DNA of 64,000 bases, taken from positions 1-64,000 of the forward strand of contig NCRC01000005.1 in the NCBI GenBank assembly GCA_002894685.1. Direction: 5' to 3'. This DNA comes from Salinivenus lutea. GTDB taxonomy: Bacteria; Bacteroidota; Rhodothermia; Rhodothermales; Salinibacteraceae. The position numbers were made by a program, and so were the translations under genes. The number at the start of each line of letters is the position of its first letter. Position 1 is the stretch's first letter. This document shows, piece by piece, positions 1-64,000 of this stretch. The notes beneath the pieces are model-generated. The model was not told where the DNA came from, did no database searches, and saw nothing but the letters and a program-made list of their open reading frames with translations.

Positions 1-1556
1 GTTGGTCCCCCCGCATTGCCGCCCGGAGCGGGCGGTGCGCCCGGGGCCGAGTCGCCCCCGCCCTGATCGTACTGCGTCGTGAGGTTCTCGAAGCGGGCGT
101 ACTGGTCCACGAACGCCAGCTCCACGGAGCCGATGGGTCCGTTGCGCTGCTTGCCGATAATGATTTCGGCGATGCCCTCGGTGGAGTTGCCCTGCTCGTC
201 TACCGTAATGCCGTAGCGCTCCGCGCGGTAGATGAACGCAACCACGTCGGCGTCCTGCTCGATCGAGCCCGACTCGCGGAGGTCGGCCAGCTGGGGCCGC
301 TTGTCGCCGCCCCGGTTCTCGACGCCGCGGTTCAGCTGCGAGAGGGCCATGACGGGGATGTTGAGTTCCTTGGCCAGTCCCTTTAGCGACCGCGAGATGT
401 GGGCAATCTCCTGCTCGCGGTTGGCGCCGCTGCGCAGGTTGGCGCCCGAGGCCTGCATGAGCTGCAGGTAGTCGACCACGACGAGGCCGATGTCGTGCTC
501 GGCCACCAGGCGGCGGCACTTGGCCCGCAGCTCCAGCACGCTCAGGCCCGGGGTGTCGTCGATAAAGATGTCGGCCTCGCTGAGGGCCCCGGCGGCGCGG
601 GCCAGGCGCTGCCAGTCGTCGTCCTTCATCCGGCCCATGCGCGCCCGATGGGCGTCCACGCGGGCCTCGGAGGTGAGCATGCGCTGGGCGAGCTGCTGGG
701 CGCCCATCTCCAGCGAAAAGACGGCCACGCCCGTCGACTCCTCGGGGTGGGTGGCCGCGTTCTGGGCACAGGCCAGTGCAAAGGCCGTCTTTCCCATGGA
801 GGGCCTCGCGGCGATGATGATGAGGTCCGACGGCTGCCAGCCACTCGTCATGTCGTCGAGCTTGTGGAAGCCGCTGGGCACGCCCGTAATGCCGGTGTCC
901 TGTCCGTGGATGGTCTCCAGGCGCTCCAGGGTGTCCTTCACCACCTCGTTCATCGGCGCGGCGGCCTTTCGGAGCTGGGAGTCGGAGATTTGGAAGATCT
1001 TGCTCTCCGCCTCGTCGAGCAGCTCGAAGGCATCGGCGCCGGAGTCGTACGCCTTGCCTACGAGGGTGGTCATCGTCTCGATCATCTTGCGGAGCAGCGA
1101 CTTCTCCGCGATGATGCGGGCGTGGTACTCCACGTTGGCCGCCGAGGCGACCTGCGTCGTGAGCTCCGTCAGGTAGTACGAGCCGCCCACGGCGTCCAGG
1201 TGGTCGCGCCGCTTGAGCTCCTCGGTGAGCGTCACCAGGTCGACCGGGTTGCCCCGCTCGAAGAGGCTGATGATGGCCTGGTAGATTTTCTGGTGCTTGC
1301 CGCTGTAGAAGGCATCCTCGGGCAGCACCTCGATGGCCTGCGGGATGGCCTCGCGCTCGATGAGCATGGCCCCCAGCACGGACTTTTCCACGTCGACGGC
1401 CTGGGGCGGCACGCGGCCCGATTGTTCGTGGACCTCCTCGGCCTGCTGTCGGCGGCGCTCGCTGCCCCGGCCCCGCATCTTGTCGAGCGGGTACGAGGAC
1501 TGCGAGCCGTCGTCGATGTTAAAACGTTGGGAGTCGGAGCCGTCGTTGTCGGCCAT
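1..1556 (-). CDS. dnaB: Replicative DNA helicase DnaB (3' end outside window)
   Basis: Hexameric 5'-3' helicase that unwinds DNA at the replication fork and binds primase. About 518 residues are in the window and the C-terminus runs off the left edge. Visible parts are the N-terminal primase-interaction domain (about 30-140, VEKSVLGAMLIE), the RecA-like core with Walker A ARPSMGKTA (about residue 250), the Walker B region VVVDYLQLM, and the DLRESGSIEQDADVV segment. A Gly/Pro-rich tail follows at the edge. The start ATG at 1556 gives MADNDGSDSQRFN. No intein interrupts Walker A or the DLRESG/SIEQD site. It is the last gene seen of the yicC-gmk-rpoZ-coaBC-udg-dnaB run, 50 nt after udg. Confidence 0.96.
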   Translation of the reverse strand, partial: MADNDGSDSQRFNIDDGSQSSYPLDKMRGRGSERRRQQAEEVHEQSGRVPPQAVDVEKSVLGAMLIEREAIPQAIEVLPEDAFYSGKHQKIYQAIISLFERGNPVDLVTLTEELKRRDHLDAVGGSYYLTELTTQVASAANVEYHARIIAEKSLLRKMIETMTTLVGKAYDSGADAFELLDEAESKIFQISDSQLRKAAAPMNEVVKDTLERLETIHGQDTGITGVPSGFHKLDDMTSGWQPSDLIIIAARPSMGKTAFALACAQNAATHPEESTGVAVFSLEMGAQQLAQRMLTSEARVDAHRARMGRMKDDDWQRLARAAGALSEADIFIDDTPGLSVLELRAKCRRLVAEHDIGLVVVDYLQLMQASGANLRSGANREQEIAHISRSLKGLAKELNIPVMALSQLNRGVENRGGDKRPQLADLRESGSIEQDADVVAFIYRAERYGITVDEQGNSTEGIAEIIIGKQRNGPIGSVELAFVDQYARFENLTTQYDQGGGDSAPGAPPAPGGNAGGP

Positions 1557-1606
1557 GGGGGGGGGGAGGCAGGCATTCACCAGAGGGGGCACACGGGCAC
1601 GCGACG

Positions 1607-2419
1607 CTAGTCGTCGGCCGTGAGTTGGTCGTAACGGGTGCGGAGGAGCTTCACGTCCTCCCAGGTGGGCCGCTTCCACTGCGAGTTGCGGAGGAGGGCG
1701 GCCGGGTGGTAGGTTACCATCAGCGGGATGCCGTAGAAGTCGTGCTCCTGGTCGCGCAGGTTGGAGAGGGAGGAGCTGCGGTCGAGGAGCGTGTTGCCGG
1801 CCACCTTGCCCACCGCCAGGATGATTTTCGGCCGGAGGAGGGCAAGCTGCTTGTAGAGGAGGGGCAGGTGGGCCTCCACCTCCTCCGCGTGCGGATCGCG
1901 GTTGCGGGGCGGGCGGCTCTTGAGGATGTTGGTGATGTAGACGTCCTCCCGCCGAAAGTTGATGGCGTCCAAAATCTTGTCGAGGAGCGTGCCGGCACGG
2001 CCCACGAACGGCTCGCCCTCTTTGTCCTCGTCGCGCCCGGGGGCCTCGCCGATGATGACGAGGTCGGCTTCGGGGTCGCCGACGCCGAAGACGGGGTTCT
2101 CGCGGTCCTCGTCGATGGGGACGAGGACGGTGTCGGCGAGGTACTGCTCCACCTCGTCGAGCGTCTCGGCGTCCTTGTACGGGGCGTCGTCGGGGATGAG
2201 GGCGGCGATGCGCTCCCAGGGAGGGAGCGTGGGGTCGTCTTCGGGCGGGCGGGTGCGGTTGCCAAACAGGTCCTTGTTGGGCATGTCGTCGTCGGTCGCG
2301 TCGTCGGAAGGGGAGGGTGCAGAAGAGTGGGTCGCGTCGGCATCGAGCGGAAGCAGGTCGTCGTACACGGCCTGCTCGTGTTCGAGAATGCTCCGGAGGT
2401 CGCGCAAAAGGCCACGCAT
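1607..2419 (-). CDS. Uracil-DNA glycosylase, family 4-like, cysteine-free
   Basis: Excises uracil from DNA to start base-excision repair. The protein has 270 residues. Motif 1 is [17 protein letters not shown] (124-140), followed by [24 protein letters not shown] (160-176), and the [10 protein letters not shown] motif (236-245). These place it in the family 4/SPO1-polymerase-like glycosylases. Family 4 enzymes normally ligate a 4Fe-4S cluster through four cysteines. This protein has no cysteine at all: the KCRPP cysteine is Ser168 and the following one is replaced (His184 region). Residues 1-115 form an unusually long acidic N-terminal region. ATG 2419 was chosen; the frame stays open far upstream into coaBC. 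It begins 14 nt after coaBC, so it is probably cotranscribed. Confidence 0.88.
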
Positions 2420-2433
2420 GGTGGGGCGGGCGG

Positions 2434-3702
2434 CTACGGGGAAGAAACGGCGGCCGAGGGGGCCGTGACGCGGTCGAGGAGGGCGTCGGCCAGGGCGGTT
2501 TTCGACATCAGGGGAAGGGCCTCTTCCGTGCCGTCGCGCCCAATCAGCGTCACGCGATTGGTGGAGGGGCCAAAGCCGGCCCCCTCCTCCGTGGGGTTGT
2601 TCAGTACGATCCAGTCGAGGTTTTTGTCCGACAGCTTGCGGCGGGCGTTGTCGGGGCCGTCGTCGGTCTCCAGGGCGAAGCCCACGAGCGTCTGGGCGTC
2701 GTGCTTGTGTTCGCCGAGGGTTTTCAGGATGTCGGGGGTGCGGCGGAGGCGGAGCGTGAGGTCGCCCGCGTCCTTCTTTCGTTTTGAGTCGGACGGCTCG
2801 GCGGGCGTGTAGTCGGCCACGGCGGCGGCCATGAGCACGAGGCCGACGGTGTCGCGCCGCGCCTGTACGGCCTCGTGCATCTCCTCGGCGGTCTCCACGC
2901 GCACCACGTCGTCGACGCCGGCGGGGGGCTCCAGCGCCGTCGGGCCGGTCACGAGCGTCACCTCGGCGCCGCGCCGGGCGGCCGCCGCGGCGAGGGCGTA
3001 GCCCATGGTGCCGGTGGACCGGTTGGTGAGGACGCGGACGGGGTCGAAGGGCTCCTGCGTGGGCCCCGCCGTTACCAGCACGTGCGTCCCGGCGAGCGAG
3101 CGGGGGGAGGGCTCCGCCTCCTCGGGGGCCGTCCGATCGGCAAGCATTGTCGCTGCGCGGTCGCGGATGGTCTCCGGCTCGGGCAGGCGGCCCTGTCCCT
3201 CCAGGCCACTGGCCAGCTCGCCGTGGGCGGCGGGCAGCACGTCGTAGCCAATCTCGCGCAGGCGCTTCAGGTTGTCCTGCGTGGTGCGGTGGCGGTACAT
3301 CTCGCGGTCCATGGCCGGGCACACCAGCAGCGGACAGCGGGCGGAGAGGGCCGTGGCCGTGAGCATCGAGTCGCAGAAGCCGTGCGCCAGCTTGGCGATG
3401 GTCTGCGCCGTAGCGGGGGCCACCACGAAGAGGTCGGCCCACTCGCCCAGCGTGACGTGCTTGGTCCACGCCCCGTCCTCGTTCTCCGGAAAAATCTCCG
3501 TGAGCACCTCGTGCTCCGAGAGGGTGCCGAGCGTGAGGGGCGAGACGAACCGTTCGGCGTCCGGCGTCATGAGGACGCGCACCTCGGCCCCGGCGGTGCG
3601 GAACAGGCGGACCAACGGGGCGGCCTTGTACGCGGCGATGCTGCCCGTGACGCCGAGGAGAAGGTGACGACCGGAGAGATCGGGGGGAGACGCGGCACGC
3701 AT
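2434..3702 (-). CDS. coaBC: Bifunctional phosphopantothenoylcysteine decarboxylase/phosphopantothenate-cysteine ligase
   Basis: Two steps of coenzyme A synthesis: ligation of cysteine to 4'-phosphopantothenate and FMN-dependent decarboxylation of the product. The protein has 422 residues. The N-terminal CoaC flavoprotein domain contains [11 protein letters not shown] (17-27), the catalytic His in [10 protein letters not shown] (His82) and a PAMD motif (129-132). The C-terminal CoaB domain begins near 195 ([21 protein letters not shown]). Two decarboxylase positions differ from E. coli: PAMN is PAMD, and the reductive cysteine of the ACG motif is Ser165 (ELASG). I believe both are common in Bacteroidota. 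ATG 3702 gives [11 protein letters not shown]; a start at 3762 would add a non-conserved 20-residue leader. It sits between rpoZ and udg. Confidence 0.93.
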
Positions 3703-3837
3703 CGGCTCGTGCAGTCGGGGACAGAAACAAAAAATCCGGTCGGCGAACGCAGTCTTCCCCACGAGTGGGAGCGGACCAGGGATCGCCGGCCGGATTCGAG
3801 GCGACGGCGCGCGGAGGCGTCCGATCGCCGTGCAGTG

Positions 3838-4128
3838 TTACTCGTCCGGGCGTCGGTAGTAGAGCTTGTCCTCGCGGAAGTCCTCGATGGCGATCTCCGT
3901 CGGTTCGGGTTTTCGCTCGTACTCGAGGGAGACCTTCTCCTGCTCCTCTTTCATGCGCACGTCCTCCATCTCGGGCCCGAAGCCCTCGAAGTAGGACAGC
4001 TTCTCCTCAAGCTCGGAGCGCATGTCGGAGGCGACCTGTCGCGAGCGCTTCGAGAGGATGGCAACCGTCTCGTACAGGTTGCCGGTCTTCTCGGCGAGCT
4101 CGTCGACGTCGAGCGTTTCAATGGCCAT
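3838..4128 (-). CDS. rpoZ: DNA-directed RNA polymerase omega subunit
   Basis: Small subunit (96 residues) that helps assemble and stabilise RNA polymerase by clamping the beta-prime C-terminus. The segment LAEKTGNLYETVAILSKRSRQVAS matches the RpoZ/Rpb6 fold (N-LYE-V-I-SKRARQ). A charged C-terminal stretch ends in YYRRPDE, typical of Bacteroidota omega proteins. The gene lies 39 nt after gmk and 135 nt before coaBC, the widespread gmk-rpoZ-coaBC order. The placement supports the assignment, which sequence alone would make only moderate. Confidence 0.85.
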   Translation of the reverse strand: MAIETLDVDELAEKTGNLYETVAILSKRSRQVASDMRSELEEKLSYFEGFGPEMEDVRMKEEQEKVSLEYERKPEPTEIAIEDFREDKLYYRRPDE

Positions 4129-4167
4129 AATCAGGAATCAAAATCTACGCGGGAAAAGAAACGTCTG

Positions 4168-4734
4168 TCACGACCGAAGAAACTGGCGAATCCGGGTCAA
4201 GGTTTCCTCGACGGCGGTGTCGAGGTCGTCGTTCACGACGACCCCGTCGAACGCGTCGGCCTGCTCTAGTTCGCGGTCGGCGCGGTCGAGGCGGGCGCGC
4301 AGGGCGTCGGCGTCTTCGGTGCCGCGCTTGCGGAGGCGACGGCGCAGCTCCTCGCGCGATGGGGGGGCGATGAACAGGGCGAGGGCGTCGTCCCCGAAGG
4401 CGCGTTTCACGTTCAGGGCGCCGTTTACGTCGATGTCGAGCAGGATGGGGCCGTGCTCGGCCTTCGCCTCGATCTCAGATCGGAGCGTGCCGTAGAACCG
4501 GCCCGGGTACACCTCCTCGTACTCCAGCAGGTCTCCGCTTTCGATGCGGGCTTCAAACTCTTCGGTGGAGAGGAAGTGGTAGTCCTCGCCGTCCGTCTCG
4601 TCGGGGCGGGCGGGGCGTGTGGTGGCCGAGACCGAGAAGTTCATCTCCGGCATGGCGTCCAGCACGCGGTGGGCAATGGTGGTTTTGCCGGCGCCGCTGG
4701 GGGCGGTGAGGACGATAATGCGAGGCTGGGGCAT
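4168..4734 (-). CDS. gmk: Guanylate kinase
   Basis: Phosphorylates GMP to GDP with ATP in purine nucleotide metabolism. The protein has 188 residues, the normal family length. It has the P-loop APSGAGKTT (11-19), the GMP-binding region SVSATTRPARPDETDGEDYHFLS, and the conserved LLEYEEVYPGRFYGT and ILLDIDVNGALNVK segments. Start ATG 4734 gives MPQPRIIVLTAPSGAGK. It lies 23 nt downstream of the YicC gene and 39 nt upstream of rpoZ in one minus-strand run, a conserved neighbourhood. Confidence 0.96.
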   Translation of the reverse strand: MPQPRIIVLTAPSGAGKTTIAHRVLDAMPEMNFSVSATTRPARPDETDGEDYHFLSTEEFEARIESGDLLEYEEVYPGRFYGTLRSEIEAKAEHGPILLDIDVNGALNVKRAFGDDALALFIAPPSREELRRRLRKRGTEDADALRARLDRADRELEQADAFDGVVVNDDLDTAVEETLTRIRQFLRS

Positions 4735-4757
4735 GGCGGTCGGTGGGCCGGGGGCGA

Positions 4758-5642
4758 CTACTCCACGTTGCGGATTTGCTCCTTAATCTTTTCGATCTCC
4801 TCCTTCATCTGTACGGCGTGGCGCGAGATCGTCTCGTCGTCGGCCTTGGCGCCGATCGTGTTCGTCTCACGGTGGATCTCCTGGGTGACAAACTTGAGCT
4901 TTCGCCCGGACGGCTCGTCGCTGGCAAGGGCCTCCCGAAACATGGTGAGGTGGGAATGCAGGCGCACGCACTCCTCGGTCACGTCGAGCTTGTCGGCCAG
5001 CAGGGCCACCTCGGTTTCGAGTCGATCGGGGTCGATGCGGTCGTCGTCCATCAGTTCGGCCAGGCGCTCGCGGAGGCGGGTCTGCCGCTCGTCAACCCGG
5101 TCGGGGGCCCGCGCCTCGATGGCGTCCAGGTGCTCCTCGAGGGCGTCGACGCGGGCGGCGAGGTCGTCGTGCAGGGCCGCGCCCTCCTCCGCACGCATCT
5201 CCTGAAAGGCGCTGATGGCGGCGTCGAGGGCCTCCAGCACGAGGGGCCACGCCCGCTGAATTTGGGCGGCCTCGCGCTCCTCCTCCGCCGCAAAGATCTC
5301 GTCGAACTCCAGGAGATGGTCGAGGCGCACCGGTTGCTTAATCTGAGCGGCGGCGCTCAGGCGCTCCAGCCGCTGCTTGAGGCGCATGGCGGCGTCCGAG
5401 TCGATGGCCGCGGGGGCCTCGTCGGCATCGGCCGGGTCCACGTCGATGTCCACGTCGATCTGGCCTCGCTCGACGGCGTCCTGCACGCGTGAGCGCACCT
5501 CCGCCTCGGCTTCCCCCATCGGGTCGGGCAGGTGCACGTAGACGTTGAGGTGCCGCTTGTTGGTCGAGCGGAGTTCGACGGTTGCCGTGCCGGCTTCGCC
5601 GCGCGCGTGGCCCCGCCCAAAGCCCGTCATGCTGCGAATCAT
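4758..5642 (-). CDS. YicC/YloC family endoribonuclease
   Basis: YicC-family proteins are RNA-processing endoribonucleases found next to gmk in many bacteria. The protein has 294 residues, the usual length. It has the diagnostic N-terminus MIRSMTGFGRG, an acidic helical middle (about 90-220) and the conserved C-terminus KLKFVTQEIHRETNTIGAKADDETIS followed by VQMKEEIEKIKEQIRNVE. ATG 5642 was chosen because the family begins at or next to SMTGFG; an in-frame ATG 18 nt upstream adds MSLSSP. First gene of the yicC-gmk-rpoZ-coaBC-udg-dnaB run. The family is clear; the physiological RNA target is unknown here. Confidence 0.92.
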   Translation of the reverse strand: MIRSMTGFGRGHARGEAGTATVELRSTNKRHLNVYVHLPDPMGEAEAEVRSRVQDAVERGQIDVDIDVDPADADEAPAAIDSDAAMRLKQRLERLSAAAQIKQPVRLDHLLEFDEIFAAEEEREAAQIQRAWPLVLEALDAAISAFQEMRAEEGAALHDDLAARVDALEEHLDAIEARAPDRVDERQTRLRERLAELMDDDRIDPDRLETEVALLADKLDVTEECVRLHSHLTMFREALASDEPSGRKLKFVTQEIHRETNTIGAKADDETISRHAVQMKEEIEKIKEQIRNVE

Positions 5643-5752
5643 AGGAGACGAAAGGGACAAGCGGGGAGAGCGAAGGAGGGGGGCGTGCCGTCAAAACACG
5701 CGGGGCCCGCACATTCCGGGGCCCGGGGCGGCGGGAACGGGATCGGTATCAG

Positions 5753-5840
5753 CGGAGGGGGAGGGATTCGAACCCTCGGTACCGTAGAACGGCACACTCG
5801 CTTTCCAGGCGAGCACCTTCGACCACTCGGTCACCCCTCC
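5753..5840 (-). tRNA. tRNA-Ser (anticodon GGA)
   Basis: An 88-nt class II tRNA read on the minus strand. The acceptor stem GGAGGGG (5840-5834) pairs with CCCCTCC (5760-5754), with G as discriminator. The anticodon stem-loop has CTGGAAA, so the anticodon is GGA, reading UCC/UCU. A variable arm follows, then a T-arm with GAGGG-TTCGAAT-CCCTC. The 3' CCA is not encoded. It sits alone between frr and the YicC gene. A GC-rich inverted repeat followed by TTTTG lies just past its 3' end (about 5690-5732) and may act as a weak terminator. Confidence 0.95.
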
Positions 5841-5946
5841 AACATTGGCGAATTCCGAGTCTCGAATGCCGAATCCGACCGGATGATTCGCCGCGGCGGC
5901 CACTCACCCGAAATTCGCACCCTGCGACTCGAAACGAACGGCGACA

Positions 5947-6516
5947 TCAGACATCCATGATGCGCGCCTTCTTTTTCTCGAGGAGGGAATCGATGGCGTC
6001 GGTATGGCGGTCGGTGATCTGCTGCAGGTCCTCCTCAGCGCCGTAGCGGACGTCTTCGGACAGGTTTTCCGCGTCGACGACGCGCTGGACCTCGTTCTTG
6101 ACGTCGCGGCGGATGTTGCGCACCGAGATCTTGGCGTCCTCGGCCCGTTCCCGTGCGGTTTCGGCGAGCTCCTTGCGGCGCTCTTCGGAGAGCGGGGGGA
6201 CCGGAATGCGGATCTTCTCCCCGTCGTTGTTCGGGTTGAGGCCCAGATCGGCCTTCATGATGCCCTTTTCGATGTCCTGCAGCGCGTTCGTGTCGAAGGG
6301 CTGCACGACGAGGAGGTCGGCCTGCGGGGCGCTCACGCTGGCCACCTGGTTGAGGGGCGTCTGCGATCCGTAGTAGTCGACCGTCACGTTGTCGAGCATG
6401 GACGGAGACGCGCGCCCGGCACGAATCGTTTTAAGCTCGGAGCGGAGGAACGAGACGGTCTCCTCCATTCGCTCGTCGGCGTCGTCCAGCAGGTCCTGTA
6501 TCGGGTCGTCGGGCAT
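5947..6516 (-). CDS. frr: Ribosome recycling factor
   Basis: With EF-G, splits post-termination ribosomes. The protein has 189 residues, the typical length. It has the RRF signature ELKTIRAGRASPSMLDNVTVDYYGSQTPLNQVA near 30-65 (split here only by description), QPFDTNALQDIEKGIMKADLGLNP, and the C-terminal three-helix bundle ending LLEKKKARIMDV. ATG 6516 gives MPDDPIQDLLDDADERM, consistent with homologues; the frame upstream is a non-conserved extension. It follows pyrH by 61 nt in the rpsB-tsf-pyrH-frr order common to most bacteria. Confidence 0.96.
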   Translation of the reverse strand: MPDDPIQDLLDDADERMEETVSFLRSELKTIRAGRASPSMLDNVTVDYYGSQTPLNQVASVSAPQADLLVVQPFDTNALQDIEKGIMKADLGLNPNNDGEKIRIPVPPLSEERRKELAETARERAEDAKISVRNIRRDVKNEVQRVVDAENLSEDVRYGAEEDLQQITDRHTDAIDSLLEKKKARIMDV

Positions 6517-6577
6517 AGGACGGGGCAGTCGGTGAGACGAAAAGACACGGCGCGGAGCGGCCCTCGGCGCGAACAGG

Positions 6578-7339
6578 CTACGCCGGCACGCGCTCCGCCG
6601 AGACATCCGCTTCATCCCAATGCACGCGGGTGCCCACAGTTTCTCCCTCCAGCAGCCGAACAAGATTGCCGGACTCGGCCATGTTGAACACGATAATCGG
6701 CATCTGCGACTCCTGACAGAGCGTGAGGGCGGTCATGTCCATCACGCGCAGGTTGCGCTGGATCACTTCCTGTCCGTGGATGCGGCGGAACAGCTCGGCG
6801 GAGTCGTCCTCTTCGGGGTCGGCCGTGAAGACGCCGTCGACACGCGTGCCCTTGAGGATGACATCGGCGTCGATCTCCAGGCCGCGGAGGGCGGCGGCCG
6901 TATCGGTGGTGAAGTAGGGGTTGCCGGTGCCGGATCCGAAGATGACCACGCGCCCCTTTTCGAGGTGGCGAATGGCGCGCCGGCGGATAAAGGGCTCGGC
7001 AATCTCCTCCATCTTGATGCTCGACTGCAGGCGCGTGACGAGGTCGACCTGTTCAAGGGCGTCCTGCAGGGCCATTCCGTTGATCATGGTGGCCAGCATG
7101 CCCATGTAGTCGGCGTGCGCCCGGGTCATGCCCTTCATGGCGCTCTCCACGCCGCGGAAGATGTTGCCGCCCCCGATGACGATGGCCACCTCGGCGCCGC
7201 GGTCGACGGCGGCGCGCACCTCGTCGGCGTACATCCGCAGCACGGCCTCGTCGATCCCGAAGTCTCGATTTCCGCCCAACAAGGCCTCTCCGCTCAGCTT
7301 CAGAAGGACGCGTGTGTAGCGCAGATCTGAGGCGCTCAT
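6578..7339 (-). CDS. pyrH: UMP kinase (uridylate kinase)
   Basis: Phosphorylates UMP to UDP in pyrimidine synthesis; an amino-acid-kinase-fold hexamer regulated by UTP and GTP in other bacteria. The protein has 253 residues. It has [16 protein letters not shown] at the N-terminus, the glycine-rich [10 protein letters not shown] (nucleotide binding), [17 protein letters not shown], the ATP-site region [21 protein letters not shown], and a C-terminus ending [14 protein letters not shown] plus a short tail. The start at 7339 gives [18 protein letters not shown]. It lies 108 nt downstream of tsf. Confidence 0.96.
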
Positions 7340-7447
7340 TGGAGGTGGAGGGCGAGGTGCAAGGGAGTGGGGGCTCGGGGCCGAGCCGGACCCGTAGGTG
7401 AAGCATTCGGGCCCGGCCGGCCGTCGTCCGGGCTGAAGGCTCGGCGA

Positions 7448-8278
7448 CTAGTTGCCGAGGGCGTAGCGCACGAAGCGGGTGACCGACAGGCCGGCGTCGT
7501 CGAGCATTTCCTGGACGGACACGGAGGAGTCTTTCACGAAGGCCTGCTCAAGGAGCACGTGGTCCTCGAAGAAGCGGTCGAGCTTTCCTTCCACGATCTG
7601 GTCGATCACGTGCTCGGGCTTGCCCTCGTTGATGGCCGACTCGCGGGCCACGTCTTTCTCTTCCTCGATGACGTCCTCGGGGACCTCCTCGCGCGTCACG
7701 GCGATGGGGTCGAGGGCCGCCACCTGCATGGCCACGTCCCGTCCGGTGTCCGCCACGTCTCCTTCCCCGACGACATCCACCAGCACGCCCAGCTTCGAGC
7801 CCGGGTGGATGTAGGAGATAATCTCCCCGTCGTCGCTGTTCAGGAGGTCGAAGCGGCGGATGGCCAGCTTCTCGCCAATCTTTCCGGTCAGGGCCACGAG
7901 TTCGTCCTCGATCGTGGCGTCGTCCTCGTAGGAGAGCGTTTTCAGCTCGTCGAGGTCCTCCGGCGCGGCGTCGAGCACGCGCTCGGCCACGCGGTCCGCG
8001 AACGCCTGAAACTCGTCGTTGCGGGCCACGAAGTCCGTCTCGCAGTTGACCTCCACGATGGCGCCCGAGCGTCCGTCGTCGGCCACGGCCGTCACGATCA
8101 GGCCCTCGTCGGCTTCTTTGGCGGAGCGGTCCGAGGCGACCTCCTGGCCCTTCTTGCGAAGGATGCTTACGGCCTCGTCGAAGTCCCCGTCGGCCTCCTG
8201 TAGGGCCTCCTTACAGTCCATCATGCCGACGCCGGTGGCGTCGCGCAACTCCTTCACTTGTTTGGCGGAAATGCTCAT
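7448..8278 (-). CDS. tsf: Elongation factor Ts
   Basis: Guanine-nucleotide exchange factor for EF-Tu. The protein has 276 residues. The N-terminal TS-N/UBA domain is [25 protein letters not shown] (split motif; about 7-31). The first core signature is [19 protein letters not shown], and the C-terminal core has [20 protein letters not shown]. It is strongly acidic, as expected of salt-adapted cytosolic proteins. ATG 8278 ([16 protein letters not shown]) fits the family better than the ATG 12 nt upstream. It lies 61 nt after rpsB, the universal rpsB-tsf pair. Confidence 0.97.
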
Positions 8279-8339
8279 ATTGGTCGGCAAAAAATCGTCG
8301 GATCAGAAATGTGCGGAACGGGAAACAGGGCCGGGGCGG

Positions 8340-9266
8340 CTACGCGGCCGCCTTCTTATTGGCCTCCTGCTCCATCTTGCGCTCGTGCAGGCCCTCTTTG
8401 ATGGCCTCCGTGATGGTGGACGTGACCAGCTCGATGGAGCTGAGCGCATCGTCGTTCACCGGCACGGGATAGTCGACCTCCTTGGGATTGCCGTTGGTGT
8501 CGACCATCGCGATGATGGGAATGCCCAGGTTGTTCGCCTCGCTCACGGCAATCTCCTCCCGCTTCACGTCGACGATGAAGATGGCGCCGGGCAGGTTGGC
8601 CATGTTGCGGATGCCGCCGAGCGTGTTTTCGAGCTTCTCGTGCTCGCGCATCCGCATCAGCTTCTCCTTCTTTTTGAGCTTGTCGAGCGTCCCGTCCCGC
8701 TCCATGCGCTCAATCTCTTCCATTCGGCGGATCGACTTCCGGATGGTCTGGAAGTTGGTCATCGTTCCGCCGAGCCAACGGTCGACCATGTGCGGCATGC
8801 CGCAGTCCTCCGCGTGCTCGCGGACGATGTCCTGCGCCTGCTTCTTGGTCCCCGCAAAGAGGATTTTCTTGCCGCGCCGGGCAAAGCGCTTGGCCGCCTC
8901 GGCCGCCTCGTCGAGGAGGACCTGCGTCTGCATCAGGTCGATGATGTGGATGTTGTTCCGCTCCATGAAGATGTATTTCTCCATGCGCGGATTCCACCGG
9001 CTGGTGAGGTGCCCAAAGTGGGCCCCGGCCTTCATCAGCTCCTCGATGGTGGCGCGGTGGGACGTTTCGCCCTCTTCATCGCCTGACTCGTCGGCCGCGT
9101 CGGCCTCGTCAGGGGAGGAGTCTTGGTCCGTCGGGGGCGCGGGGGCCTCCGCCGTGGCGTCCGCCTCGTCGGCGGCCTCGGGGGAAGAATCGTCCGAAGT
9201 CGCATCCGGATCGGAAGCGGACTCCGTGTGCTCGTCGGGATTCTGCGTAGATGTCTCGTCGGCCAT
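8340..9266 (-). CDS. rpsB: 30S ribosomal protein S2 with long acidic N-terminal extension
   Basis: Small-subunit ribosomal protein needed for mRNA and S1 docking. The protein has 308 residues against about 230-260 for typical S2. The conserved domain begins near residue 71 (ATIEELMKAGAHFGHLTSRWNP) and continues with HIIDLMQTQVLLDEA, ILFAGTKKQAQDIV, RWLGGTMTNFQTI and PGAIFIVDVKREEIAVSEANNLGIPIIAMVDTN. Residues 1-69 contain about 25 Asp/Glu and no Lys or Arg. ATG 9266 is the only start before a stop that fits, but an internal start nearer residue 71 cannot be excluded because no ATG lies close to it (a Met occurs at 78). Followed by tsf. Confidence 0.95.
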   Translation of the reverse strand: MADETSTQNPDEHTESASDPDATSDDSSPEAADEADATAEAPAPPTDQDSSPDEADAADESGDEEGETSHRATIEELMKAGAHFGHLTSRWNPRMEKYIFMERNNIHIIDLMQTQVLLDEAAEAAKRFARRGKKILFAGTKKQAQDIVREHAEDCGMPHMVDRWLGGTMTNFQTIRKSIRRMEEIERMERDGTLDKLKKKEKLMRMREHEKLENTLGGIRNMANLPGAIFIVDVKREEIAVSEANNLGIPIIAMVDTNGNPKEVDYPVPVNDDALSSIELVTSTITEAIKEGLHERKMEQEANKKAAA

Positions 9267-9382
9267 AAAAAGGTGGAAACTGAATGGATGTTGGGTTTAG
9301 GCTACTACGACCGTCACCTGCGCAGCGAAACCGGCACGTTCCCCGGTCAACCCACTGTCGCATCGGGCCGTATGGTTGATTG

Positions 9383-9402
9383 GTGCAGTGGGGAGACTGC
9401 AC
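9383..9402. promoter_or_regulatory. Hairpin in the rpsB leader
   Basis: A perfect 7-bp inverted repeat, GTGCAGT-GGGGAG-ACTGCAC, lies in the 197-nt gap between rpsI and rpsB, about 120 nt before the rpsB start. It has no T-run on either side, so it does not look like an intrinsic terminator. It could be part of an S2 leader structure or a processing site; function is not established. Confidence 0.3.
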
Positions 9403-9463
9403 GCCGAGCGTCGAATGGGCCGTCGCCCCCACCCGCAACACGAACGTTGCCGCCCGCCACTGA

Positions 9464-9862
9464 CTAACGCTTGCTGTACTGGCCTTTCTTGCGGGCGCCG
9501 GGCTGACCGTACTTCTTGCGCTCCTTCATGCGGTCGTCGCGCGTCAGGTAGCCGGCATCGCGGAGGGGGCCGCGCAGCTCTTCGTCGTACTCCACCAGGG
9601 CCCGTGCAATGCCGAGCCGGATGGCCTCGGCCTGTCCGGTAAGGCCACCGCCCGAGGCGTTCACCTTCACGTTGAACTGACCGAGCGTGTCGGTCACGTC
9701 GAACGGCTGGTCAAGCGTGCGGCGACGCCACGGATTGGGAAAATAGTCCTCGGCGTCCCGGCCGTTTATGACGAAGCCGGACCCGTCGCCCGGGCGGAGG
9801 TACACGCGGGCAGTGGAGGTCTTGCGGCGGCCAATGGCCTGGTATTGTGTGATCTTAGGCAT
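9464..9862 (-). CDS. rpsI: 30S ribosomal protein S9
   Basis: Small-subunit protein whose basic C-terminal tail reaches the P-site tRNA. The protein has 132 residues. It has AIGRRKTSTARVYLRPGDG at the N-terminus, VKVNASGGGLTGQAEAIRLGIARAL in the middle, and the diagnostic C-terminus YGQPGARKKGQYSKR (family ...GARK..Q.SKR). ATG 9862 (MPKITQYQAIGRRKTS) was preferred to one 12 nt upstream. It lies 52 nt after rplM, the conserved rplM-rpsI operon. Confidence 0.97.
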   Translation of the reverse strand: MPKITQYQAIGRRKTSTARVYLRPGDGSGFVINGRDAEDYFPNPWRRRTLDQPFDVTDTLGQFNVKVNASGGGLTGQAEAIRLGIARALVEYDEELRGPLRDAGYLTRDDRMKERKKYGQPGARKKGQYSKR

Positions 9863-9914
9863 GGCGATACTCAATTCTTCGAAAGGCGGCGTCGGCGAGA
9901 TCTGCGGCGGCGAG

Positions 9915-10361
9915 CTATGCCGTGTGCAGCGGCTCCGGCTGCTGGGCGTCGTGGGGATGGTCGGACGAAGCGTACACCTTCAGCTTCTTGAACATATCGC
10001 GCCCCAGGGGGCCGTTCGGGAGCATGCCCTGAACGGCGCGCTCAATAATTTTCTCCGGACCGCTTGCCCGGACCTCCTCGGGCGACTCGTATTTGTCGCC
10101 GCCCGGGTATCCGCTGTAGTTCATGTACTGCTTGTCCTGCTCCTTGCGGCCCGTAAACCGCACCTTGTCGGCGTTGGTTACGATGACGTAGTCGCCGGTG
10201 TCCATGTGCGGGGTGTACGTTGGTTTGTGCTTGCCCCGGAGCACCCGGGCAATGCGGGAGGCGAGGCGCCCCACCACTTGGTCGGTGGCGTCCGCCACGT
10301 ACCAGTCGTGCTCAATGTCGTCGGGGGTTGCGCTGAAGGTTTTAAAGCTTTGCGTGTCCAT
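9915..10361 (-). CDS. rplM: 50S ribosomal protein L13
   Basis: Early-assembling large-subunit protein. The protein has 148 residues, close to the family's 140-150. It has [30 protein letters not shown] (in pieces), [44 protein letters not shown] and the C-terminal [25 protein letters not shown] 10361 (MDTQSFKTF) was chosen because L13 homologues begin here; a start 24 nt upstream would add MNRDAPAP. First gene of the minus-strand translation block, with a candidate promoter about 100 nt upstream. Confidence 0.97.
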
Positions 10362-10460
10362 CGGCGCCGGGGCGTCTCGATTCAAAGAGGAAGCAGGACG
10401 AAAACGGTAGCGGAAACCGCACCCGGAGGGAGCGTCCCGCGTCGAGCTCGCAGGGCATCT

Positions 10461-10490
10461 TCGTTATGCCACAGCTCGCACAGCAGTCAA
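10461..10490 (-). promoter_or_regulatory. Candidate promoter of rplM-rpsI
   Basis: On the minus strand TTGACT (10490-10485) is followed after 18 bp by TAACGA (10466-10461), a plausible sigma-70-like -35/-10 pair. It would give a leader of about 90 nt before rplM. The -10 is a weak match, so this is tentative. Confidence 0.35.
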
Positions 10491-10609
10491 CTTGTCACGT
10501 GCACGACGGGGGCAGGTTTTCAGGGCAGGGACGGATTCCATCAATCTTGACGGAGGAGGCGCCCCGTATGGTGGGTCCGATAAAGACCTCTGAAGGCAGG
10601 AGAGAAGAA

Positions 10610-10638
10610 TTGACTCATGTACATGTGTCTATTATATA
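10610..10638 (+). promoter_or_regulatory. Promoter of the ECF sigma factor gene, with palindrome in the spacer
   Basis: TTGACT (10610-10615), 17-bp spacer, TATATA (10633-10638): a near-consensus housekeeping promoter pointing at the sigma gene at 10750, leaving a leader of about 105 nt. The spacer starts with the perfect 10-bp palindrome CATGTACATG (10616-10625), well placed for a repressor. The rest of the 10386-10749 gap holds the divergent rplM promoter and no other gene that I can support. Confidence 0.6.
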
Positions 10639-10749
10639 GAAAAGTGGAGCGCAAAAAAGTGGCCACGTTTTCCGCTCTGACTTGCTCGGCGACGCCTGTC
10701 CTTCCTTCTTCTCGCCCCGGGTGTTCATCTCACCGCCCGGGCCGCTGTC

Positions 10750-11385
10750 ATGACGCGTCCCTCCTCCCATCTCGACTCGGTCCTCGACCACCTGCCGTTC
10801 TCGGTTGATGATACGGCGGCGGCGAACGACGCCTTCCGCCGGTGGTCGAATCGTCAGCACCCGAGCGACGAGCGCATTGTGGATCTGTGGACGTACTGCT
10901 ACGTCACCCGCTACTTCCTGTCGAAGTCCACGCGAGGAGACATTCAGGGGGCCGCGGACGCCGACGCGCTCATCAAGCGGACGTACGAGAAGATTGAAGA
11001 GAAACGCGATGGGGTGCGCGACCCCGACCGCTACGCCCACTGGGTGAGTGTGGTCTGCAAGAATACGTTCCTGAACCATATCCGCAAGGACCACACCTCG
11101 GAGTCGATTGACGCGGAGGGTGGGCCCACCCTCTCGGCAAAGACGACCGCCCCGGTTGCCGAGATGGGATTCGTCGAGGAGGCGCTGGTTGACGCGATTC
11201 GTGACCTCCCCGACTACCTCAAGGAGCCGGCACGGTTGTATTTCCTGGAAGACAAAAGCTTCGAGGAGATAAGCGACGAGATCGATAAGCCGGTTCCCAC
11301 GGTCCGCACCTACAAGCACAAGGCGGTGACGCGCCTGCAGGAGGACGAGCGGCTTCGGGAATACGTAGATCCCCCCAATCTGTAA
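10750..11385 (+). CDS. ECF-type RNA polymerase sigma factor
   Basis: Redirects RNA polymerase to a specific regulon. The protein has 211 residues. A region-2-like helical domain spans about 50-115 (YVTRYFLSKS, then DPDRYAHWVSVVCKNTFLNHIRKDH). A region-4 helix-turn-helix spans about 150-200 (LPDYLKEPARLYFLEDKSFEEISDEIDKPVPTVRTYKHKAVTRLQE, in pieces). ATG 10750 is preceded by a strong promoter. The next gene, 252 nt downstream on the same strand, is a membrane TPR protein that could be its partner or target. The pair is oriented against the surrounding minus-strand genes. The regulon is unknown. Confidence 0.85.
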   Translation: MTRPSSHLDSVLDHLPFSVDDTAAANDAFRRWSNRQHPSDERIVDLWTYCYVTRYFLSKSTRGDIQGAADADALIKRTYEKIEEKRDGVRDPDRYAHWVSVVCKNTFLNHIRKDHTSESIDAEGGPTLSAKTTAPVAEMGFVEEALVDAIRDLPDYLKEPARLYFLEDKSFEEISDEIDKPVPTVRTYKHKAVTRLQEDERLREYVDPPNL

Positions 11386-11637
11386 GGGATCGTCACGAGT
11401 GTGAAATGCAAATCTCTTCCGTTATGACTGCAGCTCCAGTGTGTCATTGGGGGCCAACGGAGGGCAAACAATTTTCGAGCGTGTGCGGCCCCGACACCGA
11501 GGGGCGACACGCAGTGGGCAGGGGGCATACCATTGTCTTTCGAAGTCGTCCCGGCTTCTTTCCTCTCATTTGCATCGGCCCGGTCGGCTTCTCCGTTCCA
11601 TTTCTCGTACATTCATCGGTTCAGTAGCTCACTGCTC

Positions 11638-12642
11638 ATGGAGAACGTCGAGGAGCAGATTCTTAGCTATCCGCATCGTTCACACGACGAGCGTCGGAAA
11701 ATCGAGGCCTTTGTGGAGGGGCACCCGGAATGGGCGACGCTTCTTCACGACGTCCGGGCGCTCGAAGGGGTGGCGCAGACGCATCGCCTGTCCGACACGG
11801 AAGAGTCCCCGTCGGACGCCCTTCTGGCGACGTACGTGACCGTGACCCATCTCCACCCGGAAGAGGTCTCGCCCGGACTTGAGGCGGCGTTTCGCCGGCT
11901 GGAAGCCCGGATTGAGGCGAACGATGCGCTTCGCGAACGCGCCGAGGCCATGCGCCGACGCCTGAAGACGACGGAGGCCGAGATTGACCCGGTCGCTCAG
12001 TTCGAGGAACTGACGGGGCACAAGGTGGCCGCGTCGAGCGCCGAGGGGGGCACCTCGTCCACCGGGGCCGAGCGAATGAGCACCTCTGAAAGGGCTTCGA
12101 CGCCGACGCTCCTCGACTCGTTTTCCCAGGTGGCGGCCCCGGTGCGATGGGCGGGAACGGCCCTCGCCCTCCTGCTTGGCGCCTACGGGGTTTTGTACGG
12201 GGTGAGCACGGCCACGCAATCGCCGCTTGAGCGGCTTGCCACGATTGACGTGAGTGAGCAGGTGGTCAGCAGCTACTCGCCGGACAATACCCGCGGGGGG
12301 CGCACGGACGCCGATACGATGCGGACCCAGGACCTGTACCTCGAGGCGCTGTCGATTCTGCGCACGGCCCGCACGTCTACGCTCGGGCTCTTCCCGGAGT
12401 ACGATGCCGACAAGATTGCGGAGGCCGAGCGGCTCCTAAAGGACGTGGTGGAGCGGGAGGGCGACACGTCGTTCCTCGCGCTTGAGGCGCGGTTTTACCT
12501 CGGGAAAACGTACCTTGCGCAACGGCAGGCCGACCGGGCACGCGCCCAGTTCGAGAGCGTCGTGCGGAATGAAGGGCGCCGGGCGGACGATGCTCGCCAG
12601 ATTTTAGACGCCCTTTCGGACGCGTCCGAGGCGACCCGATAG
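11638..12642 (+). CDS. Single-pass membrane protein with C-terminal TPR-like repeat
   Basis: 334 residues, function unknown. Residues 1-120 are charged and helical. A Ser/Thr-rich linker (about 130-160) precedes one membrane segment (AGTALALLLGAYGVLYGV, about 170-187). The presumed periplasmic part ends in tetratricopeptide-like helices (YLGKTYLAQRQADRARAQFE, about 293-312). The topology, cytoplasmic helical domain then one membrane span then periplasmic domain, resembles anti-sigma factors, and it follows the ECF sigma gene. No zinc-binding HxxxCxxC anti-sigma motif is present. ATG 11638 was chosen; the frame is open upstream but has no plausible start. An anti-sigma role is an inference. 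Confidence 0.7.
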   Translation: MENVEEQILSYPHRSHDERRKIEAFVEGHPEWATLLHDVRALEGVAQTHRLSDTEESPSDALLATYVTVTHLHPEEVSPGLEAAFRRLEARIEANDALRERAEAMRRRLKTTEAEIDPVAQFEELTGHKVAASSAEGGTSSTGAERMSTSERASTPTLLDSFSQVAAPVRWAGTALALLLGAYGVLYGVSTATQSPLERLATIDVSEQVVSSYSPDNTRGGRTDADTMRTQDLYLEALSILRTARTSTLGLFPEYDADKIAEAERLLKDVVEREGDTSFLALEARFYLGKTYLAQRQADRARAQFESVVRNEGRRADDARQILDALSDASEATR

Positions 12643-12721
12643 GAGAAGCCGCCGGGCGCATTGCCGCGACGCGGTGACGGGCCGCCCCCGGAAGGCCCCC
12701 CGGGCCCGCCCGGCTGTGCGC

Positions 12722-13855
12722 CTACGCGTAGGTGTTGAGCATCACCGGCATGATGAGCATGAGGATGTCCTCGTCCTCGGCCTGCTCGCGGGGGAGCACG
12801 ATGCCGGCGCGGTTGGGGGAACTCAGCTCAAAGATCACCTCGTCGCTGTCGACGTTGCTGAGCACCTCCGTCAGGTACTCCGAGTTGAAGCCGATCTCCA
12901 TGTCTTCGCTGTCGTAGTCGCAGCGGATCGTCTCCTCCGCCTCGCTGGAGCGCTCCACATCCTCGGCCGAGATCGTGATCGTGTCGGCGGTGATATCGAG
13001 CCGAATTTGGTTGGTCATGCTTGAGGAGTAGAGGCCCACGCGCTTCACGGCGTTGAGCATGTCCTCGCGGCTCACGACGAGGTTTCGTTCGTTTTCGTCG
13101 GGGATCACCGCCTCGTAGTTGGGGTACGTCTCGTCGATGAGGCGGGCGAGTACGCGAGAGTTTTTGAAGTCGAACGCCACGTGCCCCTCGTCGACGCGAA
13201 TGGTGCAGACCTCGTCGTCCTCCACGATGCGCCCGGCCAGCTTGGTGGCTTTCTCCGGCACGATGAAGTCGACCGAGGTGCCGGCGCTCAGCTCGGGCAG
13301 GTCCAGCTTCACGAGTCGGTGGCCGTCGGTCGCCACCACGCGCGTCTCGTCCTCCTCCATCTGGAAGTAGACGCCCATCATGGCGGGGCGCAGGGCGTCC
13401 TGGCTCACCGCAAAGGCGGTCTTGTCGATCGTTCGCTTCAGCAGGCCGCCCTCCACGTTGATTTCGTGTTCGCCCTCCAGGTCCGGGAGCTCCGGGTAGT
13501 CGGCCCCGTCGTGCCCCACCATCTTGTAGTGTCCCTGGTCCGTCTCCATTCGGATCTCGAAGTCGCTGTCCGCCGAAAACGTGATCGGCAGGTCCGGCAG
13601 GGCGCGCAGGGTGTCGAGGAGGCGCTGGGCCGGCACGGCAATGGGCGTGCTTTCCGGCGTCCCGTTGGTCTCGAACTGGACCGGCACCGTCTGCACGATG
13701 GAGATCTCAAGGTCGGTGGCGCTCAGGCGGAGGGTGTCCCCCGCGCGCTCAAACAAGACGCACTCGAGAATCGGCATCGTGCTCTTTGAGGGAACGGCGC
13801 GGTTGACCGTGTTGAGCGCCTCAAGAAGATCGGCGCTGGAGGCGGTAAATTTCAT
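12722..13855 (-). CDS. dnaN: DNA polymerase III beta subunit (sliding clamp)
   Basis: Ring-shaped processivity clamp for the replicative polymerase. The protein has 377 residues. It opens with MKFTASSADLLEALNTVNRAVPSK (in pieces) and shows the three-domain clamp pattern: ATDLEISI in domain 1, VATDGHRLVKLDLP in domain 2, and a C-terminal LIMPVML region (the family ends in the MPMRL motif that lines the hydrophobic binding pocket). It lies 119 nt downstream of dnaA on the same strand, the standard dnaA-dnaN order next to an origin. Confidence 0.97.
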   Translation of the reverse strand: MKFTASSADLLEALNTVNRAVPSKSTMPILECVLFERAGDTLRLSATDLEISIVQTVPVQFETNGTPESTPIAVPAQRLLDTLRALPDLPITFSADSDFEIRMETDQGHYKMVGHDGADYPELPDLEGEHEINVEGGLLKRTIDKTAFAVSQDALRPAMMGVYFQMEEDETRVVATDGHRLVKLDLPELSAGTSVDFIVPEKATKLAGRIVEDDEVCTIRVDEGHVAFDFKNSRVLARLIDETYPNYEAVIPDENERNLVVSREDMLNAVKRVGLYSSSMTNQIRLDITADTITISAEDVERSSEAEETIRCDYDSEDMEIGFNSEYLTEVLSNVDSDEVIFELSSPNRAGIVLPREQAEDEDILMLIMPVMLNTYA

Positions 13856-13974
13856 GGCGTCGATCGGGTCCGTGACGGGTATCGAAAAAGCAATCAGGTG
13901 CGGATAGAAGTGCGTACGAGGAAGCGGTCCCGGGGATCCGGACGCGGGGCAGAACCGGCCGGTGGGCGGCAGGG

Positions 13975-15603
13975 CTACCGCGAGCGAAGCTCAATCTTGC
14001 GCTCGATTTCCTCTACGGTGTTCTGGAACTGGTCGTTGTCGTCCATCCGGTCCTCTACGGTGTTGTTGGCGTGGATGACGGTGGAGTGGTCGCGCCCGCC
14101 GAAATGCAGACCGATGGTTTTTAGCGAGTTCTGCGTGAGACGTTTGCAGAAGTACATGGCGATCTGGCGGGCCCGCACCACTTCGCGTTTGCGGGTCTTG
14201 CCGCGCACCCGTTCCTCGTCGATGTTCAGATACTCGCAGACGATCCGTTGGATGTCTTCGATCGTGAGGCTGGGCTGCTTCTCCTCCATGAGGTCGTGGA
14301 GCACCTCCTTCGCAAGCGCGAGGTCGAGGTCGCGCTGGTGAAGGGTGCTGTGGGCGAGGAGGCGGATGAGGGCGCCCTCCAGCTCCCGGATGTTGCTCTT
14401 GACGTTGTGGGCGATGAACTCAATCACGTCCGACGACAGGTCGATGCCGTCGTCCGCGGCCTTGCGCTCCAGAATTTCCACGCGGGTGTCGAAGCCGGGC
14501 GGCTGCACGTCGGCGGAGAGGCCCCACTGAAACCGCGACAGCAGCCGCTCCTCAATGCCCTCAATGTCGCGCGGCGGGCGGTCGGCGGAGAGGACAATTT
14601 GCTTGCCGGCCTGGTGCAGCGCATTGAAGATGTGGAAGAACTCTTCCTGCGTCTTCTCCTTCCCGCTGAAAAACTGCACGTCGTCGACGATGAGCACGTC
14701 GACCTGACGGTAGAACATCGAGAACTCGTTGATGCGGTTCTGCTGGATCGACTGGACGAACTCCGTCGTGAACCGCTCGCTCGAGACGTACAGCGCGGTT
14801 TTGTCGGGGAAGTGGGACGTCACGTAGTTGCCCACGGCTTGGATCAGATGGGTCTTTCCCAGGCCCACGCCGCCGTAGATGAGGTAGGGGTTGAAGCTGG
14901 TGCCGCCCGGCTCCTGGGCGATCGACCAGGCGGCGCTGCGGGCGAGCTCGTTGCAGTCGCCCTCGATGAACCGCTCGAACGTGTAGCTCTCGTTGAGCTG
15001 ACTGTCGATGTTGGCGTCCTGGATGCCCGGAATGGCGAAGGGGTTCTGGACGGGCGGGGCCGACGACTCCTCCGCTGCGTCCGAGCGCTGGGCGGGGGAC
15101 CGTTGCGTCTCGGAGGGATCGCTCGACGGGGACGGCGACGGGGCCTCCGGGCGGTCGGGGGCGTCCGAGGGGGACGCGTCGGGCAGCCCCGAATCGTCCT
15201 CCGGGGGCGTGTGCGGTTCTTGCTGGGCCGGGGACGACTGGTTGGGCGAGTCCGACGCGGCGGATGGGGTCTCTTCGTCGGGCCGACGGGCGGGAAGCTC
15301 CATCGATGCGCCCTCGTCCGGCCCGTCCGGGTCGTCCTGCTCAATGACGACGTCGTAGACCAGGCGCCCGTTCGGGCCGAGCACCCGCGTGACTGTTTTG
15401 CGGAGCAGAGAAAAGTAATGCTCCTCAAGCCATTCGTAGTAGAAGCGACTGGGGAGCTGAATCGTAAGCTTCTTGACCCCCTCCTCTTCCGCAAGCGACT
15501 GGGCCGTCAGGGGCTCGAACCACGTCTTGTAGCTCTGCCGACGGACGTTGTCCCGGATGATCTCCAGGCACTCGTCCCATACATGTTCGGCAGACTCATC
15601 CAT
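13975..15603 (-). CDS. dnaA: Chromosomal replication initiator DnaA
   Basis: AAA+ ATPase that binds DnaA boxes and melts the origin. The protein has 542 residues. Domain I is about 1-85 (WDECLEIIRDNVRRQSYKTWFEPL, in pieces). Domain II is an unusually long Pro/Ser/Asp-rich linker of roughly 110 residues. The AAA+ domain has Walker A YGGVGLGKTHLIQA and Walker B VLIVDDVQFF. Domain IV carries the DNA-binding signature GGRDHSTVIHANN. ATG 15603 gives MDESAEHVWDECLEI, matching the family start; the upstream frame is a Pro-rich non-conserved leader. The promoter region carries DnaA boxes, suggesting autoregulation. Confidence 0.97.
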   Translation of the reverse strand: MDESAEHVWDECLEIIRDNVRRQSYKTWFEPLTAQSLAEEEGVKKLTIQLPSRFYYEWLEEHYFSLLRKTVTRVLGPNGRLVYDVVIEQDDPDGPDEGASMELPARRPDEETPSAASDSPNQSSPAQQEPHTPPEDDSGLPDASPSDAPDRPEAPSPSPSSDPSETQRSPAQRSDAAEESSAPPVQNPFAIPGIQDANIDSQLNESYTFERFIEGDCNELARSAAWSIAQEPGGTSFNPYLIYGGVGLGKTHLIQAVGNYVTSHFPDKTALYVSSERFTTEFVQSIQQNRINEFSMFYRQVDVLIVDDVQFFSGKEKTQEEFFHIFNALHQAGKQIVLSADRPPRDIEGIEERLLSRFQWGLSADVQPPGFDTRVEILERKAADDGIDLSSDVIEFIAHNVKSNIRELEGALIRLLAHSTLHQRDLDLALAKEVLHDLMEEKQPSLTIEDIQRIVCEYLNIDEERVRGKTRKREVVRARQIAMYFCKRLTQNSLKTIGLHFGGRDHSTVIHANNTVEDRMDDNDQFQNTVEEIERKIELRSR

Positions 15604-16294
15604 GTCCAGGTCGGGGATCGAGGCCGCCAGCGGCGGCGTGTTCGTGGGCGAAAGCCGGTGAGGAGGAACGAAGAGGCAGCGCGAGGGGCCCCAAGGCAGC
15701 GGGCCGGTATCCACATTGAGAGCAGGAGAAAAACAGCCTCACGCGAGCGAGCCGCCCGTCAATCTATTATCCACATTTTATACACAAGTTATCCACAATC
15801 TCTTTGTCCCTGGGCGGCAGGGGGTTAGGCGGTCAAGAAAGGAGTGCCCTTGCGGGAGAGCCGTGCGCGATCCGCCGATCGGCCGGGTAAGGACGGAGAG
15901 AGAACACGTTGTCAACATGTTTCCCACAGCTCGTTGTGGCCACCGGAGGCCGCGGGCGGACACGGGGGGCCGCCCGTTTGCAATGCAATCCGGCCGTGCA
16001 GGGGAGCGCCACACAGGGGGACGGACGGGGCCTCTCCGCTCGGTTGACCTGCGCGGAACGGTCGCTGGAACGGGTCCTCGCACAGGGGGGCAACTCGGAC
16101 TCACCAACGTTAATGATTGCCCTTGGAAACATCAAGGTAATCTGCCCCTCGTCCGAGACCTTCACAGAGTGCCGCCGCGCACCCGACGAACGCGGGGGCA
16201 TGCCCCATGGCGGCGGGGGAACGGAGGAACTCCACCGAGGCAGGAGGCATACCGATCGTGCATATACAATCATTGCCCGCTTCCGCCCCCGACC
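15604..16294. other. Probable replication origin (oriC), gene-free 690 bp
   Basis: The intergenic region between dnaA (leftward) and the DUF177 gene (rightward). It holds the AT-richest sequence nearby (15761-15805) and four DnaA-box-like 9-mers (15707-15715, 15767-15775, 15778-15786, 15789-15797). Genes on both sides point away from it. No convincing coding sequence is present between 15604 and 16294. The exact unwinding element is not resolved; the rest (15800-16290) is GC-rich with no repeat I could recognise beyond a weak TTTCCCACA match at 15920. Confidence 0.85.
15707..15797 (+). promoter_or_regulatory. DnaA-box cluster
   Basis: TTATCCACA at 15767-15775 and 15789-15797 are perfect DnaA boxes. 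TTATACACA at 15778-15786 lies exactly between them and fits TTATNCACA. The three start 11 bp apart, so they lie on the same helix face. GTATCCACA at 15707-15715, one mismatch, lies about 105 bp before the dnaA start. All four have the same orientation. Confidence 0.88.
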
Positions 16295-16819
16295 ATGCTG
16301 ACGGTCGACATTGCGTCTCTTTCTCCGGGCATTCACCACGTCGAGTTTGCCCCGACGGCCGAGGAGGCCGGGGTTGACCCCGCTACCTTCCGCGACCTCC
16401 GGATCGAGGCCGAACTGCAGTACCATCGCGACCGCATTCTCGTGAAGCTCCAGGCCGCCGCGACGGCCACGCTCACCTGCGACCGTACGCTCAAGGAGTA
16501 CGAGCAGTCCGTGGCGGACAGCTACAACCTCCTCTTCGGGCCGCCGGAGATGGTGGGGCAGGAAGGAGAGGCGTTTGAGGAGGTGCGTCCGCTGTCCCCG
16601 TCGGACAACGAGCTCGACCTCACCGACGTGGTGCGCGATACGCTTCTTCTCGCCCTTCCCCAGCGCCGCATTGCCCCCGAGGCCCAGGACGAGCCGATCG
16701 AGAAGACCTTTGGCGCGTCTCCCGAGGAGGGGGAGCAGGACGAACATGCCCAGGACGAGCCGGTGGACCCGCGCTGGAGCGAGCTCAAGAAGCTGAAAGA
16801 CGACGAGTCCGAGGGCTGA
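16295..16819 (+). CDS. DUF177 (YceD-like) protein
   Basis: 174 residues. YceD/DUF177 proteins are encoded just before rpmF in most bacteria and are linked to 23S rRNA metabolism and ribosome biogenesis. Visible are the beta-rich middle (ILVKLQAAATATLTCDRTLKEYEQ), the LSPSDNELDLTDVVRDTLLLALPQR segment typical of the family, and an acidic C-terminus ending DPRWSELKKLKDDESEG. ATG 16295 (MLTVDIASLSPG) was chosen; upstream sequence in frame is origin DNA. It is followed by rpmF after 158 nt. Confidence 0.85.
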   Translation: MLTVDIASLSPGIHHVEFAPTAEEAGVDPATFRDLRIEAELQYHRDRILVKLQAAATATLTCDRTLKEYEQSVADSYNLLFGPPEMVGQEGEAFEEVRPLSPSDNELDLTDVVRDTLLLALPQRRIAPEAQDEPIEKTFGASPEEGEQDEHAQDEPVDPRWSELKKLKDDESEG

Positions 16820-16977
16820 CTGCAGGTGGGCCGGAACGTCAATTTTAGAAAAAGCAACGGAAGCGGGCGAACACGACCCCGCCGCGCTTCATCTTAGAGT
16901 GTCCGATCTTTCCCTGCGGAGCCGATGCTAGCGTCTGCCCGCGGGGTGCGTCCCGTTCATCGACTGACCCGATCGCC

Positions 16978-17175
16978 ATGGCCGTACCGAAACGCCGACA
17001 TTCAAAGTCCCGCACCCGAAAGCGCCGCTCCACCTACTACAACGAACTGGAGCCGCCCCAGCTTATGGAGTGCAACAACTGCGGGAACCCGAAAGTCATG
17101 CACCGGGCCTGCAAGCACTGCGGGCACTACCGCGGCCGTCAGGTGATTGAGCCGTCCGATGAGTTGATGGCCTAG
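16978..17175 (+). CDS. rpmF: 50S ribosomal protein L32
   Basis: 65-residue large-subunit protein. The basic N-terminus MAVPKRRHSKSRTRKRRS is diagnostic. A zinc ribbon follows with two CxxC pairs (CNNCGNP and CKHCGHYRG). It lies between the DUF177 gene and plsX, the conserved arrangement that couples ribosome and lipid synthesis genes. The short extension IEPSDELMA at the C-terminus is acidic. Confidence 0.97.
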   Translation: MAVPKRRHSKSRTRKRRSTYYNELEPPQLMECNNCGNPKVMHRACKHCGHYRGRQVIEPSDELMA

Positions 17176-17409
17176 GCCCTCTCGGACATCGCAGTCCCCG
17201 CTGCGGAGCCTTCTCTTTTTTTGTCGGGTCTTCGTGCTAAGGCACGGCGTGGGGGCCGGGATTGTCGTCGCGCACAGCTATGTTTGCGGCGGATCCGGGC
17301 TTGCGCTCCAGACGCCTCTTTGGTTACCCTGTTGGGGCCGAGCGGTGGTGCGTTGTCCGGGCCCCGCAGGTCGGCACGCATATTTTCGGGACACAGCTAG
17401 ACGGCTCGT

Positions 17410-18423
17410 ATGGGATCGCGCATCGCAGTGGACGCAATGGGGGGCGACGACGCCCCGGAAGCAGTCGTAACCGGTGCCCTGCAGGCCCTCCGGCACACCG
17501 AAGAGGACCTCTCGATTCTGCTTGTGGGGCCGGAGGGGCCCGTTCAGGAGGCCCTTGACTCGCAATCCGCACCCGCCGACGACCGACTGCAGGTACTGGG
17601 GGCGACGGATGTGATCGGGATGGGGGAGGCCCCCGCCACGGCCGTCAAGAAGAAGACGAACTCGTCGATTCACCGGGGCCTCGCCGCCCACCACGACGGG
17701 CACGCCGATGCGTTTGTGAGCGCCGGAAACACCGGGGCGATCATGGGCGCGGCGATGTTTATCCTCGGCCGCATTTCGGGCGTCGAGCGCCCCTCCATCA
17801 CGGGATTTTTCCCGACCCTGAAGGGCACGTCGATTGTGCTCGACATTGGGTCGAATGTTGACTGCAAGCCGGAGCACCTGGTCCAGTTTGCTCGGCTCGG
17901 CACCGTGTATGCCCGCCAGGTGCTGAAGAACGAGGAGCCGTCGGTCGGACTGCTCAATATTGGGGAAGAGCCCGGCAAGGGAAACGAGCAGGTGAAGGCA
18001 GCCCACGAGATGCTCCGCCAGGCCGACGACCTGCACTTTGCGGGCAACGTGGAGGGGAGCGATTTGCTTCTCTACGCCTCCGACATCATTATCTGCGACG
18101 GATTTGTGGGCAATGTTCTCCTGAAGTTCGGGGAGAGCATGACGACGGTGCTTACGGAGATGACGGAGCAGGAGATGGAGCGCCAGGGACTGTCGGCCGA
18201 GGACCGATCGACGGTTGAGGGCGTACTGGGGGAGGTGCGCAAGGGCTTCGATCCGGAATCCCGGGGCGGAGTGCCCCTCCTGGGCGTAAACGGAAACGTC
18301 CTCGTCGGACACGGCCGCTCCGCTCCCAGTGCCATTGAGCAGATGATCCACTCCGCGGCCGACCTTGCGTCCGAGAACGTTGTAGACGCCATCGAGGCGG
18401 CCTTTCACCCCGAGGCGGCGTAG
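17410..18423 (+). CDS. plsX: Phosphate acyltransferase PlsX
   Basis: Makes acyl-phosphate from acyl-ACP for phospholipid synthesis; a peripheral membrane enzyme. The protein has 337 residues. It opens with MGSRIAVDAMGGDDAPEAV, then shows SIHRGLAAHHDGHADAFVSAGNTGA (in pieces), RPSITGFFPTLKG, VLDIGSNVDCKPEHLVQFA, NIGEEPGKGNEQVK and GFVGNVLLKFGE, all standard PlsX blocks. It is followed 42 nt later by fabH, the classical plsX-fabH-fabD-fabG lipid cluster. Confidence 0.96.
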   Translation: MGSRIAVDAMGGDDAPEAVVTGALQALRHTEEDLSILLVGPEGPVQEALDSQSAPADDRLQVLGATDVIGMGEAPATAVKKKTNSSIHRGLAAHHDGHADAFVSAGNTGAIMGAAMFILGRISGVERPSITGFFPTLKGTSIVLDIGSNVDCKPEHLVQFARLGTVYARQVLKNEEPSVGLLNIGEEPGKGNEQVKAAHEMLRQADDLHFAGNVEGSDLLLYASDIIICDGFVGNVLLKFGESMTTVLTEMTEQEMERQGLSAEDRSTVEGVLGEVRKGFDPESRGGVPLLGVNGNVLVGHGRSAPSAIEQMIHSAADLASENVVDAIEAAFHPEAA

Positions 18424-18465
18424 ACGCGACGCCTCTTCTGTTTCGGACACCCACCTGTGCCTTCC

Positions 18466-19473
18466 ATGTCGACGACCCCGCCGCGCCGCGCCGCCATTAC
18501 CGCCGTTGGGCACTACCTGCCAGAGGAGCGGCTCACGAACGGGGACCTGGAGGAGATGGTCGAGACGAACGACGAGTGGATCCGCACCCGCACCGGCATC
18601 CGCGAGCGTCGCATCCTGGGCGACGACGGCAAGGCCACCGCGTTCATGGCCACCGAGGCCGCGCAGGAGGCCCTCGACAAGCGGGGCCTCGCCCCGGAGG
18701 ACGTCGACACGATCGTGGTGGCGACGGTGACGCCCGACATGCTCTTCCCGGCCACCGCCTGCCTCGTGCAGGACAACCTGGGGGCGGACAACGCCTGGGG
18801 GTTTGATCTCTCGGCCGCCTGCAGCGGCTTTCTCTACGCCCTCACCACCGGGGCCAAGTTCGTTGAAAGCGGGCAGTCGGACACGGTGCTCGTGATTGGG
18901 GCCGACAAGATGAGCTCCATCGTCGACTACACCGATCGCACCACGTGCATCCTGTTCGGGGACGGCGCCGGCGCCGTGGTGTTGGAGGCCGACGACGAGG
19001 CGGGCCTCGTGGATTCGGTGCACCACGTGGACGGGGAGCACAGCGACCTGCTCTGTATGCGGGGTGGGGGGAGCCTGCACCCGCCCACCCACGAGACCGT
19101 GGACGCCGGCATGCACTTTCTCAACCAGGAGGGGCGGCAGGTCTTCAAGTTTGCCGTCACCCGCATGGCGGATGTGTGCGTGGAGGTGATGGAGCGCAAC
19201 GACTTGACGGCCGACGACGTGCAGTACCTCGTGCCGCACCAGGCCAACCAGCGCATCATCGATGCGACGGCCCAGCGCATGGGGCTCGACGAGGAAAAGG
19301 TGATGGTGAACATCGACCGGTACGGCAACACCACGGCCGCCACCATTCCGCTCTGTCTCTACGACTGGGAGGACGAGCTGTCCGCGGGCGACGGCCTTAT
19401 CCTGACGGCCTTCGGCGGCGGCTTTACCTGGGGGGCGAGCTATCTTACCTGGGCGTACGACGGCGGGCAGTAA
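18466..19473 (+). CDS. fabH: 3-oxoacyl-ACP synthase III
   Basis: Condenses acetyl-CoA (or another starter) with malonyl-ACP to start fatty acid synthesis. The protein has 335 residues. The catalytic Cys is in [13 protein letters not shown], the His in [10 protein letters not shown] and the Asn in [11 protein letters not shown]. The N-terminus has [17 protein letters not shown] and the C-terminus [16 protein letters not shown] 18466 was chosen; a GTG at 18457 is in frame and would add three residues. It lies between plsX and fabD. Confidence 0.96.
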
Positions 19474-19573
19474 CGGGCGGCGACGGTCGAAAGGCGAGTT
19501 GTAACGCGCCGCGTCCCTTATCGGAGAGCCCCGTCCCGTATTCGCAATGCGAAAATCCCAATTCGACAGTGTC

Positions 19574-20518
19574 ATGACCGCGTTTCTTTTCCCCGGACAG
19601 GGCTCGCAGTCCGTAGGCATGGGCCACGAGCTCTACGAGCAGTCGCCGGTGGCCCGTGAGCGCTTCGACGCCGCCGATGCGCTGATGGGAGATGTGGACC
19701 TCCTCGCCCTCATGTTCGGCCTCGCCGATGGGGTCGACGACCCGGACGAGGCGCTGAAGCAGACGGAGGTGACGCAGCCGGCCCTCTACACGCACAGCCT
19801 GGCGGCGATGGCGGTGCTGAACGAGAAGGGCGTCCACCCCGAGATGGCCGCCGGGCACAGCCTGGGCGAGTACAGCGCGCTGGCCGCCGTGGGGGCGCTC
19901 TCGTTCGAGGACGGGCTGCGCGTGGTGCGCCGCCGGGGCGAGCTGATGGCCGAGGCCGGCACCCGCCGCCCGGGCGCCATGGCGGCGGTGATGGGGGCCG
20001 ACGACGAGGAGGTGGAGGCCGCCTGCACGTCGGCGACGGAGGGGGGAGAAGGCGTGGTGCAACCCGCCAACTACAACGCGCCCGGGCAAGTCGTCGTGTC
20101 GGGCGATCCGGAGGCGGTCGAGCGCGCCACGGATCGGGTGCGGGGACGGGCCATTCCGCTCCCCGTTAGCGGGGCGTTCCACTCTCCGCTCATGGCGTAT
20201 GCCCGCGACGGCCTTGCGGAGGTCCTGAACGACGTAGATCTTCGGCCGCCCGACTGCCCGGTATACCTCAACGTGACGGGGGAGCCGACGACCGACCCCG
20301 ACGAGATTCGCCAGCGGCTCATCGACCAGCTGCTCTCTCCCGTCCGCTGGTCGCAGTCGCTCCGGCGCATGGCGGCCGACGGGGCCACGCGCTTCGTGGA
20401 GGTGGGGGCCGGCGACGTGCTGCGGGGCCTGGTGCGCCGCACGCTCGACGACGTGGAGACGGCCGGGGCGGGCCGCCCGGACGAAATTGAGGCCCTGGGG
20501 GCCCCGTCGGACGCGTAG
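19574..20518 (+). CDS. fabD: Malonyl-CoA:ACP transacylase
   Basis: Loads malonate from CoA onto acyl carrier protein. The protein has 314 residues. It has FLFPGQGSQSVGMG at the N-terminus, the nucleophile elbow GHSLGEYSALAA, ANYNAPGQVVVSG, and the catalytic His in SGAFHSPLM. ATG 19574 gives MTAFLFPGQGSQ, the usual family start; an ATG 27 nt upstream adds nine residues. It is 100 nt after fabH, with a lipoprotein gene before fabG. Confidence 0.96.
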   Translation: MTAFLFPGQGSQSVGMGHELYEQSPVARERFDAADALMGDVDLLALMFGLADGVDDPDEALKQTEVTQPALYTHSLAAMAVLNEKGVHPEMAAGHSLGEYSALAAVGALSFEDGLRVVRRRGELMAEAGTRRPGAMAAVMGADDEEVEAACTSATEGGEGVVQPANYNAPGQVVVSGDPEAVERATDRVRGRAIPLPVSGAFHSPLMAYARDGLAEVLNDVDLRPPDCPVYLNVTGEPTTDPDEIRQRLIDQLLSPVRWSQSLRRMAADGATRFVEVGAGDVLRGLVRRTLDDVETAGAGRPDEIEALGAPSDA

Positions 20519-20601
20519 GGGCCCGGCGAGGGCCGGAACGCATGTGGAGGGGGAAGAGTCCTATCTTTCCCTTCTTCATCTCCTCGTTTCCGTCGCCTCC
20601 C

Positions 20602-21417
20602 ATGAACGACTCGTCGACGCCTCCGCAGTCTCCCCGGGTCTCGTCCCGCACGATGGGCTGGCGCGCGGGCGTCCTTGCGGTGCTGGCCCTGCTCGTCGGC
20701 GGGTGCGGGGGGCAGGGCACATACACGCTCGACGAAGGGCGCCTGGCGCAGCGGTTTTTGCCGGCCACCCGCTCGCTGGGGCACCACCCGGATTCCCTGC
20801 AGTCCCTGTCCGTGACCACGGACGAGGACAGCACGATCACGTTCGAGATGGAGCGCAGCTACGCGTCCCTCTGGGAGAAGTGGTCCTCTAGCTTCCAGTC
20901 GATGGGGACGGGGCGGAGTCGCCGCGGGCGCTCCTACGCGACGTTGTGGGGGTGGGAGCTCTCCCTGGCCTCGCTGCAGCCCGAGGTGGGCATTCAGGGG
21001 CTGAGTGCGGATCGTGCCCACGAGATTCTGGCCGAGCGCCGCGCAGAGTACCAGAAGACGCTTCAAATCGACGTGTTCTGGTTCGAGTCCGAAGGCTCCT
21101 CCACCCTCGCCGGGCCGGGGGCGCGGGTGACCCTCGAGATCGGCGATCAGGAGTATCGGCCGATGGAGGAGGAGTACGGCCCGCTCCGCGAAGCCTTCCT
21201 GGAAAACGCCACCACGGGGCTCTATCGTCGGAATACGTTCCATTTCGCCCGCATCGTCGACGATCAGGACATCCTGGAGAACGGCGATCAGATGGCCCTC
21301 ATTGTTCGGTTTACCGGAGGCGGGCGGGTGCGCTTCCGGTGGTCGTGGGCGGACGCGCAGGCGGCGGTTCGCGCCCCGGCCGGGCCGTCGGAGGCGCTCG
21401 TCGCGGGCGGTTCGTGA
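20602..21417 (+). CDS. Hypothetical lipoprotein within the fatty-acid cluster
   Basis: 271 residues, no family recognised. After a short leader (MNDSSTPPQSPRVSSRTMGWR) a hydrophobic segment and lipobox LALLVGGCGG near residues 28-37 mark it as a lipoprotein. An internal ATG (MGWRAGVLAV) could be the true start. The mature part is mixed beta/alpha, with an alternating charged pattern (ARVTLEIGDQEYRP, QMALIVRFTGGGRVRFRW). It lies 83 nt after fabD and 117 nt before fabG, a place normally empty or filled by lipid genes, so it is probably cotranscribed; whether it has a lipid-related role is unknown. Confidence 0.75.
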   Translation: MNDSSTPPQSPRVSSRTMGWRAGVLAVLALLVGGCGGQGTYTLDEGRLAQRFLPATRSLGHHPDSLQSLSVTTDEDSTITFEMERSYASLWEKWSSSFQSMGTGRSRRGRSYATLWGWELSLASLQPEVGIQGLSADRAHEILAERRAEYQKTLQIDVFWFESEGSSTLAGPGARVTLEIGDQEYRPMEEEYGPLREAFLENATTGLYRRNTFHFARIVDDQDILENGDQMALIVRFTGGGRVRFRWSWADAQAAVRAPAGPSEALVAGGS

Positions 21418-21534
21418 GAGGGGTGCAAAGACGGGCGTCCAGGCGGATTGCCTCTTGCCATTGGAGGGGGCGTTCTCAATCTTCGAAAGGGCTACACGGC
21501 CTCGTCGACTCGTTTCGCAACCCAACCCCTTCCC

Positions 21535-22284
21535 ATGGACGTCGATCTCAGTGAAAAAACGGCCCTCGTGACCGGTGGCACCCGCGGCATCGGACGCGCA
21601 ATTGTGCGGGCGCTGGCGGACGCCGGGGCGCGGGTGGCCTTTACCTATCGCTCGTCCACAGAGGCCGCCGAGGCGCTCGTCGACGAGCTGGAGGCAGGGG
21701 GCACCGAGGCGCTGTCGCTCCAGGGCGACGTGGCGGACTTCGACACGGCGCAGGCGCACGTGGACACCGTCCTCGACCGCTGGGACGCGCTCGATGTGCT
21801 CGTCAACAACGCCGGCATTACGCGGGACGGGCTGATGCTGCGGCTCACCGAGGAGGACTGGGACGACGTGATCGACACGAACCTGAAGGGCGTCTTCAAC
21901 TACGCAAAGGCGGCCTACCGGCCCATGATGGGGCAGCGGAGCGGATCCATCGTCAACATCTCGTCCGTCGTGGGCACCTCGGGGAACGCGGGGCAGACCA
22001 ACTACGCCGCGTCCAAGTCCGGCATCGTGGGCTTCTCGAAGAGCCTGGCGAAGGAGCTTGGGGGCCGAAACGTGCGGGTCAACGTGGTGGCCCCCGGCTA
22101 CGTGCAGACCGACATGACCGACGAGCTCAGCGACGACGCCCGCGAGGGCATCCTCGACGCGGTGCCGCTCGACCGCCTCGCCGAGCCGGAGGATGTGGCC
22201 CAGGCGGTCCTCTATCTCGCCGCCCCCGCCGCCGCGTACGTTACCGGCCACGTCCTGCACGTGGACGGCGGCCTCTCGATGTAG
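21535..22284 (+). CDS. fabG: 3-oxoacyl-ACP reductase
   Basis: NADPH-dependent reduction of 3-oxoacyl-ACP in fatty acid elongation; short-chain dehydrogenase fold. The protein has 249 residues. It has the cofactor motif TGGTRGIGRAI, NNAGITRDGLMLRL, the catalytic Ser/Tyr/Lys in ISSVVGTSGNAGQTNYAASKSG, and the C-terminal VTGHVLHVDGGLSM. The match to FabG rather than a general SDR is strong (NAGITRD, NYAASK, HVDGGL). ATG 21535 (MDVDLSEKTALVTGG). Neither acpP nor fabF follows; the next gene is a helicase. Confidence 0.95.
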   Translation: MDVDLSEKTALVTGGTRGIGRAIVRALADAGARVAFTYRSSTEAAEALVDELEAGGTEALSLQGDVADFDTAQAHVDTVLDRWDALDVLVNNAGITRDGLMLRLTEEDWDDVIDTNLKGVFNYAKAAYRPMMGQRSGSIVNISSVVGTSGNAGQTNYAASKSGIVGFSKSLAKELGGRNVRVNVVAPGYVQTDMTDELSDDAREGILDAVPLDRLAEPEDVAQAVLYLAAPAAAYVTGHVLHVDGGLSM

Positions 22285-22497
22285 GCCCGGTGTAGGCGTC
22301 TGCCGATAAGACTCCCTGGGGGGCAGGGCCGCGGCCGGTTCGGCGCGCGTCGCGAGGATCGTTCCGCCCCCCGCTTCGTAGCATTTCTAGTAGGCAGTTG
22401 TATCAGTGAACCGGTGCCCCTCCGGGCATTCGGGGAGGCCGCGCCGACTGGGGCCGCCTCCGTTGTACGTTACCCTCGAAATCCAGATGTCTCGCAC

Positions 22498-23919
22498 ATG
22501 GCTTCCGACGTTTCGCAGAGCCCCTACACAGACGTCATCGACCTGACCTCGCAGGCGCAAAAGGAGCGCCGCCGCGACGAGATTGACAGCGGCTTCCGTG
22601 AGCCCGATCCGCCCCTCGACGAAGTGACCATCGACGGGCTCTCGGGGCGGGTGGAGCAGGCGGTGCGCGCCGCGGGCTGGACCGAACTCATGCCCGTGCA
22701 GCGCAAGTCCATCCCGTACACGCTCAAGGAGCGGGACCTGATTGTGCAGTCGCAGACGGGCTCGGGCAAGACGGGGGCGTTCTTGCTCCCCCTCTTCGAC
22801 CTGATGAACCCGGACAAGAAGGAGCAGCAGGTTCTCATCCTCACCCCCACCCGCGAGCTTGCGCGGCAGATCCACGAGGAGTTTGAGCAGATGAAGATCG
22901 CCACGCCGCATACCAACCGCCTGGAGGCGGCCCTCGTGTACGGCGGCGTGGGGTACGAGCCGCAGATCGAGGCCCTCGAAAACGGCGCGCAACTGGTAAT
23001 CGGCACGCCCGGCCGTACGCTCGACCACCTCAAGAAGGGCAACTTCGACGGCAGCACGGTCCGGATGCTGATCCTGGACGAGGCCGACGAGATGCTGTCG
23101 ATGGGGTTCTACCCGGACATGAAGGAGATCATCAGCTACCTGCCCGAGAAGCGGGCCTCCTACATGTACAGCGCCACGATGCCGCCCAAGGTGCGCAACG
23201 CGGCGCGCGAGTTTCTCCGCGATCCCGGCTTCCTGTCGCTCAGCAGCGACAAGGTGAGCGTGGAGGAGATTACGTACCGCTACTACCTGGTGAAGCCGAT
23301 GGACAAGGATCGGGTGCTGGAGAAGCTCCTGGAGCTGGAGGAGCCAGAGTCCGCGCTCATCTTTGCCAACACCAAGAAGGAGGTGAGCTATCTCAGCGAG
23401 TTTCTCTCGAACGCCGGATACGACGTCGACGAGATGTCGGGCGATCTCTCGCAGCGGAAGCGAGAGCAGGCGCTCGACCGCCTGCGCGAGGGCAAGCTCC
23501 GCCTCCTGGTGGCGACGGACGTGGCGGCCCGCGGCATCGACGTGTCCGACCTCAGCCACGTCTTTATCTACGACGTGCCGCAGGACCACGAGTACATCAT
23601 CCACCGCTCCGGCCGCACCGCCCGGGCCGGCAAGACGGGCACCACCATCGTCCTGGCGACCCACGAGGACGAGTTTGAGCTGAAGCGGATGGCCAATACG
23701 TACGATATCGACATCGAGCGGGCCGAGCTGCCCGAGGATCCGCACCGCACGGCCCGCAACCTGCTGGAGCAGCGGTACGAGGACACGACGGCCGAGCCCG
23801 ACACCATCGACGACTTTGTGCCGCTGGTGCAGGAGCTCGCCGACGACCGGCCGGAGCTGCTTGCGACCCTCGTGGCGGAGATGTACGAGGCGGAGCAGGA
23901 CGAGGAAGAAACCGACTAA
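22498..23919 (+). CDS. DEAD-box ATP-dependent RNA helicase
   Basis: 473 residues. RNA remodelling, probably in ribosome assembly or mRNA turnover. All motifs are present: Q-motif region (WTELMPVQRKSIP), I SQTGSGKTGAF, Ia PTRELARQ, Ib TPGR, II DEADEM, III SATMP, IV LIFANTKKEV, V VATDVAARGIDV and VI HRSGRTARAG. A short helical C-terminal region ends in an acidic tail (EQDEEETD); there is no basic RNA-binding tail or DbpA domain. ATG 22498 (MASDVSQSPYTDV) was chosen over an upstream ATG. It follows fabG by 213 nt. Confidence 0.94.
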   Translation: MASDVSQSPYTDVIDLTSQAQKERRRDEIDSGFREPDPPLDEVTIDGLSGRVEQAVRAAGWTELMPVQRKSIPYTLKERDLIVQSQTGSGKTGAFLLPLFDLMNPDKKEQQVLILTPTRELARQIHEEFEQMKIATPHTNRLEAALVYGGVGYEPQIEALENGAQLVIGTPGRTLDHLKKGNFDGSTVRMLILDEADEMLSMGFYPDMKEIISYLPEKRASYMYSATMPPKVRNAAREFLRDPGFLSLSSDKVSVEEITYRYYLVKPMDKDRVLEKLLELEEPESALIFANTKKEVSYLSEFLSNAGYDVDEMSGDLSQRKREQALDRLREGKLRLLVATDVAARGIDVSDLSHVFIYDVPQDHEYIIHRSGRTARAGKTGTTIVLATHEDEFELKRMANTYDIDIERAELPEDPHRTARNLLEQRYEDTTAEPDTIDDFVPLVQELADDRPELLATLVAEMYEAEQDEEETD

Positions 23920-23943
23920 CGCAGCCCCCCGGGGCGCGGCGCA

Positions 23944-24162
23944 CTACGCTCCGTCCAGCACGCGCCCCGACAGCTGGTAGGCAATTCCCCCTCCGGCCGC
24001 AAAGACGATCCCGTAGAGCACGACGGGGTTGTCCGCGGCGGACACGGTTTCGTATAGCAGTGCCGACGTGCCCGCGGCCACGCCGCCGGCGATCACGAAG
24101 AGGGTCACCTGAAGAAGCCAGCGAACGAGGGCCTGGCCGGGGGTAAGCGGTGAATTGGACAT
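23944..24162 (-). CDS. Small hypothetical membrane protein
   Basis: 72 residues with two predicted membrane segments (LLQVTLFVIAGGVAAGTSAL and VVLYGIVFAAGGGIAYQLSG). No family recognised. It converges on the DEAD-box helicase gene with a 24-nt gap. Codon use looks coding and the two hydrophobic segments are well formed, but its small size keeps confidence moderate. Confidence 0.55.
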   Translation of the reverse strand: MSNSPLTPGQALVRWLLQVTLFVIAGGVAAGTSALLYETVSAADNPVVLYGIVFAAGGGIAYQLSGRVLDGA

Positions 24163-24509
24163 GGGAGCGTGGGCTTGCGTACAGAATGAGGGCGTAACCT
24201 ATCTACCGGGGAGCGCAACTACAACCAAGGAGACGGAAAGCGGACGCTGGGCGTAGAACGGGCGGAGGGTTCGCCAAACCGCCGTCCCCGAATGAGCCAG
24301 GGGCGATGGTTGAGCACAAGAAACGGGGCTACATTGGCGCCCCACTCCGGCCGCATCGGGTCGGCCGTTCCGACGAGGGACGCCCCGGCCTGGGAGCCCG
24401 GGTCCGCTTTCTTTCCTTGGCGTGCCTCTCTCATTTTCTCACGCGTCTCTCCCGAGTACAGTCCGAGTACCGAAAGGCGATGGCGAGGGGCGATCTCTCT
24501 TGATTTCGT
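24163..24509. other. Gene-free stretch, 347 bp
   Basis: No coding sequence, tRNA or terminator that I can support. The only repeat noticed is a short direct repeat GAGTAC-AGTCC-GAGTAC near 24453. It separates a small membrane gene from a decayed gene, so it may itself be relic DNA. Confidence 0.4.
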
Positions 24510-25041
24510 ATGGACATAGAGTTCTGGGTCCCTCTGTTGGGCCGCGACCCCATCAGCATGGTGAGTCACCTCGTCGGGGCGATCCTGAGTCTGGGAGGCC
24601 AGCGCCATCTTTCTAATGATCGCCGGCACGGGAACGGCCGTGTACGGCGCCCTGCGGGCCCAGTGGTCCGACCACATGACGGGGGCGCTGTGGACGGTTT
24701 CGCTGCTGGGGATGGGGCTGCAGCTGGCGTTTTGGTCCATGGCGGATTGGCTCACGGCCTTGATCTACCTTGCCGTTGGGTGGATGGGCAGCCTGGGGGT
24801 GGTGGCGATTGGGCGAGGCGGGGAGCGGTCGCTGCGCCTCTTTCTGATTGGGGCCGGCGTGTTTTCGGTGAGTGCTGTCGTGTACGCGGTGGACTGGCCG
24901 TCGCTGGGGGTGGGCGCACACGAGGTCTTTCACCTGCTCGTCCTGGTAGGAGCGACCTTTCACTTCCGGTTCGTGTACCGGCACTGCACCACCCGGACCG
25001 GCGGGGAGCGCCCGGGCTTTCCGGGCATTGAGCGTGCGTAG
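24510..25041 (+). pseudogene. Decayed HlyIII/adiponectin-receptor family membrane protein
   Basis: An N-terminal piece from 24510 (MDIEFWVPLLGRDPISMVSHLVGAILSLGG) matches the start of HlyIII/YqfA family seven-helix membrane proteins. The rest continues in another frame from about 24607 (AIFLMIAGTGTAVYGAL) through HEVFHLLVLVGATFHFRFVYRH near 24919-24985, the family's C-terminal HxxFH motif. The family's second helix and the SxxxH block between these (about 45-55 residues) are missing, and the join near 24597-24607 shifts the reading frame. The simplest reading is an internal deletion that killed the gene. The downstream piece alone (24616 start) could still make a five-helix fragment. Confidence 0.75.
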
Positions 25042-25208
25042 GGCCGCGGACGGGCGCCGTGCACCGATGAGCACTGAGCGAAATTGCGGAAATGCAACGC
25101 CCGCCTGGAGTGCCTTTGTCGCTTGCGAGGGGGGACGAAGACAGCGCATCCCCCACTCGTTACAACATCATCGCACTTTGTTTAACCGAACCCGGGGTGC
25201 CGTTTTGT

Positions 25209-25276
25209 TATACTAGTAGCGGATACGAGTCAAAAAAATCAGCGGCGCCTCCTCCGGGGCGGCGCTTTTTTATTTG
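25209..25276 (+). ncRNA. Possible very short transcript (promoter-like box then terminator)
   Basis: TATACT at 25209-25214 resembles a -10 box, and a terminator-like hairpin ends at 25276. Together they would give an RNA of about 50-60 nt with no start codon. No good -35 box is present at the right distance and no known RNA family was recognised, so this is only a candidate. The rest of the 25042-25384 gap holds nothing else that I can support. Confidence 0.2.
25232..25276 (+). terminator. Rho-independent terminator-like hairpin
   Basis: A run of seven A (25232-25238), GC-rich imperfect stem (GCGCC pairing with GGCGC), and a run of six T (25265-25270). The flanking A and T runs could make it work in both directions. 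It stands about 200 nt past the decayed HlyIII gene and 110 nt before msrB. Confidence 0.45.
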
Positions 25277-25384
25277 GGTCGTGCTGGGGGTCGTCACGGG
25301 GGCGTTGCGTCTCGTCTGAAACGTTGGGCGGTGGTCGGGCACTAAAGAGAATGCACGTGCCTATGAACACGGATTGTTGTCGTT

Positions 25385-25945
25385 ATGGACCGCGCCTCGT
25401 TTCTGAAATCTCTCGCCTGTGCGTCCGTGGTCCCGATGGCCCTCGTGGGCTGTGGGCGCAGCCAGTCGCACCCCTCGCCCTCCGCCGCGGCCGCCGACAC
25501 GATGGACGTCCATCCGCGCCGGTCGGACGTCCCGCCCATTGATAAGACCCCGGAGGAATGGCGGTCGATTGTCTCGGCGGAGGCGTACCGAATTCTGTTT
25601 GAGGCGGGCACGGAGCCGCGGCATTCGAGTCCGCTGCTGAAAGAGTCGCGTACGGGGACGTACATTTGCGCCGCGTGCCGACTGCCCCTCTTCTCTTCGA
25701 AGACGAAGTACGAGAGCGGAACCGGGTGGCCCAGTTTCTGGGCGCCGCTGGAGGGGCGGGTAGAGACGAAGAAGGACATGAAGCTTGGGTATCCCCGCAC
25801 CGAGTACCACTGCATGCGCTGCGAGGGGCATCAGGGCCACGTGTTCGACGACGGCCCCGACCCGACGGGACTGCGATACTGCAACAACGGCCTGGCGCTC
25901 TCCTTCGTCCCCGCTGCGGAGGAGCTCCCGCCGCTTCGGACGTAG
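25385..25945 (+). CDS. msrB: Lipoprotein peptide-methionine (R)-S-oxide reductase
   Basis: Reduces methionine-R-sulfoxide in oxidised proteins. The protein has 186 residues. A lipoprotein signal (FLKSLACASVVPMALVGCG, Cys at 23) places it in the envelope. The MsrB domain has two zinc CxxC pairs (CAAC and CMRC), GTGWPSFWAPL, GHQGHVFDDGPDPTGLRYC with the catalytic Cys of the RYCxN motif, and LALSFVP. No upstream resolving cysteine is obvious. The DsbD-like reductase 0.7 kb away is a plausible electron source. Convergent with the DoxX gene, 10 nt apart. Confidence 0.93.
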   Translation: MDRASFLKSLACASVVPMALVGCGRSQSHPSPSAAAADTMDVHPRRSDVPPIDKTPEEWRSIVSAEAYRILFEAGTEPRHSSPLLKESRTGTYICAACRLPLFSSKTKYESGTGWPSFWAPLEGRVETKKDMKLGYPRTEYHCMRCEGHQGHVFDDGPDPTGLRYCNNGLALSFVPAAEELPPLRT

Positions 25946-25955
25946 CGGCGCGTCC

Positions 25956-26423
25956 TCAGGCCGTGTGGGGGGCAGAGGGCTCCCGCGCGGTCGAGGAGCG
26001 ATCGCGCCAGCGGGCATCCAGGGACCACCGTCCGCCCCCGAACAGGCACACCAGCACCAAGAGAAACAGGACCAGCGCGGAGAACTCCAGCGACTGGTTC
26101 GCCGACAGGAGGCCGTCCTGCCAGTGCACAAGGGTCACGGCGCCCACGAGCACGGGAAGCTGGACGAGGGCCGCAAGCCGGGTAAACAGGCCGACGGTGA
26201 GCAGCGCCCCGCCGATCAGGTGTGCGCTCATCACGTAAATGGACAGGCCCGTAAGCTCCAGCCCCAGAGCGGAGGCCCCGGCCAGTTGTTGCAGGCCGGC
26301 GTCGGTGACGAGCAGGGCCAGTCCCCGAAAGAAGAGGCCGGCCCCCAGGTACACGCGCAGCACGTCGAGCACGAGGTCGCGGCGGGTGTTCAGACGGCGT
26401 AGCACAGAGGGGACGGACGACAT
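25956..26423 (-). CDS. DoxX family membrane protein
   Basis: 155 residues, four predicted membrane helices. The pattern VLRVYLGAGLFFRGLALL near the N-terminus and MSAHLIGGALLTVGLFTRLAALVQLPVLVGAV in the middle (in pieces) fits the DoxX/DoxD family, small quinone-linked or redox-associated membrane proteins. ATG 26423 (MSSVPSVLRRLN) was chosen over one 60 nt upstream. It lies divergent from the DsbD-like gene and convergent with msrB, inside an envelope redox group. The biochemical role is not established. Confidence 0.8.
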   Translation of the reverse strand: MSSVPSVLRRLNTRRDLVLDVLRVYLGAGLFFRGLALLVTDAGLQQLAGASALGLELTGLSIYVMSAHLIGGALLTVGLFTRLAALVQLPVLVGAVTLVHWQDGLLSANQSLEFSALVLFLLVLVCLFGGGRWSLDARWRDRSSTAREPSAPHTA

Positions 26424-26611
26424 GGCGATCGGATGGCAACTCGGAGCGGACAAGGGCAGGCGCCCCCCAGCCGTGGCGCCCAACGATCCGGCACGGCGGG
26501 GTCACCCCATGAACGAACGGGGGACGTCCGCGTTCAGAGGACCTGCGGGCGTATATCCTGTCGAAAGATACGGTCGCCGCATCGGTGTTCTCTCAACCCT
26601 GCTCCTCCTGT

Positions 26612-28813
26612 ATGATCGTGTCCACTGTCCGGAAGGTCGCGCGTATCGTTCTCGTGGGGCTGCTCCTGGGGCTTGCGGGAAGTGTGGAGGCCCCCGCCCA
26701 GTCGTCGGACGACCCCAGCCCGCACAGTGAGGGCGCCCTGGAAGTGAGTGTGTCCTCGGTGGCGCCGGGCGAGGCCTTCACGGCCGCCCTCCGGATCGAC
26801 ATGGAGGAGGGATGGCACAGCTACTGGAAAAATCCGGGCGACGCCGGCAAGCCCACCGCCGTCAGCTGGGATCTGCCGGAGGGGTGGACGGCCGGGGACC
26901 TCCAGTGGCCCCGCCCCCACCGCATCCAGGCCGCCGGGGTGTCCAGCTACGGCTATTCCGACGTGGTGCGCCATCCGGTGCGCATCACGCCGCCCGACAC
27001 CCTCACGCCCGGCACCACGGTGACGCTCCAGGGAGAGGCCAACTGGCTCATCTGCGCCGACATCTGCCTGCCGGCCCGTCAAGATCTTGAGCGGCGCGTG
27101 CGGGTCACCGATGAGGCCCCGGCTCCCAGCGACGAGGCCGACGCCATCCGCGCCGCGCAGGAGCGCATTCCGGGCCCGGTCGACGGCTGGACGGTGCAGG
27201 CAGCCCGCAGCAGCGGAAGCTACACCCTCGCCCTCACGTCGGAGACCGATCGCCGCCCCGACCTGTCGGGCGCCTACTTCTATCCCGCAGAGAAGGCGAC
27301 GCTCGACCACGCGGCCCCGCAGCCCGTCACCCAGCAGGGCGACACCTACCTGATTGCGCTGCAGGAGTCGGGGTACGCCCAGGAGCCGGCGGAGCGCCTG
27401 CAGGGCATCGTCGTGGCGCCGGAGGGGGAGCACTGGGACGCGGCGGGGGAGGAGCGCGCCATGACGGTAAATGTGCCCGTTGACTCGACGCTGGAGGGCA
27501 TCCCGACCCTGGCCGCACAGTCCTCGGCGGCGGGCGGGGGCGGGCTCTCCCTGCCGTGGGCCCTCGCGTTTGCCTTCGCCGGCGGGCTGCTCCTGAACCT
27601 GATGCCGTGCGTCTTCCCGGTTCTGTCGGTCAAGATTCTCGGGTTTGCGGAGGACGCGGGGGAAGACGGCACGTCGATCCGTCGGCACGGCCTTCTCTTT
27701 GGCGCCGGGGTGCTCGTGTCGATGTGGGTGCTGGCCGGCGTTCTGCTTGGGCTCCGGGCCGCCGGGGGGCAGGTCGGCTGGGGCTTCCAGCTGCAGTCCC
27801 CGACCTTTGTGGGGCTCATGACGCTGCTCTTCTTCGGAATTGGGCTGAACCTGCTCGGCGTCGTCGAGGTGGGCACCCGTCTGATGAACTGGGGCGGGCG
27901 CCTGCAGAGCGAAACCCCGAGCAGCGGCAACACGGGCGCCTTCCTGACGGGCGTACTCGCCACCGTTGTCGCGACGCCCTGCACCGCGCCGTTCATGGGC
28001 GCGGCGCTCGGGGTGGCCCTCACGCTGTCCACGACGGGGGCGCTCCTCATCTTCACGGCGCTCGGTGTGGGCATGGCCACGCCGTACGTGGGCCTGTCCC
28101 TGGCGCCGCGCCTGCTCGACGCCCTGCCGGAGCCGGGGGCCTGGATGGAGACGCTGAAGCAGTTTTTCGCCTTCCCCATGTTCGCCACCGCGATCTGGCT
28201 CATCTGGGTCTTCGGGCAGCAGACGAGCAACGGCGGCGTCGCGCTCCTCCTGGGCGCCCTCCTCCTCATGAGCATGGCCGCCTGGGTGGTGCACCGCTGG
28301 GCGGCGCCGCGCCTGTCCCGCTCGCTCCAGGTGCTCACCCGCGCGGGGGCGACCGTCCTGCTGGTGGGGGCCGTGGCCGCGACCGTCATCGGGGCGGGGG
28401 ACCGCCGCCCGTCCTCGGCCTCCGCCTCCGAGCGCGACACGCCCGCCTCGACGGGCGAGACGGCCTGGCAATCCTTCGATCCCGCCGCCGTCGACTCCCT
28501 GCGCGCCCAGGGGCGGCCCGTCTTTGTCGACTTCACCGCGGCCTGGTGCCTCACCTGCCAGGTCAACAAGCAAAACGTACTGAGCAGCACGACCGTTACC
28601 GACGCGTTTGCCGCGCACGACGTGGCCCTCCTTCGGGCCGACTGGACGAACCGGGATTCGACGATCACGAAGGCCCTCGAATCGCACGGCCGGAGCGGCG
28701 TGCCCGTCTACGCCCTGTATCCGGGCGACGGCTCCGGACCGCGGCTCCTCCCCGAGGTGCTCACCGACGACATCGTCCTCGAGGCGCTCGACGATCTCCC
28801 CGAGTCGTCGTAG
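26612..28813 (+). CDS. DsbD/ScsB-like thiol:disulfide interchange protein
   Basis: Carries electrons from cytoplasmic thioredoxin across the inner membrane to periplasmic thiol proteins. The protein has 733 residues. A signal peptide (IVLVGLLLGLAGSVEAPAQ) leads a beta-rich N-terminal domain with the cysteine pair ICADIC. A CcdA-like membrane domain has conserved cysteines in LNLMPCVFPVLSVK and VVATPCTAPFMGAALG and eight predicted helices. A C-terminal periplasmic thioredoxin domain has AAWCLTCQVNK. ATG 26612 gives a conventional signal peptide; an ATG 27 nt upstream is less likely. A redoxin follows 55 nt later and MsrB lies nearby. Confidence 0.92.
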   Translation: MIVSTVRKVARIVLVGLLLGLAGSVEAPAQSSDDPSPHSEGALEVSVSSVAPGEAFTAALRIDMEEGWHSYWKNPGDAGKPTAVSWDLPEGWTAGDLQWPRPHRIQAAGVSSYGYSDVVRHPVRITPPDTLTPGTTVTLQGEANWLICADICLPARQDLERRVRVTDEAPAPSDEADAIRAAQERIPGPVDGWTVQAARSSGSYTLALTSETDRRPDLSGAYFYPAEKATLDHAAPQPVTQQGDTYLIALQESGYAQEPAERLQGIVVAPEGEHWDAAGEERAMTVNVPVDSTLEGIPTLAAQSSAAGGGGLSLPWALAFAFAGGLLLNLMPCVFPVLSVKILGFAEDAGEDGTSIRRHGLLFGAGVLVSMWVLAGVLLGLRAAGGQVGWGFQLQSPTFVGLMTLLFFGIGLNLLGVVEVGTRLMNWGGRLQSETPSSGNTGAFLTGVLATVVATPCTAPFMGAALGVALTLSTTGALLIFTALGVGMATPYVGLSLAPRLLDALPEPGAWMETLKQFFAFPMFATAIWLIWVFGQQTSNGGVALLLGALLLMSMAAWVVHRWAAPRLSRSLQVLTRAGATVLLVGAVAATVIGAGDRRPSSASASERDTPASTGETAWQSFDPAAVDSLRAQGRPVFVDFTAAWCLTCQVNKQNVLSSTTVTDAFAAHDVALLRADWTNRDSTITKALESHGRSGVPVYALYPGDGSGPRLLPEVLTDDIVLEALDDLPESS

Positions 28814-28868
28814 CATGGCTCCGTCTCGCCTCACGTTCAGACTGTTTCCCAACCCCCCCAATCCATCC

Positions 28869-29525
28869 ATGCGTTTTCCGTCCCGCAGCCTCGTCGCCTT
28901 CGCAGCGTGCGGCCTTCTCCTGGCCCTCGCCGCCCCGCTCGCCACGGCCCAATCGGAGGCCACCGTGGGCGAGGCGGCCCCCTACTTCACCCTGCAGGCC
29001 GCCGACGGCACCACGCACAGCCTATCCGACTTCGAAGGCCAGTACGTTGTGCTGGAATGGCTCAACTTCGGCTGCCCGTACGTGGCCCAGCACTACGGCA
29101 GCGGCCACATGCAGGAGCTCCAGCAGACCTACACGGAGCAGGACGTCGTGTGGCTCTCTGTCGTCTCCTCCGCCGAGGGCAAGCAGGGCTACTACCCGCC
29201 CGAGGAGATGGTGGAGCAGAAGAACGAGCACAACGGCCAGATGACCGCCATCCTCATGGACCCCGACGGCACGGTGGGCCAGACCTACGGGGCGCGCACC
29301 ACGCCGCACATGTACGTCGTGAACCCCGAGGGAGAGCTGATCTACAAGGGGGGCATCGACGACTGGGCGACCGCCGACACGGACTCGAGCGTGCCCTCGG
29401 CGGAATACATCACCCAGACGGCCACAAACTACGTGGAGACGTCGCTCGGCCAGGCGATGAACGGCGAGCCGGTGGACCCGCAGACGGCCCAGCCCTACGG
29501 CTGCTCCGTGAAGTACGCCAACTAA
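28869..29525 (+). CDS. Secreted redoxin/thioredoxin-like protein
   Basis: 218 residues. Signal peptide FAACGLLLALAAPLATAQ, then an AhpC/TSA-like fold: VGEAAPYFTLQAADGTTHSLSDFEGQYVVLEW, the single active-site-type cysteine in NFGCPYVAQHYGS, SVVSSAEGKQGYYPPEEM, YGARTTPHMYVVNPEGELIYKGGIDD. The CPYV site lacks the second CxxC cysteine; another cysteine is near the C-terminus (YGCSVKY). Likely a periplasmic thiol peroxidase or thiol carrier fed by the DsbD-like protein just upstream (55 nt). ATG 28869 gives the signal peptide. Confidence 0.85.
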   Translation: MRFPSRSLVAFAACGLLLALAAPLATAQSEATVGEAAPYFTLQAADGTTHSLSDFEGQYVVLEWLNFGCPYVAQHYGSGHMQELQQTYTEQDVVWLSVVSSAEGKQGYYPPEEMVEQKNEHNGQMTAILMDPDGTVGQTYGARTTPHMYVVNPEGELIYKGGIDDWATADTDSSVPSAEYITQTATNYVETSLGQAMNGEPVDPQTAQPYGCSVKYAN

Positions 29526-29622
29526 GCGCCAATTTGCGGAGATCCCATTTGGTATAGCCATCCGGCCCGTCGGCCCGTGTTGCCCGGCGGGCCGGACGTC
29601 TGTGACGCCGGCTGTGGGAGGA

Positions 29623-30285
29623 CTACGGGTCGGGGGTTCCCCTGTCCAGGTCGATGAAGTCGGGTTTTTCCTCCGGAATCGTCCACAGGAAGAGCCGATT
29701 GCCGTCCACCTCGACCGTGGTGTCGGGTTGCCACTCGTCCATATCGAAGTCGTGCGATACGACGCGCGTCCCGGGCTCCAGCTCGCGGAAGAGTTTTGCT
29801 CGCAGCTTCAGGTTGACGGACGGGAGGAGATAGAGGGTGACGACGGTCGCCTCGCTCAGGTCGGCCTCAAAAAGATCCCCTTCCCGAAAGTCCACGAGGT
29901 CGGTCACCCCGGCCTTTTCGGCGTTCGCGCGGGCCTCCTTCACCAGCTCCGGCCGGATTTCGATGCCCACGGCGCGGGCCCCGTACGTGCGGGCCGCGGT
30001 GATGGGGAAGCGCCCATCGCCGCTGCCGAGGTCGTAGACCACGTCGTCTTCGGTGACGTTGGCCAGGGCTAGCATCGAGTCGACCACCGGCTGCGGCGAC
30101 TCCACAAAGGGCACGTCGGCCTCCGAGTCGGAGGGGGCCACCTCCAGCTCGGGCAGCGAGGTGGTGGCGGTGTCCACCGAGGCCTCCTGGGAGCTGGAAT
30201 CGCGTTCCTGGGCGCACCCGACGAGCGGGGCGACCAGAAGCAACAGGGCAAACGTGAGCGTGGGGAGGCGGAGGGAGGAGCGCAT
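29623..30285 (-). CDS. Lipoprotein class I SAM-dependent methyltransferase
   Basis: 220 residues. A lipoprotein signal (LLLLVAPLVGCAQ) is followed by an acidic linker and a Rossmann-fold methyltransferase domain: motif I YDLGSGDGRFPITAA, motif II EIRPELVKEA, and LVDFREGDLFEADLSEATVVTLYLLPSVNLKL (in pieces). It ends with a DFDMDEWQPD strand. This family occurs in other bacteria, but an envelope location is odd because S-adenosylmethionine is cytoplasmic. ATG 30285 gives the signal; the frame is open upstream. Divergent from a TonB-dependent receptor gene. Confidence 0.85.
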   Translation of the reverse strand: MRSSLRLPTLTFALLLLVAPLVGCAQERDSSSQEASVDTATTSLPELEVAPSDSEADVPFVESPQPVVDSMLALANVTEDDVVYDLGSGDGRFPITAARTYGARAVGIEIRPELVKEARANAEKAGVTDLVDFREGDLFEADLSEATVVTLYLLPSVNLKLRAKLFRELEPGTRVVSHDFDMDEWQPDTTVEVDGNRLFLWTIPEEKPDFIDLDRGTPDP

Positions 30286-30587
30286 CGCGGAGAGGGAGGG
30301 ACGGGGCGAAGAAGACGAGAACGGCCTCGCCGGGCGAGAAAACGAACCTGACTGCACAACAACCGGGGCGGCGCAATTGGTTCCCCGGCCCCACCCCGCC
30401 CGCACACCGCCCCGCCGGTCCGGGGCCGCCGATGACATTCATCGGTGTCACATGCAACTCGTCGGGTCGTCGGCGCCAGGGGTGACGATCACGGCACGAC
30501 CGTGCGCTTCGTCGAACGCCGGGAATCTCTCGTCTGTCGCTCGCATGCAGCCTAGGGCGCAAATCATCGAATGACTGCCAAGTCTGC
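30286..30587. other. Divergent intergenic region with two inverted repeats
   Basis: About 300 bp between the lipoprotein methyltransferase and the TonB-dependent receptor. It contains TGACA-N8-TGTCA (30433-30450) and CACGG-CACGA-CCGTG (30490-30504), either of which could be an operator. No clear -35/-10 pair and no coding sequence were found. Confidence 0.35.
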
Positions 30588-33029
30588 ATGTCTGTCTCGT
30601 TTGGTGTCGCACGTCGAGAGGGGTGCATGTCCGTTGGGTTGTGGGTTGTGCTTGTGGGGGTGCTCCTCGGAGGTGGGGGGCAGGCGCCCGCGCAGGCGCA
30701 GTCGTCCGAGTCGGGGACCGTGCAGGGGCGCGTCGTTGATGGGGAGACCGAGGAGCCGCTGGGAGGGGCGACGGTGGCCCTGTGGCGGGAGGCCGAGGGC
30801 GATTCGACCCTCGTGGCGGGCACCACGACCGGGGCGGACGGCCGGTTTGCGGTGGAGGCCGAGGCCGGGGCCTACACCCTTCGCCTCAGCTACGTCGGAT
30901 ACACCGACCGGCGCATCGAAGGCGTGACGCCGGCGCCGGACGGCAACACCCTGGGCACCCTCGTGCTGGCCCCGGAAACGGAACAGGTGGGGGAGGTGGA
31001 GGTGACGGCCGACCGCCCCGCGGCCCGACTGGAAACGGACCGGACCGTCTACAACACGCGGGCCCGGGCCATCAGCGCCGGGGGCTCGGCCGAGACGGTG
31101 TTGTCCAACCTTCCGTCGATTCGGGTCGACACGGACGGCAGCATCAGCTACCGCGGCAACGAGAGCGTGTCCATCTACATCAACGGCGACCCGGCGTCCC
31201 TCTCGGGCGAGTCGCTGCTCAGCTACCTGCGCAGCCTACCGGCGGATGCGATTCAGCAGATCGAGATCATTCCGAACCCGTCGGCCAAGTACGAACCGGA
31301 GGGCACGGCGGGCATCATCAACGTGGTGCTCCGGCGCGACGTGAATGCCGGGTGGGGCGGGGGCTTTACGCTGAACGGGCAGGCCAATGCCAACGCCCGC
31401 TACGGCGGCAGCGGCTCGGGGAACCTGAGCTACCAGGCCGGGGGCTGGCGGTTTGTGGGCACCTACTCGCACGATCGGGAGGGAGAGGAGGACACGGACA
31501 CCCGCTTCGTCCGGCGCTTCAACGGCGGGGCCGACGACACCGAAATCACGCAGGACGGCTTTGAGGAAGAAACCGAGCGCTCCCACTCCGTCAACACGCA
31601 GCTCGACTACAGCCCCACGGACAACACGACCGTCGGCCTCGAAACGACCCTGAGCGTCCGGCGCGACGAGGCGAGCGGCCGCAACGACACGTACTTCACG
31701 GGCGCGGTCGACTCCACAAACGCTCGCTTCGTCAACGAAGACTCCGGGGATGAGACCCTCGATGGGCGCCTGTCGTTCGACCACGACTTTGCGGACGACC
31801 ACGCCCTGGAGACGGAGCTGAGCTACGATCGCGACTTCGAGACGGAGGACGGGCAGTACAGCAACTACGCCATTGGAAATGTTGACGGGACGCCGCGGTC
31901 GACGGAGGCCGAAACGGTTAACGAGGACGAGCAGGACGGCGCCCTCGAAGTCGACTACACGCGCCCGCTCGGGTCGCTCTCACTGGACACTGGCTACAAG
32001 GGCACGTACCGGCGCCTCGAAAGCGATCAGACCTACGTGGAACGAGGGACCTCGGACCGGCGCGACTTCACCTTCGACGAGCAGATCCACGCCGTCTACG
32101 GGATTCTGAGCCGAGAGCTGGGCAATTTTTCGGTCGAGACGGGCCTGCGGGCCGAGGCGGTGCAGACGGACATCAATCCGGTGGGCGACCCGGCGGTCGA
32201 AAGCTCCTACACCAGCCTCTATCCGAGCGCGTTTCTGACCTACGAGCCCACCGAGCGCCAGCAGCTTCGCCTCTCGTACAGCAAGCGCGTCGACCGGCCC
32301 AACCTCTGGGACATCAACCCGATCGAGGACAACGAGAATCCGGCGTTCATTGAGCGCGGCAACCCGACCCTCGATCCGGAGTACATCCATTCTTTCGAGC
32401 TCACGGGCACGCAGCGGTGGGACGTGGCCTCGGTGACGGTGACACCGTACGTGCGCCGCACGGTGAATGAGATTGAGGAGATCGAGACGGAAGAAGTGAT
32501 TGACGGGCAGACCGTGACGGTGCGCCGGGCGCGCAACTTCTCCTCCAGCACCTCCTACGGCACGGAGCTCATCACCACGGTCAACGTCGGGGAGCGTCTG
32601 GAGGGCACGCTGGGCGGCAACTTCTACCGCTCCGTGACGGATGGCTCGAACCTGACGACGGACCTGAGCAACGACGCGCTCACCTTCTCGGGGCGCCTCA
32701 ACGTGCGCGCCGAGCTGCGCGACGGGCTCAACCTGGAGTTCAGCCAGTACTACCGCCCGGCCCAGGACATCCCCGGCGGGCGCATGGACCGCATCACGAG
32801 CACCGAGACGGCCCTCCAGCAGCAACTCTTCTCGGGCAACGGCAGCCTCACGCTCCGCGTGGAGGACGTCTTCAACGCGACGGACTTCAACGTGCAGCGT
32901 CGGACCGAGGACTTCTACCAGGAGACGACCTCGCAGTGGGGCGCGCGGGAGGTGTCGCTCTCGTTCCAGTACACGTTCGGCGGCGGAGAGCAGGAGGACC
33001 GCGGCGGACGCCGTCGGGACTACGACTGA
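30588..33029 (+). CDS. TonB-dependent outer membrane receptor with CarboxypepD-like N-domain
   Basis: 813 residues. Signal peptide ending APAQAQS, a carboxypeptidase-regulatory-like domain (about 43-125, VQGRVVDGETEEPLGGATVAL through SYVGYTDRRIEGV), a plug (LSNLPSIRVDTDGSISYRGNESVSIYINGDP, in pieces; IIPNPSAKYEPEGTAGIINVVL) and a C-terminal barrel rich in aromatic/Asp/Thr beta strands. It belongs to the OMP_b-brl_3 type found in Bacteroidota. No SusD gene follows, so the substrate is unknown and may be a siderophore, peptide or metal. ATG 30627 is an alternative start that also keeps a signal peptide. Confidence 0.88.
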   Translation: MSVSFGVARREGCMSVGLWVVLVGVLLGGGGQAPAQAQSSESGTVQGRVVDGETEEPLGGATVALWREAEGDSTLVAGTTTGADGRFAVEAEAGAYTLRLSYVGYTDRRIEGVTPAPDGNTLGTLVLAPETEQVGEVEVTADRPAARLETDRTVYNTRARAISAGGSAETVLSNLPSIRVDTDGSISYRGNESVSIYINGDPASLSGESLLSYLRSLPADAIQQIEIIPNPSAKYEPEGTAGIINVVLRRDVNAGWGGGFTLNGQANANARYGGSGSGNLSYQAGGWRFVGTYSHDREGEEDTDTRFVRRFNGGADDTEITQDGFEEETERSHSVNTQLDYSPTDNTTVGLETTLSVRRDEASGRNDTYFTGAVDSTNARFVNEDSGDETLDGRLSFDHDFADDHALETELSYDRDFETEDGQYSNYAIGNVDGTPRSTEAETVNEDEQDGALEVDYTRPLGSLSLDTGYKGTYRRLESDQTYVERGTSDRRDFTFDEQIHAVYGILSRELGNFSVETGLRAEAVQTDINPVGDPAVESSYTSLYPSAFLTYEPTERQQLRLSYSKRVDRPNLWDINPIEDNENPAFIERGNPTLDPEYIHSFELTGTQRWDVASVTVTPYVRRTVNEIEEIETEEVIDGQTVTVRRARNFSSSTSYGTELITTVNVGERLEGTLGGNFYRSVTDGSNLTTDLSNDALTFSGRLNVRAELRDGLNLEFSQYYRPAQDIPGGRMDRITSTETALQQQLFSGNGSLTLRVEDVFNATDFNVQRRTEDFYQETTSQWGAREVSLSFQYTFGGGEQEDRGGRRRDYD

Positions 33030-33050
33030 TGCGCGAACGGAGCGGGGCGG

Positions 33051-33566
33051 TCAGTCGCTCACGTACACGGAAAACCCGTCTGCCTCGGGCGTGACGAGGA
33101 CCTCCTCGCGGTGCTTCGTCTGGAGGCGGCGGCCCACGGCGTCGGGCTGAATGGGGTATTCGCGGTGGCCGCGATCGATGAGGACGACGAGTTGGATGGA
33201 GCGGGGGCGTCCGTACTGCAGCACGGCGTCGAGGGCGGCGCGGGCGGTGCGCCCGGTGAACACCACGTCGTCGATGAGCACCACGTCGCGGTCGGTCACG
33301 TCCAGGTCGTGCGGCGGGGCCGCGGGGGGAGCCACGTCGGGCCGGTCGTCGCGGAAGGGGGTGACGTCGAGCGGGTGGGCCGTGTGGTCCGACTCGTCAA
33401 TCGCGTTCACCTCGTCGGCCATGGCGCGGGCAATCGGGACCCCGCTCTGCTCGATGCCGAACAGGGCGATGGAGCCGGCGCCCTGGTTGTGCTCCACGAT
33501 CTCGTAGGCCAGGCGACAGAGCGTGCGGCGCACCCGCTTCGGCGATAGGATCCGGGTCTGAGGCAT
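33051..33566 (-). CDS. pyrR: PyrR-type phosphoribosyltransferase
   Basis: 171 residues. The PRPP-binding motif VVLIDDVVFTGRTARAALDA, the N-terminal RILSPKRVRRTLCRLAYEIVE (in pieces), LFGIEQSGVPIARAM and YGRPRSIQLVVLIDRGHREYPIQPDAVG match PyrR, the pyrimidine-operon attenuator that also has weak uracil phosphoribosyltransferase activity. No pyr gene or PyrR-binding RNA is in the window, so regulation versus salvage is undecided. It lies 33 nt after the HD hydrolase gene. Confidence 0.9.
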   Translation of the reverse strand: MPQTRILSPKRVRRTLCRLAYEIVEHNQGAGSIALFGIEQSGVPIARAMADEVNAIDESDHTAHPLDVTPFRDDRPDVAPPAAPPHDLDVTDRDVVLIDDVVFTGRTARAALDAVLQYGRPRSIQLVVLIDRGHREYPIQPDAVGRRLQTKHREEVLVTPEADGFSVYVSD

Positions 33567-33599
33567 GGGACGGAAGCGTGTGGGGAGGGGCGGACGGGG

Positions 33600-34289
33600 C
33601 TACGTGAACGGGGCGAAGCGCTCGGCGGCGGGCGGCGCGCCAATCTCAATACCGAGCTGATCGAGGTAGTTGCGCATGACGGCGGCCCGGCGCTCGGCCT
33701 CCTCGCGGCCGGCCTCGGTTTGCATCGTGTCGGGCAGGCGGAGCAGCTTTTCAAAAAAGTGGTCGACCGCGTAGGTGTCGTCGTCTGGGGGGCGGTCGGC
33801 GCAGAAGGGGTCGTCGGGGTCGTAGAGGGCGTGGTCGAGGCTGCCACCGACCATGAAGCAGCGTGCGATGCCCACGGCGCCGAGGGCGTCGAGCCGATCG
33901 GCGTCCTGTACGACCTTGGCTTCGAGGGTGTCGGGGGAGACGTCGCCCGAGTAGCTGTGGGCGGCAATGGCGTGCTCGATGTCGGGGTGCCACGGCGCCG
34001 GGTAGTCGACCTTGGACAGGAAGTCGAGGGCGGCCTCGGCTGCGAGCACTGATGCTTCCGACCGGCGCGGATGATCCTTGGGAACGACCACGCAGTCGTG
34101 CAGCCACGCGGCGGGGACGACGACCTCCGGCGCCGCGTCCGTTTCGCCCATCAGGCGGCGGGCGTTGGCCACCACGCGCTCGATGTGGGCGCGGTCGTGG
34201 GCCGCGTCGGCCGCGGCCTGTCGTCGAAGGAACGCCGCGAAGCGGGCTTCCCAGTCGGGCCAGGACGAAATCGGGGGGCGGTCGGGCAT
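33600..34289 (-). CDS. HD-domain phosphohydrolase (YedJ-like)
   Basis: 229 residues. The metal-binding HD pattern is complete: His in AAHDRAHIERVVANA, His-Asp in PAAWLHDCVVV, His residues in WHPDIEHAIAAHSYSG, and Asp in KVVQDADRLDALGAVGIAR. The C-terminal part (YAVDHFFEKLLRLPDTMQTEAGREEA, in pieces) is as in YedJ-type proteins, which act on nucleotide-like phosphates. ATG 34289 (MPDRPPISSWPDW) was preferred. Its substrate is unknown. Probably cotranscribed with pyrR. Confidence 0.88.
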   Translation of the reverse strand: MPDRPPISSWPDWEARFAAFLRRQAAADAAHDRAHIERVVANARRLMGETDAAPEVVVPAAWLHDCVVVPKDHPRRSEASVLAAEAALDFLSKVDYPAPWHPDIEHAIAAHSYSGDVSPDTLEAKVVQDADRLDALGAVGIARCFMVGGSLDHALYDPDDPFCADRPPDDDTYAVDHFFEKLLRLPDTMQTEAGREEAERRAAVMRNYLDQLGIEIGAPPAAERFAPFT

Positions 34290-34462
34290 GGGACGGATCG
34301 AGACGGCACAACGCATCGGCTGTGCAACCTACAAACTTCGGTCGCCAACGCAAAGGGGGAGCGGTGCGGAGGGGACGCAAAATCCGGGGGGATTCGAAAA
34401 CCCGCGCCCCGTTCCGCGTATGACCCGTTCCGTTCTCTTGCACTCTGCCTGCCGGTTCGCTT

Positions 34463-34900
34463 ATGGACATACAACCCGTTCGCACCGACGCCGACTGGGA
34501 CGCCGCCCGCACAATTCGCACCCGCGTCTTTATCGACGAGCAGGACTGCCCGCCGGACGAGGAGTGGGACGGACACGACCAGACCAGCCGGCACGTGGTG
34601 GGCCGCGTCGACGGCACGGCGGTCGCCACGGCGCGCTGGCGCACCGTGCCCCACGACGAGGACATCGCCGCCAAGCTGGAACGCTTTGCCGTGCTGCCCG
34701 CGCATCGGGGGCAGGGGTACGGGGCGAAGCTGGTGGCGTACGTGGTCGACGACGCCCGGCAGGCCGGGTTCGACACGTTTTTGGTGCACGCGCAGGCCCA
34801 CCTGGAGGACTGGTACGCCGCGCACGGCTTCGCGTCGACCGGCCGTCGGTTCGAGGAGGTGGGCATCCCCCACGTGGAGATGATCCGGGACGACGGATGA
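34463..34900 (+). CDS. GNAT family N-acetyltransferase
   Basis: 145 residues. The acetyl-CoA binding motif A is LERFAVLPAHRGQGYGAKLV, followed by HAQAHLEDWYAAHGFASTGRRFEEVGIPHVEM, close to the ElaA/YjcF group. The N-terminus (TIRTRVFIDEQDCPPDEEWDGHD) carries the conserved VF-EQ segment of that group. The acceptor is unknown. Its end converges with the PpiC-type lipoprotein gene and its terminator. Confidence 0.9.
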   Translation: MDIQPVRTDADWDAARTIRTRVFIDEQDCPPDEEWDGHDQTSRHVVGRVDGTAVATARWRTVPHDEDIAAKLERFAVLPAHRGQGYGAKLVAYVVDDARQAGFDTFLVHAQAHLEDWYAAHGFASTGRRFEEVGIPHVEMIRDDG

Positions 34901-34910
34901 CGCGTGGGCA

Positions 34911-34949
34911 CAAAAAAACTGCCGCCCCGGCTGGGCCGAGGCGGCAGTG
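34911..34949 (-). terminator. Terminator of the PpiC-type lipoprotein gene
   Basis: On the minus strand a 9-bp perfect stem (ACTGCCGCC at 34918-34926 with GGCGGCAGT at 34940-34948) is followed by seven T (34918-34912). It starts 28 nt past the stop codon of the lipoprotein gene at 34977. Confidence 0.85.
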
Positions 34950-34976
34950 CCGTTGCGTCAAATGAACCGGAGGGGG

Positions 34977-36011
34977 CTACTCGTAGAAGCCCGCCTTCAC
35001 CACGTCCGGGTTGGCGCGGACCGTCGCCCCCTGAAGAAGCTCGTCCAGCTCCGCGTTGAAGGCGTCGCGCTGGCGCTCCTGCATCATCTGCTGCCGGGCC
35101 TTGGTGGTATCCATCGGCTCGCCGGGGTTGGTGAGGCGAATCACGTGGAAGCCGAAGCGGGTGCGGACGGGCTCCGGGGCCACGTCGCCCGAGTCGGAGA
35201 GAGCAAACGCGGCCTCCGCGAAGGGGTCGACCATCTGTTCGCGCGTGAAGAAGCCGAGGTCGCCCCCCTGCTCCGCCGACGGGCCCTCGCTGTGGCGGCG
35301 GGCCAGGTCCGAAAAGTCAACGCCGGCCTCGGCGCTGTCGATGAGGGCCGCGGCGGCCGACCGGGCCGAGTCGACCGACGTCTGCGAAGCGTCCTGCCCG
35401 ACACGGAGAAGGATGTGCTGGGCCTTGATGCGGCGGTTTTCTTTGCTGTAGGCCTCCACCTCCTCCGCGGACGGGGACTCGGCGGACTCGGCCATCTGCT
35501 GCTGGAGCTGCTGGGCCTGCATCTGGGTGGCAATGTAGTTGCGGAGCGAGTCCATGGTCATGCCACTCTGGGCCAGCTGCTTCTTCAGCGTCTCCTGGTC
35601 CGGGTAGCGCTGCGTAATCTTCTGGAAGCGGGCCTCCACCTGGGCGGAATCGACCGAGATGTTCTCTGCCTGGGCCCGGCCCCGGATCATGTGCTGGCCG
35701 GCCACGCTCCGCACGAGGTCGCGGTGAATGGCCTGGACGGTGTCGGGGGACTGCTCCTGGGGAGACATCTGGCCGAGGCGCTGCTGCGCCTGCCGGTTGT
35801 ACTGCTGGGCCGACAGGGTGTCCGTCCCGTACTCCGACGAGACAACCAGGGCGACCGACGTATCGGACACGGCGTCGCCGATCGTGTACGGCACGGAATC
35901 GCCGTCCGACGAGCCCCCGCCGTTCCCGCAGCCGGCGAGCAGCAGGGCGCCGGCGAGCAGGGACAGCATGAGACACGAGGACGAACGACCGAGAAGACGA
36001 GACATGTGCAT
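34977..36011 (-). CDS. Parvulin-type (PpiC/SurA-like) peptidyl-prolyl isomerase lipoprotein
   Basis: 344 residues. A lipoprotein signal (LMLSLLAGALLLAGCG) is followed by a SurA-like N-terminal helical region (about 60-190) and a parvulin domain: IKAQHILLRVGQ, DFSDLARRHSEGPSAEQGGDLGFFTREQMVDPFAEAAFAL (in pieces), and TRFGFHVIRLTN. Likely an envelope folding factor for outer membrane proteins. ATG 36011 (MHMSRLLGR) or 36005 are both possible. A strong terminator follows. Divergent from tRNA-Glu. Confidence 0.92.
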   Translation of the reverse strand: MHMSRLLGRSSSCLMLSLLAGALLLAGCGNGGGSSDGDSVPYTIGDAVSDTSVALVVSSEYGTDTLSAQQYNRQAQQRLGQMSPQEQSPDTVQAIHRDLVRSVAGQHMIRGRAQAENISVDSAQVEARFQKITQRYPDQETLKKQLAQSGMTMDSLRNYIATQMQAQQLQQQMAESAESPSAEEVEAYSKENRRIKAQHILLRVGQDASQTSVDSARSAAAALIDSAEAGVDFSDLARRHSEGPSAEQGGDLGFFTREQMVDPFAEAAFALSDSGDVAPEPVRTRFGFHVIRLTNPGEPMDTTKARQQMMQERQRDAFNAELDELLQGATVRANPDVVKAGFYE

Positions 36012-36146
36012 GGGCGTTGGGAAATCGAGGCAGCAGTGAGACGAACAGAAGAGACGTTCTACGCAGCAGCGGGCGCACGCTCCACCCGCCGTGTGTTGGG
36101 CCGTGAAAACCGATGCGTGCACGCCATGTGCCCCCAGGTGTTTCCC

Positions 36147-36161
36147 TTTTCGAAACGAAAA
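36147..36161. promoter_or_regulatory. Inverted repeat upstream of the PpiC-type lipoprotein gene
   Basis: TTTTCG-AAA-CGAAAA, a perfect 6-bp inverted repeat about 140 bp before the lipoprotein start and 145 bp before tRNA-Glu, in a 293-bp gap with no gene. It is AT-rich against a GC-rich background, so it may be a regulator site; no regulator is known. Confidence 0.3.
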
Positions 36162-36304
36162 CCCCGTTCAGCCGCTTCGTTCAGGCCTGCCGGCGGCCCA
36201 GGCCCCGGCTGACTCGGGGAGCGTTTCGCGGCGGTTGGAATTTCGGTGAACGGGAAACCTAGCGGGTGGCCCTATGTAGGCGTGTACTGCGAACGACGTG
36301 ACTC

Positions 36305-36379
36305 GCCGCGTTCGTCTAGCCTGGTCTAGGACGCCGGCCTCTCACGCCGGTAACACGGGTTCAAATCCCGTACGCGGTA
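36305..36379 (+). tRNA. tRNA-Glu (anticodon CTC)
   Basis: 75 nt. Acceptor strands GCCGCGT (36305-36311) and ACGCGGT (36372-36378) pair with a G-U first pair; discriminator A at 36379. The D-arm begins TCGTCTAG and the T-loop is TTCAAAT. The anticodon loop CTCTCAC gives CTC, reading GAG. CCA is not encoded. A strong terminator begins 18 nt downstream. Confidence 0.94.
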
Positions 36380-36397
36380 CATACTGGACGATTTTTT

Positions 36398-36449
36398 AGA
36401 GGCGCCGGCTTGCCCCCCTCCCTCCCCCCAGCCGGCGTCTCTTTTTTTG
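36398..36449 (+). terminator. Terminator of tRNA-Glu
   Basis: A 13-bp stem (AGAGGCGCCGGCT at 36398-36410 with AGCCGGCGTCTCT at 36430-36442, one G-U pair) followed by a run of seven T (36442-36448). It ends the single-gene tRNA-Glu transcript. Confidence 0.9.
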
Positions 36450-36537
36450 TTTGGGACAGATTTTTGTTTGGGGCAGAGAGTTGGTGGCGACGGGGAGGGG
36501 CGCCCCGAGGGCGCCGTGTCGCCGACCCGTTCCCCGT

Positions 36538-37404
36538 CTACTCCGAGCGCAGCGTGAAGGTGCCGCTGTACGTTTCGAAGCGAAGGCGCGGCCCGCCCCC
36601 GCGCAGCGTCGCGCGGATGCCATCGTCAAGCTGTTCAATCTCTACCGGCAGGTCCGTGTCGAGGGCGTCCGCGTCGGTTTCGATGACGGCCCCGGCGTCC
36701 GACGGCAGCGTCACGGCGATTTCCCCCGAGTAGCTATCGAACGCGCAGTCGTCGGTAAGGGCGGCGAACGTGAGGGTGGCCGAGCCCGAGTAGGTGTCGA
36801 ACGTCGCGGAGCCGGCAAGAGAGTCGACCTGCACGTCTCCCGAATAGGTGTCTCCCGACAGGCGCCCGTCGAGCCGGGCGATCTGCGCATCGCCGGAGTA
36901 GGTGTCGATGTTCAGGTCCCCCGTCACGTGCTTCGCTTGCAGGTCGCCCGAGTATCCGTCGAACGTGAGGGGCGCGGTCAGGACGGGCACCGCCGCGTCG
37001 GCGCTGTAAAGGTCCAGGTCGAGCGCCGCGGTCCGTGGCATCCGGACGGTGTAGTACGTGTCGGGGCGGGCGCTGGAGTTCTGGAAGAGCGTGACGCCGA
37101 AGAGGGTGAGTCCGCTGGAGAGCTCGTCGAAATCGCTCTCAATCCGCAGGCGGTCGCCGCTCTTGTCGAAGCGAATCGCGGTTTTGTCGACGTGCTCCTG
37201 CTTTTCGCCTTCAAGGCGCACCTCAACCGCCACGCGGGATTCGTCCCAGGTCTCAACATCGACGCGGCCCGAGTAGGTGTCGAGCTCAACGCGGCCGTCG
37301 GGCGCGAGGTCGAAGCTGCGGGTAACGGTGCGCTGGGCCTGGGCGTGCGCCTCCGAGGCGGAGAGAAAAGCGAGGATGAGGAACAGGGTGGAGAAGCGAG
37401 ACAT
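36538..37404 (-). CDS. Secreted DUF4097 beta-strand repeat protein
   Basis: 288 residues. Signal peptide FLILAFLSASEAHAQA, then repeating beta units that share the motif DTYSG (variants DGYSGD, DSYSGE, ETYSGT), seven copies spaced mostly 18-25 residues apart across about 40-285. This is the DUF4097/putative-adhesin beta-solenoid pattern; the function is not known. ATG 37404 gives the signal peptide. It lies between tRNA-Glu and clpP; there is no evident partner sigma or anti-sigma gene next to it, unlike many DUF4097 genes. Confidence 0.85.
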   Translation of the reverse strand: MSRFSTLFLILAFLSASEAHAQAQRTVTRSFDLAPDGRVELDTYSGRVDVETWDESRVAVEVRLEGEKQEHVDKTAIRFDKSGDRLRIESDFDELSSGLTLFGVTLFQNSSARPDTYYTVRMPRTAALDLDLYSADAAVPVLTAPLTFDGYSGDLQAKHVTGDLNIDTYSGDAQIARLDGRLSGDTYSGDVQVDSLAGSATFDTYSGSATLTFAALTDDCAFDSYSGEIAVTLPSDAGAVIETDADALDTDLPVEIEQLDDGIRATLRGGGPRLRFETYSGTFTLRSE

Positions 37405-37504
37405 GGCGTGAGCAACAGCTGGACAAACGAACAGCGCGGTCGTGCCCACAAGGGACAGGGGCATCCGCGAGATGGTTGCAGGCCGGGGCTCGCGAACGCC
37501 GGGG

Positions 37505-37546
37505 CAAAAGAAAAAGCGGCGGCCCCGGGCTGGGGGACCGCCGCTT
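37505..37546 (-). terminator. Terminator of the tig-clpP transcript
   Basis: On the minus strand a 9-bp stem (AAGCGGCGG at 37514-37522 with CCGCCGCTT at 37538-37546) precedes TTTTTCTTTTG. It starts about 30 nt after the clpP stop codon. Confidence 0.85.
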
Positions 37547-37576
37547 GCTGTTCGGGGCTGGGGTGGACGGGACGGG

Positions 37577-38314
37577 CTACTCGTCCGCCTCGTCGCCGTC
37601 GGGCTCGCCGTTGGGCCGGATCGATTTCAGGCCCTCCAAATTCTCGGGGTTGAGGACGTTGTCGACGAGGCCGTAGTTCTTGGCCTCCTCCGCGCTCATC
37701 CAGTAGTTGCGGTCGGCGTCGTCCTCGATCTGGTCGATGTCCTTGCCGGTGTGCAGCGCCAGGATTTCGTAGAGGCGCTTCTTGAGCCACATGATTTCCT
37801 TGGCCTGAATCTCGATATCGGAGGCCTGGCCCTCGGCCCCGCCCATCGGCTGGTGGATCATGACGCGCGAGTTGGGGAGGCAGGCGCGGCGCTCGTCCTC
37901 GCCCGCGGCCAGGAGCACCGAGCCCATCGATGCGGCCAGGCCCACGCAGATGGTGGCGACCGGGGCATTGACGTACTGCATCGTGTCGTACACCCCGAGG
38001 CCGCTGTAGATGACCCCGCCCGGCGAGTTGATGTAGAGGTTGATGTCCTTCTCGGAGCTCTCGCTCTCCAGGTACAGCAGCTGTGCGACCGTCAGGTTCG
38101 CGATCTGGTCGTTGATCGGCGTGCCGATGAAGACGATGCGCTCCTTTAGGAGTCGGCTGAAGATGTCGTAGGCCCGCTCGCCCCGGGTGGTCTGCTCCAC
38201 CACCATCGGCACGAGGCCCGACATGGGCTGGTCGCCCATCCCGCCCTGGTAGATGTCGCGCGGGAGCGACGTCAGGCTCTTGCTGAACTGAATGAAGTCG
38301 TCGGTATCGGCCAT
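37577..38314 (-). CDS. clpP: ATP-dependent Clp protease proteolytic subunit
   Basis: Serine protease ring that degrades proteins delivered by ClpX or ClpA/C. The protein has 245 residues. It has [27 protein letters not shown] (in pieces), [19 protein letters not shown], the catalytic Ser in [14 protein letters not shown], the catalytic His in [20 protein letters not shown], and the Asp near [22 protein letters not shown] longer-than-usual acidic C-terminus ([11 protein letters not shown]) suggests salt adaptation. ATG 38314 ([12 protein letters not shown]) was preferred. It lies 86 nt after tig. Confidence 0.96.
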
Positions 38315-38400
38315 ATTGGCGCGGAAAATCGGTACGGAAGACAACGGGACGTGCCGGTCGAATCACACCCTCCGGCCGGGGGAATGGTTCCCCCTGGGGC

Positions 38401-39774
38401 CTACGGCGTAACGGCCTGGCGCGACTGTCGCTGTTGTTGCATCTCCTCCTCGAATTCCTCGCGGCTCTTGGGCTGCACGTCGAAGCGCTCCAGCAGCAGA
38501 TCGTACACCTTGTCGCTCAGAATCTGCTGCTTCACTCGGCCCATCATCTGGGGCATCTGGCGGTAGAACTGCTCGATCTGCTCGACGCTCACCGAGTCGT
38601 CGCCCTCGGCCTGCTCCTCGAAGAAGGCCTGGATGTCCTCGTCGGACACCTCGATGCCCTCTTCCTCCACGATCTTGTCGCGGATGAGCATCCAGCGGCC
38701 CTGGTTTTCGGCGTCGCGGCGGTTGCGCTGGCGGAAGTGCTCCTCGTCGAAGTCGTCGGGCAGCTCGCCGTCGTTCTCCTGCTTCACCTGGTTGACGAAC
38801 GAGTCGAGGTAGCTCTCGATGACCGACTCGGGGACGGGGACCGGGTGCAGCTCCAGCATCTTGTCGATGATCTCGCCCTGCACCATCTCGCGGGCACGGT
38901 CCGCCCAGGCCTCTTCCAGGCGCTCGCGGATGTGGGCGCGGAAGGCGTCGGGGTCGTCGAACTCGCCCTCCGTCACGCGCTCCACGAACGCCGCGTCGAC
39001 CGGCGGCAGGTCGCGCCTCTTCACGTCGTTGACCGTCACCTCGTAGAGGCGGTCCTCCTCGTCGTGGTCGTGATCGTGGCCGCCGGGGCCGTGGTCGTGG
39101 TCGTGCAGGTCCTGCGGCAGCTCCACGCGGAAGGTGTCGCCGGTCGTCTTGCCGATCAGGGCCTCGCGCAGCTCCTCCTTCAGGCGCTCGTCGTCGAGGA
39201 AGAACGTGAGGTCCTCGTCCTTGTCCCCAATGATGGGCGTGTCGGTCTGCGGGTCGATGCGCTGCAGGTCGATGTTGACGAAGTCCTCCTCGCCGGCCGG
39301 CTCGTCCTCCATCGGCAGCAGGTCGGCCTCTTCGGTGCGGAGGCGTTCGACCTCGTCCTCCACGTCCTCGTCGGTCACCTCGTGTTCGAGCTTTGAGATC
39401 TGCTCGGAGGACACGTCCTGCAGGTCGATCTCGGGCCGGACGCCAAAGCGGATGGTGGCCCGCAGGTCGCCGTCGAGTTCGTAGTCGAGGTCGGTCATCT
39501 CCGGCTGGCCGAGCGGGTCCACCTCGCCGCCCTCTTCGACCTCCTCCTCAAAGATCTCCTGCACGTACTCCTGCGCCACGCGGACGCCGATGGCCTCTCC
39601 GTGCATCTTTTTGACGAGGCCGAGGGGGGCCTTCCCCTTGCGGAAGCCCTCCACGTCCATCTGCTTGCGCTGCTCCTTGAGGGCATCGTTCAGTTTGGGC
39701 TCTAAGTCCTCGGCCGTGGCGTGGATCTCCAGCTCGTACTCGACCGGGGAGGCTTTCGATAGGGTGGTTTCCAT
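38401..39774 (-). CDS. tig: Trigger factor with His-rich loop
   Basis: Ribosome-bound chaperone for nascent chains. The protein has 457 residues. The N-terminal ribosome-binding domain has the signature GFRKGKAP (43-50). The middle domain (about 160-250) corresponds to the FKBP-like region and contains a histidine-rich loop at 224-237 (HDHDHGPGGHDHDH, six His). The C-terminal domain has VERVTEGEFDDPDAFRAHIRERLEEAW and PESVIESYLDSFVNQVKQE (in pieces) and ends in SREEFEEEMQQQRQSRQ. The protein is very acidic overall. ATG 39774 (METTLSKASPVEYELEI). Followed by clpP, the usual tig-clpP order; no clpX follows. Confidence 0.95.
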   Translation of the reverse strand: METTLSKASPVEYELEIHATAEDLEPKLNDALKEQRKQMDVEGFRKGKAPLGLVKKMHGEAIGVRVAQEYVQEIFEEEVEEGGEVDPLGQPEMTDLDYELDGDLRATIRFGVRPEIDLQDVSSEQISKLEHEVTDEDVEDEVERLRTEEADLLPMEDEPAGEEDFVNIDLQRIDPQTDTPIIGDKDEDLTFFLDDERLKEELREALIGKTTGDTFRVELPQDLHDHDHGPGGHDHDHDEEDRLYEVTVNDVKRRDLPPVDAAFVERVTEGEFDDPDAFRAHIRERLEEAWADRAREMVQGEIIDKMLELHPVPVPESVIESYLDSFVNQVKQENDGELPDDFDEEHFRQRNRRDAENQGRWMLIRDKIVEEEGIEVSDEDIQAFFEEQAEGDDSVSVEQIEQFYRQMPQMMGRVKQQILSDKVYDLLLERFDVQPKSREEFEEEMQQQRQSRQAVTP

Positions 39775-39988
39775 AGAGGGCAAAGGGTTGCTGGGCGAAG
39801 GCACACGCGGCGCTGCGGCGTCCCGACAGACGGGCCACCGAGCAGAGAACGACACAATCAAATGCACGAGCGCGCGAGAAGATCGACCGCCGCCCGCCTG
39901 TTGGCCGTCTGAGTGCCGTACGAGCCGCAAATCCCACGTGAAAAGAGCCCGACGGCCGCTATTCGCGGGGGGCGGGCCTCGGTGGGGG

Positions 39989-41248
39989 TCAGTTGAACCG
40001 CGTGGGAGACAGCGGAGAGAGGGGGAAGGACGGCTCGTCTCCCTCCACGATCTCGGCCACGAGCCGGCCGGTGACCGGGGACATCGACACGCCCATCATG
40101 CCGTGGCCCGTGGCGACGACGAGGTTGTCGAGCGACGGCACCCGTCCGATAATCGGGAGCCCGTCGGGCGTGCAGGGCCGGAACCCGGCCCACACGTCTT
40201 CCTGCTCCGGGGCGTCGGGGGTCACATGTGGGACGTACCGGGCCGCCTCCCGCAGAATCGGCGTGGCCCGCCGCGGGTCGACGGACCCGTCGAAGCCGGC
40301 CAGCTCCAGCGTGCCCGCGCACCGCAACTGCCCGTTCATCGGGGTCACCGCCACCTTGCTCTCGGTCAGCACGTACGGGCGCTCGGGCGTCTCCGCAGGG
40401 TCCGCGTAGGTGACGCTGTAGCCCTTGGCGGGCTGGACGGGAAGGTCGAGCCCGAGCTGGTGGGCCAGCGGGGCCGACCAGGCGCCCGCGGCGAGGATGA
40501 CCTCGTCGGCCGTCCACTCCTGTCGCGGCGTCCGCACGGTTCGAATGCGCCCGTTGTGCCGCTCAAAGTTTGTGACGGCCGTTCCGGGATGCAGCGACCC
40601 GCCGCGTTCGTCGATCCGCTGCTTGAGGGCCAAGAGGAGCTGCACCGGGTTCAGCAGTGCGTCCTGGGAGTAGTAGACGCCGCCCTGGGCCTCCGAGGGG
40701 CCGTTGGGCAGTACCTCGTCCAGGGTGTCCCGATCGAGGACGCGTACGTCGAGCCCCGCCTCTTGGGCCCGCCGGGCCGTTTTGAGGTCCTTCTTGCGCC
40801 CGGCCTCGGTGCCGTGCACGACCACCGACCCGCTCGCTCGAAAGCTGAAGTCGTCGAAGGCGTCGTCGTCGGCCCACTCCTCGTAGCGGGACCGTCCGCT
40901 CAGGTTGAGGTCGCGGAGGATGGGGCTTGCGTGCGCCACGTGGGCCTCCGTGCAGTGCGACCAGAAGGCCCACAGCCACCGGAGCAGGGCGGGGTCGAGG
41001 CGAGGCTTGATGCGAAAGGGGCTCTCCCGGTCGAGGAGCCACCACAGGCCCTGGGCCACGACGCCGGGGGCCGCGAGGGGGACGAGGTAGCGCGGCGCCA
41101 CGAGGCCGGCGTTGCCCCACGAGGCGCCCGCCCCGGCGCACTTGCGTTCGAGAATTGTGACCGACCGCCCGCGGTCGAGCAGGGCGTGGGCCGTGGAGAG
41201 GCCCACGACGCCGCCGCCGATGACGAGAACGTCTGCGTGCTTGGCCAT
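39989..41248 (-). CDS. FAD-dependent amino-acid oxidoreductase (DadA-like)
   Basis: 419 residues. The dinucleotide-binding motif VLVIGGGVVGLSTAHALLDRG, GAGASWGNAGLVAP, VQPAKGYSVTY, and the C-terminal PCTPDGLPIIGRVPSLDNLVVATGHGMMGVSMSP are those of D-amino-acid dehydrogenases and related glycine/proline oxidases of the DAO family. It would oxidise an amino acid, passing electrons to the respiratory chain. The substrate is unknown; DadA is closest. ATG 41248 (MAKHADVLVIGGG). It lies 166 nt after the HNH-helicase gene on the same strand. Confidence 0.9.
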   Translation of the reverse strand: MAKHADVLVIGGGVVGLSTAHALLDRGRSVTILERKCAGAGASWGNAGLVAPRYLVPLAAPGVVAQGLWWLLDRESPFRIKPRLDPALLRWLWAFWSHCTEAHVAHASPILRDLNLSGRSRYEEWADDDAFDDFSFRASGSVVVHGTEAGRKKDLKTARRAQEAGLDVRVLDRDTLDEVLPNGPSEAQGGVYYSQDALLNPVQLLLALKQRIDERGGSLHPGTAVTNFERHNGRIRTVRTPRQEWTADEVILAAGAWSAPLAHQLGLDLPVQPAKGYSVTYADPAETPERPYVLTESKVAVTPMNGQLRCAGTLELAGFDGSVDPRRATPILREAARYVPHVTPDAPEQEDVWAGFRPCTPDGLPIIGRVPSLDNLVVATGHGMMGVSMSPVTGRLVAEIVEGDEPSFPLSPLSPTRFN

Positions 41249-41414
41249 GGGCCGCCGGGAGGTCGGGTGGGACGGGGAGCGCGTTGGGGAGGGGACGAGG
41301 ACGAGCTTCAACAGGTCCCCCTCGTTGCCGGACGCGCGTACGGGCGGCGTCCGGTGGGGTTTTCGGGCGGGAGCAGGAGTCTGACTCCGGTGGACGGCAG
41401 GGCCGACGGTCTTT

Positions 41415-43655
41415 TCAGAACGGGTCGCCCCAGTCCACCTCGTCGGCGGTCCACGATGTCCCATCGTCGGTGGGCGCATCTCCCGAATCTGTGGCGGATT
41501 CGTTCCGGGCATCCTCGGGACCGTGCGGCGTCTCGGCAGCGATGTGATCGAGCACAGCGTCGCGAACCTCCGGCACTCGCTCCTTGGCCTCCTTCAGCGC
41601 GGCGAGCGGCCACTCGTTGCGGCCCTCTGTTTCCTCGTCGGCGCGGCCCATGGTCTCGTTGACCCGGCGGTGCAGCATCCGAATCACCACCGCGATGTTG
41701 CTCTGCTCGTCGCCCCGGCCCACGACGCCGACCAGCGCGGTGTCCGAGGGCAGGTCGAGCCGGTGCAGAATCGTGCCGGCGGCGCGGCGGACGGCGTGGT
41801 TCAGGATCTTGCGGTAGGCGTGGCGCTCGCGCGCCGGCCGGTTGGGCGGGGGCGGCAGGTCCTCGTTGCCCAGCGGCTGGTTGCGCGCCACGATGTCCTG
41901 CTTGATCTCGTCGGCGTCGGGCACGTCGAGGCCCTTCTCGCGCAGGTTGTCGAGCGCCGCTTCCATTTTGTCGAGGTCCTCCTGTGTCTCCTCCGCCTCG
42001 GCCCCCTCCACGGGCAGGTACGCGTCCACGTCGAAGCCCTCGATCTCCTCGCGGGTCACCTCGGCGGGGTCGGTGTCGGAGCGGGAGGAGGACTCCCCCT
42101 CGCGCTCCGAACCGGTCGAGTTCTCCTGTGCTCGCGCCCAGGCGTCGAGGTCGGCGAGCACCTGCGCCTCCTCGGTCTCGTGTTTGAAGTAGTGCCAGTG
42201 TTCGTCCTGGTTGAGCCCGGCGTGGGCGACGACGTGCGCCAGGTTGTCGGTGTCGGTGCCGTCCGGCAGGGCGCGGAGGGCGCGGCCCACGAACTGCGTG
42301 TAGGGGGCGACGGAGCGGAAGGGGCGAAAAATCGCCGCAATCGAGATGTTCTTGTTGTCATAGCCCTCGCCCAGGATGCCGACGTGCACCATGGCGTCGA
42401 GGGTGCCGCGCTCGTAGGCCCGGAGGCGGTCCGCACGCTCCTCCGTCGTCATGCCCTCGCTGGCGACGAAGGCGGCCTCGATGCCCCGTGCCCGGTAGAG
42501 CGAGGCCACCTGCTCGGCGTGCCGGATGGAGCAGGCCGCGGCGATGATCTGGTGGGGCTCGGTGCCGCGCCGGTTCTTGGCCTGCAGGAGCTGCACGCTG
42601 CGGTCCACGATCGTCTCGTTGCACACGTCCGACAGCGCCACGCCCCGCGAAAACCACGTCTCCTCCCGCAGGTCCATGATCTCCTCTCGGGTGTACGACT
42701 GCTCGGTGCCCTCCTCGGTAAACGTCATCTCGGAGGCCACCGCGTCGACCCGCACGATGTTTTTGACGTAGCCCGCGGCGATGGCGTCGGCCAGGTCGTA
42801 GCGGTAGACGCGCTGGGCGCGGATCGGCTGCTCGTCGCTGCGGAAGGGTGTGGCGGTGAGGTACAGCTTTTTGGCGCCGGGGAACGCCTCGTTGATGTTC
42901 TGCCACGAGTCGGCGGGGGCGTGGTGTGCCTCGTCCACGACGATCATGTCGAAGAAGTCGGGCGGGAAGAGGGGCAGCCAGCCCTGCATCTGCTGCACGT
43001 TCGTGACAATCACGTCCGCCCGGCGGCAGTCCTCCTCGTTCACGCGGCCCCGCTCCAGGGCCACCACGCGGGGCAGGCGGGTGTCCGGCGGCAGCACGTC
43101 GCAGAAGTGGTAGAAGGTGTCCGTGCCGCTGAAGGTGCCCTCGGCCAGCCCGTCCTTGATCGTGAGGTTGGGCGCCACCACCAGCACGCGCCCCTCCGCC
43201 ACGCCGAAGGGCGCGCAGGCGATGAGCCCGCTCTTGCCGCAGCCGGTGGGCAGGGTCACCAGGGCCGGGAGGGACGCGTCGTCGGCCTCATCGAAGTAGT
43301 CGCGCACCGCGAGGTAGCCCTCTTCCTGCGGCGTGCGCAGCTGGTCGTTGCCCACGATGTGGGCGTCCGTCTCCTGGAAGTAGCGCCGGATCTCGGCGTC
43401 CTGCTCGGCGTGGCGGGTCGCCATCTTCTCCGTGCGGGCCGTGTCGCCGCCCCCCTTCCGCTGGTTGCACTCGTGGCAGAGCGGGTCGAGGTTGAACGCG
43501 GCGTGGGCCCCGCCCTCCGAAAAGGCGTTGCGGTGGTCGAGGTGCTTCAGCAGGGCCTCGCCGTCGATGGGCCGGCCGCACTCCGTGCACGTCTCCCCGT
43601 CGAAAAACTCAACGCGGCGACGGACGGCCTCCGGGATGTGGCGGGAGCGAGACAT
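41415..43655 (-). CDS. HNH endonuclease-SF2 helicase fusion protein
   Basis: 746 residues. N-terminal HNH domain: CTEC (23-26), LDHRNAFSEGG (39-49), NLDPLCHECNQRKGG (55-69). The zinc cysteines 23/26/60/63 and the HNH-type Asp-His are all present. A superfamily 2 (type-III-restriction/UvrB-like) helicase core follows: motif I LPTGCGKSGL (134-143), II VVDEAHHAP (239-247), III LTATPFRS, motif V-VI GYDNKNI and QFVGRALRALP. After about 500 it becomes acidic and helical, ending DEVDWGDPF. Likely DNA processing: phage defence or repair. ATG 43655. A 94-residue gene sits 30 nt upstream. Domain assignment is solid; the biological role is inferred. Confidence 0.88.
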   Translation of the reverse strand: MSRSRHIPEAVRRRVEFFDGETCTECGRPIDGEALLKHLDHRNAFSEGGAHAAFNLDPLCHECNQRKGGGDTARTEKMATRHAEQDAEIRRYFQETDAHIVGNDQLRTPQEEGYLAVRDYFDEADDASLPALVTLPTGCGKSGLIACAPFGVAEGRVLVVAPNLTIKDGLAEGTFSGTDTFYHFCDVLPPDTRLPRVVALERGRVNEEDCRRADVIVTNVQQMQGWLPLFPPDFFDMIVVDEAHHAPADSWQNINEAFPGAKKLYLTATPFRSDEQPIRAQRVYRYDLADAIAAGYVKNIVRVDAVASEMTFTEEGTEQSYTREEIMDLREETWFSRGVALSDVCNETIVDRSVQLLQAKNRRGTEPHQIIAAACSIRHAEQVASLYRARGIEAAFVASEGMTTEERADRLRAYERGTLDAMVHVGILGEGYDNKNISIAAIFRPFRSVAPYTQFVGRALRALPDGTDTDNLAHVVAHAGLNQDEHWHYFKHETEEAQVLADLDAWARAQENSTGSEREGESSSRSDTDPAEVTREEIEGFDVDAYLPVEGAEAEETQEDLDKMEAALDNLREKGLDVPDADEIKQDIVARNQPLGNEDLPPPPNRPARERHAYRKILNHAVRRAAGTILHRLDLPSDTALVGVVGRGDEQSNIAVVIRMLHRRVNETMGRADEETEGRNEWPLAALKEAKERVPEVRDAVLDHIAAETPHGPEDARNESATDSGDAPTDDGTSWTADEVDWGDPF

Positions 43656-43685
43656 AGGGGGGCGGGGACCGACGGGGGCGTGGGG

Positions 43686-43970
43686 CTACGGACCGACGGG
43701 CTCCGCCTCTCCGCCTTCGCCGCCCCGGCCGCCCCGACGATCGGAGGCCGGTTCGCGGCCGTCCAGCGAGAGGGGTTCGGTGTGGAGGGCCGACTCGTCC
43801 TCAATGGCGTCGGACCGAACGTACACGCGCCCGTCGGTCTGGTCGACCGAGTAGGAGGCGAAGTGGGCGTCGGCCCAGTCCAGGATGCGGTAGATTTCGT
43901 GGCCGAGCTCATCGGCGTCGAGCGCAAACCCGACCACCTGATCCCGGGCGTCTTGCAGGCAGTGGTGCAT
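43686..43970 (-). CDS. Small hypothetical protein upstream of the HNH-helicase
   Basis: 94 residues, no family recognised. Compact acidic-aromatic core (DQVVGFALDADELGHEIYRILDWADAHFASYSVD, in pieces) followed by VRSDAIEDES and a Gly/Arg/Glu-rich low-complexity tail (DRRGGRGGEGGEAEP). It ends 30 nt before the HNH-helicase and is in the same orientation, so the two are probably cotranscribed. It might be a regulator or adaptor of that enzyme, which is a guess. Confidence 0.55.
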   Translation of the reverse strand: MHHCLQDARDQVVGFALDADELGHEIYRILDWADAHFASYSVDQTDGRVYVRSDAIEDESALHTEPLSLDGREPASDRRGGRGGEGGEAEPVGP

Positions 43971-44315
43971 ACAGCGGTACAGGTTGTTCGAAAGGCAACC
44001 GGGGAAGCAACGCCATTACCCTGGCAAAATCCGCTCCAGCCGCCCGCCCCCGGTCGGCGGCTGCCACATCGGCAATCCACGGCCGCCGAACCGCATCGGT
44101 CTGACACCATCGGGCCTGCCCGCGGCCCCTGGTCCGACAATCCGTCGCACCGCGGGGGAGGAGAGCAGCCCGGACGTCGGAGGCGCGGAATGAAGCATCT
44201 CGTCGATCGGACAGTAGGAGAGGCATCCGCGTCGGCGTTCATCAAGACCGAGCGAGCGTCTTTTCGGACCGACAATATAGAGTGCACCCTGCGTTGAAAT
44301 AGAGTCGACACAGCG
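43971..44315. other. Divergent intergenic region, 345 bp
   Basis: Separates the HNH-helicase unit (leftward) from the lacI-type regulator (rightward). No RNA gene, terminator or confident promoter. AATATAGAG near 44273 may be part of the regulator's -10 region. Confidence 0.35.
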
Positions 44316-45314
44316 ATGGGCGTCACAATACGAGACGTAGCAGAAGAGGCCGACGTATCGGCGACGACCGTTTCCCGGGTCTTCAATCACGACCATCTGG
44401 TGAACAGCCAGACCCGCAAGAAGGTGATGGAGGTGGCCCGGCGGATGGGGTATTCCCCCAACGCCACCGCCCGCAGTTTGAGCAGCGGGCGCACCCACTC
44501 GATTGGCGTCATTCTGCCGGCCCCGCACGGGGAGTTCTTTTCGGAGCTGATTCGGGGGCTGGACGAGGCGGCCCAGAAGGCCAACCACTTCCTGCTCATT
44601 GCGAGCTCGCACTACAACCGGGACGAGCGCACGTCGGCCCTGGAGTCGCTCGCGGGGCGGGTGGATGGACTGGTGATGATGACGCCCCGGGTGGCCCCGA
44701 ACGCCCTGACGGGGGAGGTGGACCTGCCCATCATCTTTATCAACAGCGACCTACAGGGCGGGGACTTCGACCTCTACAACATCGACAACCGGGGCGGAGC
44801 CGTCCACGTGGTCGAACATCTGATCGAGCAGGGGTGCACGCGCATCGCCGCCATCACGGGCCCCCCCGGCAGTTACGATGTTGAGCAGCGGATGGACGGG
44901 TATCGGCAGGTCCTGGGCCGCCACGGTCTCGACGAGGGGCCGGTCGTGGAGGGAGACTTCACGCAGAAGAGCGGGTACGAGGCCGGGAAAGAGATTGTCG
45001 AGTTGGAGCAGCGTCCCGACGCCGTTTTTGCCTGCAACGACTACATGGCCATGGGCGCGATGCTGGCCTTTCAGGAGGCGGGCATCGAGGTGCCGACGGA
45101 CATTGCGGTGGCCGGGTTTGATGACATCACGAGTGCCCGCTACGCCAACCCGCCCCTGACGACGGTGCGCGTGCCGGTGTACGAGCTGGGCCATCGGGCC
45201 GGAACCCGCCTCGTTGAGCGCATCCAGTCGGGGGAGGCTGTCTCTCCGGAGACGTTCAAGGTGTCCCATGAGCTCATCGTTCGGGAGAGCACGCGCCGAC
45301 GAGCGGAGACGTAG
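44316..45314 (+). CDS. LacI family transcriptional regulator
   Basis: 332 residues. N-terminal helix-turn-helix VTIRDVAEEADVSATTVSRVFN with the hinge RRMGYSPNATARSLSSGRTHSIGVI, then a periplasmic-binding-like effector domain (IIFINSDLQ, AAITGPPGSYDVEQRMDGY, FACNDYMAMGAMLAFQEAGI, VAGFDDITSARYANPPLTTVR). Probably represses the downstream glucan-utilisation genes until a sugar binds. Two abutting palindromes at 47079-47106 before susC match the TGAAANCGNTTTCA type expected for this family. First gene of the rightward locus. Confidence 0.93.
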   Translation: MGVTIRDVAEEADVSATTVSRVFNHDHLVNSQTRKKVMEVARRMGYSPNATARSLSSGRTHSIGVILPAPHGEFFSELIRGLDEAAQKANHFLLIASSHYNRDERTSALESLAGRVDGLVMMTPRVAPNALTGEVDLPIIFINSDLQGGDFDLYNIDNRGGAVHVVEHLIEQGCTRIAAITGPPGSYDVEQRMDGYRQVLGRHGLDEGPVVEGDFTQKSGYEAGKEIVELEQRPDAVFACNDYMAMGAMLAFQEAGIEVPTDIAVAGFDDITSARYANPPLTTVRVPVYELGHRAGTRLVERIQSGEAVSPETFKVSHELIVRESTRRRAET

Positions 45315-45432
45315 CCTCCGGGGGCTTCGGGGACGGAGGCCGTCCGCCGCGCTACGCTGAGGCGGGGGCTCCACACCATCACCGTCTGTGCAACCCCTAC
45401 CGATCGTGCTACACTGACGCCCTCCCTCTCCC

Positions 45433-46971
45433 ATGCAATTGGACGCTTTCGGTGGTCTCGATTGGGTTGCGGTCGGGGCGTACGTATGCGTCATTGTTGC
45501 GATCGGGGGGTGGGCGACCCGGCGGTCCGACACGAGCGACGACTATTTCCTTGCCGGCCGCTCCATTGCGTGGCCACTGGTCGGGCTTTCGCTGTTTGTG
45601 ACCAACGTGTCGGGGAGCACCCTGGTGGGCCTGATTGGGGGCGCCTACCAGATGGGGCTCGTGATTTACAACTACGAGTGGACGGCGGTGGCCGCGCTGC
45701 TGGTTCTCATCCTGTTTTTCCTCCCTGTCTACCGACGCCTGGGAATCACGACGGCCCCGGAGTTTTTGGAACGCCGATTCGACACGCGCACCCGCCGGTA
45801 CTTCTCGGCGCTTGCGCTCACCGGCAATGTCCTCATCGATATGGCCGGCACGCTCTACGCGGGCGCAGTCGTGCTGCGGGTGGTGGCCCCGTCGCTTTCG
45901 CTGGAGGTGGGCGTATGGCTCCTCGCGCTCATCGCCGGCGGGTATGCCGTTACGGGTGGGTTGCGGGCCGCCGTGTACACCGATGGGCTTCAGGGGCTTC
46001 TTCTGCTGTTCGGGACGGCGTGCGTCTCGGTGGCCGCGTACTGGCAGGTGGGCGGGTGGGGCGCCGTTCAGAACGCTACCCCTCCGGAGATGCGGACGCT
46101 CATCCTCCCGGCCAACAGCGAGGTGCTCCCGTGGCCGGGGCTCTGCACGGGGCTGGTGCTGCTGGGCATCTACTACTGGTGCATCAACCAGGTGATGGTG
46201 CAGCGGACGCTGGCCGCGCGCTCCCTGCAGGAGGCACGGTGGGGGGCACTTCTGGCCGGGGCGCTCAAAATTCCCGTCCTGTTCCTCATGGTGGCGCCCG
46301 GGCTCTTCGCCCTGGTCCTCTACCCCAACCTCAAAAACCCGGATCTTGTCTTTCCGACGCTCGCCTTTGAGCTCCTGCCGGGGGGGCTCCGGGGGCTCGT
46401 CCTGGTCGCCTTCGTGGCGGCCGTGATGTCGACGGTCGACTCGGTGTTGAACTCCGCGTCGTCGCTCCTAACGATGGACTTCTACGCGGCGCTGTATCCG
46501 GACGTCTCGGAGCGGCGGCTCGTGGTGGTGGGACGCATCGTGGCCGCGGGGGTGCTGGTGATTGGCGCCGTGGTCGCTCCCCAAATCGCACGGTTCTCGT
46601 CCCTCTGGATGTACCTCCAGTCCGCCCTCTCGTACCTCACGCCCCCGATTGTGGCGGTCTTCCTGGGCGGTCTCTTTTCCCAATCCGTCAACCGGCAGGC
46701 GGCCTTCTACACGTTGCTGACGGGGAGCGGGCTGGCGGGCGTCCTCCTCGTGGTGGAGCCGGGGCTGCATTTCCTGTACGTGGCGGGCCTGCTCTTCGTG
46801 GCAAGCCTGGGCGTGATGGGCGGGGTCAGCTGGGGCCTGGCCCCGCCGCCGCGGGAGAAGACCGCGGCGTCCATGTGGAAGAGGCGCGACCTGAGGATGG
46901 AGCCCACAACGGCTGGGATCGCGGTGCTTCTGCTGGGGGCGGTGGCCGTTACGGTCGGAATGCTATGGTAG
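45433..46971 (+). CDS. Sodium:solute symporter (SSS family), probable sugar transporter
   Basis: 512 residues, about 13 predicted membrane helices. SSS features: SDDYFLAGRSIAWPLVGLSLFVTNVSGSTLVGLIGGAYQMGL (in pieces), FLERRFDTRTRRYFSALALT, and VLVAFVAAVMSTVDSVLNSASSLLTMDFYAALYPD (the Na2-site serine-rich region). By position next to lacI and susC it likely imports glucose or a short glucan product with sodium, which suits a hypersaline habitat. Substrate is an inference. It begins 118 nt after the regulator gene. Confidence 0.9.
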   Translation: MQLDAFGGLDWVAVGAYVCVIVAIGGWATRRSDTSDDYFLAGRSIAWPLVGLSLFVTNVSGSTLVGLIGGAYQMGLVIYNYEWTAVAALLVLILFFLPVYRRLGITTAPEFLERRFDTRTRRYFSALALTGNVLIDMAGTLYAGAVVLRVVAPSLSLEVGVWLLALIAGGYAVTGGLRAAVYTDGLQGLLLLFGTACVSVAAYWQVGGWGAVQNATPPEMRTLILPANSEVLPWPGLCTGLVLLGIYYWCINQVMVQRTLAARSLQEARWGALLAGALKIPVLFLMVAPGLFALVLYPNLKNPDLVFPTLAFELLPGGLRGLVLVAFVAAVMSTVDSVLNSASSLLTMDFYAALYPDVSERRLVVVGRIVAAGVLVIGAVVAPQIARFSSLWMYLQSALSYLTPPIVAVFLGGLFSQSVNRQAAFYTLLTGSGLAGVLLVVEPGLHFLYVAGLLFVASLGVMGGVSWGLAPPPREKTAASMWKRRDLRMEPTTAGIAVLLLGAVAVTVGMLW

Positions 46972-47049
46972 GAGGCGACCCGTGACGGCGCCGCGCGTGT
47001 GCGCTCCGGTCCCAGAACGGGGGGCGCAAACCCGTGAGGCTCGGCCCAT

Positions 47050-47079
47050 TTGACATTGAGGTAATCTGCCCATTACACT
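47050..47079 (+). promoter_or_regulatory. Promoter of the susC operon
   Basis: TTGACA (47050-47055), 18-bp spacer, TACACT (47074-47079). The perfect -35 and good -10 make this one of the clearest promoters in the window. It lies 117 bp before the chosen susC start, and the predicted start site falls within the operator pair. Confidence 0.75.
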
Positions 47080-47106
47080 GAAACCGGTTCCATGAAACCC
47101 GTTTCA
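47079..47106 (+). promoter_or_regulatory. Two abutting LacI/cre-type operators
   Basis: TGAAACCGGTTCCA (47079-47092) and TGAAACCCGTTTCA (47093-47106) are 14-bp near-palindromes of the form TGAAAC-CG-GTTTCA, each with one mismatched pair. They abut with no gap, begin at the last base of the -10 and cover the expected transcription start. Repressor binding here would block initiation. The likely binder is the LacI-family protein encoded at 44316. Confidence 0.7.
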
Positions 47107-47196
47107 CCCAGACGAACCAGACGACGACAACCGGTCCCGGCGGCTGGCCTACACGGGGGTTCACGCCACACTATCTCAGCGACACCGCTCAGTTTT

Positions 47197-50100
47197 ATGC
47201 TCTGGAAAAAAGCGCTTTCAGTATTCGTCCTGCTTCTGGTCGGGAGCGTTGGTTCCGCGGTCGCCCAGACCGGCACGATCGCCGGAGAGGTCCGCGCGCA
47301 GGCGTCGGGGGAGACCCTGCCGGGGGCGAACGTGGCCCTCGTGGGTACGCAGCAGGGGGCGAGTACGAATTCGGAGGGGGCGTACCGCATCACAGGCGTT
47401 GCGCCGGGGACGTACGAGGTGCGAGCGTCCTTTGTCGGCTATCAAAGCCAGACGCAGGAGGTGACGGTGGAGGCGGGGGCGACCGTCGACCTGAACTTTG
47501 TGCTCCCGTCGAGTGGCGTCGCGATGGATGAGATGGTGGTGGTCGGGTACGGCAGCCAGGAGCGCGACGACCTGACGGGCTCTATCGCCTCGGTGTCCAC
47601 CGAGGGCATTGAAGAAGCCCCGATTGAGAGCGCGCAGGAGGCCATTCAGGGCCGGGTGTCCGGGGTCACAGTGACGCAGAACACGGGAAGCCCGGGGTCC
47701 GGATTTAGCATTCGCATTCGGGGGACGGGCACGACGGGCAACAGCAACCCGCTCTACGTGGTGGACGGGGTGCCGGTCTCGGACCCTACCGCTACGGGGG
47801 CCGGGGGCATCAGCTTCCTGAATCCCAACGACATCGAGTCGATCGACATTCTGAAGGGGGCGTCCGCGGCGGCCATCTACGGGGCGCAGGCGGCCAACGG
47901 CGCGGTCATCATCACTACGAAGAGCGGGGAGGCCGGGGAGCGCAGCGTGAGCTTCAACGCCTACACGGGCCTCCAGCAGACCACCCGCACGATCGACATG
48001 CTGAGTGGGCCGGAGTACGCCGCCCTGCGCAACGAGGCGGACATTAACGCCGGGCAGGCGCCCACCTTCTCGTCGCCCAGTACCTACCTCGGGCCGGACG
48101 GAACGACGGACTATCAGGACCTGGTGTTTGAGCAGGGGGTGACGCAGAACTACAACGTGTCGGTGGCGGGCGGGTCCGAGGACCTCACGTACCGCATTAG
48201 TGGCGGGTACTTCGAGGAGGGCGGCATTATCCAGAAGTCGAACCTGGAGCGGCTCAATGTGCGCGTCAACACGGAGTTTGAGGTCAGCGACCTCCTCACG
48301 GTGGGGGAGAAGGTGACCTTTGAGCGGTCCACGCGCAACACCATTTCGGAGACGGACAACGTGCGCAACCTGCTCATCCAGACGCTGCAGGTGGACCCGA
48401 CGGTGCCGGCGCGCGACAGTGCGGGCAACTTTACGGCCCAGCCCCGCACGAACGCCCAGAATCCGCTGGCGGCCCTGGATTTCCAGAACAACGAGTACAA
48501 CGAGAACCGCCTCGTCGGAAACGTCTTCGCCGAGCTTTCCTTCCTGGAGTCGCTCCGGTACCGGTCGCAATTCGGCTTCGACCTGCGCAACGGCAACACG
48601 TACGCCTTCACGCCCGAGTACGACATTAGCCCCAGCTTCCGGAATACGACCCCGAGCGCCACGCAGTACTCGGACCTCCAGAGCTCGCTCGTCTGGGACA
48701 ACACGATCACCTTCGACAAGGCGTTTGGGGTGCACGACGTGGAGGCAGTGGGCGGCACCACGATCGAAACGAACGACTACCGCTTCTTCAACGCCACCAC
48801 GCAGGGGCAGCCCGGCAACGATCCCTCGCTTCGCTACCTGGGGGCGGGGCCCGAGGTGGTGGACATTGGCGGGAGCCTTGCGGAGTCGAACCTGCTGTCG
48901 TTCTTTGGCCGCGTCAACTACAACTTCTCGGACCGCTACCTGCTGACGGCCGTGGCGCGGTACGACGGCTCCTCGCGGTTTGGGCAGAACAATCGATTCG
49001 CGTTCTTCCCGTCGCTCTCGGCGGCCTGGCGGATCTCCGAGGAGTCCTTCTTCCCCGACACGGACCTGGTCACCAACCTGAAGCTGCGCGCCGGGTGGGG
49101 GCAAAACGGAAATCAGCGGATTGGGGACTACCCCTTTGCCTCCACCGTCGCCGGCAACCAGGACTACGTGCTGAACGGGCAGCTGGCCCCCGGCTCCGCC
49201 CCGCTCCAGTCGCCCAACCCCAACGTGAAGTGGGAGCAGACCACGCAGACGGACGTCGGGATCGACGCTACGCTCTTTAGTGAGCGGCTGGACGTGAGCG
49301 CCGAGTTCTTCAACAAGGTCACGTCCGACCTGCTGGTGTACCTGCCGCCCATTCCCACGAGTGGGCTGGTAGAGGCGAGCCCGGAAAACGCTGGCGAGAT
49401 CCGGAACCGGGGATGGGAATTCTCGGCCGACTATTCGACGAGCCCGGCGGACGACCTGACGATCCGGGTCGGCGGCAACCTGACGAGCCTGAGCAACGAG
49501 GTGCTAAGCCTTGCCCAGTCGACCGACTTCGTGATCAACAGCGGCTTCTACCGGAACGGCTCCATCACGCGCACCGAGCCGGGGCACCCCGTTGGGGCCT
49601 TCTACGGATACGTCACCGACGGTCTCTTCCAGACGCCGGAGGAGGTCGCCAATGCGAACGCGCTGAGCGACGAGGGGCCGTACCAGAGCGCCGGCACGGC
49701 GCCGGGCGACATCCGCTACAAGGACCTGAACGGGGACGGGCGAATCACCGATGCGGACCAGACCTACATCGGCAACCCGACCCCGGACTTCACCTACGGG
49801 TTCAACCTGGACGTTCAGTACAAGGGCTTCACCCTGAGCACCTTCTTCCAGGGCGTGCAGGGCGGCGACCTCTTTGCGGCCTACAAGTTCTACACGGTCT
49901 TCAACCCGGCCTTCAACATGAGCGAGGAGGCGAAGGACCGCTGGACGGGGCCGGGGACGAGCGATCGGGTGCCCCGCCTCACGTCCTCCGACCCGAACCA
50001 GAACAGCCGGATCTCCGACTACTACGTGGAGGACGGCTCGTACCTGCGCCTCAAGAACGTCCGGCTGGGCTACACGGTGCCGTCCGATATGCTAAATACG

Positions 50101-50283
50101 CTCGGGGCCGGACTGAGCCGAGCCCGCTTCTACGTCAGCGCCAAGAATCTCGTCACCATCACGGGGTACGACGGCTACACCCCCGAGATCGGGGTGAATA
50201 ACGGCACGCTCGACCGCGGCATCGACCGGGCGACGTACCCGCAGCCTCGGGTCTACACGGTTGGTGTCAACCTCAGCTTCTAA
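47197..50283 (+). CDS. SusC/RagA family TonB-linked outer membrane protein
   Basis: 1028 residues. Imports oligosaccharides through the outer membrane with SusD. Signal peptide MLWKKALSVFVLLLVG...SAVAQ, carboxypeptidase-like domain (GTIAGEVRAQASGETLPGANVAL), a DEMVVVGYGSQ TonB-box/plug start, IRIRGTGTTGNSNPLYVVDGVPV, and a long barrel. ATG 47197 was chosen for the signal peptide. An in-frame ATG at 47092 is rejected because it lies inside the operator. SusD follows 103 nt later, so the substrate is expected to be the glucan cut by the GH16 enzyme. Confidence 0.95.
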   Translation: MLWKKALSVFVLLLVGSVGSAVAQTGTIAGEVRAQASGETLPGANVALVGTQQGASTNSEGAYRITGVAPGTYEVRASFVGYQSQTQEVTVEAGATVDLNFVLPSSGVAMDEMVVVGYGSQERDDLTGSIASVSTEGIEEAPIESAQEAIQGRVSGVTVTQNTGSPGSGFSIRIRGTGTTGNSNPLYVVDGVPVSDPTATGAGGISFLNPNDIESIDILKGASAAAIYGAQAANGAVIITTKSGEAGERSVSFNAYTGLQQTTRTIDMLSGPEYAALRNEADINAGQAPTFSSPSTYLGPDGTTDYQDLVFEQGVTQNYNVSVAGGSEDLTYRISGGYFEEGGIIQKSNLERLNVRVNTEFEVSDLLTVGEKVTFERSTRNTISETDNVRNLLIQTLQVDPTVPARDSAGNFTAQPRTNAQNPLAALDFQNNEYNENRLVGNVFAELSFLESLRYRSQFGFDLRNGNTYAFTPEYDISPSFRNTTPSATQYSDLQSSLVWDNTITFDKAFGVHDVEAVGGTTIETNDYRFFNATTQGQPGNDPSLRYLGAGPEVVDIGGSLAESNLLSFFGRVNYNFSDRYLLTAVARYDGSSRFGQNNRFAFFPSLSAAWRISEESFFPDTDLVTNLKLRAGWGQNGNQRIGDYPFASTVAGNQDYVLNGQLAPGSAPLQSPNPNVKWEQTTQTDVGIDATLFSERLDVSAEFFNKVTSDLLVYLPPIPTSGLVEASPENAGEIRNRGWEFSADYSTSPADDLTIRVGGNLTSLSNEVLSLAQSTDFVINSGFYRNGSITRTEPGHPVGAFYGYVTDGLFQTPEEVANANALSDEGPYQSAGTAPGDIRYKDLNGDGRITDADQTYIGNPTPDFTYGFNLDVQYKGFTLSTFFQGVQGGDLFAAYKFYTVFNPAFNMSEEAKDRWTGPGTSDRVPRLTSSDPNQNSRISDYYVEDGSYLRLKNVRLGYTVPSDMLNTLGAGLSRARFYVSAKNLVTITGYDGYTPEIGVNNGTLDRGIDRATYPQPRVYTVGVNLSF

Positions 50284-50386
50284 TGGACACCGGCGCCCAC
50301 AGCGCCCGGCCCGCCGCGGCCCGGCGGGCGCGGTTGCGGGGCGCGACTCTCAGCACGCACTCTCCACACCGAACGACTGATCGGTT

Positions 50387-51919
50387 ATGTCCCGACGCTT
50401 TCTCACCGGCCTTCTTGCGGCCGTCGTTCTTGCCACTCTCCTTTCGGGGTGCGACAGCTTCCTGGAGAAATCACCGCAGGGGGAGCTGACCTCCGAGAAC
50501 TATTTCCGGAACGGGGAGGATGCTCAGCGCGCCCTCAATTCGGTCTACGACTACGCCCAGGCGCGGTCGTTTGATTTCTTCCCTCCCTACCCGATGATCT
50601 TCGGGTCCATCGCCTCGGACAACGCCACGAAGGGCGGAGAGAGCGGGAGCGACCAGATCTCGGTCCAGCGCGTGCAGCAGTTCAATCCCCGGCCCACCGA
50701 CCCGTACATCGCCTCGACGTGGAGCACCCTCTACACGGGCGTCTACCGGGCCAATCTGGTCATCGCCAACGTGCCGGACATCGAGAGCATGAGCGCCGAC
50801 CAGCGGGAGCAGATGGTGGCGGAGGCGAAGTTCCTGCGCGCATACTTCCACTTCTACGCGCTGAAGATGTACGGCCTGGGCGACGACCGGGCGAACGACG
50901 GGCCGGGCGTCCCGCTCATCACCGAGCCGCTGCCCGCCTCGGAGGCCGATGTGCCGCGCACGCCGGAGGCGGACGTGTGGGCCCAGATCGAGACGGACCT
51001 GCAGGAGGCCGCGTCGGCCCTGTCGCCAACGGCTCCGGACCTGGGACGCGCCACGCAGGGGGCCGCAAAGGCACTGCGCGTGAAGGCGCACATCTTCCAG
51101 GAGGAGTGGAGCGAGGCGCAGACGCTCGCCGAAGACATCATCAGCTCCGGACGCTACAGCCTGGATCCGGACTACAGCCGCGTCTTTGATCAGCGCGGCG
51201 AGTTTGGCCCGGGCTCAATCTTTGAGATCAACCACGAGGATCTTAGCAGCGCCCTGGAGGGCACGGTGGGGACCATCTACCAGAACAGCCGCGCGACCTG
51301 GGGCTACGGCTTTAACTGCCCGACGCAGGACCTCTACGAGGCGTTTGCCAGCGACGACCCGCGGCGCGACGCGACCATCATTGAGAGCGGCGAGACCATC
51401 ACCGGGCCGCAGGGCAACACCGAAACGGTGGACGTGACCGGGGCCTGCTCCGCCAACGGCCCCGACGGGTACCTCAACGAGAAGGTGTGGCTGCCCGCGG
51501 CGCGCCAGCCGTCTGGCCCCCGCAAAGGGCCGACCAACCGGCGCGTCATCCGCTACGCCCACGTGCTGCTCTGGCACGCCGAGGCCGCCAACGAAGCCGG
51601 CAATCAGCAGGCGGCCCTGACCTCGCTGAACAAGGTGCGCGCCCGAGCCCGCGACGATGACGACGACCCGTCGAACGACCCGGACGGCGTGCTCCCCGAC
51701 ATCACGACGACCAACCAGAGCGAGCTCCGCGAAATTATCTGGCACGAGCAGCGGGTGGAGTTTGCGATGGAGTACCAGCGCTTCTTCAATCTCGTGCGGC
51801 AGGGGCGCACCGATCGGATGGCCGATGCGGGCTTTGAGGAAGGCGTCAACGAGCGCTTCCCGATCCCGCAGGAGCAGCTCGACCAGGGCACGGCGCTCGA
51901 ACAGAACCCCGGATACTAG
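50387..51919 (+). CDS. SusD/RagB family surface lipoprotein
   Basis: 510 residues. Caps the SusC barrel and binds the glycan. Lipobox AVVLATLLSGCDSFLEKSPQGELTSENYF (Cys at 23, in pieces), then TPR-like SusD helices: RALNSVYDYAQ, YRANLVIANVPDI, MVAEAKFLRAYFHFYALKMYG, and the C-terminal RVIRYAHVLLWHAEAANEAGNQQAAL and LREIIWHEQRVEFAMEYQRFFNLVRQGR (in pieces). All are standard. Position after susC confirms the pair. Confidence 0.95.
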   Translation: MSRRFLTGLLAAVVLATLLSGCDSFLEKSPQGELTSENYFRNGEDAQRALNSVYDYAQARSFDFFPPYPMIFGSIASDNATKGGESGSDQISVQRVQQFNPRPTDPYIASTWSTLYTGVYRANLVIANVPDIESMSADQREQMVAEAKFLRAYFHFYALKMYGLGDDRANDGPGVPLITEPLPASEADVPRTPEADVWAQIETDLQEAASALSPTAPDLGRATQGAAKALRVKAHIFQEEWSEAQTLAEDIISSGRYSLDPDYSRVFDQRGEFGPGSIFEINHEDLSSALEGTVGTIYQNSRATWGYGFNCPTQDLYEAFASDDPRRDATIIESGETITGPQGNTETVDVTGACSANGPDGYLNEKVWLPAARQPSGPRKGPTNRRVIRYAHVLLWHAEAANEAGNQQAALTSLNKVRARARDDDDDPSNDPDGVLPDITTTNQSELREIIWHEQRVEFAMEYQRFFNLVRQGRTDRMADAGFEEGVNERFPIPQEQLDQGTALEQNPGY

Positions 51920-52033
51920 CGGATTGCCGGCCCGCCCCGCCGCTCTCCGGCAAAGGGCGAGTCTGCCCCAACCCACACCATGCACAGCACACTTGAAACC
52001 AACCGGCCCGATCCCGCGGGCCCCGGTCGTACC

Positions 52034-52948
52034 ATGACCCACTTTGTTCGCTCCTTTCGCCCGGCGTTGTGTCTCGTTCTGACCGTGGTCGCTGCCGGCC
52101 TCGTGCTGGCGGGATGCGACTCCGGACCGTCCGCCGACACCGCCGATGGGGTGATCGCCCCGACCACCTCGCAACTGGACTTTCGCGTGCAGCCCGACTC
52201 GTCCGGGGCCGACACGCTCCGGCTGGAGTATCAGGGGCTCAGCGAGCGCCCGCGGCCCGACACCGCCAGCCTGCCCAGCGCGTACTCCGTGGAGGTTGGT
52301 GAGGAAACCGGCACGCCCAGCGACGGCGCAAGCACGTTCCAGGTGACGTTCGATGGGCCGTCGGCGTCCGGCAACTACGCAGCCCCCATTCGCTTCCGGG
52401 CGGGCCGGGTGACCGCCACCGTCCGATTTTCCGGGACGGTCATTGGTCCGCAGACCCTCGCCGACTTCGAAAGCGGCCCGGAGGGCTTCTTCGGGTTCGG
52501 CGGGCCGGCGGTGAGTGGGGAGGACGGACAGCTGCGGATTGATGGAAGCAACATTGGGGGCAGCGGCAACTTCCCCGGCATTGTGAAGCCGTTCGATGCC
52601 CCGATCAACTTCGAGGACACTCCCGTCGTGGAGATGCGCATTCGGGTCACGGGGTCGAGCAACGGCCCGGCGGTCCTTCGCACGGCCCTCAACGGGGCCG
52701 GCGACAACGCGGACGCCAACCCGACCGTCCCGGAGCTTGTGGCGGAGGTCCCGGCCGACGGCGAATACGCCACGTACTACTTCGACTTCCGGGGCAACTT
52801 CGTCCAGTTCGACGGCGTGCCGGTGGACCCGACGCAGATCGGAGAGATTGTAATCCTGATCAACGACAACAACCCGAACACCTTTACCGGCACGATCTAC
52901 ATCGACGAGATCCGTCGCCGCCCCGCCATCCCCACGTCTGACGAATAG
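52034..52948 (+). CDS. Probable surface glycan-binding lipoprotein
   Basis: 304 residues. Lipobox VAAGLVLAGCDSG, an N-terminal beta domain (about 30-130), then a jelly-roll-like module (about 140-300) containing DFESGPEGFFGFGG, VEMRIRVTGSSNGPAVLRTAL, EYATYYFDFRGNFVQFDG and GTIYIDEIRRRP, the pattern of carbohydrate-binding modules that end in a YIDEI strand. In the SGBP position of SusCD loci. ATG 52034 was chosen; an in-frame ATG at 51980 is possible. Glycan binding is inferred from fold and context. Confidence 0.75.
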   Translation: MTHFVRSFRPALCLVLTVVAAGLVLAGCDSGPSADTADGVIAPTTSQLDFRVQPDSSGADTLRLEYQGLSERPRPDTASLPSAYSVEVGEETGTPSDGASTFQVTFDGPSASGNYAAPIRFRAGRVTATVRFSGTVIGPQTLADFESGPEGFFGFGGPAVSGEDGQLRIDGSNIGGSGNFPGIVKPFDAPINFEDTPVVEMRIRVTGSSNGPAVLRTALNGAGDNADANPTVPELVAEVPADGEYATYYFDFRGNFVQFDGVPVDPTQIGEIVILINDNNPNTFTGTIYIDEIRRRPAIPTSDE

Positions 52949-52997
52949 CCCACCGCGGGGCGTTGCCCGCCTTCTGCACACAACCCCTCTCGCAGCC

Positions 52998-54125
52998 ATG
53001 TGCTCGGTGCTCTTGTACCTGAGGCCCCTTGTCGTTGCCCTTCCGTTGCTCGTTGCCACCACCGGGTGCGACTCGGGAGGGGGGAGCGGAGAACCGGAGG
53101 CCAATACGCCCCCCACCGCTGCGTTCAGCGTGGCCCCCAACGCGCCCACGGCGGGCACCGAGGTGCAGTTCGACGCCTCGGCCTCCAGCGACGACGAGGG
53201 CGACCTCGTGTCCTACGAGTGGACCCTCGGCGAGGAAACGAAAACGGGCGCCGAGGTGCGCCACACCTTTCCGGAGAGCGTGGAGAACGAATACGGAGAG
53301 GACACCCGCTACGAGGTCACCCTCACGGTAACGGACGAGGACGGCGCCACCGACACGGCCTCGAAGAGCGTGCGCGTCACCCCCACCAGCGCCACCGTGA
53401 GCTGGGAGCAGGTGTGGGGCGACGAGTTTGAGGGGCAGGGCCTTCCCAACGCCGACAAGTGGACCTACGAGACCGGGGGCGACGGCTGGGGGAACCAGGA
53501 GAAGCAGTACTACACCCAAAACGACACGGCCAACGCCCGCGTCGAAGACGGCCACCTCATCATCGAGGCGCGGAAGAAATCGTACCAGGGCAGCGCATAC
53601 ACCTCCGCTCGCCTCAACAGCGAGGCCTCCTGGAAGTACGGCCGCTTCGAGATTCGGGCGAAGCTGCCGGCGGGGCGCGGCACGTGGCCCGCCCTCTGGA
53701 TGCTGGCCGACGAGGACACCTACGGCGACCAGTACTGGCCGGACAACGGCGAACTCGACATCATGGAGCACGTCGGCTACGACGAGGGCGTCATCCACGG
53801 CACCATCCACACCGAGGCCTTTAACCACATCGACGGCACGGACAAGGGCCGCACAATCACCGTTCCGACGGCGACGTCGGCGTTCCACGACTACGCGATG
53901 GAGTGGACCCCAAACGAAATCCGCGTCTTCGTCGACGGCGAGCAGTACTTCACCTTCCAGAATCGGGAGCAGTACGGGTGGCAGGAGTGGCCCTTCGACC
54001 AGAAATTCCACCTTCTGATGAACATCGCCGTCGGCGGGTCTTGGGGCGGAGCCGAGGGCATCGACGACTCGGCCTTTCCCGAGCGCATGGTGATTGACTA
54101 TGTGCGCGTGTACAAGCCCGAGTAG
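52998..54125 (+). CDS. GH16 endo-beta-glucanase (laminarinase type) with PKD domain
   Basis: 375 residues. Lipoprotein (Cys24 in LLVATTGCDSG), PKD domain (about 38-128, AAFSVAPNAPTAGTEVQFDAS, YEWTLG, YEVTLTVTDEDGATDTAS) and a GH16 catalytic domain (133-375). The active-site motif GELDIMEHVG puts Glu252, Asp254 and Glu257 in place; the extra Met makes it the beta-1,3-glucanase type of the E-x-D-x-(x)-E motif. Other blocks are WGDEFEG, SWKYGRFEIRAKLPAGRGTWPALWML and FHLLMNIAVGGSWGG. It should cut beta-1,3- or 1,3-1,4-glucan at the cell surface. Confidence 0.94.
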   Translation: MCSVLLYLRPLVVALPLLVATTGCDSGGGSGEPEANTPPTAAFSVAPNAPTAGTEVQFDASASSDDEGDLVSYEWTLGEETKTGAEVRHTFPESVENEYGEDTRYEVTLTVTDEDGATDTASKSVRVTPTSATVSWEQVWGDEFEGQGLPNADKWTYETGGDGWGNQEKQYYTQNDTANARVEDGHLIIEARKKSYQGSAYTSARLNSEASWKYGRFEIRAKLPAGRGTWPALWMLADEDTYGDQYWPDNGELDIMEHVGYDEGVIHGTIHTEAFNHIDGTDKGRTITVPTATSAFHDYAMEWTPNEIRVFVDGEQYFTFQNREQYGWQEWPFDQKFHLLMNIAVGGSWGGAEGIDDSAFPERMVIDYVRVYKPE

Positions 54126-54166
54126 GGGCTTCTTTCATCTCTCCCACCAGGTTCAGGATTCTCCCA

Positions 54167-56761
54167 ATGCCTTCCTCTGTGTCCGCCGACTGGATGTCTC
54201 TCCTGCTTGTGGCGTCGATGCTGCTGGCAGGGTGTGCCGATACCCGTTCCACGACCGACCCCGGTGCCCCAATGGCTGATGATAGTCCCACTGACTCGAC
54301 ACTGGAGACCGAAGCCGTGGGGCAGACCGGCCAGCAGGCCGACCCCGACGGCCGTCGCATGCCGCTTGGGCGCGACGTATCGCTGCTGAATAGTGTGGAG
54401 CCGCCGGTGGAGGCGTCGGTTCGGAGCAGCGAGGCGTTTGCGCAGCGGATGCTCCGCGACTCCGCCGCCACCCGTGTCGACAACGTGGACGCGAAGGTCG
54501 ACTCGCTCCTTGCGGAGATGACGCTGGAGGAAAAGGTGGGGCAGATGACCCAGCTCACCCTCAGCACCGTCTCGAAGGAGGCGCACGAGGACAATCCGAC
54601 CGCCATCCGCGACCACGAACTCGACCCGGAGAAGCTGCGCGACGTGGTTGTCGACCACCATGTCGGGTCGATTCTCAATGTGGCCGGGCAGGCCTTTTCG
54701 GTGGGGCACTGGGCCGAGGTGATGCGCCAGATTCAGCGGACGGCGACCGAGGAGACCCGGCTCGGCATCCCGGTGCTCTACGGCATCGACGCGGTGCACG
54801 GGGCCAACTACACCCGCGAGGCGGTTCTCTTTCCGCAGAACCAGGGGCTCGCGGCGACCTGGAACCCGGCCCTCGCCCAGGAAACGGCGGCTATCACCGC
54901 CCGCGACGTGCGCGCCTCCGGCATCCCGTGGAATTTTGCCCCCGTCCTCGACATGGGGCGTGAACCGCGCTGGCCCCGCCTCTACGAAACGTTCAGCGAA
55001 GACACGCACCTGACCACCGTGATGGGCCTGGGGCTGCTTCGGGGTTACCAGGGCCCCGACGTGAGCGCGTCGACCCGCGTGGCGGCCACCCTGAAGCACT
55101 ACGTGGGCTACTCCGCCCCGGAGAGCGGGCGGGACCGCACCCCGGCGCGGATGTCGGACATCGAGATGCGCGAGCACCATCTGGCGCCGTTCGAGGCCGC
55201 CGTCGAGGCGGGCGCCAAGTCGATCATGATCAACTCCGGTGAGGTCAACGGCGTGCCCGCCCACGCCAGCTCGTACCTGCTGCAGGACGTTCTGCGCGAC
55301 GAGCTCGGGTTTGAGGGCGTGGCGGTCAGCGACTGGCTCGACGTCAAGAAGCTGGTGAACGTCCACCACGTCGCCGCGAACGAGCGGGAGGCCACCAAGA
55401 TGGCCGTGATGGCGGGGATGGACATGAGCATGGTGCCCACCGACCTCTCCTTTTACGATCACCTGCTCTCGCTGGTGCGCGACGGCGAGGTGCCCGAGTC
55501 GCGCATCAACGAGGCGGTGCGGCGCATCCTGCGGCTCAAGTTTGAAGTCGGCCTCTTCCAGGACCCGCTGCGGGGGCTGGAGCAGTCCGAACAGGTCGGG
55601 AGCTCGCGTGATCGGCGCGTGTCGCTGCAGGCGGCCCGCGAGTCGGTGACGCTGCTGCGCAACCGTGAGACCGACGAGAGCGACGAGGCCCTGCTGCCCC
55701 TCTCCGACGGCCAGGATGTGCTTGTCACGGGCCCCACGGCCCACTCCATGCAGTCGCTCCACAACGGCTGGTCGTACACGTGGCAGGGCGGCGGCGCGGC
55801 GCAGAACATGTTTCCGGACGGGCGTCCTACGCTCATGGAGGCCGTCCGCGAGCGCGTGCGTCCGGAGGGCATGACCTACGTGCCGGGGGCCACGCTCACG
55901 GCGCCCGAACGGATGAACGAGGCCGTCGAGGCCGCCCGGGAGGCCGACGTGGCGGTGGTGGCGCTGGGCGAGGGCGCCTACGCGGAAACGCCCGGCAACC
56001 TTGAGGACATGGCGCTCCCCGATCCTCAGCGCACCCTCCTCCGCCGCATTGCCGAGACGGGCACCCCGGTGGCCCTGGTGCTCATTCAGGGCCGTCCGCG
56101 CCTCCTGAACGACACGGCCGACCGGCCGGAGGCCATCCTTACGGCCTACAACCCCGGGCCCGAGGGCGGCCAGGCGCTCATGGAGGTGCTGTACGGGGAC
56201 GTCAACCCCAGTGGGCATCTGCCCTACACCTATCCCCGGTCGGCCGGCAACATGACCACGTACGACCGCAAGTACAGCGAAAACCAGGACCAGCAGGGTG
56301 GCATGAGCGGCTTTACCCCCTTGTTTCCCTTTGGGCACGGGCTCTCCTACACCCGCTTCGACTACAGCGACCTCGCCGTAAGCCGCGACTCAATGACGAC
56401 GGGCGCGCTCCAGGAGGGGGGCACGGTGGAGGTCCACGTCACCGTGACGAACGACGGGGAGCGGCGGGGCCAGGACGTGGTGCAGCTCTACCTCAGCGAC
56501 CTCGTGGCCAGCGTAACCCCGTCCGTCAAAGAACTCGCGCGATTTGCCAAGGTCGATCTGGCCCCGGGTGAGAGTACCCGCCTGTCGTTCACGCTGTCGA
56601 GAGACGATTTCAGCTTCGTTGGGCGCGAGGGGCGGCCGGTGGTGGAGCCGGGAGACTTCCGGCTTCGGGTCGAGGGGCTCGACGAATCTATTCGCCTGAC
56701 GGGGGAGCGCGTTGGAATGGAGAATGGACAAGGCCGTGTCTCTGTATTATCCTCTGAGTAG
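54167..56761 (+). CDS. GH3 beta-glucosidase lipoprotein
   Basis: 864 residues. Lipobox LLVASMLLAGCADT, GH3 N-terminal barrel (KVDSLLAEMTLEEKVGQMTQLTL, YGIDAVHGANYTREAVLFPQN, LKHYVGYSAPESGRDRTPARMSD), catalytic Asp389 in GVAVSDWLD, C-terminal alpha/beta domain (TLLRNRE..., VTGPTAHSMQSLHNGWSYTWQGGG, VAVVALGEGAYAETPGNLEDMALP) and a fibronectin-III-like tail (VHVTVTNDGERRGQDVVQLYLSD). Would hydrolyse gluco-oligosaccharides to glucose in the periplasm. Lies 41 nt after the GH16 gene. Confidence 0.95.
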   Translation: MPSSVSADWMSLLLVASMLLAGCADTRSTTDPGAPMADDSPTDSTLETEAVGQTGQQADPDGRRMPLGRDVSLLNSVEPPVEASVRSSEAFAQRMLRDSAATRVDNVDAKVDSLLAEMTLEEKVGQMTQLTLSTVSKEAHEDNPTAIRDHELDPEKLRDVVVDHHVGSILNVAGQAFSVGHWAEVMRQIQRTATEETRLGIPVLYGIDAVHGANYTREAVLFPQNQGLAATWNPALAQETAAITARDVRASGIPWNFAPVLDMGREPRWPRLYETFSEDTHLTTVMGLGLLRGYQGPDVSASTRVAATLKHYVGYSAPESGRDRTPARMSDIEMREHHLAPFEAAVEAGAKSIMINSGEVNGVPAHASSYLLQDVLRDELGFEGVAVSDWLDVKKLVNVHHVAANEREATKMAVMAGMDMSMVPTDLSFYDHLLSLVRDGEVPESRINEAVRRILRLKFEVGLFQDPLRGLEQSEQVGSSRDRRVSLQAARESVTLLRNRETDESDEALLPLSDGQDVLVTGPTAHSMQSLHNGWSYTWQGGGAAQNMFPDGRPTLMEAVRERVRPEGMTYVPGATLTAPERMNEAVEAAREADVAVVALGEGAYAETPGNLEDMALPDPQRTLLRRIAETGTPVALVLIQGRPRLLNDTADRPEAILTAYNPGPEGGQALMEVLYGDVNPSGHLPYTYPRSAGNMTTYDRKYSENQDQQGGMSGFTPLFPFGHGLSYTRFDYSDLAVSRDSMTTGALQEGGTVEVHVTVTNDGERRGQDVVQLYLSDLVASVTPSVKELARFAKVDLAPGESTRLSFTLSRDDFSFVGREGRPVVEPGDFRLRVEGLDESIRLTGERVGMENGQGRVSVLSSE

Positions 56762-56880
56762 CAGAAGAGAAATGAGGGGGGACGATTGCAGGGCGGAAAG
56801 GCACAGGGGCGCCGACCGCCTCGTGCGTTCCCGCTCCCGCTACTCACTCACGGCACTCTTTTTTTGGAAACCGATCTTCT

Positions 56881-58347
56881 ATGGCGAACGACCGCGAGTC
56901 TACGGCCCTCTCGGCGCTCGAGCACGACAACGTCGGGAAGATTATCTTCCTCTCGCTTGTGGCGGCGCTCGGAGGCTTCCTCTTTGGCTTCGATAGCGGC
57001 ATCATCAACGGCACGGTCGAGGCCCTGGAGGGCGAGTTCGGGTCCGACGCCGTGGGCACCGGGTTCAACGTGGCCTCGATGCTACTGGGCAGCGCAGTGG
57101 GGGCGTTCTTTGCCGGCAACCTGGCCGACCGGCTCGGCCGCCGTCCCACGATGATCCTGACGGCGATCGCGTTCATGATCAGTGCGTGGGGCTCCGGCAT
57201 TGCGGGCAGCTCCCCGGAGTTTGTGGTCTTTCGGTTGCTGGGAGGGCTTGCGGTGGGGGCCGCCAGCATCCTGGCGCCGGCGTACATTAGCGAGATTGCC
57301 CCTCCGAGCATTCGCGGGAGTCTCGCCACGCTGCAGCAGCTCATGATTGTGATTGGGCTGTTCGTGGCCTTTCTGAACAACTACCTGATTGCGGGGGCCG
57401 CCGGCACGGCCTCGGCCGCGTTCTGGTTTGGCTTCGACGCCTGGCAGTGGATGTTCTGGATGGAGCTGATCCCGGCGGCGGTCTTCCTGGGGACGCTTCT
57501 CTTTATCCCCGAATCGCCCCGCTACCTGGTGGCGGCGGGCCGGGAGGCGGAGGCGGGGGAGGTGATCCGCAGCCTCTCGACCGCCGGGGACGCCGAGGAG
57601 AAGATTGCCGACATCCGTTCGACACTCAAGGAGGAAGAGCGCCCCTCGCTCAAGGACCTCATCCAGGAACACGCCGGGGGCCTGTTCCCAAGCGGGCGCA
57701 TCCATCCGCTCGTGTGGGTGGGCGTCGGCCTGGCGGCCCTTCAGCAGCTCACCGGCATCAACGTCGTGTTCTACTACGGCGGCACGCTCTGGCAGGCCGC
57801 CGGCTTCTCCGAGGCAAGCGCCCTGCTGACGAACGTCATTAACGGGTCGGTGAACGTGGTCTTTACGTTTGTGGCGATTGCCCTGATTGACCGCGTGGGG
57901 CGCAAGCCGCTGCTGCTCGTCGGCTCGCTGGGGCAGGCCCTCATGCTGGGCGTGATGGCGTACGTGTTTGGCACCTCGGCCGTCGCGGAGTCCGGGAGCC
58001 TGCAGATGGAGGGCAGCATGGGGCTGGTGGCCCTGGGGGCGGCCAACGCCTACATCGCGTTCTTCGCGTTCTCGTGGGGCCCCATCATGTGGGTCATGCT
58101 CGGAGAAATGTTTCCGAATCAGTTCCGCGGGGCGGCCCTCTCGGTGTGCGGGCTCGTGCAGTGGCTGACGAACTTCCTGGTCACGATCACTTTCCCGGTG
58201 CTGTTGGGGTCGATTGGGCTGGGGCTGTCGTACGGCATCTACGCCGCCTTCGGCCTCGTGGCCTACGGGTTCGTGCACCTGTTCGTGCGGGAGACGAAAG
58301 GGCGTACGCTGGAGGACATCTCGCGGGAGGCCACCGCCCCGGCCTAG
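56881..58347 (+). CDS. MFS sugar porter
   Basis: 488 residues, 12 predicted helices with sugar-porter signatures: GGFLFGFDSGIINGTVEAL, ADRLGRRPTMI, RLLGGLAVGAASILAPAYISEIAPPSIRGSLATLQQLMIVIGL (in pieces), PESPRYLVAAGREAEA, QQLTGINVVFYYG, DRVGRKPLLLVG and VRETKGRTLEDI. Closest to XylE/GLUT-type proton or uniport carriers. Last gene of the glucan locus; it offers a second inner-membrane route for glucose besides the sodium symporter. Convergent with ilvA. Confidence 0.94.
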   Translation: MANDRESTALSALEHDNVGKIIFLSLVAALGGFLFGFDSGIINGTVEALEGEFGSDAVGTGFNVASMLLGSAVGAFFAGNLADRLGRRPTMILTAIAFMISAWGSGIAGSSPEFVVFRLLGGLAVGAASILAPAYISEIAPPSIRGSLATLQQLMIVIGLFVAFLNNYLIAGAAGTASAAFWFGFDAWQWMFWMELIPAAVFLGTLLFIPESPRYLVAAGREAEAGEVIRSLSTAGDAEEKIADIRSTLKEEERPSLKDLIQEHAGGLFPSGRIHPLVWVGVGLAALQQLTGINVVFYYGGTLWQAAGFSEASALLTNVINGSVNVVFTFVAIALIDRVGRKPLLLVGSLGQALMLGVMAYVFGTSAVAESGSLQMEGSMGLVALGAANAYIAFFAFSWGPIMWVMLGEMFPNQFRGAALSVCGLVQWLTNFLVTITFPVLLGSIGLGLSYGIYAAFGLVAYGFVHLFVRETKGRTLEDISREATAPA

Positions 58348-58393
58348 CATCGGGGGCCGCTGCGACGGACCGTCCAGAAGAACCGAGGGGGCG

Positions 58394-59608
58394 TCAGTTG
58401 ATCCGCTCGACCTCGTATCCGCCCGCCTCGATGGCGGCGATGGCGTTCTCGGCCTGCCCGCGCCCGCTGGTGACCACCTGAAAGACGAGGAAGGCCTCTC
58501 CGACGTTGAGGTTGCCCATGGCGCGCTCGTGGCGCACCTCGCGGATGTTGGCCCCCTGCGCCCCGATGCGGCGGGAGATGTCGGCCATTTTGCCGGGGCG
58601 GTCCTCGATGCGCACCTGCAGGCGGAGCAGCTGGGCGCGGTCGGTCATGGCGTGGTCGAGCACCTCCTGCACCCGTCCCGGGTCGATGTTGCCGCCGCAC
58701 AAGAGCGGCACCACCGTCTCGCCCGCCACGTCCAGGTCGTCGGACAGGAGGGCGGCGACGGCGGCCGCCCCGGCACCCTCGACCATCTGCTTCGCCCGTT
58801 CCAGAAGGAGCAGGATGGCCCCCGCGATTTCGCCGTCGGTGACGGTGACGACCTCGTCTACGTGCTCCTGGATAAGGCCCAGCGTGAGCTCCGAGATGCC
58901 GCCCGTGGCGATGCCGTCGGCGATGGTGTTGGCGTCGTCGATGGAGACGGGCAGGCCCTTGTCGAGGCTCTGGGGGACGGTGGCGGCGCCCGCGGCCTGC
59001 ACGCCCACCACCCGCACGTCGGGCGCCACGCCGGCCAGGGCGGTGCTCACGCCCCCGATGAGGCCGCCGCCCCCGATCGGCACGATCACGGTGTCGGCCT
59101 CGGGGACCTGCTCGGCCACCTCCAGGCCCAGGGTGCCCTGCCCGGCCACGATCGCCGGGTCGTCGTACGCGTGCACGAACAGCGTCTCCTCGTCCGCGGC
59201 CAACTCGTGGGCCCGGTCCATGGCCTCCCGGAAGTCCTCGCCCGTCAACTCCACGTCGGCCCCGTAGCCGCGGGTCGCGTCCACCTTGGCCTGGGGGGCA
59301 TTCCGGGGCATGACGATGATGGAGGGCAGGCCGACCGTCGTGGCGGCGAGGGCCACGCCCTGTGCGTGATTGCCCGCGCTGGCGGCCACCACGCGCTCCA
59401 CCGTCCCGGGCGTCACCTGCGACAGCTTGTTGTACGCGCCCCGCACCTTGAACGACCCGGTGCGCTGCAGGTGCTCCATCTTGAGCAGCACGGTGGCGTC
59501 GGCCCGCATCGAGAGCGAGCGGCTGTAATCGACGGGCGTGGTCTGCACGACCTCCGGGTTGTCGTGGCGACGGCGGGCGGCGCGGATGTCGTCGAGCGTG
59601 ACGGACAT
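58394..59608 (-). CDS. Threonine ammonia-lyase with C-terminal ACT domain
   Basis: 404 residues. PLP-dependent deamination of threonine to 2-oxobutanoate, the first step to isoleucine or a catabolic step. The PLP lysine is in TGSFKVRGAYNKLS (Lys54), with SAGNHAQGVALAA, IVPIGGGGLIGGVSTAL and VVPLLCGGNIDPGRV. A single ACT-like domain (about 330-404, LQVRIEDRPGKMADISRRIGAQGANI) marks the short, TdcB/IlvA2-type form rather than the two-ACT IlvA. ATG 59608 (MSVTLDDIRAARRR). Confidence 0.94.
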   Translation of the reverse strand: MSVTLDDIRAARRRHDNPEVVQTTPVDYSRSLSMRADATVLLKMEHLQRTGSFKVRGAYNKLSQVTPGTVERVVAASAGNHAQGVALAATTVGLPSIIVMPRNAPQAKVDATRGYGADVELTGEDFREAMDRAHELAADEETLFVHAYDDPAIVAGQGTLGLEVAEQVPEADTVIVPIGGGGLIGGVSTALAGVAPDVRVVGVQAAGAATVPQSLDKGLPVSIDDANTIADGIATGGISELTLGLIQEHVDEVVTVTDGEIAGAILLLLERAKQMVEGAGAAAVAALLSDDLDVAGETVVPLLCGGNIDPGRVQEVLDHAMTDRAQLLRLQVRIEDRPGKMADISRRIGAQGANIREVRHERAMGNLNVGEAFLVFQVVTSGRGQAENAIAAIEAGGYEVERIN

Positions 59609-59798
59609 GGGAGGGGGCAACGGTGAGAAAGAGAAGAGCGACTCAAGATAGAAAGGAGGCTGCGCCTGTCCAACCGCGGGCCGCCGGGGCACTTCCCAAC
59701 CAGATTTTCCCGAACAGTCCGGCGGCCCCGGAGTGCACCTATGCTCTGATGTGTGCCGAATTGCCCGGTGCGCCCCTCCCGATTGTCTCCGCCCCTGT

Positions 59799-61598
59799 AT
59801 GCCCGCCGATCCCGACACGCGCAGGTCCACCCTCACCATTCTAAAGCGACTGGGGGGCGTGCTGGCGCCGTACAGGGGGCGGGCGATTGGCGTAACGCTC
59901 CTCATCAGCTTCTCGGCGGCGCTGGAGGCGGCGGGCCCGCAGTTTGTGCGCTACGCGTTCGACGTGGTGATTCCGGCGGCGGAGGGCACGCTGTTCCTGT
60001 GGTTCGGGCTCGCGTTTGCCGGGTTTTACCTGTTCCGGGCCGTCGTCGAGTACGGCGGCATGTACTGGAGCTTTGCCCTCACCCAGCAGGTGGTGAGCGA
60101 CGTGCGCATGGAGGCGTACGACCACCTCCTGGAACTGCCGGTCGCGCGGTTCGCCGACGAGCAGTCCGGGTCCCTCAGCTCACGCGTCGTGAGCGACCCC
60201 AACGCGCTGGAGGGCATGATTCAGGCAGCCGCCTCGCGCCTCACGGGCCAGCTCGTCGCCATCCTGGTCGTGGCCTCCATCCTGGTGTGGATGCACTGGC
60301 AGCTGGCCCTGGTGAACCTGGTGGTGCTGCCGCTGCTGGCCGCCATCACGTACTACTACCAGGAACCGCTGCGCACCGCCTCCCGCGAGATCCGCGAAAC
60401 GGTGGCCCGCCTGACCGCCACCTCCACGGAGGCCATCTCCAACATCCGCGTCGTGAAGGCCTTCGTGGGCGAGGACCAGGAGCGCGAGCGCTTTGGCACG
60501 GAGAACCAGACGTACGTCGACCTCAACCTCGACCGCCGGAAGGACGTGGGCAAGATGGAGGGCCTCATCAACGTGACGGCCAACTACGGCATCGGGGCGC
60601 TCCTGCTGGTGGGCGGCTGGATGGTGACGACGGGCACCCTCACGCTCGGCGAGCTTACGGCCTTCATCATGTACCAGCGCCAGCTGCAGGGGCCGGTGAA
60701 GGCGGTCATGTTCTTTAACGACAAGCTGCAGGCGGGCGTCGCGGCCCTGGAGCGGCTTTCGAACCTGATGGACACGGCGCCCGAGGCCGGGGGCGACGAG
60801 GAGGACGTGCCGGTGGGGCCGCTTGCGCTCGAGGACGTGCGGTTTGCCTACCCGGAGGCGAACGAGCCGGCCCTGAAGAACCTGTCGCTCCGCATCGAGC
60901 CGGGCGAGACGGCGGCGCTCGTCGGGTCCTCGGGGGCGGGCAAAAGCACGGCGGCCAGCCTCACCGGGCGCTTCTGGGACCCGCAGTCCGGCCGCGTCAC
61001 GATCGACGGGCGGGACCTGCGGGCGTTTGACCTGAAGGCGCTCCGCCGACGCATCGCGCTGGTGCCGCAGTCGCCCACCCTGTTCTCGGGCACCGTGGCC
61101 GACAACATCCGCTACGCCGACCCCGACGCCTCGGCCGATGCCGTCCGCCGCGCCGGCCGCATGGCCAACGCCCACGGCTTCATCGAGCGCCTGCCCGACG
61201 GCTACGCCACGCAGATCGGGGAGCGGGGCGTGCGCCTCTCGGGCGGCCAGCAGCAGCGGGTGGCCATCGCCCGGGCCATCCTGAAGGACGCGACGGTGCT
61301 GTTGCTCGACGAGGCGACCTCGGACCTCGACAGCGAGTCGGAGGCGGTGATCCAGGACGCCCTCGACGGGCTTTTTGCCCGTGGGAGTCAGCTCATCTCG
61401 GTCGTCATCGCCCACCGCCTCAGCACCATCGAGGACGCGGACACGATCTTTGTGCTGGAGGACGGGCAGCTCGTGGAGCAGGGGACGCATCAGGAGTTGC
61501 TGACCCGCGGCGGGCGCTACGCTGAACTGCGGGCGCTCCAGCGCAAAAGTGATTCGGCCCCGGTCTCCTCCGACGACGAGGTGGAGCTGGACGTGTAG
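59799..61598 (+). CDS. ABC transporter, fused permease and ATPase (exporter type)
   Basis: 599 residues. Six-helix ABC-exporter membrane domain (about 20-320) with VLAPYRGRAIGVTLLISF and TSTEAISNIRVVKAFVGEDQE, then a nucleotide-binding domain: Walker A VGSSGAGKSTAA, Q-loop LVPQSPTLFSGTVADNI, signature RLSGGQQQRVAIARAI, Walker B VLLLDEATSDLD and H-loop VIAHRLSTI. Functions as a homodimer. Similar to MsbA-like lipid or drug exporters; the substrate is unknown. ATG 59799 (MPADPDTRRSTLTIL) is preferred to one 66 nt upstream. Confidence 0.93.
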   Translation: MPADPDTRRSTLTILKRLGGVLAPYRGRAIGVTLLISFSAALEAAGPQFVRYAFDVVIPAAEGTLFLWFGLAFAGFYLFRAVVEYGGMYWSFALTQQVVSDVRMEAYDHLLELPVARFADEQSGSLSSRVVSDPNALEGMIQAAASRLTGQLVAILVVASILVWMHWQLALVNLVVLPLLAAITYYYQEPLRTASREIRETVARLTATSTEAISNIRVVKAFVGEDQERERFGTENQTYVDLNLDRRKDVGKMEGLINVTANYGIGALLLVGGWMVTTGTLTLGELTAFIMYQRQLQGPVKAVMFFNDKLQAGVAALERLSNLMDTAPEAGGDEEDVPVGPLALEDVRFAYPEANEPALKNLSLRIEPGETAALVGSSGAGKSTAASLTGRFWDPQSGRVTIDGRDLRAFDLKALRRRIALVPQSPTLFSGTVADNIRYADPDASADAVRRAGRMANAHGFIERLPDGYATQIGERGVRLSGGQQQRVAIARAILKDATVLLLDEATSDLDSESEAVIQDALDGLFARGSQLISVVIAHRLSTIEDADTIFVLEDGQLVEQGTHQELLTRGGRYAELRALQRKSDSAPVSSDDEVELDV

Positions 61599-61668
61599 GG
61601 AGGGGCGTTAGAATGTCGGGGGGTGGTGTGTCTATGGGACCCCTGCCGCCTGGACCCCTTCCCGTGCC

Positions 61669-62130
61669 ATGCTCCGGCTCGTTCGCTCGTGCGCGCTGCT
61701 CCTCTTTGGGCTCGCGCTGGCCTTGTCCGTGCGGGCCCAGCCGCGGCTCGACACGACCGTCACGTGGCGTAGCTACAGCCGTACCGGCACCGCGCAGGTG
61801 CAGGTGTATCCCGGCCCGCCCGACGACGAGGAGACGCACACCCTGGTGGTCCAAGAACTGGCCGAAAACCAGGGGCCGTCGACCCTCAACGACTTTCAGT
61901 ACCTGGCGGACCTCGTCGGGCGTCGGATCGGGGTCGATCCCACGCAGGCGTACTGGGTGCTCCACTGGGGCGGCTTTTCGTTCGAGGGGGCCGACCCCGA
62001 GGCGGACAAGTCCCTCTTCCTGCGGGCCACCTTCAACCGCACCGCGAGCGGCAACCTCAGCAGCCCGTACTGGAACGTGATCTCGGAGACGGACCTCCGC
62101 GAGTTGACCGATCGACGGTGGCGAGAGTGA
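61669..62130 (+). CDS. Secreted hypothetical protein
   Basis: 153 residues. Signal peptide LFGLALALSVRAQ, then a beta-rich region (DTTVTWRSYSRTGTAQVQVYP) and DFQYLADLVGRRIGVDPTQAYWVLHWGGFSFEGADPEAD (in pieces). No family recognised. It lies 70 nt after the ABC exporter and 50 nt before the DUF2007 gene, all in one direction, which suggests a common transcript. Confidence 0.7.
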   Translation: MLRLVRSCALLLFGLALALSVRAQPRLDTTVTWRSYSRTGTAQVQVYPGPPDDEETHTLVVQELAENQGPSTLNDFQYLADLVGRRIGVDPTQAYWVLHWGGFSFEGADPEADKSLFLRATFNRTASGNLSSPYWNVISETDLRELTDRRWRE

Positions 62131-62180
62131 GGGCCGGGGGACTGCGTTCGCCGTTTCCTGTTTCCGATGACCGACGACTC

Positions 62181-62564
62181 ATGAGCAACGCGTACGACAC
62201 GGAGCAGACGGTGGTGGTGGCGACCTATTCGTCCCGCCGCAACGCAGAAATAGCCCAAGATTACCTCATCGCGGCCGACATTCGGGCCTTCGTGTCGGCC
62301 GACGACGCAGGGGGCATGCATCCCCAACTGCAGCGACCGCACGGCGTGAAGGTGATAACGATGGAGGAGGGGGCGGAGCAGGCCCACGAGGAGTTGGCGT
62401 CGGCGGATCTTTTGCCCGAGACGACGGAGGCGACGCGCCCGGAGTCCGGGGAAGAGGCCTCCGAGGATGTGTCCCTGACCGTTTCGATGGAAGGCCTGGC
62501 AGGCACGCTCGGGGCCGTCGCGGTGCTGCTCATCCTCCTGTGGTTCTTGTCACGCCTGCCGTGA
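62181..62564 (+). CDS. DUF2007-domain membrane protein
   Basis: 127 residues. The N-terminal DUF2007 domain (VVVATYSSRRNAEIAQDYLIAADIRAFVSADDAGGMHP, in pieces) belongs to a small family called putative signal-transducing or PII-like. A C-terminal membrane helix (LAGTLGAVAVLLILLWFLSRLP) anchors it. ATG 62181 (MSNAYDTEQTVVV). No function is known. Confidence 0.82.
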   Translation: MSNAYDTEQTVVVATYSSRRNAEIAQDYLIAADIRAFVSADDAGGMHPQLQRPHGVKVITMEEGAEQAHEELASADLLPETTEATRPESGEEASEDVSLTVSMEGLAGTLGAVAVLLILLWFLSRLP

Positions 62565-62573
62565 GCGAGGGAC

Positions 62574-62615
62574 AAAAAAACACCGCCACCCCCGAGAGCG
62601 TCGGGCGTGGCGGTG
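62574..62615 (-). terminator. Terminator downstream of pdxH
   Basis: On the minus strand a 9-bp perfect stem (CACCGCCAC at 62581-62589 with GTGGCGGTG at 62607-62615) is followed by seven T (62580-62574). It lies 245 nt past the pdxH stop codon, leaving a long 3' untranslated region that contains repeats. Confidence 0.8.
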
Positions 62616-62786
62616 CCACCACTCATCGCTTTACCAAAGGGAGAGGCGGTCGGGGGGTGCCCCGACCATAACCTCCATCCCACATTGACACAAACGACGG
62701 CGGCCCCTGAATTATTATAACGGCACGCGGAGGGGCACTCGGGGCGCCCATTTCTGCGGCTGGAGCCGCGAACGCCCTGGCTCCTG

Positions 62787-62869
62787 TCGATCACGGCGCC
62801 CCCGAACGGACCCGCTCTCGCTCGTCACGGCGCACTCTGAAAGCACTTGTTCCCGCTCGTCACGGCGCA
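62787..62869. repeat. Short direct repeats at the 3' end of pdxH
   Basis: CGCTCGTCACGGCGCA occurs identically at 62819-62834 and 62854-62869, and an imperfect copy TCGATCACGGCGCC lies at 62787-62800. Spacing is 33-35 bp. The last copy contains the pdxH stop codon (TCA at 62860-62862 on plus), so the repeats look like duplications of the gene's end. Confidence 0.8.
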
Positions 62870-63507
62870 AGGCGCTCGAGGGTCCAGTCGTCCTGCTCGT
62901 CGGCGCGGCGGTAGCGGAGGCGGTCGTGGAGGCGGTTGGGGCGGCCCTGCCAGAACTCAATCTGCGTGGGGCGCACCACGTAGCCGCCCCAATGCGGCGG
63001 ACGCGGGATCGGGTCGTCGTCCTCGTATTCGGCCTGCACCGACGCCAGATTCTCCTCCAGCTCCGCCCGGTCGTCGACAACCTGACTCTGCGGCGAGGCC
63101 CACGCCCCCAGCTGGCTCCCCCGCGGCCGGCTGTGGAAGTACTCGGTCGATTCGTCGCCGGGCAGGCGGTCCACGCGCCCCTCTATGCGCACCTGTCGCT
63201 CCAGGGGTGCCCACCAGAAGACGAGCGCCGCGTGCGGATTCTGGCTGAGCTCCGTGCCCTTCTGGCTCTCGTAGTTCGAGTAGAACTGAAAGCCCCGGGC
63301 GTCGAGGCCCTTGAGCAGCACGATGCGGGCGGACGGCGTGCCGTCGGCCCCCGCCGTGGCGAGCGTCATGGCGTTGGGCTCCTCGACGTCCGCGTCGAGC
63401 GCCTCGTCGAACCACGTGCGGAATTGGTCGAGGGGATCGTCGGCCACGTGGGCGTGGGTCAACTCGGCGCGGGCGTACTCCTGTCGCAGGTCGGCAAGAG
63501 AGGACAT
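62860..63507 (-). CDS. pdxH: Pyridoxamine 5'-phosphate oxidase
   Basis: FMN-dependent last step of pyridoxal phosphate synthesis. The protein has 215 residues, the usual length. It has [41 protein letters not shown] (in pieces), [66 protein letters not shown] and the C-terminal W-ERLAP. ATG 63507 ([16 protein letters not shown]) fits the family start. A terminator follows 245 nt later. Confidence 0.96.
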
Positions 63508-63612
63508 GGGGGCAGAGATTGTGCTCAGAAGCGAACAGGACAGCAACGGTCCGGTCAAAAGCGTCGTTTCGGGGCGGCGCGGTCCGTTACGAGTCGGAAA
63601 CGCATTGGGGAA

Positions 63613-64000
63613 TCACCGCCAGATCTCCATGCGCAGGCCGCGTGCGTTCCGGGGGGCATCGGCGTCGACGGGGGGACAGCGCTCGGCCGTGCCCTGATAG
63701 AGGCGGCGGGCGGACCAGCACGCTGCGTGGGCGTCCAGTACGTCGTCGATGCCCACCGCGCCGTCCGCGTGCGCATCGCCCCCCTCCGCGAGGTCCGAAA
63801 ACCCGTGCCGGGATAGCAGGTCGAGACGCCCCTCTTGGCCGGCGGGGGCGTGCTTGCTCTCCGCCAGGGGGGTGTCGTCGTTCATGGCGTAGAACGACAG
63901 CTCAGGATGGACTTCCCGAATCCACGCCTGCCGATCGGGGGTGAGGTGGCGCGCCACGGCTCGCAGTCGGGGCAACAGGTAGTAGGTCTGCTTCGAAAGC
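63613..64000 (-). CDS. DUF429 family protein (N-terminus outside window)
   Basis: 128 residues of the C-terminal part are visible. The stretch SKQTYYLLPRLRAVARHLTP then REVHPELSFYAMN, followed by GIDDVLDAHAACWSARRLYQG (the conserved D-LDA-A...A block) matches DUF429, a putative RNase H-fold nuclease family. The frame is open to the right edge. It ends 105 nt before pdxH on the same strand. Confidence 0.8.
   Translation of the reverse strand, partial: LSKQTYYLLPRLRAVARHLTPDRQAWIREVHPELSFYAMNDDTPLAESKHAPAGQEGRLDLLSRHGFSDLAEGGDAHADGAVGIDDVLDAHAACWSARRLYQGTAERCPPVDADAPRNARGLRMEIWR

What the first reader, a model, noticed from the sequence alone, without database searches (positions are those of the whole stretch)
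47050..47106. Two abutting LacI operators over the susC start site
TGAAACCGGTTCCA and TGAAACCCGTTTCA lie back to back with no spacer, directly after a TTGACA/TACACT promoter. SusCD loci are usually controlled by hybrid two-component systems, SusR or ECF/anti-sigma pairs, so a LacI repressor on a tandem 14-bp site is unusual for this kind of locus.
Basis: partly seen in the sequence, partly recalled or inferred. Interest (0 to 1): 0.6.

Follow-up and report, generated by a model that had tools for sequence, protein, structure and literature searches.

The report
LacI double operator controlling laminarin genes
Two repressor-binding sites lie back to back on the promoter of a beta-glucan (laminarin) uptake operon in a salt-loving bacterium; they are real and conserved in relatives, but they look like a local version of ordinary LacI sugar control rather than something new.

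Summary
TGAAACCGGTTCCA (47079-47092) and TGAAACCCGTTTCA (47093-47106) abut, and the first shares its first T with the -10 of a TTGACA-18-TACACT promoter. The motif occurs exactly only here in the 3.55-Mb genome. The abutting pair recurs upstream of the orthologous susC in six of 114 genomes of the order. The motif is in all 12 genomes with an orthologue of the adjacent lacI, against 4 of 34 others. Among the six, 24 of 28 operator columns are invariant, against 6 of 123 in the rest of the leader. In six more distant orthologous loci the motif persists, in five as a pair 31-35 bp apart. Most likely a dimeric LacI repressor blocks RNA polymerase at a laminarin (GH16/GH3) susCD operon until a glucan-derived sugar releases it. 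No binding was tested. Corrections: the sites lie over the predicted transcription start; the susC start codon is about 90 bp downstream (47197). LacI control is not unusual here: 4 of 9 full-length susC genes sit beside lacI, with no HTCS hit and one FecR. Tandem LacI sites, including a ~13-bp class, are described (PMC4052901). Novelty is modest; the 14-bp versus 31-35-bp spacing in one orthologue group is the interesting part.

The parts
44316..45314 (+). lacI, 332-aa LacI-family regulator; recognition helix SATTVSRVFN; closest solved chains CcpA, RbsR, PurR; too short for a C-terminal tetramerisation extension like that of E. coli LacI (inferred from length)
45433..46971 (+). Sodium:solute symporter between lacI and susC; absent from between them in G018 and the more distant loci
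47050..47055 (+). -35 TTGACA
47074..47079 (+). -10 TACACT; TANNNT in all six species, its last T being the first base of operator 1
47079..47092 (+). Operator 1 TGAAACCGGTTCCA
47093..47106 (+). Operator 2 TGAAACCCGTTTCA
47197..50283 (+). susC (TIGR04056), start codon corrected from 47092 to 47197
47207..47220 (+). Possible second LacI-type site AAAAAGCGCTTTCA within codons 4-8 of susC; a related GGAAGCGCTTT site lies in the leader of the more distant loci
   Evidence: function inferred
50387..51919 (+). susD
51980..52948 (+). Lipoprotein-like ORF of no known family that follows susD in the orthologous loci long enough to show it
52998..54125 (+). PKD-GH16, laminarinase-like
54167..56761 (+). 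GH3 beta-glucosidase-like
56881..58347 (+). MFS sugar porter

Best explanation
The two 14-mers are the operators of the LacI-family repressor encoded 2.7 kb upstream. Without inducer, a repressor dimer on either site, or dimers on both, covers about -7 to +21 and blocks RNA polymerase at the TTGACA/TACACT promoter, silencing susC-susD-lipoprotein-GH16-GH3-MFS. A sugar released from beta-1,3-glucan (laminaribiose, glucose or similar) binds the C-terminal domain and frees the promoter. Shown: sites, promoter sequence, conservation, co-occurrence with the lacI orthologue, restriction to this locus. Inferred: binding, repression rather than activation, inducer, operon extent, occupancy of both sites.
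For: Palindromes of LacI form; relatives carry the complete CG-centred palindrome TGAAACCGGTTTCA. Abutting pair conserved at orthologous susC in six species. Motif pair persists in more distant orthologues at 31-35 bp. Exact motif in 12/12 genomes with the lacI orthologue against 4/34 without (Fisher p = 5e-8, uncorrected for relatedness). A 46%-identical LacI in another family (G045) has the same motif on both sides of its gene. Recognition-helix residues A-T-R are constant throughout the motif-bearing orthologues, and relatives with other residues carry other palindromes next to lacI (V-A-R with TGTAAAC, V-S-R/I-G-R with TGGAAAC). Operator overlaps -10 in all six. GH16 and GH3 match laminarinase and beta-glucosidase structures.
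Against: No binding, expression or inducer data. No site upstream of lacI itself, whereas most local LacI regulators are autoregulated (PMC4052901). Operator 2 has an off-consensus centre (CC|CG) in five of six species. The six genomes are one clade, so the counts are not independent.
Confidence: 0.85

Rival explanations
1. Another LacI-family protein, not the neighbour, is the main binder (for example a global CcpA-like regulator), and the neighbour acts elsewhere.
For: The genome has six LacI genes; a related motif AAAGCGCTTYCA occurs 8 times, at several lacI-susC loci and before glycerol kinase.
Against: TGAAACC sites occur only at this locus in the genome and follow the neighbouring lacI across genomes; recognition helix and motif change together.
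Confidence: 0.08
2. The pair acts as an RNA hairpin (attenuator or stability element) in the susC leader.
For: The 28-mer is itself a 14-bp inverted repeat and folds with z -2.6; the spaced pair of G014 folds with z -5.1.
Against: The predicted start lies inside operator 1, so the transcript would hold only half of it; the leader from 47086 folds no better than shuffles (z 0.76). No terminator. Each half is separately palindromic, and the sequence itself is conserved rather than the pairing alone.
Confidence: 0.04
3. The LacI protein activates rather than represses, or only one operator works and the second is a relic.
For: A transcriptomic study of a Rhodothermales strain called its LacI proteins activators from co-upregulation (PMC7409140). 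Operator 1 position 14 and operator 2 position 8 depart from the consensus.
Against: Sites overlapping -10 and +1 normally block polymerase (general knowledge). Both sites are kept in six species.
Confidence: 0.12

Closest known systems
Local LacI-family sugar repressors with tandem operators (PMC4052901: 1118 operons; spacing peaks 13, 22, 32 bp)
   Same: Even CG-centred palindromes 30-140 bp before the start codon, next to the regulator's own sugar-use genes; pairs at about 13-14 and about 32 bp
   Different: 14 bp here rather than the reported peak of about 13; lacI has no site of its own; target is a susCD locus
E. coli GntR on overlapping sites upstream of gntKU (cited in PMC4052901)
   Same: Two LacI-family sites very close together, kept in evolution
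   Different: Different sequence, genes and phylum; here the 14-bp palindromes abut exactly and share no base
Bacteroides susCD control by SusR, HTCS or ECF/FecR (PMC3878776)
   Same: Same kind of target operon
   Different: Cytoplasmic one-component LacI regulator, no membrane sensor; in B. thetaiotaomicron the listed LacI regulators (KdgR, UxaR, UxmR, UxuR) control uronic acid use
LacI gene in the xylan susCD locus of Rhodothermus marinus (PMC6987092)
   Same: LacI gene beside GH and susCD genes in a related bacterium
   Different: Annotation only, different substrate, locus also has ECF/FecR; the passages read describe no operators

Membership tests
LacI-family transcription factor | N-terminal LacI HTH and periplasmic-binding-protein-like sensor domain | tested here: met
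   PF00356 58.9 bits, PF13377 139 bits, both over cut-off
LacI-family operator | Even palindrome with central CG, near promoter | tested here: met
   Operator 1 CC|GG centre, 6 of 7 pairs; relatives have the complete palindrome. Operator 2 centre is CC|CG, 6 of 7 pairs, so met only loosely
LacI-family operator | Bound by the cognate protein | not testable with these tools
   Only co-occurrence and covariation of helix and motif
Tandem LacI sites, ~13-bp class | Two conserved sites about 13 bp apart | tested here: inconclusive
   14 bp start to start in all six species; how PMC4052901 measures its 13 bp is not stated in the section read
Autoregulated local LacI repressor | Own gene carries an operator | tested here: not met
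   No such palindrome in 400 bp upstream of lacI in the 12 orthologues
susCD polysaccharide utilisation locus | susC-susD pair with glycoside hydrolases | tested here: met
   TIGR04056 881 bits, PF07980, PF00722, PF00933
Laminarin locus | Enzymes active on beta-1,3-glucan | tested here: inconclusive
   GH16 best solved match is a laminarinase, 3iln, E 3e-103; activity not tested

The most novel reading that the evidence does not exclude
Two repressor dimers bind the abutting sites at once in a mode not described for LacI proteins (centres 14 bp and about 120 degrees apart), and the same orthologous regulator changed between this and a 31-35-bp arrangement, making the lineage a natural test of how closely spaced LacI operators work.
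Probability: 0.3. Interest if true: 0.55.

Novelty: new member of a known kind. Interest (0 to 1): 0.35.

Why it matters
It gives a predicted regulator, operator and promoter for beta-glucan uptake in Salinibacter relatives, where regulation of susCD loci is little described, and suggests that LacI proteins take much of the place that HTCS and ECF/FecR systems have in Bacteroides. The two spacings in one orthologue group (14 and 31-35 bp) offer matched material for the question left open in PMC4052901: how LacI sites about 13 bp apart can work.

Tried and rejected
RNA hairpin: rejected because the leader from the predicted start folds no better than shuffles. Terminator: none found. Start at ATG 47092: rejected, inside the operators and not conserved. 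Frequent motif in coding DNA: rejected. Wider regulon of TGAAACC sites in the own genome: no further exact site. With one mismatch allowed, 15 strand-wise hits (including this locus, palindromes counted twice) against 4 for the reversed pattern; several of the extra ones belong to the other, TGGAAGCG-type motif. Abutting pairs in G034 and G080 (one mismatch) are not at lacI-susC loci as far as the 3-kb stretches show and are taken as chance. Single sites in G007, G010, G023 and G099 occur without the orthologue: G023's lies before kdgK-like genes, perhaps another LacI regulator; the rest not explained. Structure prediction was not used: it would not show two dimers on DNA.

Full report
What was checked. 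The sequence at 47050-47106 reads TTGACA, 18 bases, TACACT, then TGAAACCGGTTCCA and TGAAACCCGTTTCA with no base between them. The promoter pair is the only sigma-70-like hit in 46900-47250, with 10 of 12 matches. The last T of the -10 is the first T of operator 1, so the two sites should cover about -7 to +21. The susC frame opens at ATG 47092, inside the operators, but the start that matches the orthologues and begins the signal peptide is 47197. The sites are therefore over the predicted transcription start, some 90-120 bp before the start codon.

Surroundings. The order is lacI, sodium:solute symporter, susC, susD, a lipoprotein-like gene, GH16 with PKD domain, GH3 and an MFS sugar porter, all on the + strand. 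The GH16 is closest to a solved laminarinase (3iln, E 3e-103) and the GH3 to solved beta-glucosidases. Beta-1,3-glucan is thus the likely substrate; this rests on families, not assays.

Chance. Within the window the degenerate 14-mer with two mismatches is not clearly rarer than shuffles allow. In the whole 3.55-Mb genome the pattern TGRAACCNGTTYCA occurs without mismatch only at these two sites. Over 114 genomes of the order TGAAACCSGTTTCA is found in 17, while the reversed control pattern is almost absent.

Conservation. LacI orthologues were found at 98% down to 53-58% identity; the nearest is Salinivenus iranica CB7 (98%). Six species (window, G012, G002, G005, G004, G018) have the pair abutting at exactly 14 bp upstream of the orthologous susC, and a search of 114 genomes for the abutting pair finds the same six plus two unrelated one-mismatch hits. 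Aligned, 24 of 28 operator columns are invariant, 9 of 29 promoter columns and 6 of 123 others. In five more distant orthologous loci two sites, mostly the complete palindrome TGAAACCGGTTTCA, stand 31-35 bp apart, and one locus has a single site. In the LacI tree the six abutting loci form one side of a branch with full support. The direction of change was not established.

Linking protein to site. The exact motif is in 12 of 12 genomes with the lacI orthologue and 4 of 34 without it (presence of the orthologue; Fisher p 5e-8, not corrected for relatedness). A more distant LacI (G045, 46%) has the same motif on both sides of its gene. Positions that correspond to LacI 17, 18 and 22 are A, T, R in all orthologues with the TGAAACC motif; relatives with V-A-R have TGTAAAC and those with V-S-R or I-G-R have TGGAAAC palindromes beside lacI. 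This is a handful of cases and the residue assignment is by eye.

How unusual it is. The genome holds six lacI genes and nine full-length susC genes. Four susC genes lie next to a lacI gene. There is one FecR gene and no Reg_prop (HTCS) hit. Other lacI-susC loci have their own palindromes: on C57 a TTGACA promoter with TGTAACCGCTTACA again starting on the last T of the -10, and on C5 two TGTAAA-type palindromes 21 bp apart. LacI control is thus probably common here. LacI genes at susCD loci are on record for Rhodothermus marinus and Gramella flava. No paper was found that describes operators for such a LacI protein in this order; most subscription journals were not searchable.

Close spacing. 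PMC4052901 reports tandem LacI sites before 1118 operons, with spacing peaks at 13, 22 and 32 bp, and leaves the 13-bp class unexplained. It states that the seven base pairs nearest the site centre carry the contacts between bases and side chains. If these are counted on each side of the centre, at 14 bp the two contact zones meet but do not overlap. Whether both dimers fit cannot be told from sequence. In three of the six species the last base of operator 1 is not A, while it is always A in the distant loci, which may hint that this edge is contacted less when the sites abut; the numbers are small.

Verdict. A genuine, conserved double operator of a local LacI repressor on a laminarin-type susCD operon. 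It is a new member of a known kind. The repression mechanism is inferred from position. The spacing difference within one orthologue group is the part worth a bench test.

Noticed in passing
47207-47220 (susC codons 4-8); G000 C5, C57, C2, C1, C75: A second LacI-type motif, AAAGCGCTTYCA, occurs 8 times exactly in the genome, five of them at lacI-susC loci, one before glycerol kinase, one at an HPPD-like gene (named by eye); related TGGAACCGCTTCCA lies at a fructose-1,6-bisphosphatase-like gene. It may mark a global carbon regulator of LacI type.
   Followed up: partly
L049-L054, leader of susC: In the distant orthologous loci a GGAAGCGCTTT site stands downstream of the operators, and in L053 and L054 another GGAAGCGCTAT lies between the apparent -35 and -10.
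   Followed up: no
L103 (C57 lacI), L059 (C5 lacI): Other lacI-susC promoters of the same genome carry their own palindromes on or near the promoter, with different half-sites.
   Followed up: partly
L068:4507-4520: A lone TGAAACCCGTTTCA stands before kdgK-eda-like uronate genes in G023, a genome where no orthologue of this lacI was found.
   Followed up: no
47050-47079: The promoter is of TTGACA/TANNNT type in the related species rather than the TTTG/TANNTTTG type known from Bacteroides (the latter from general knowledge).
   Followed up: no
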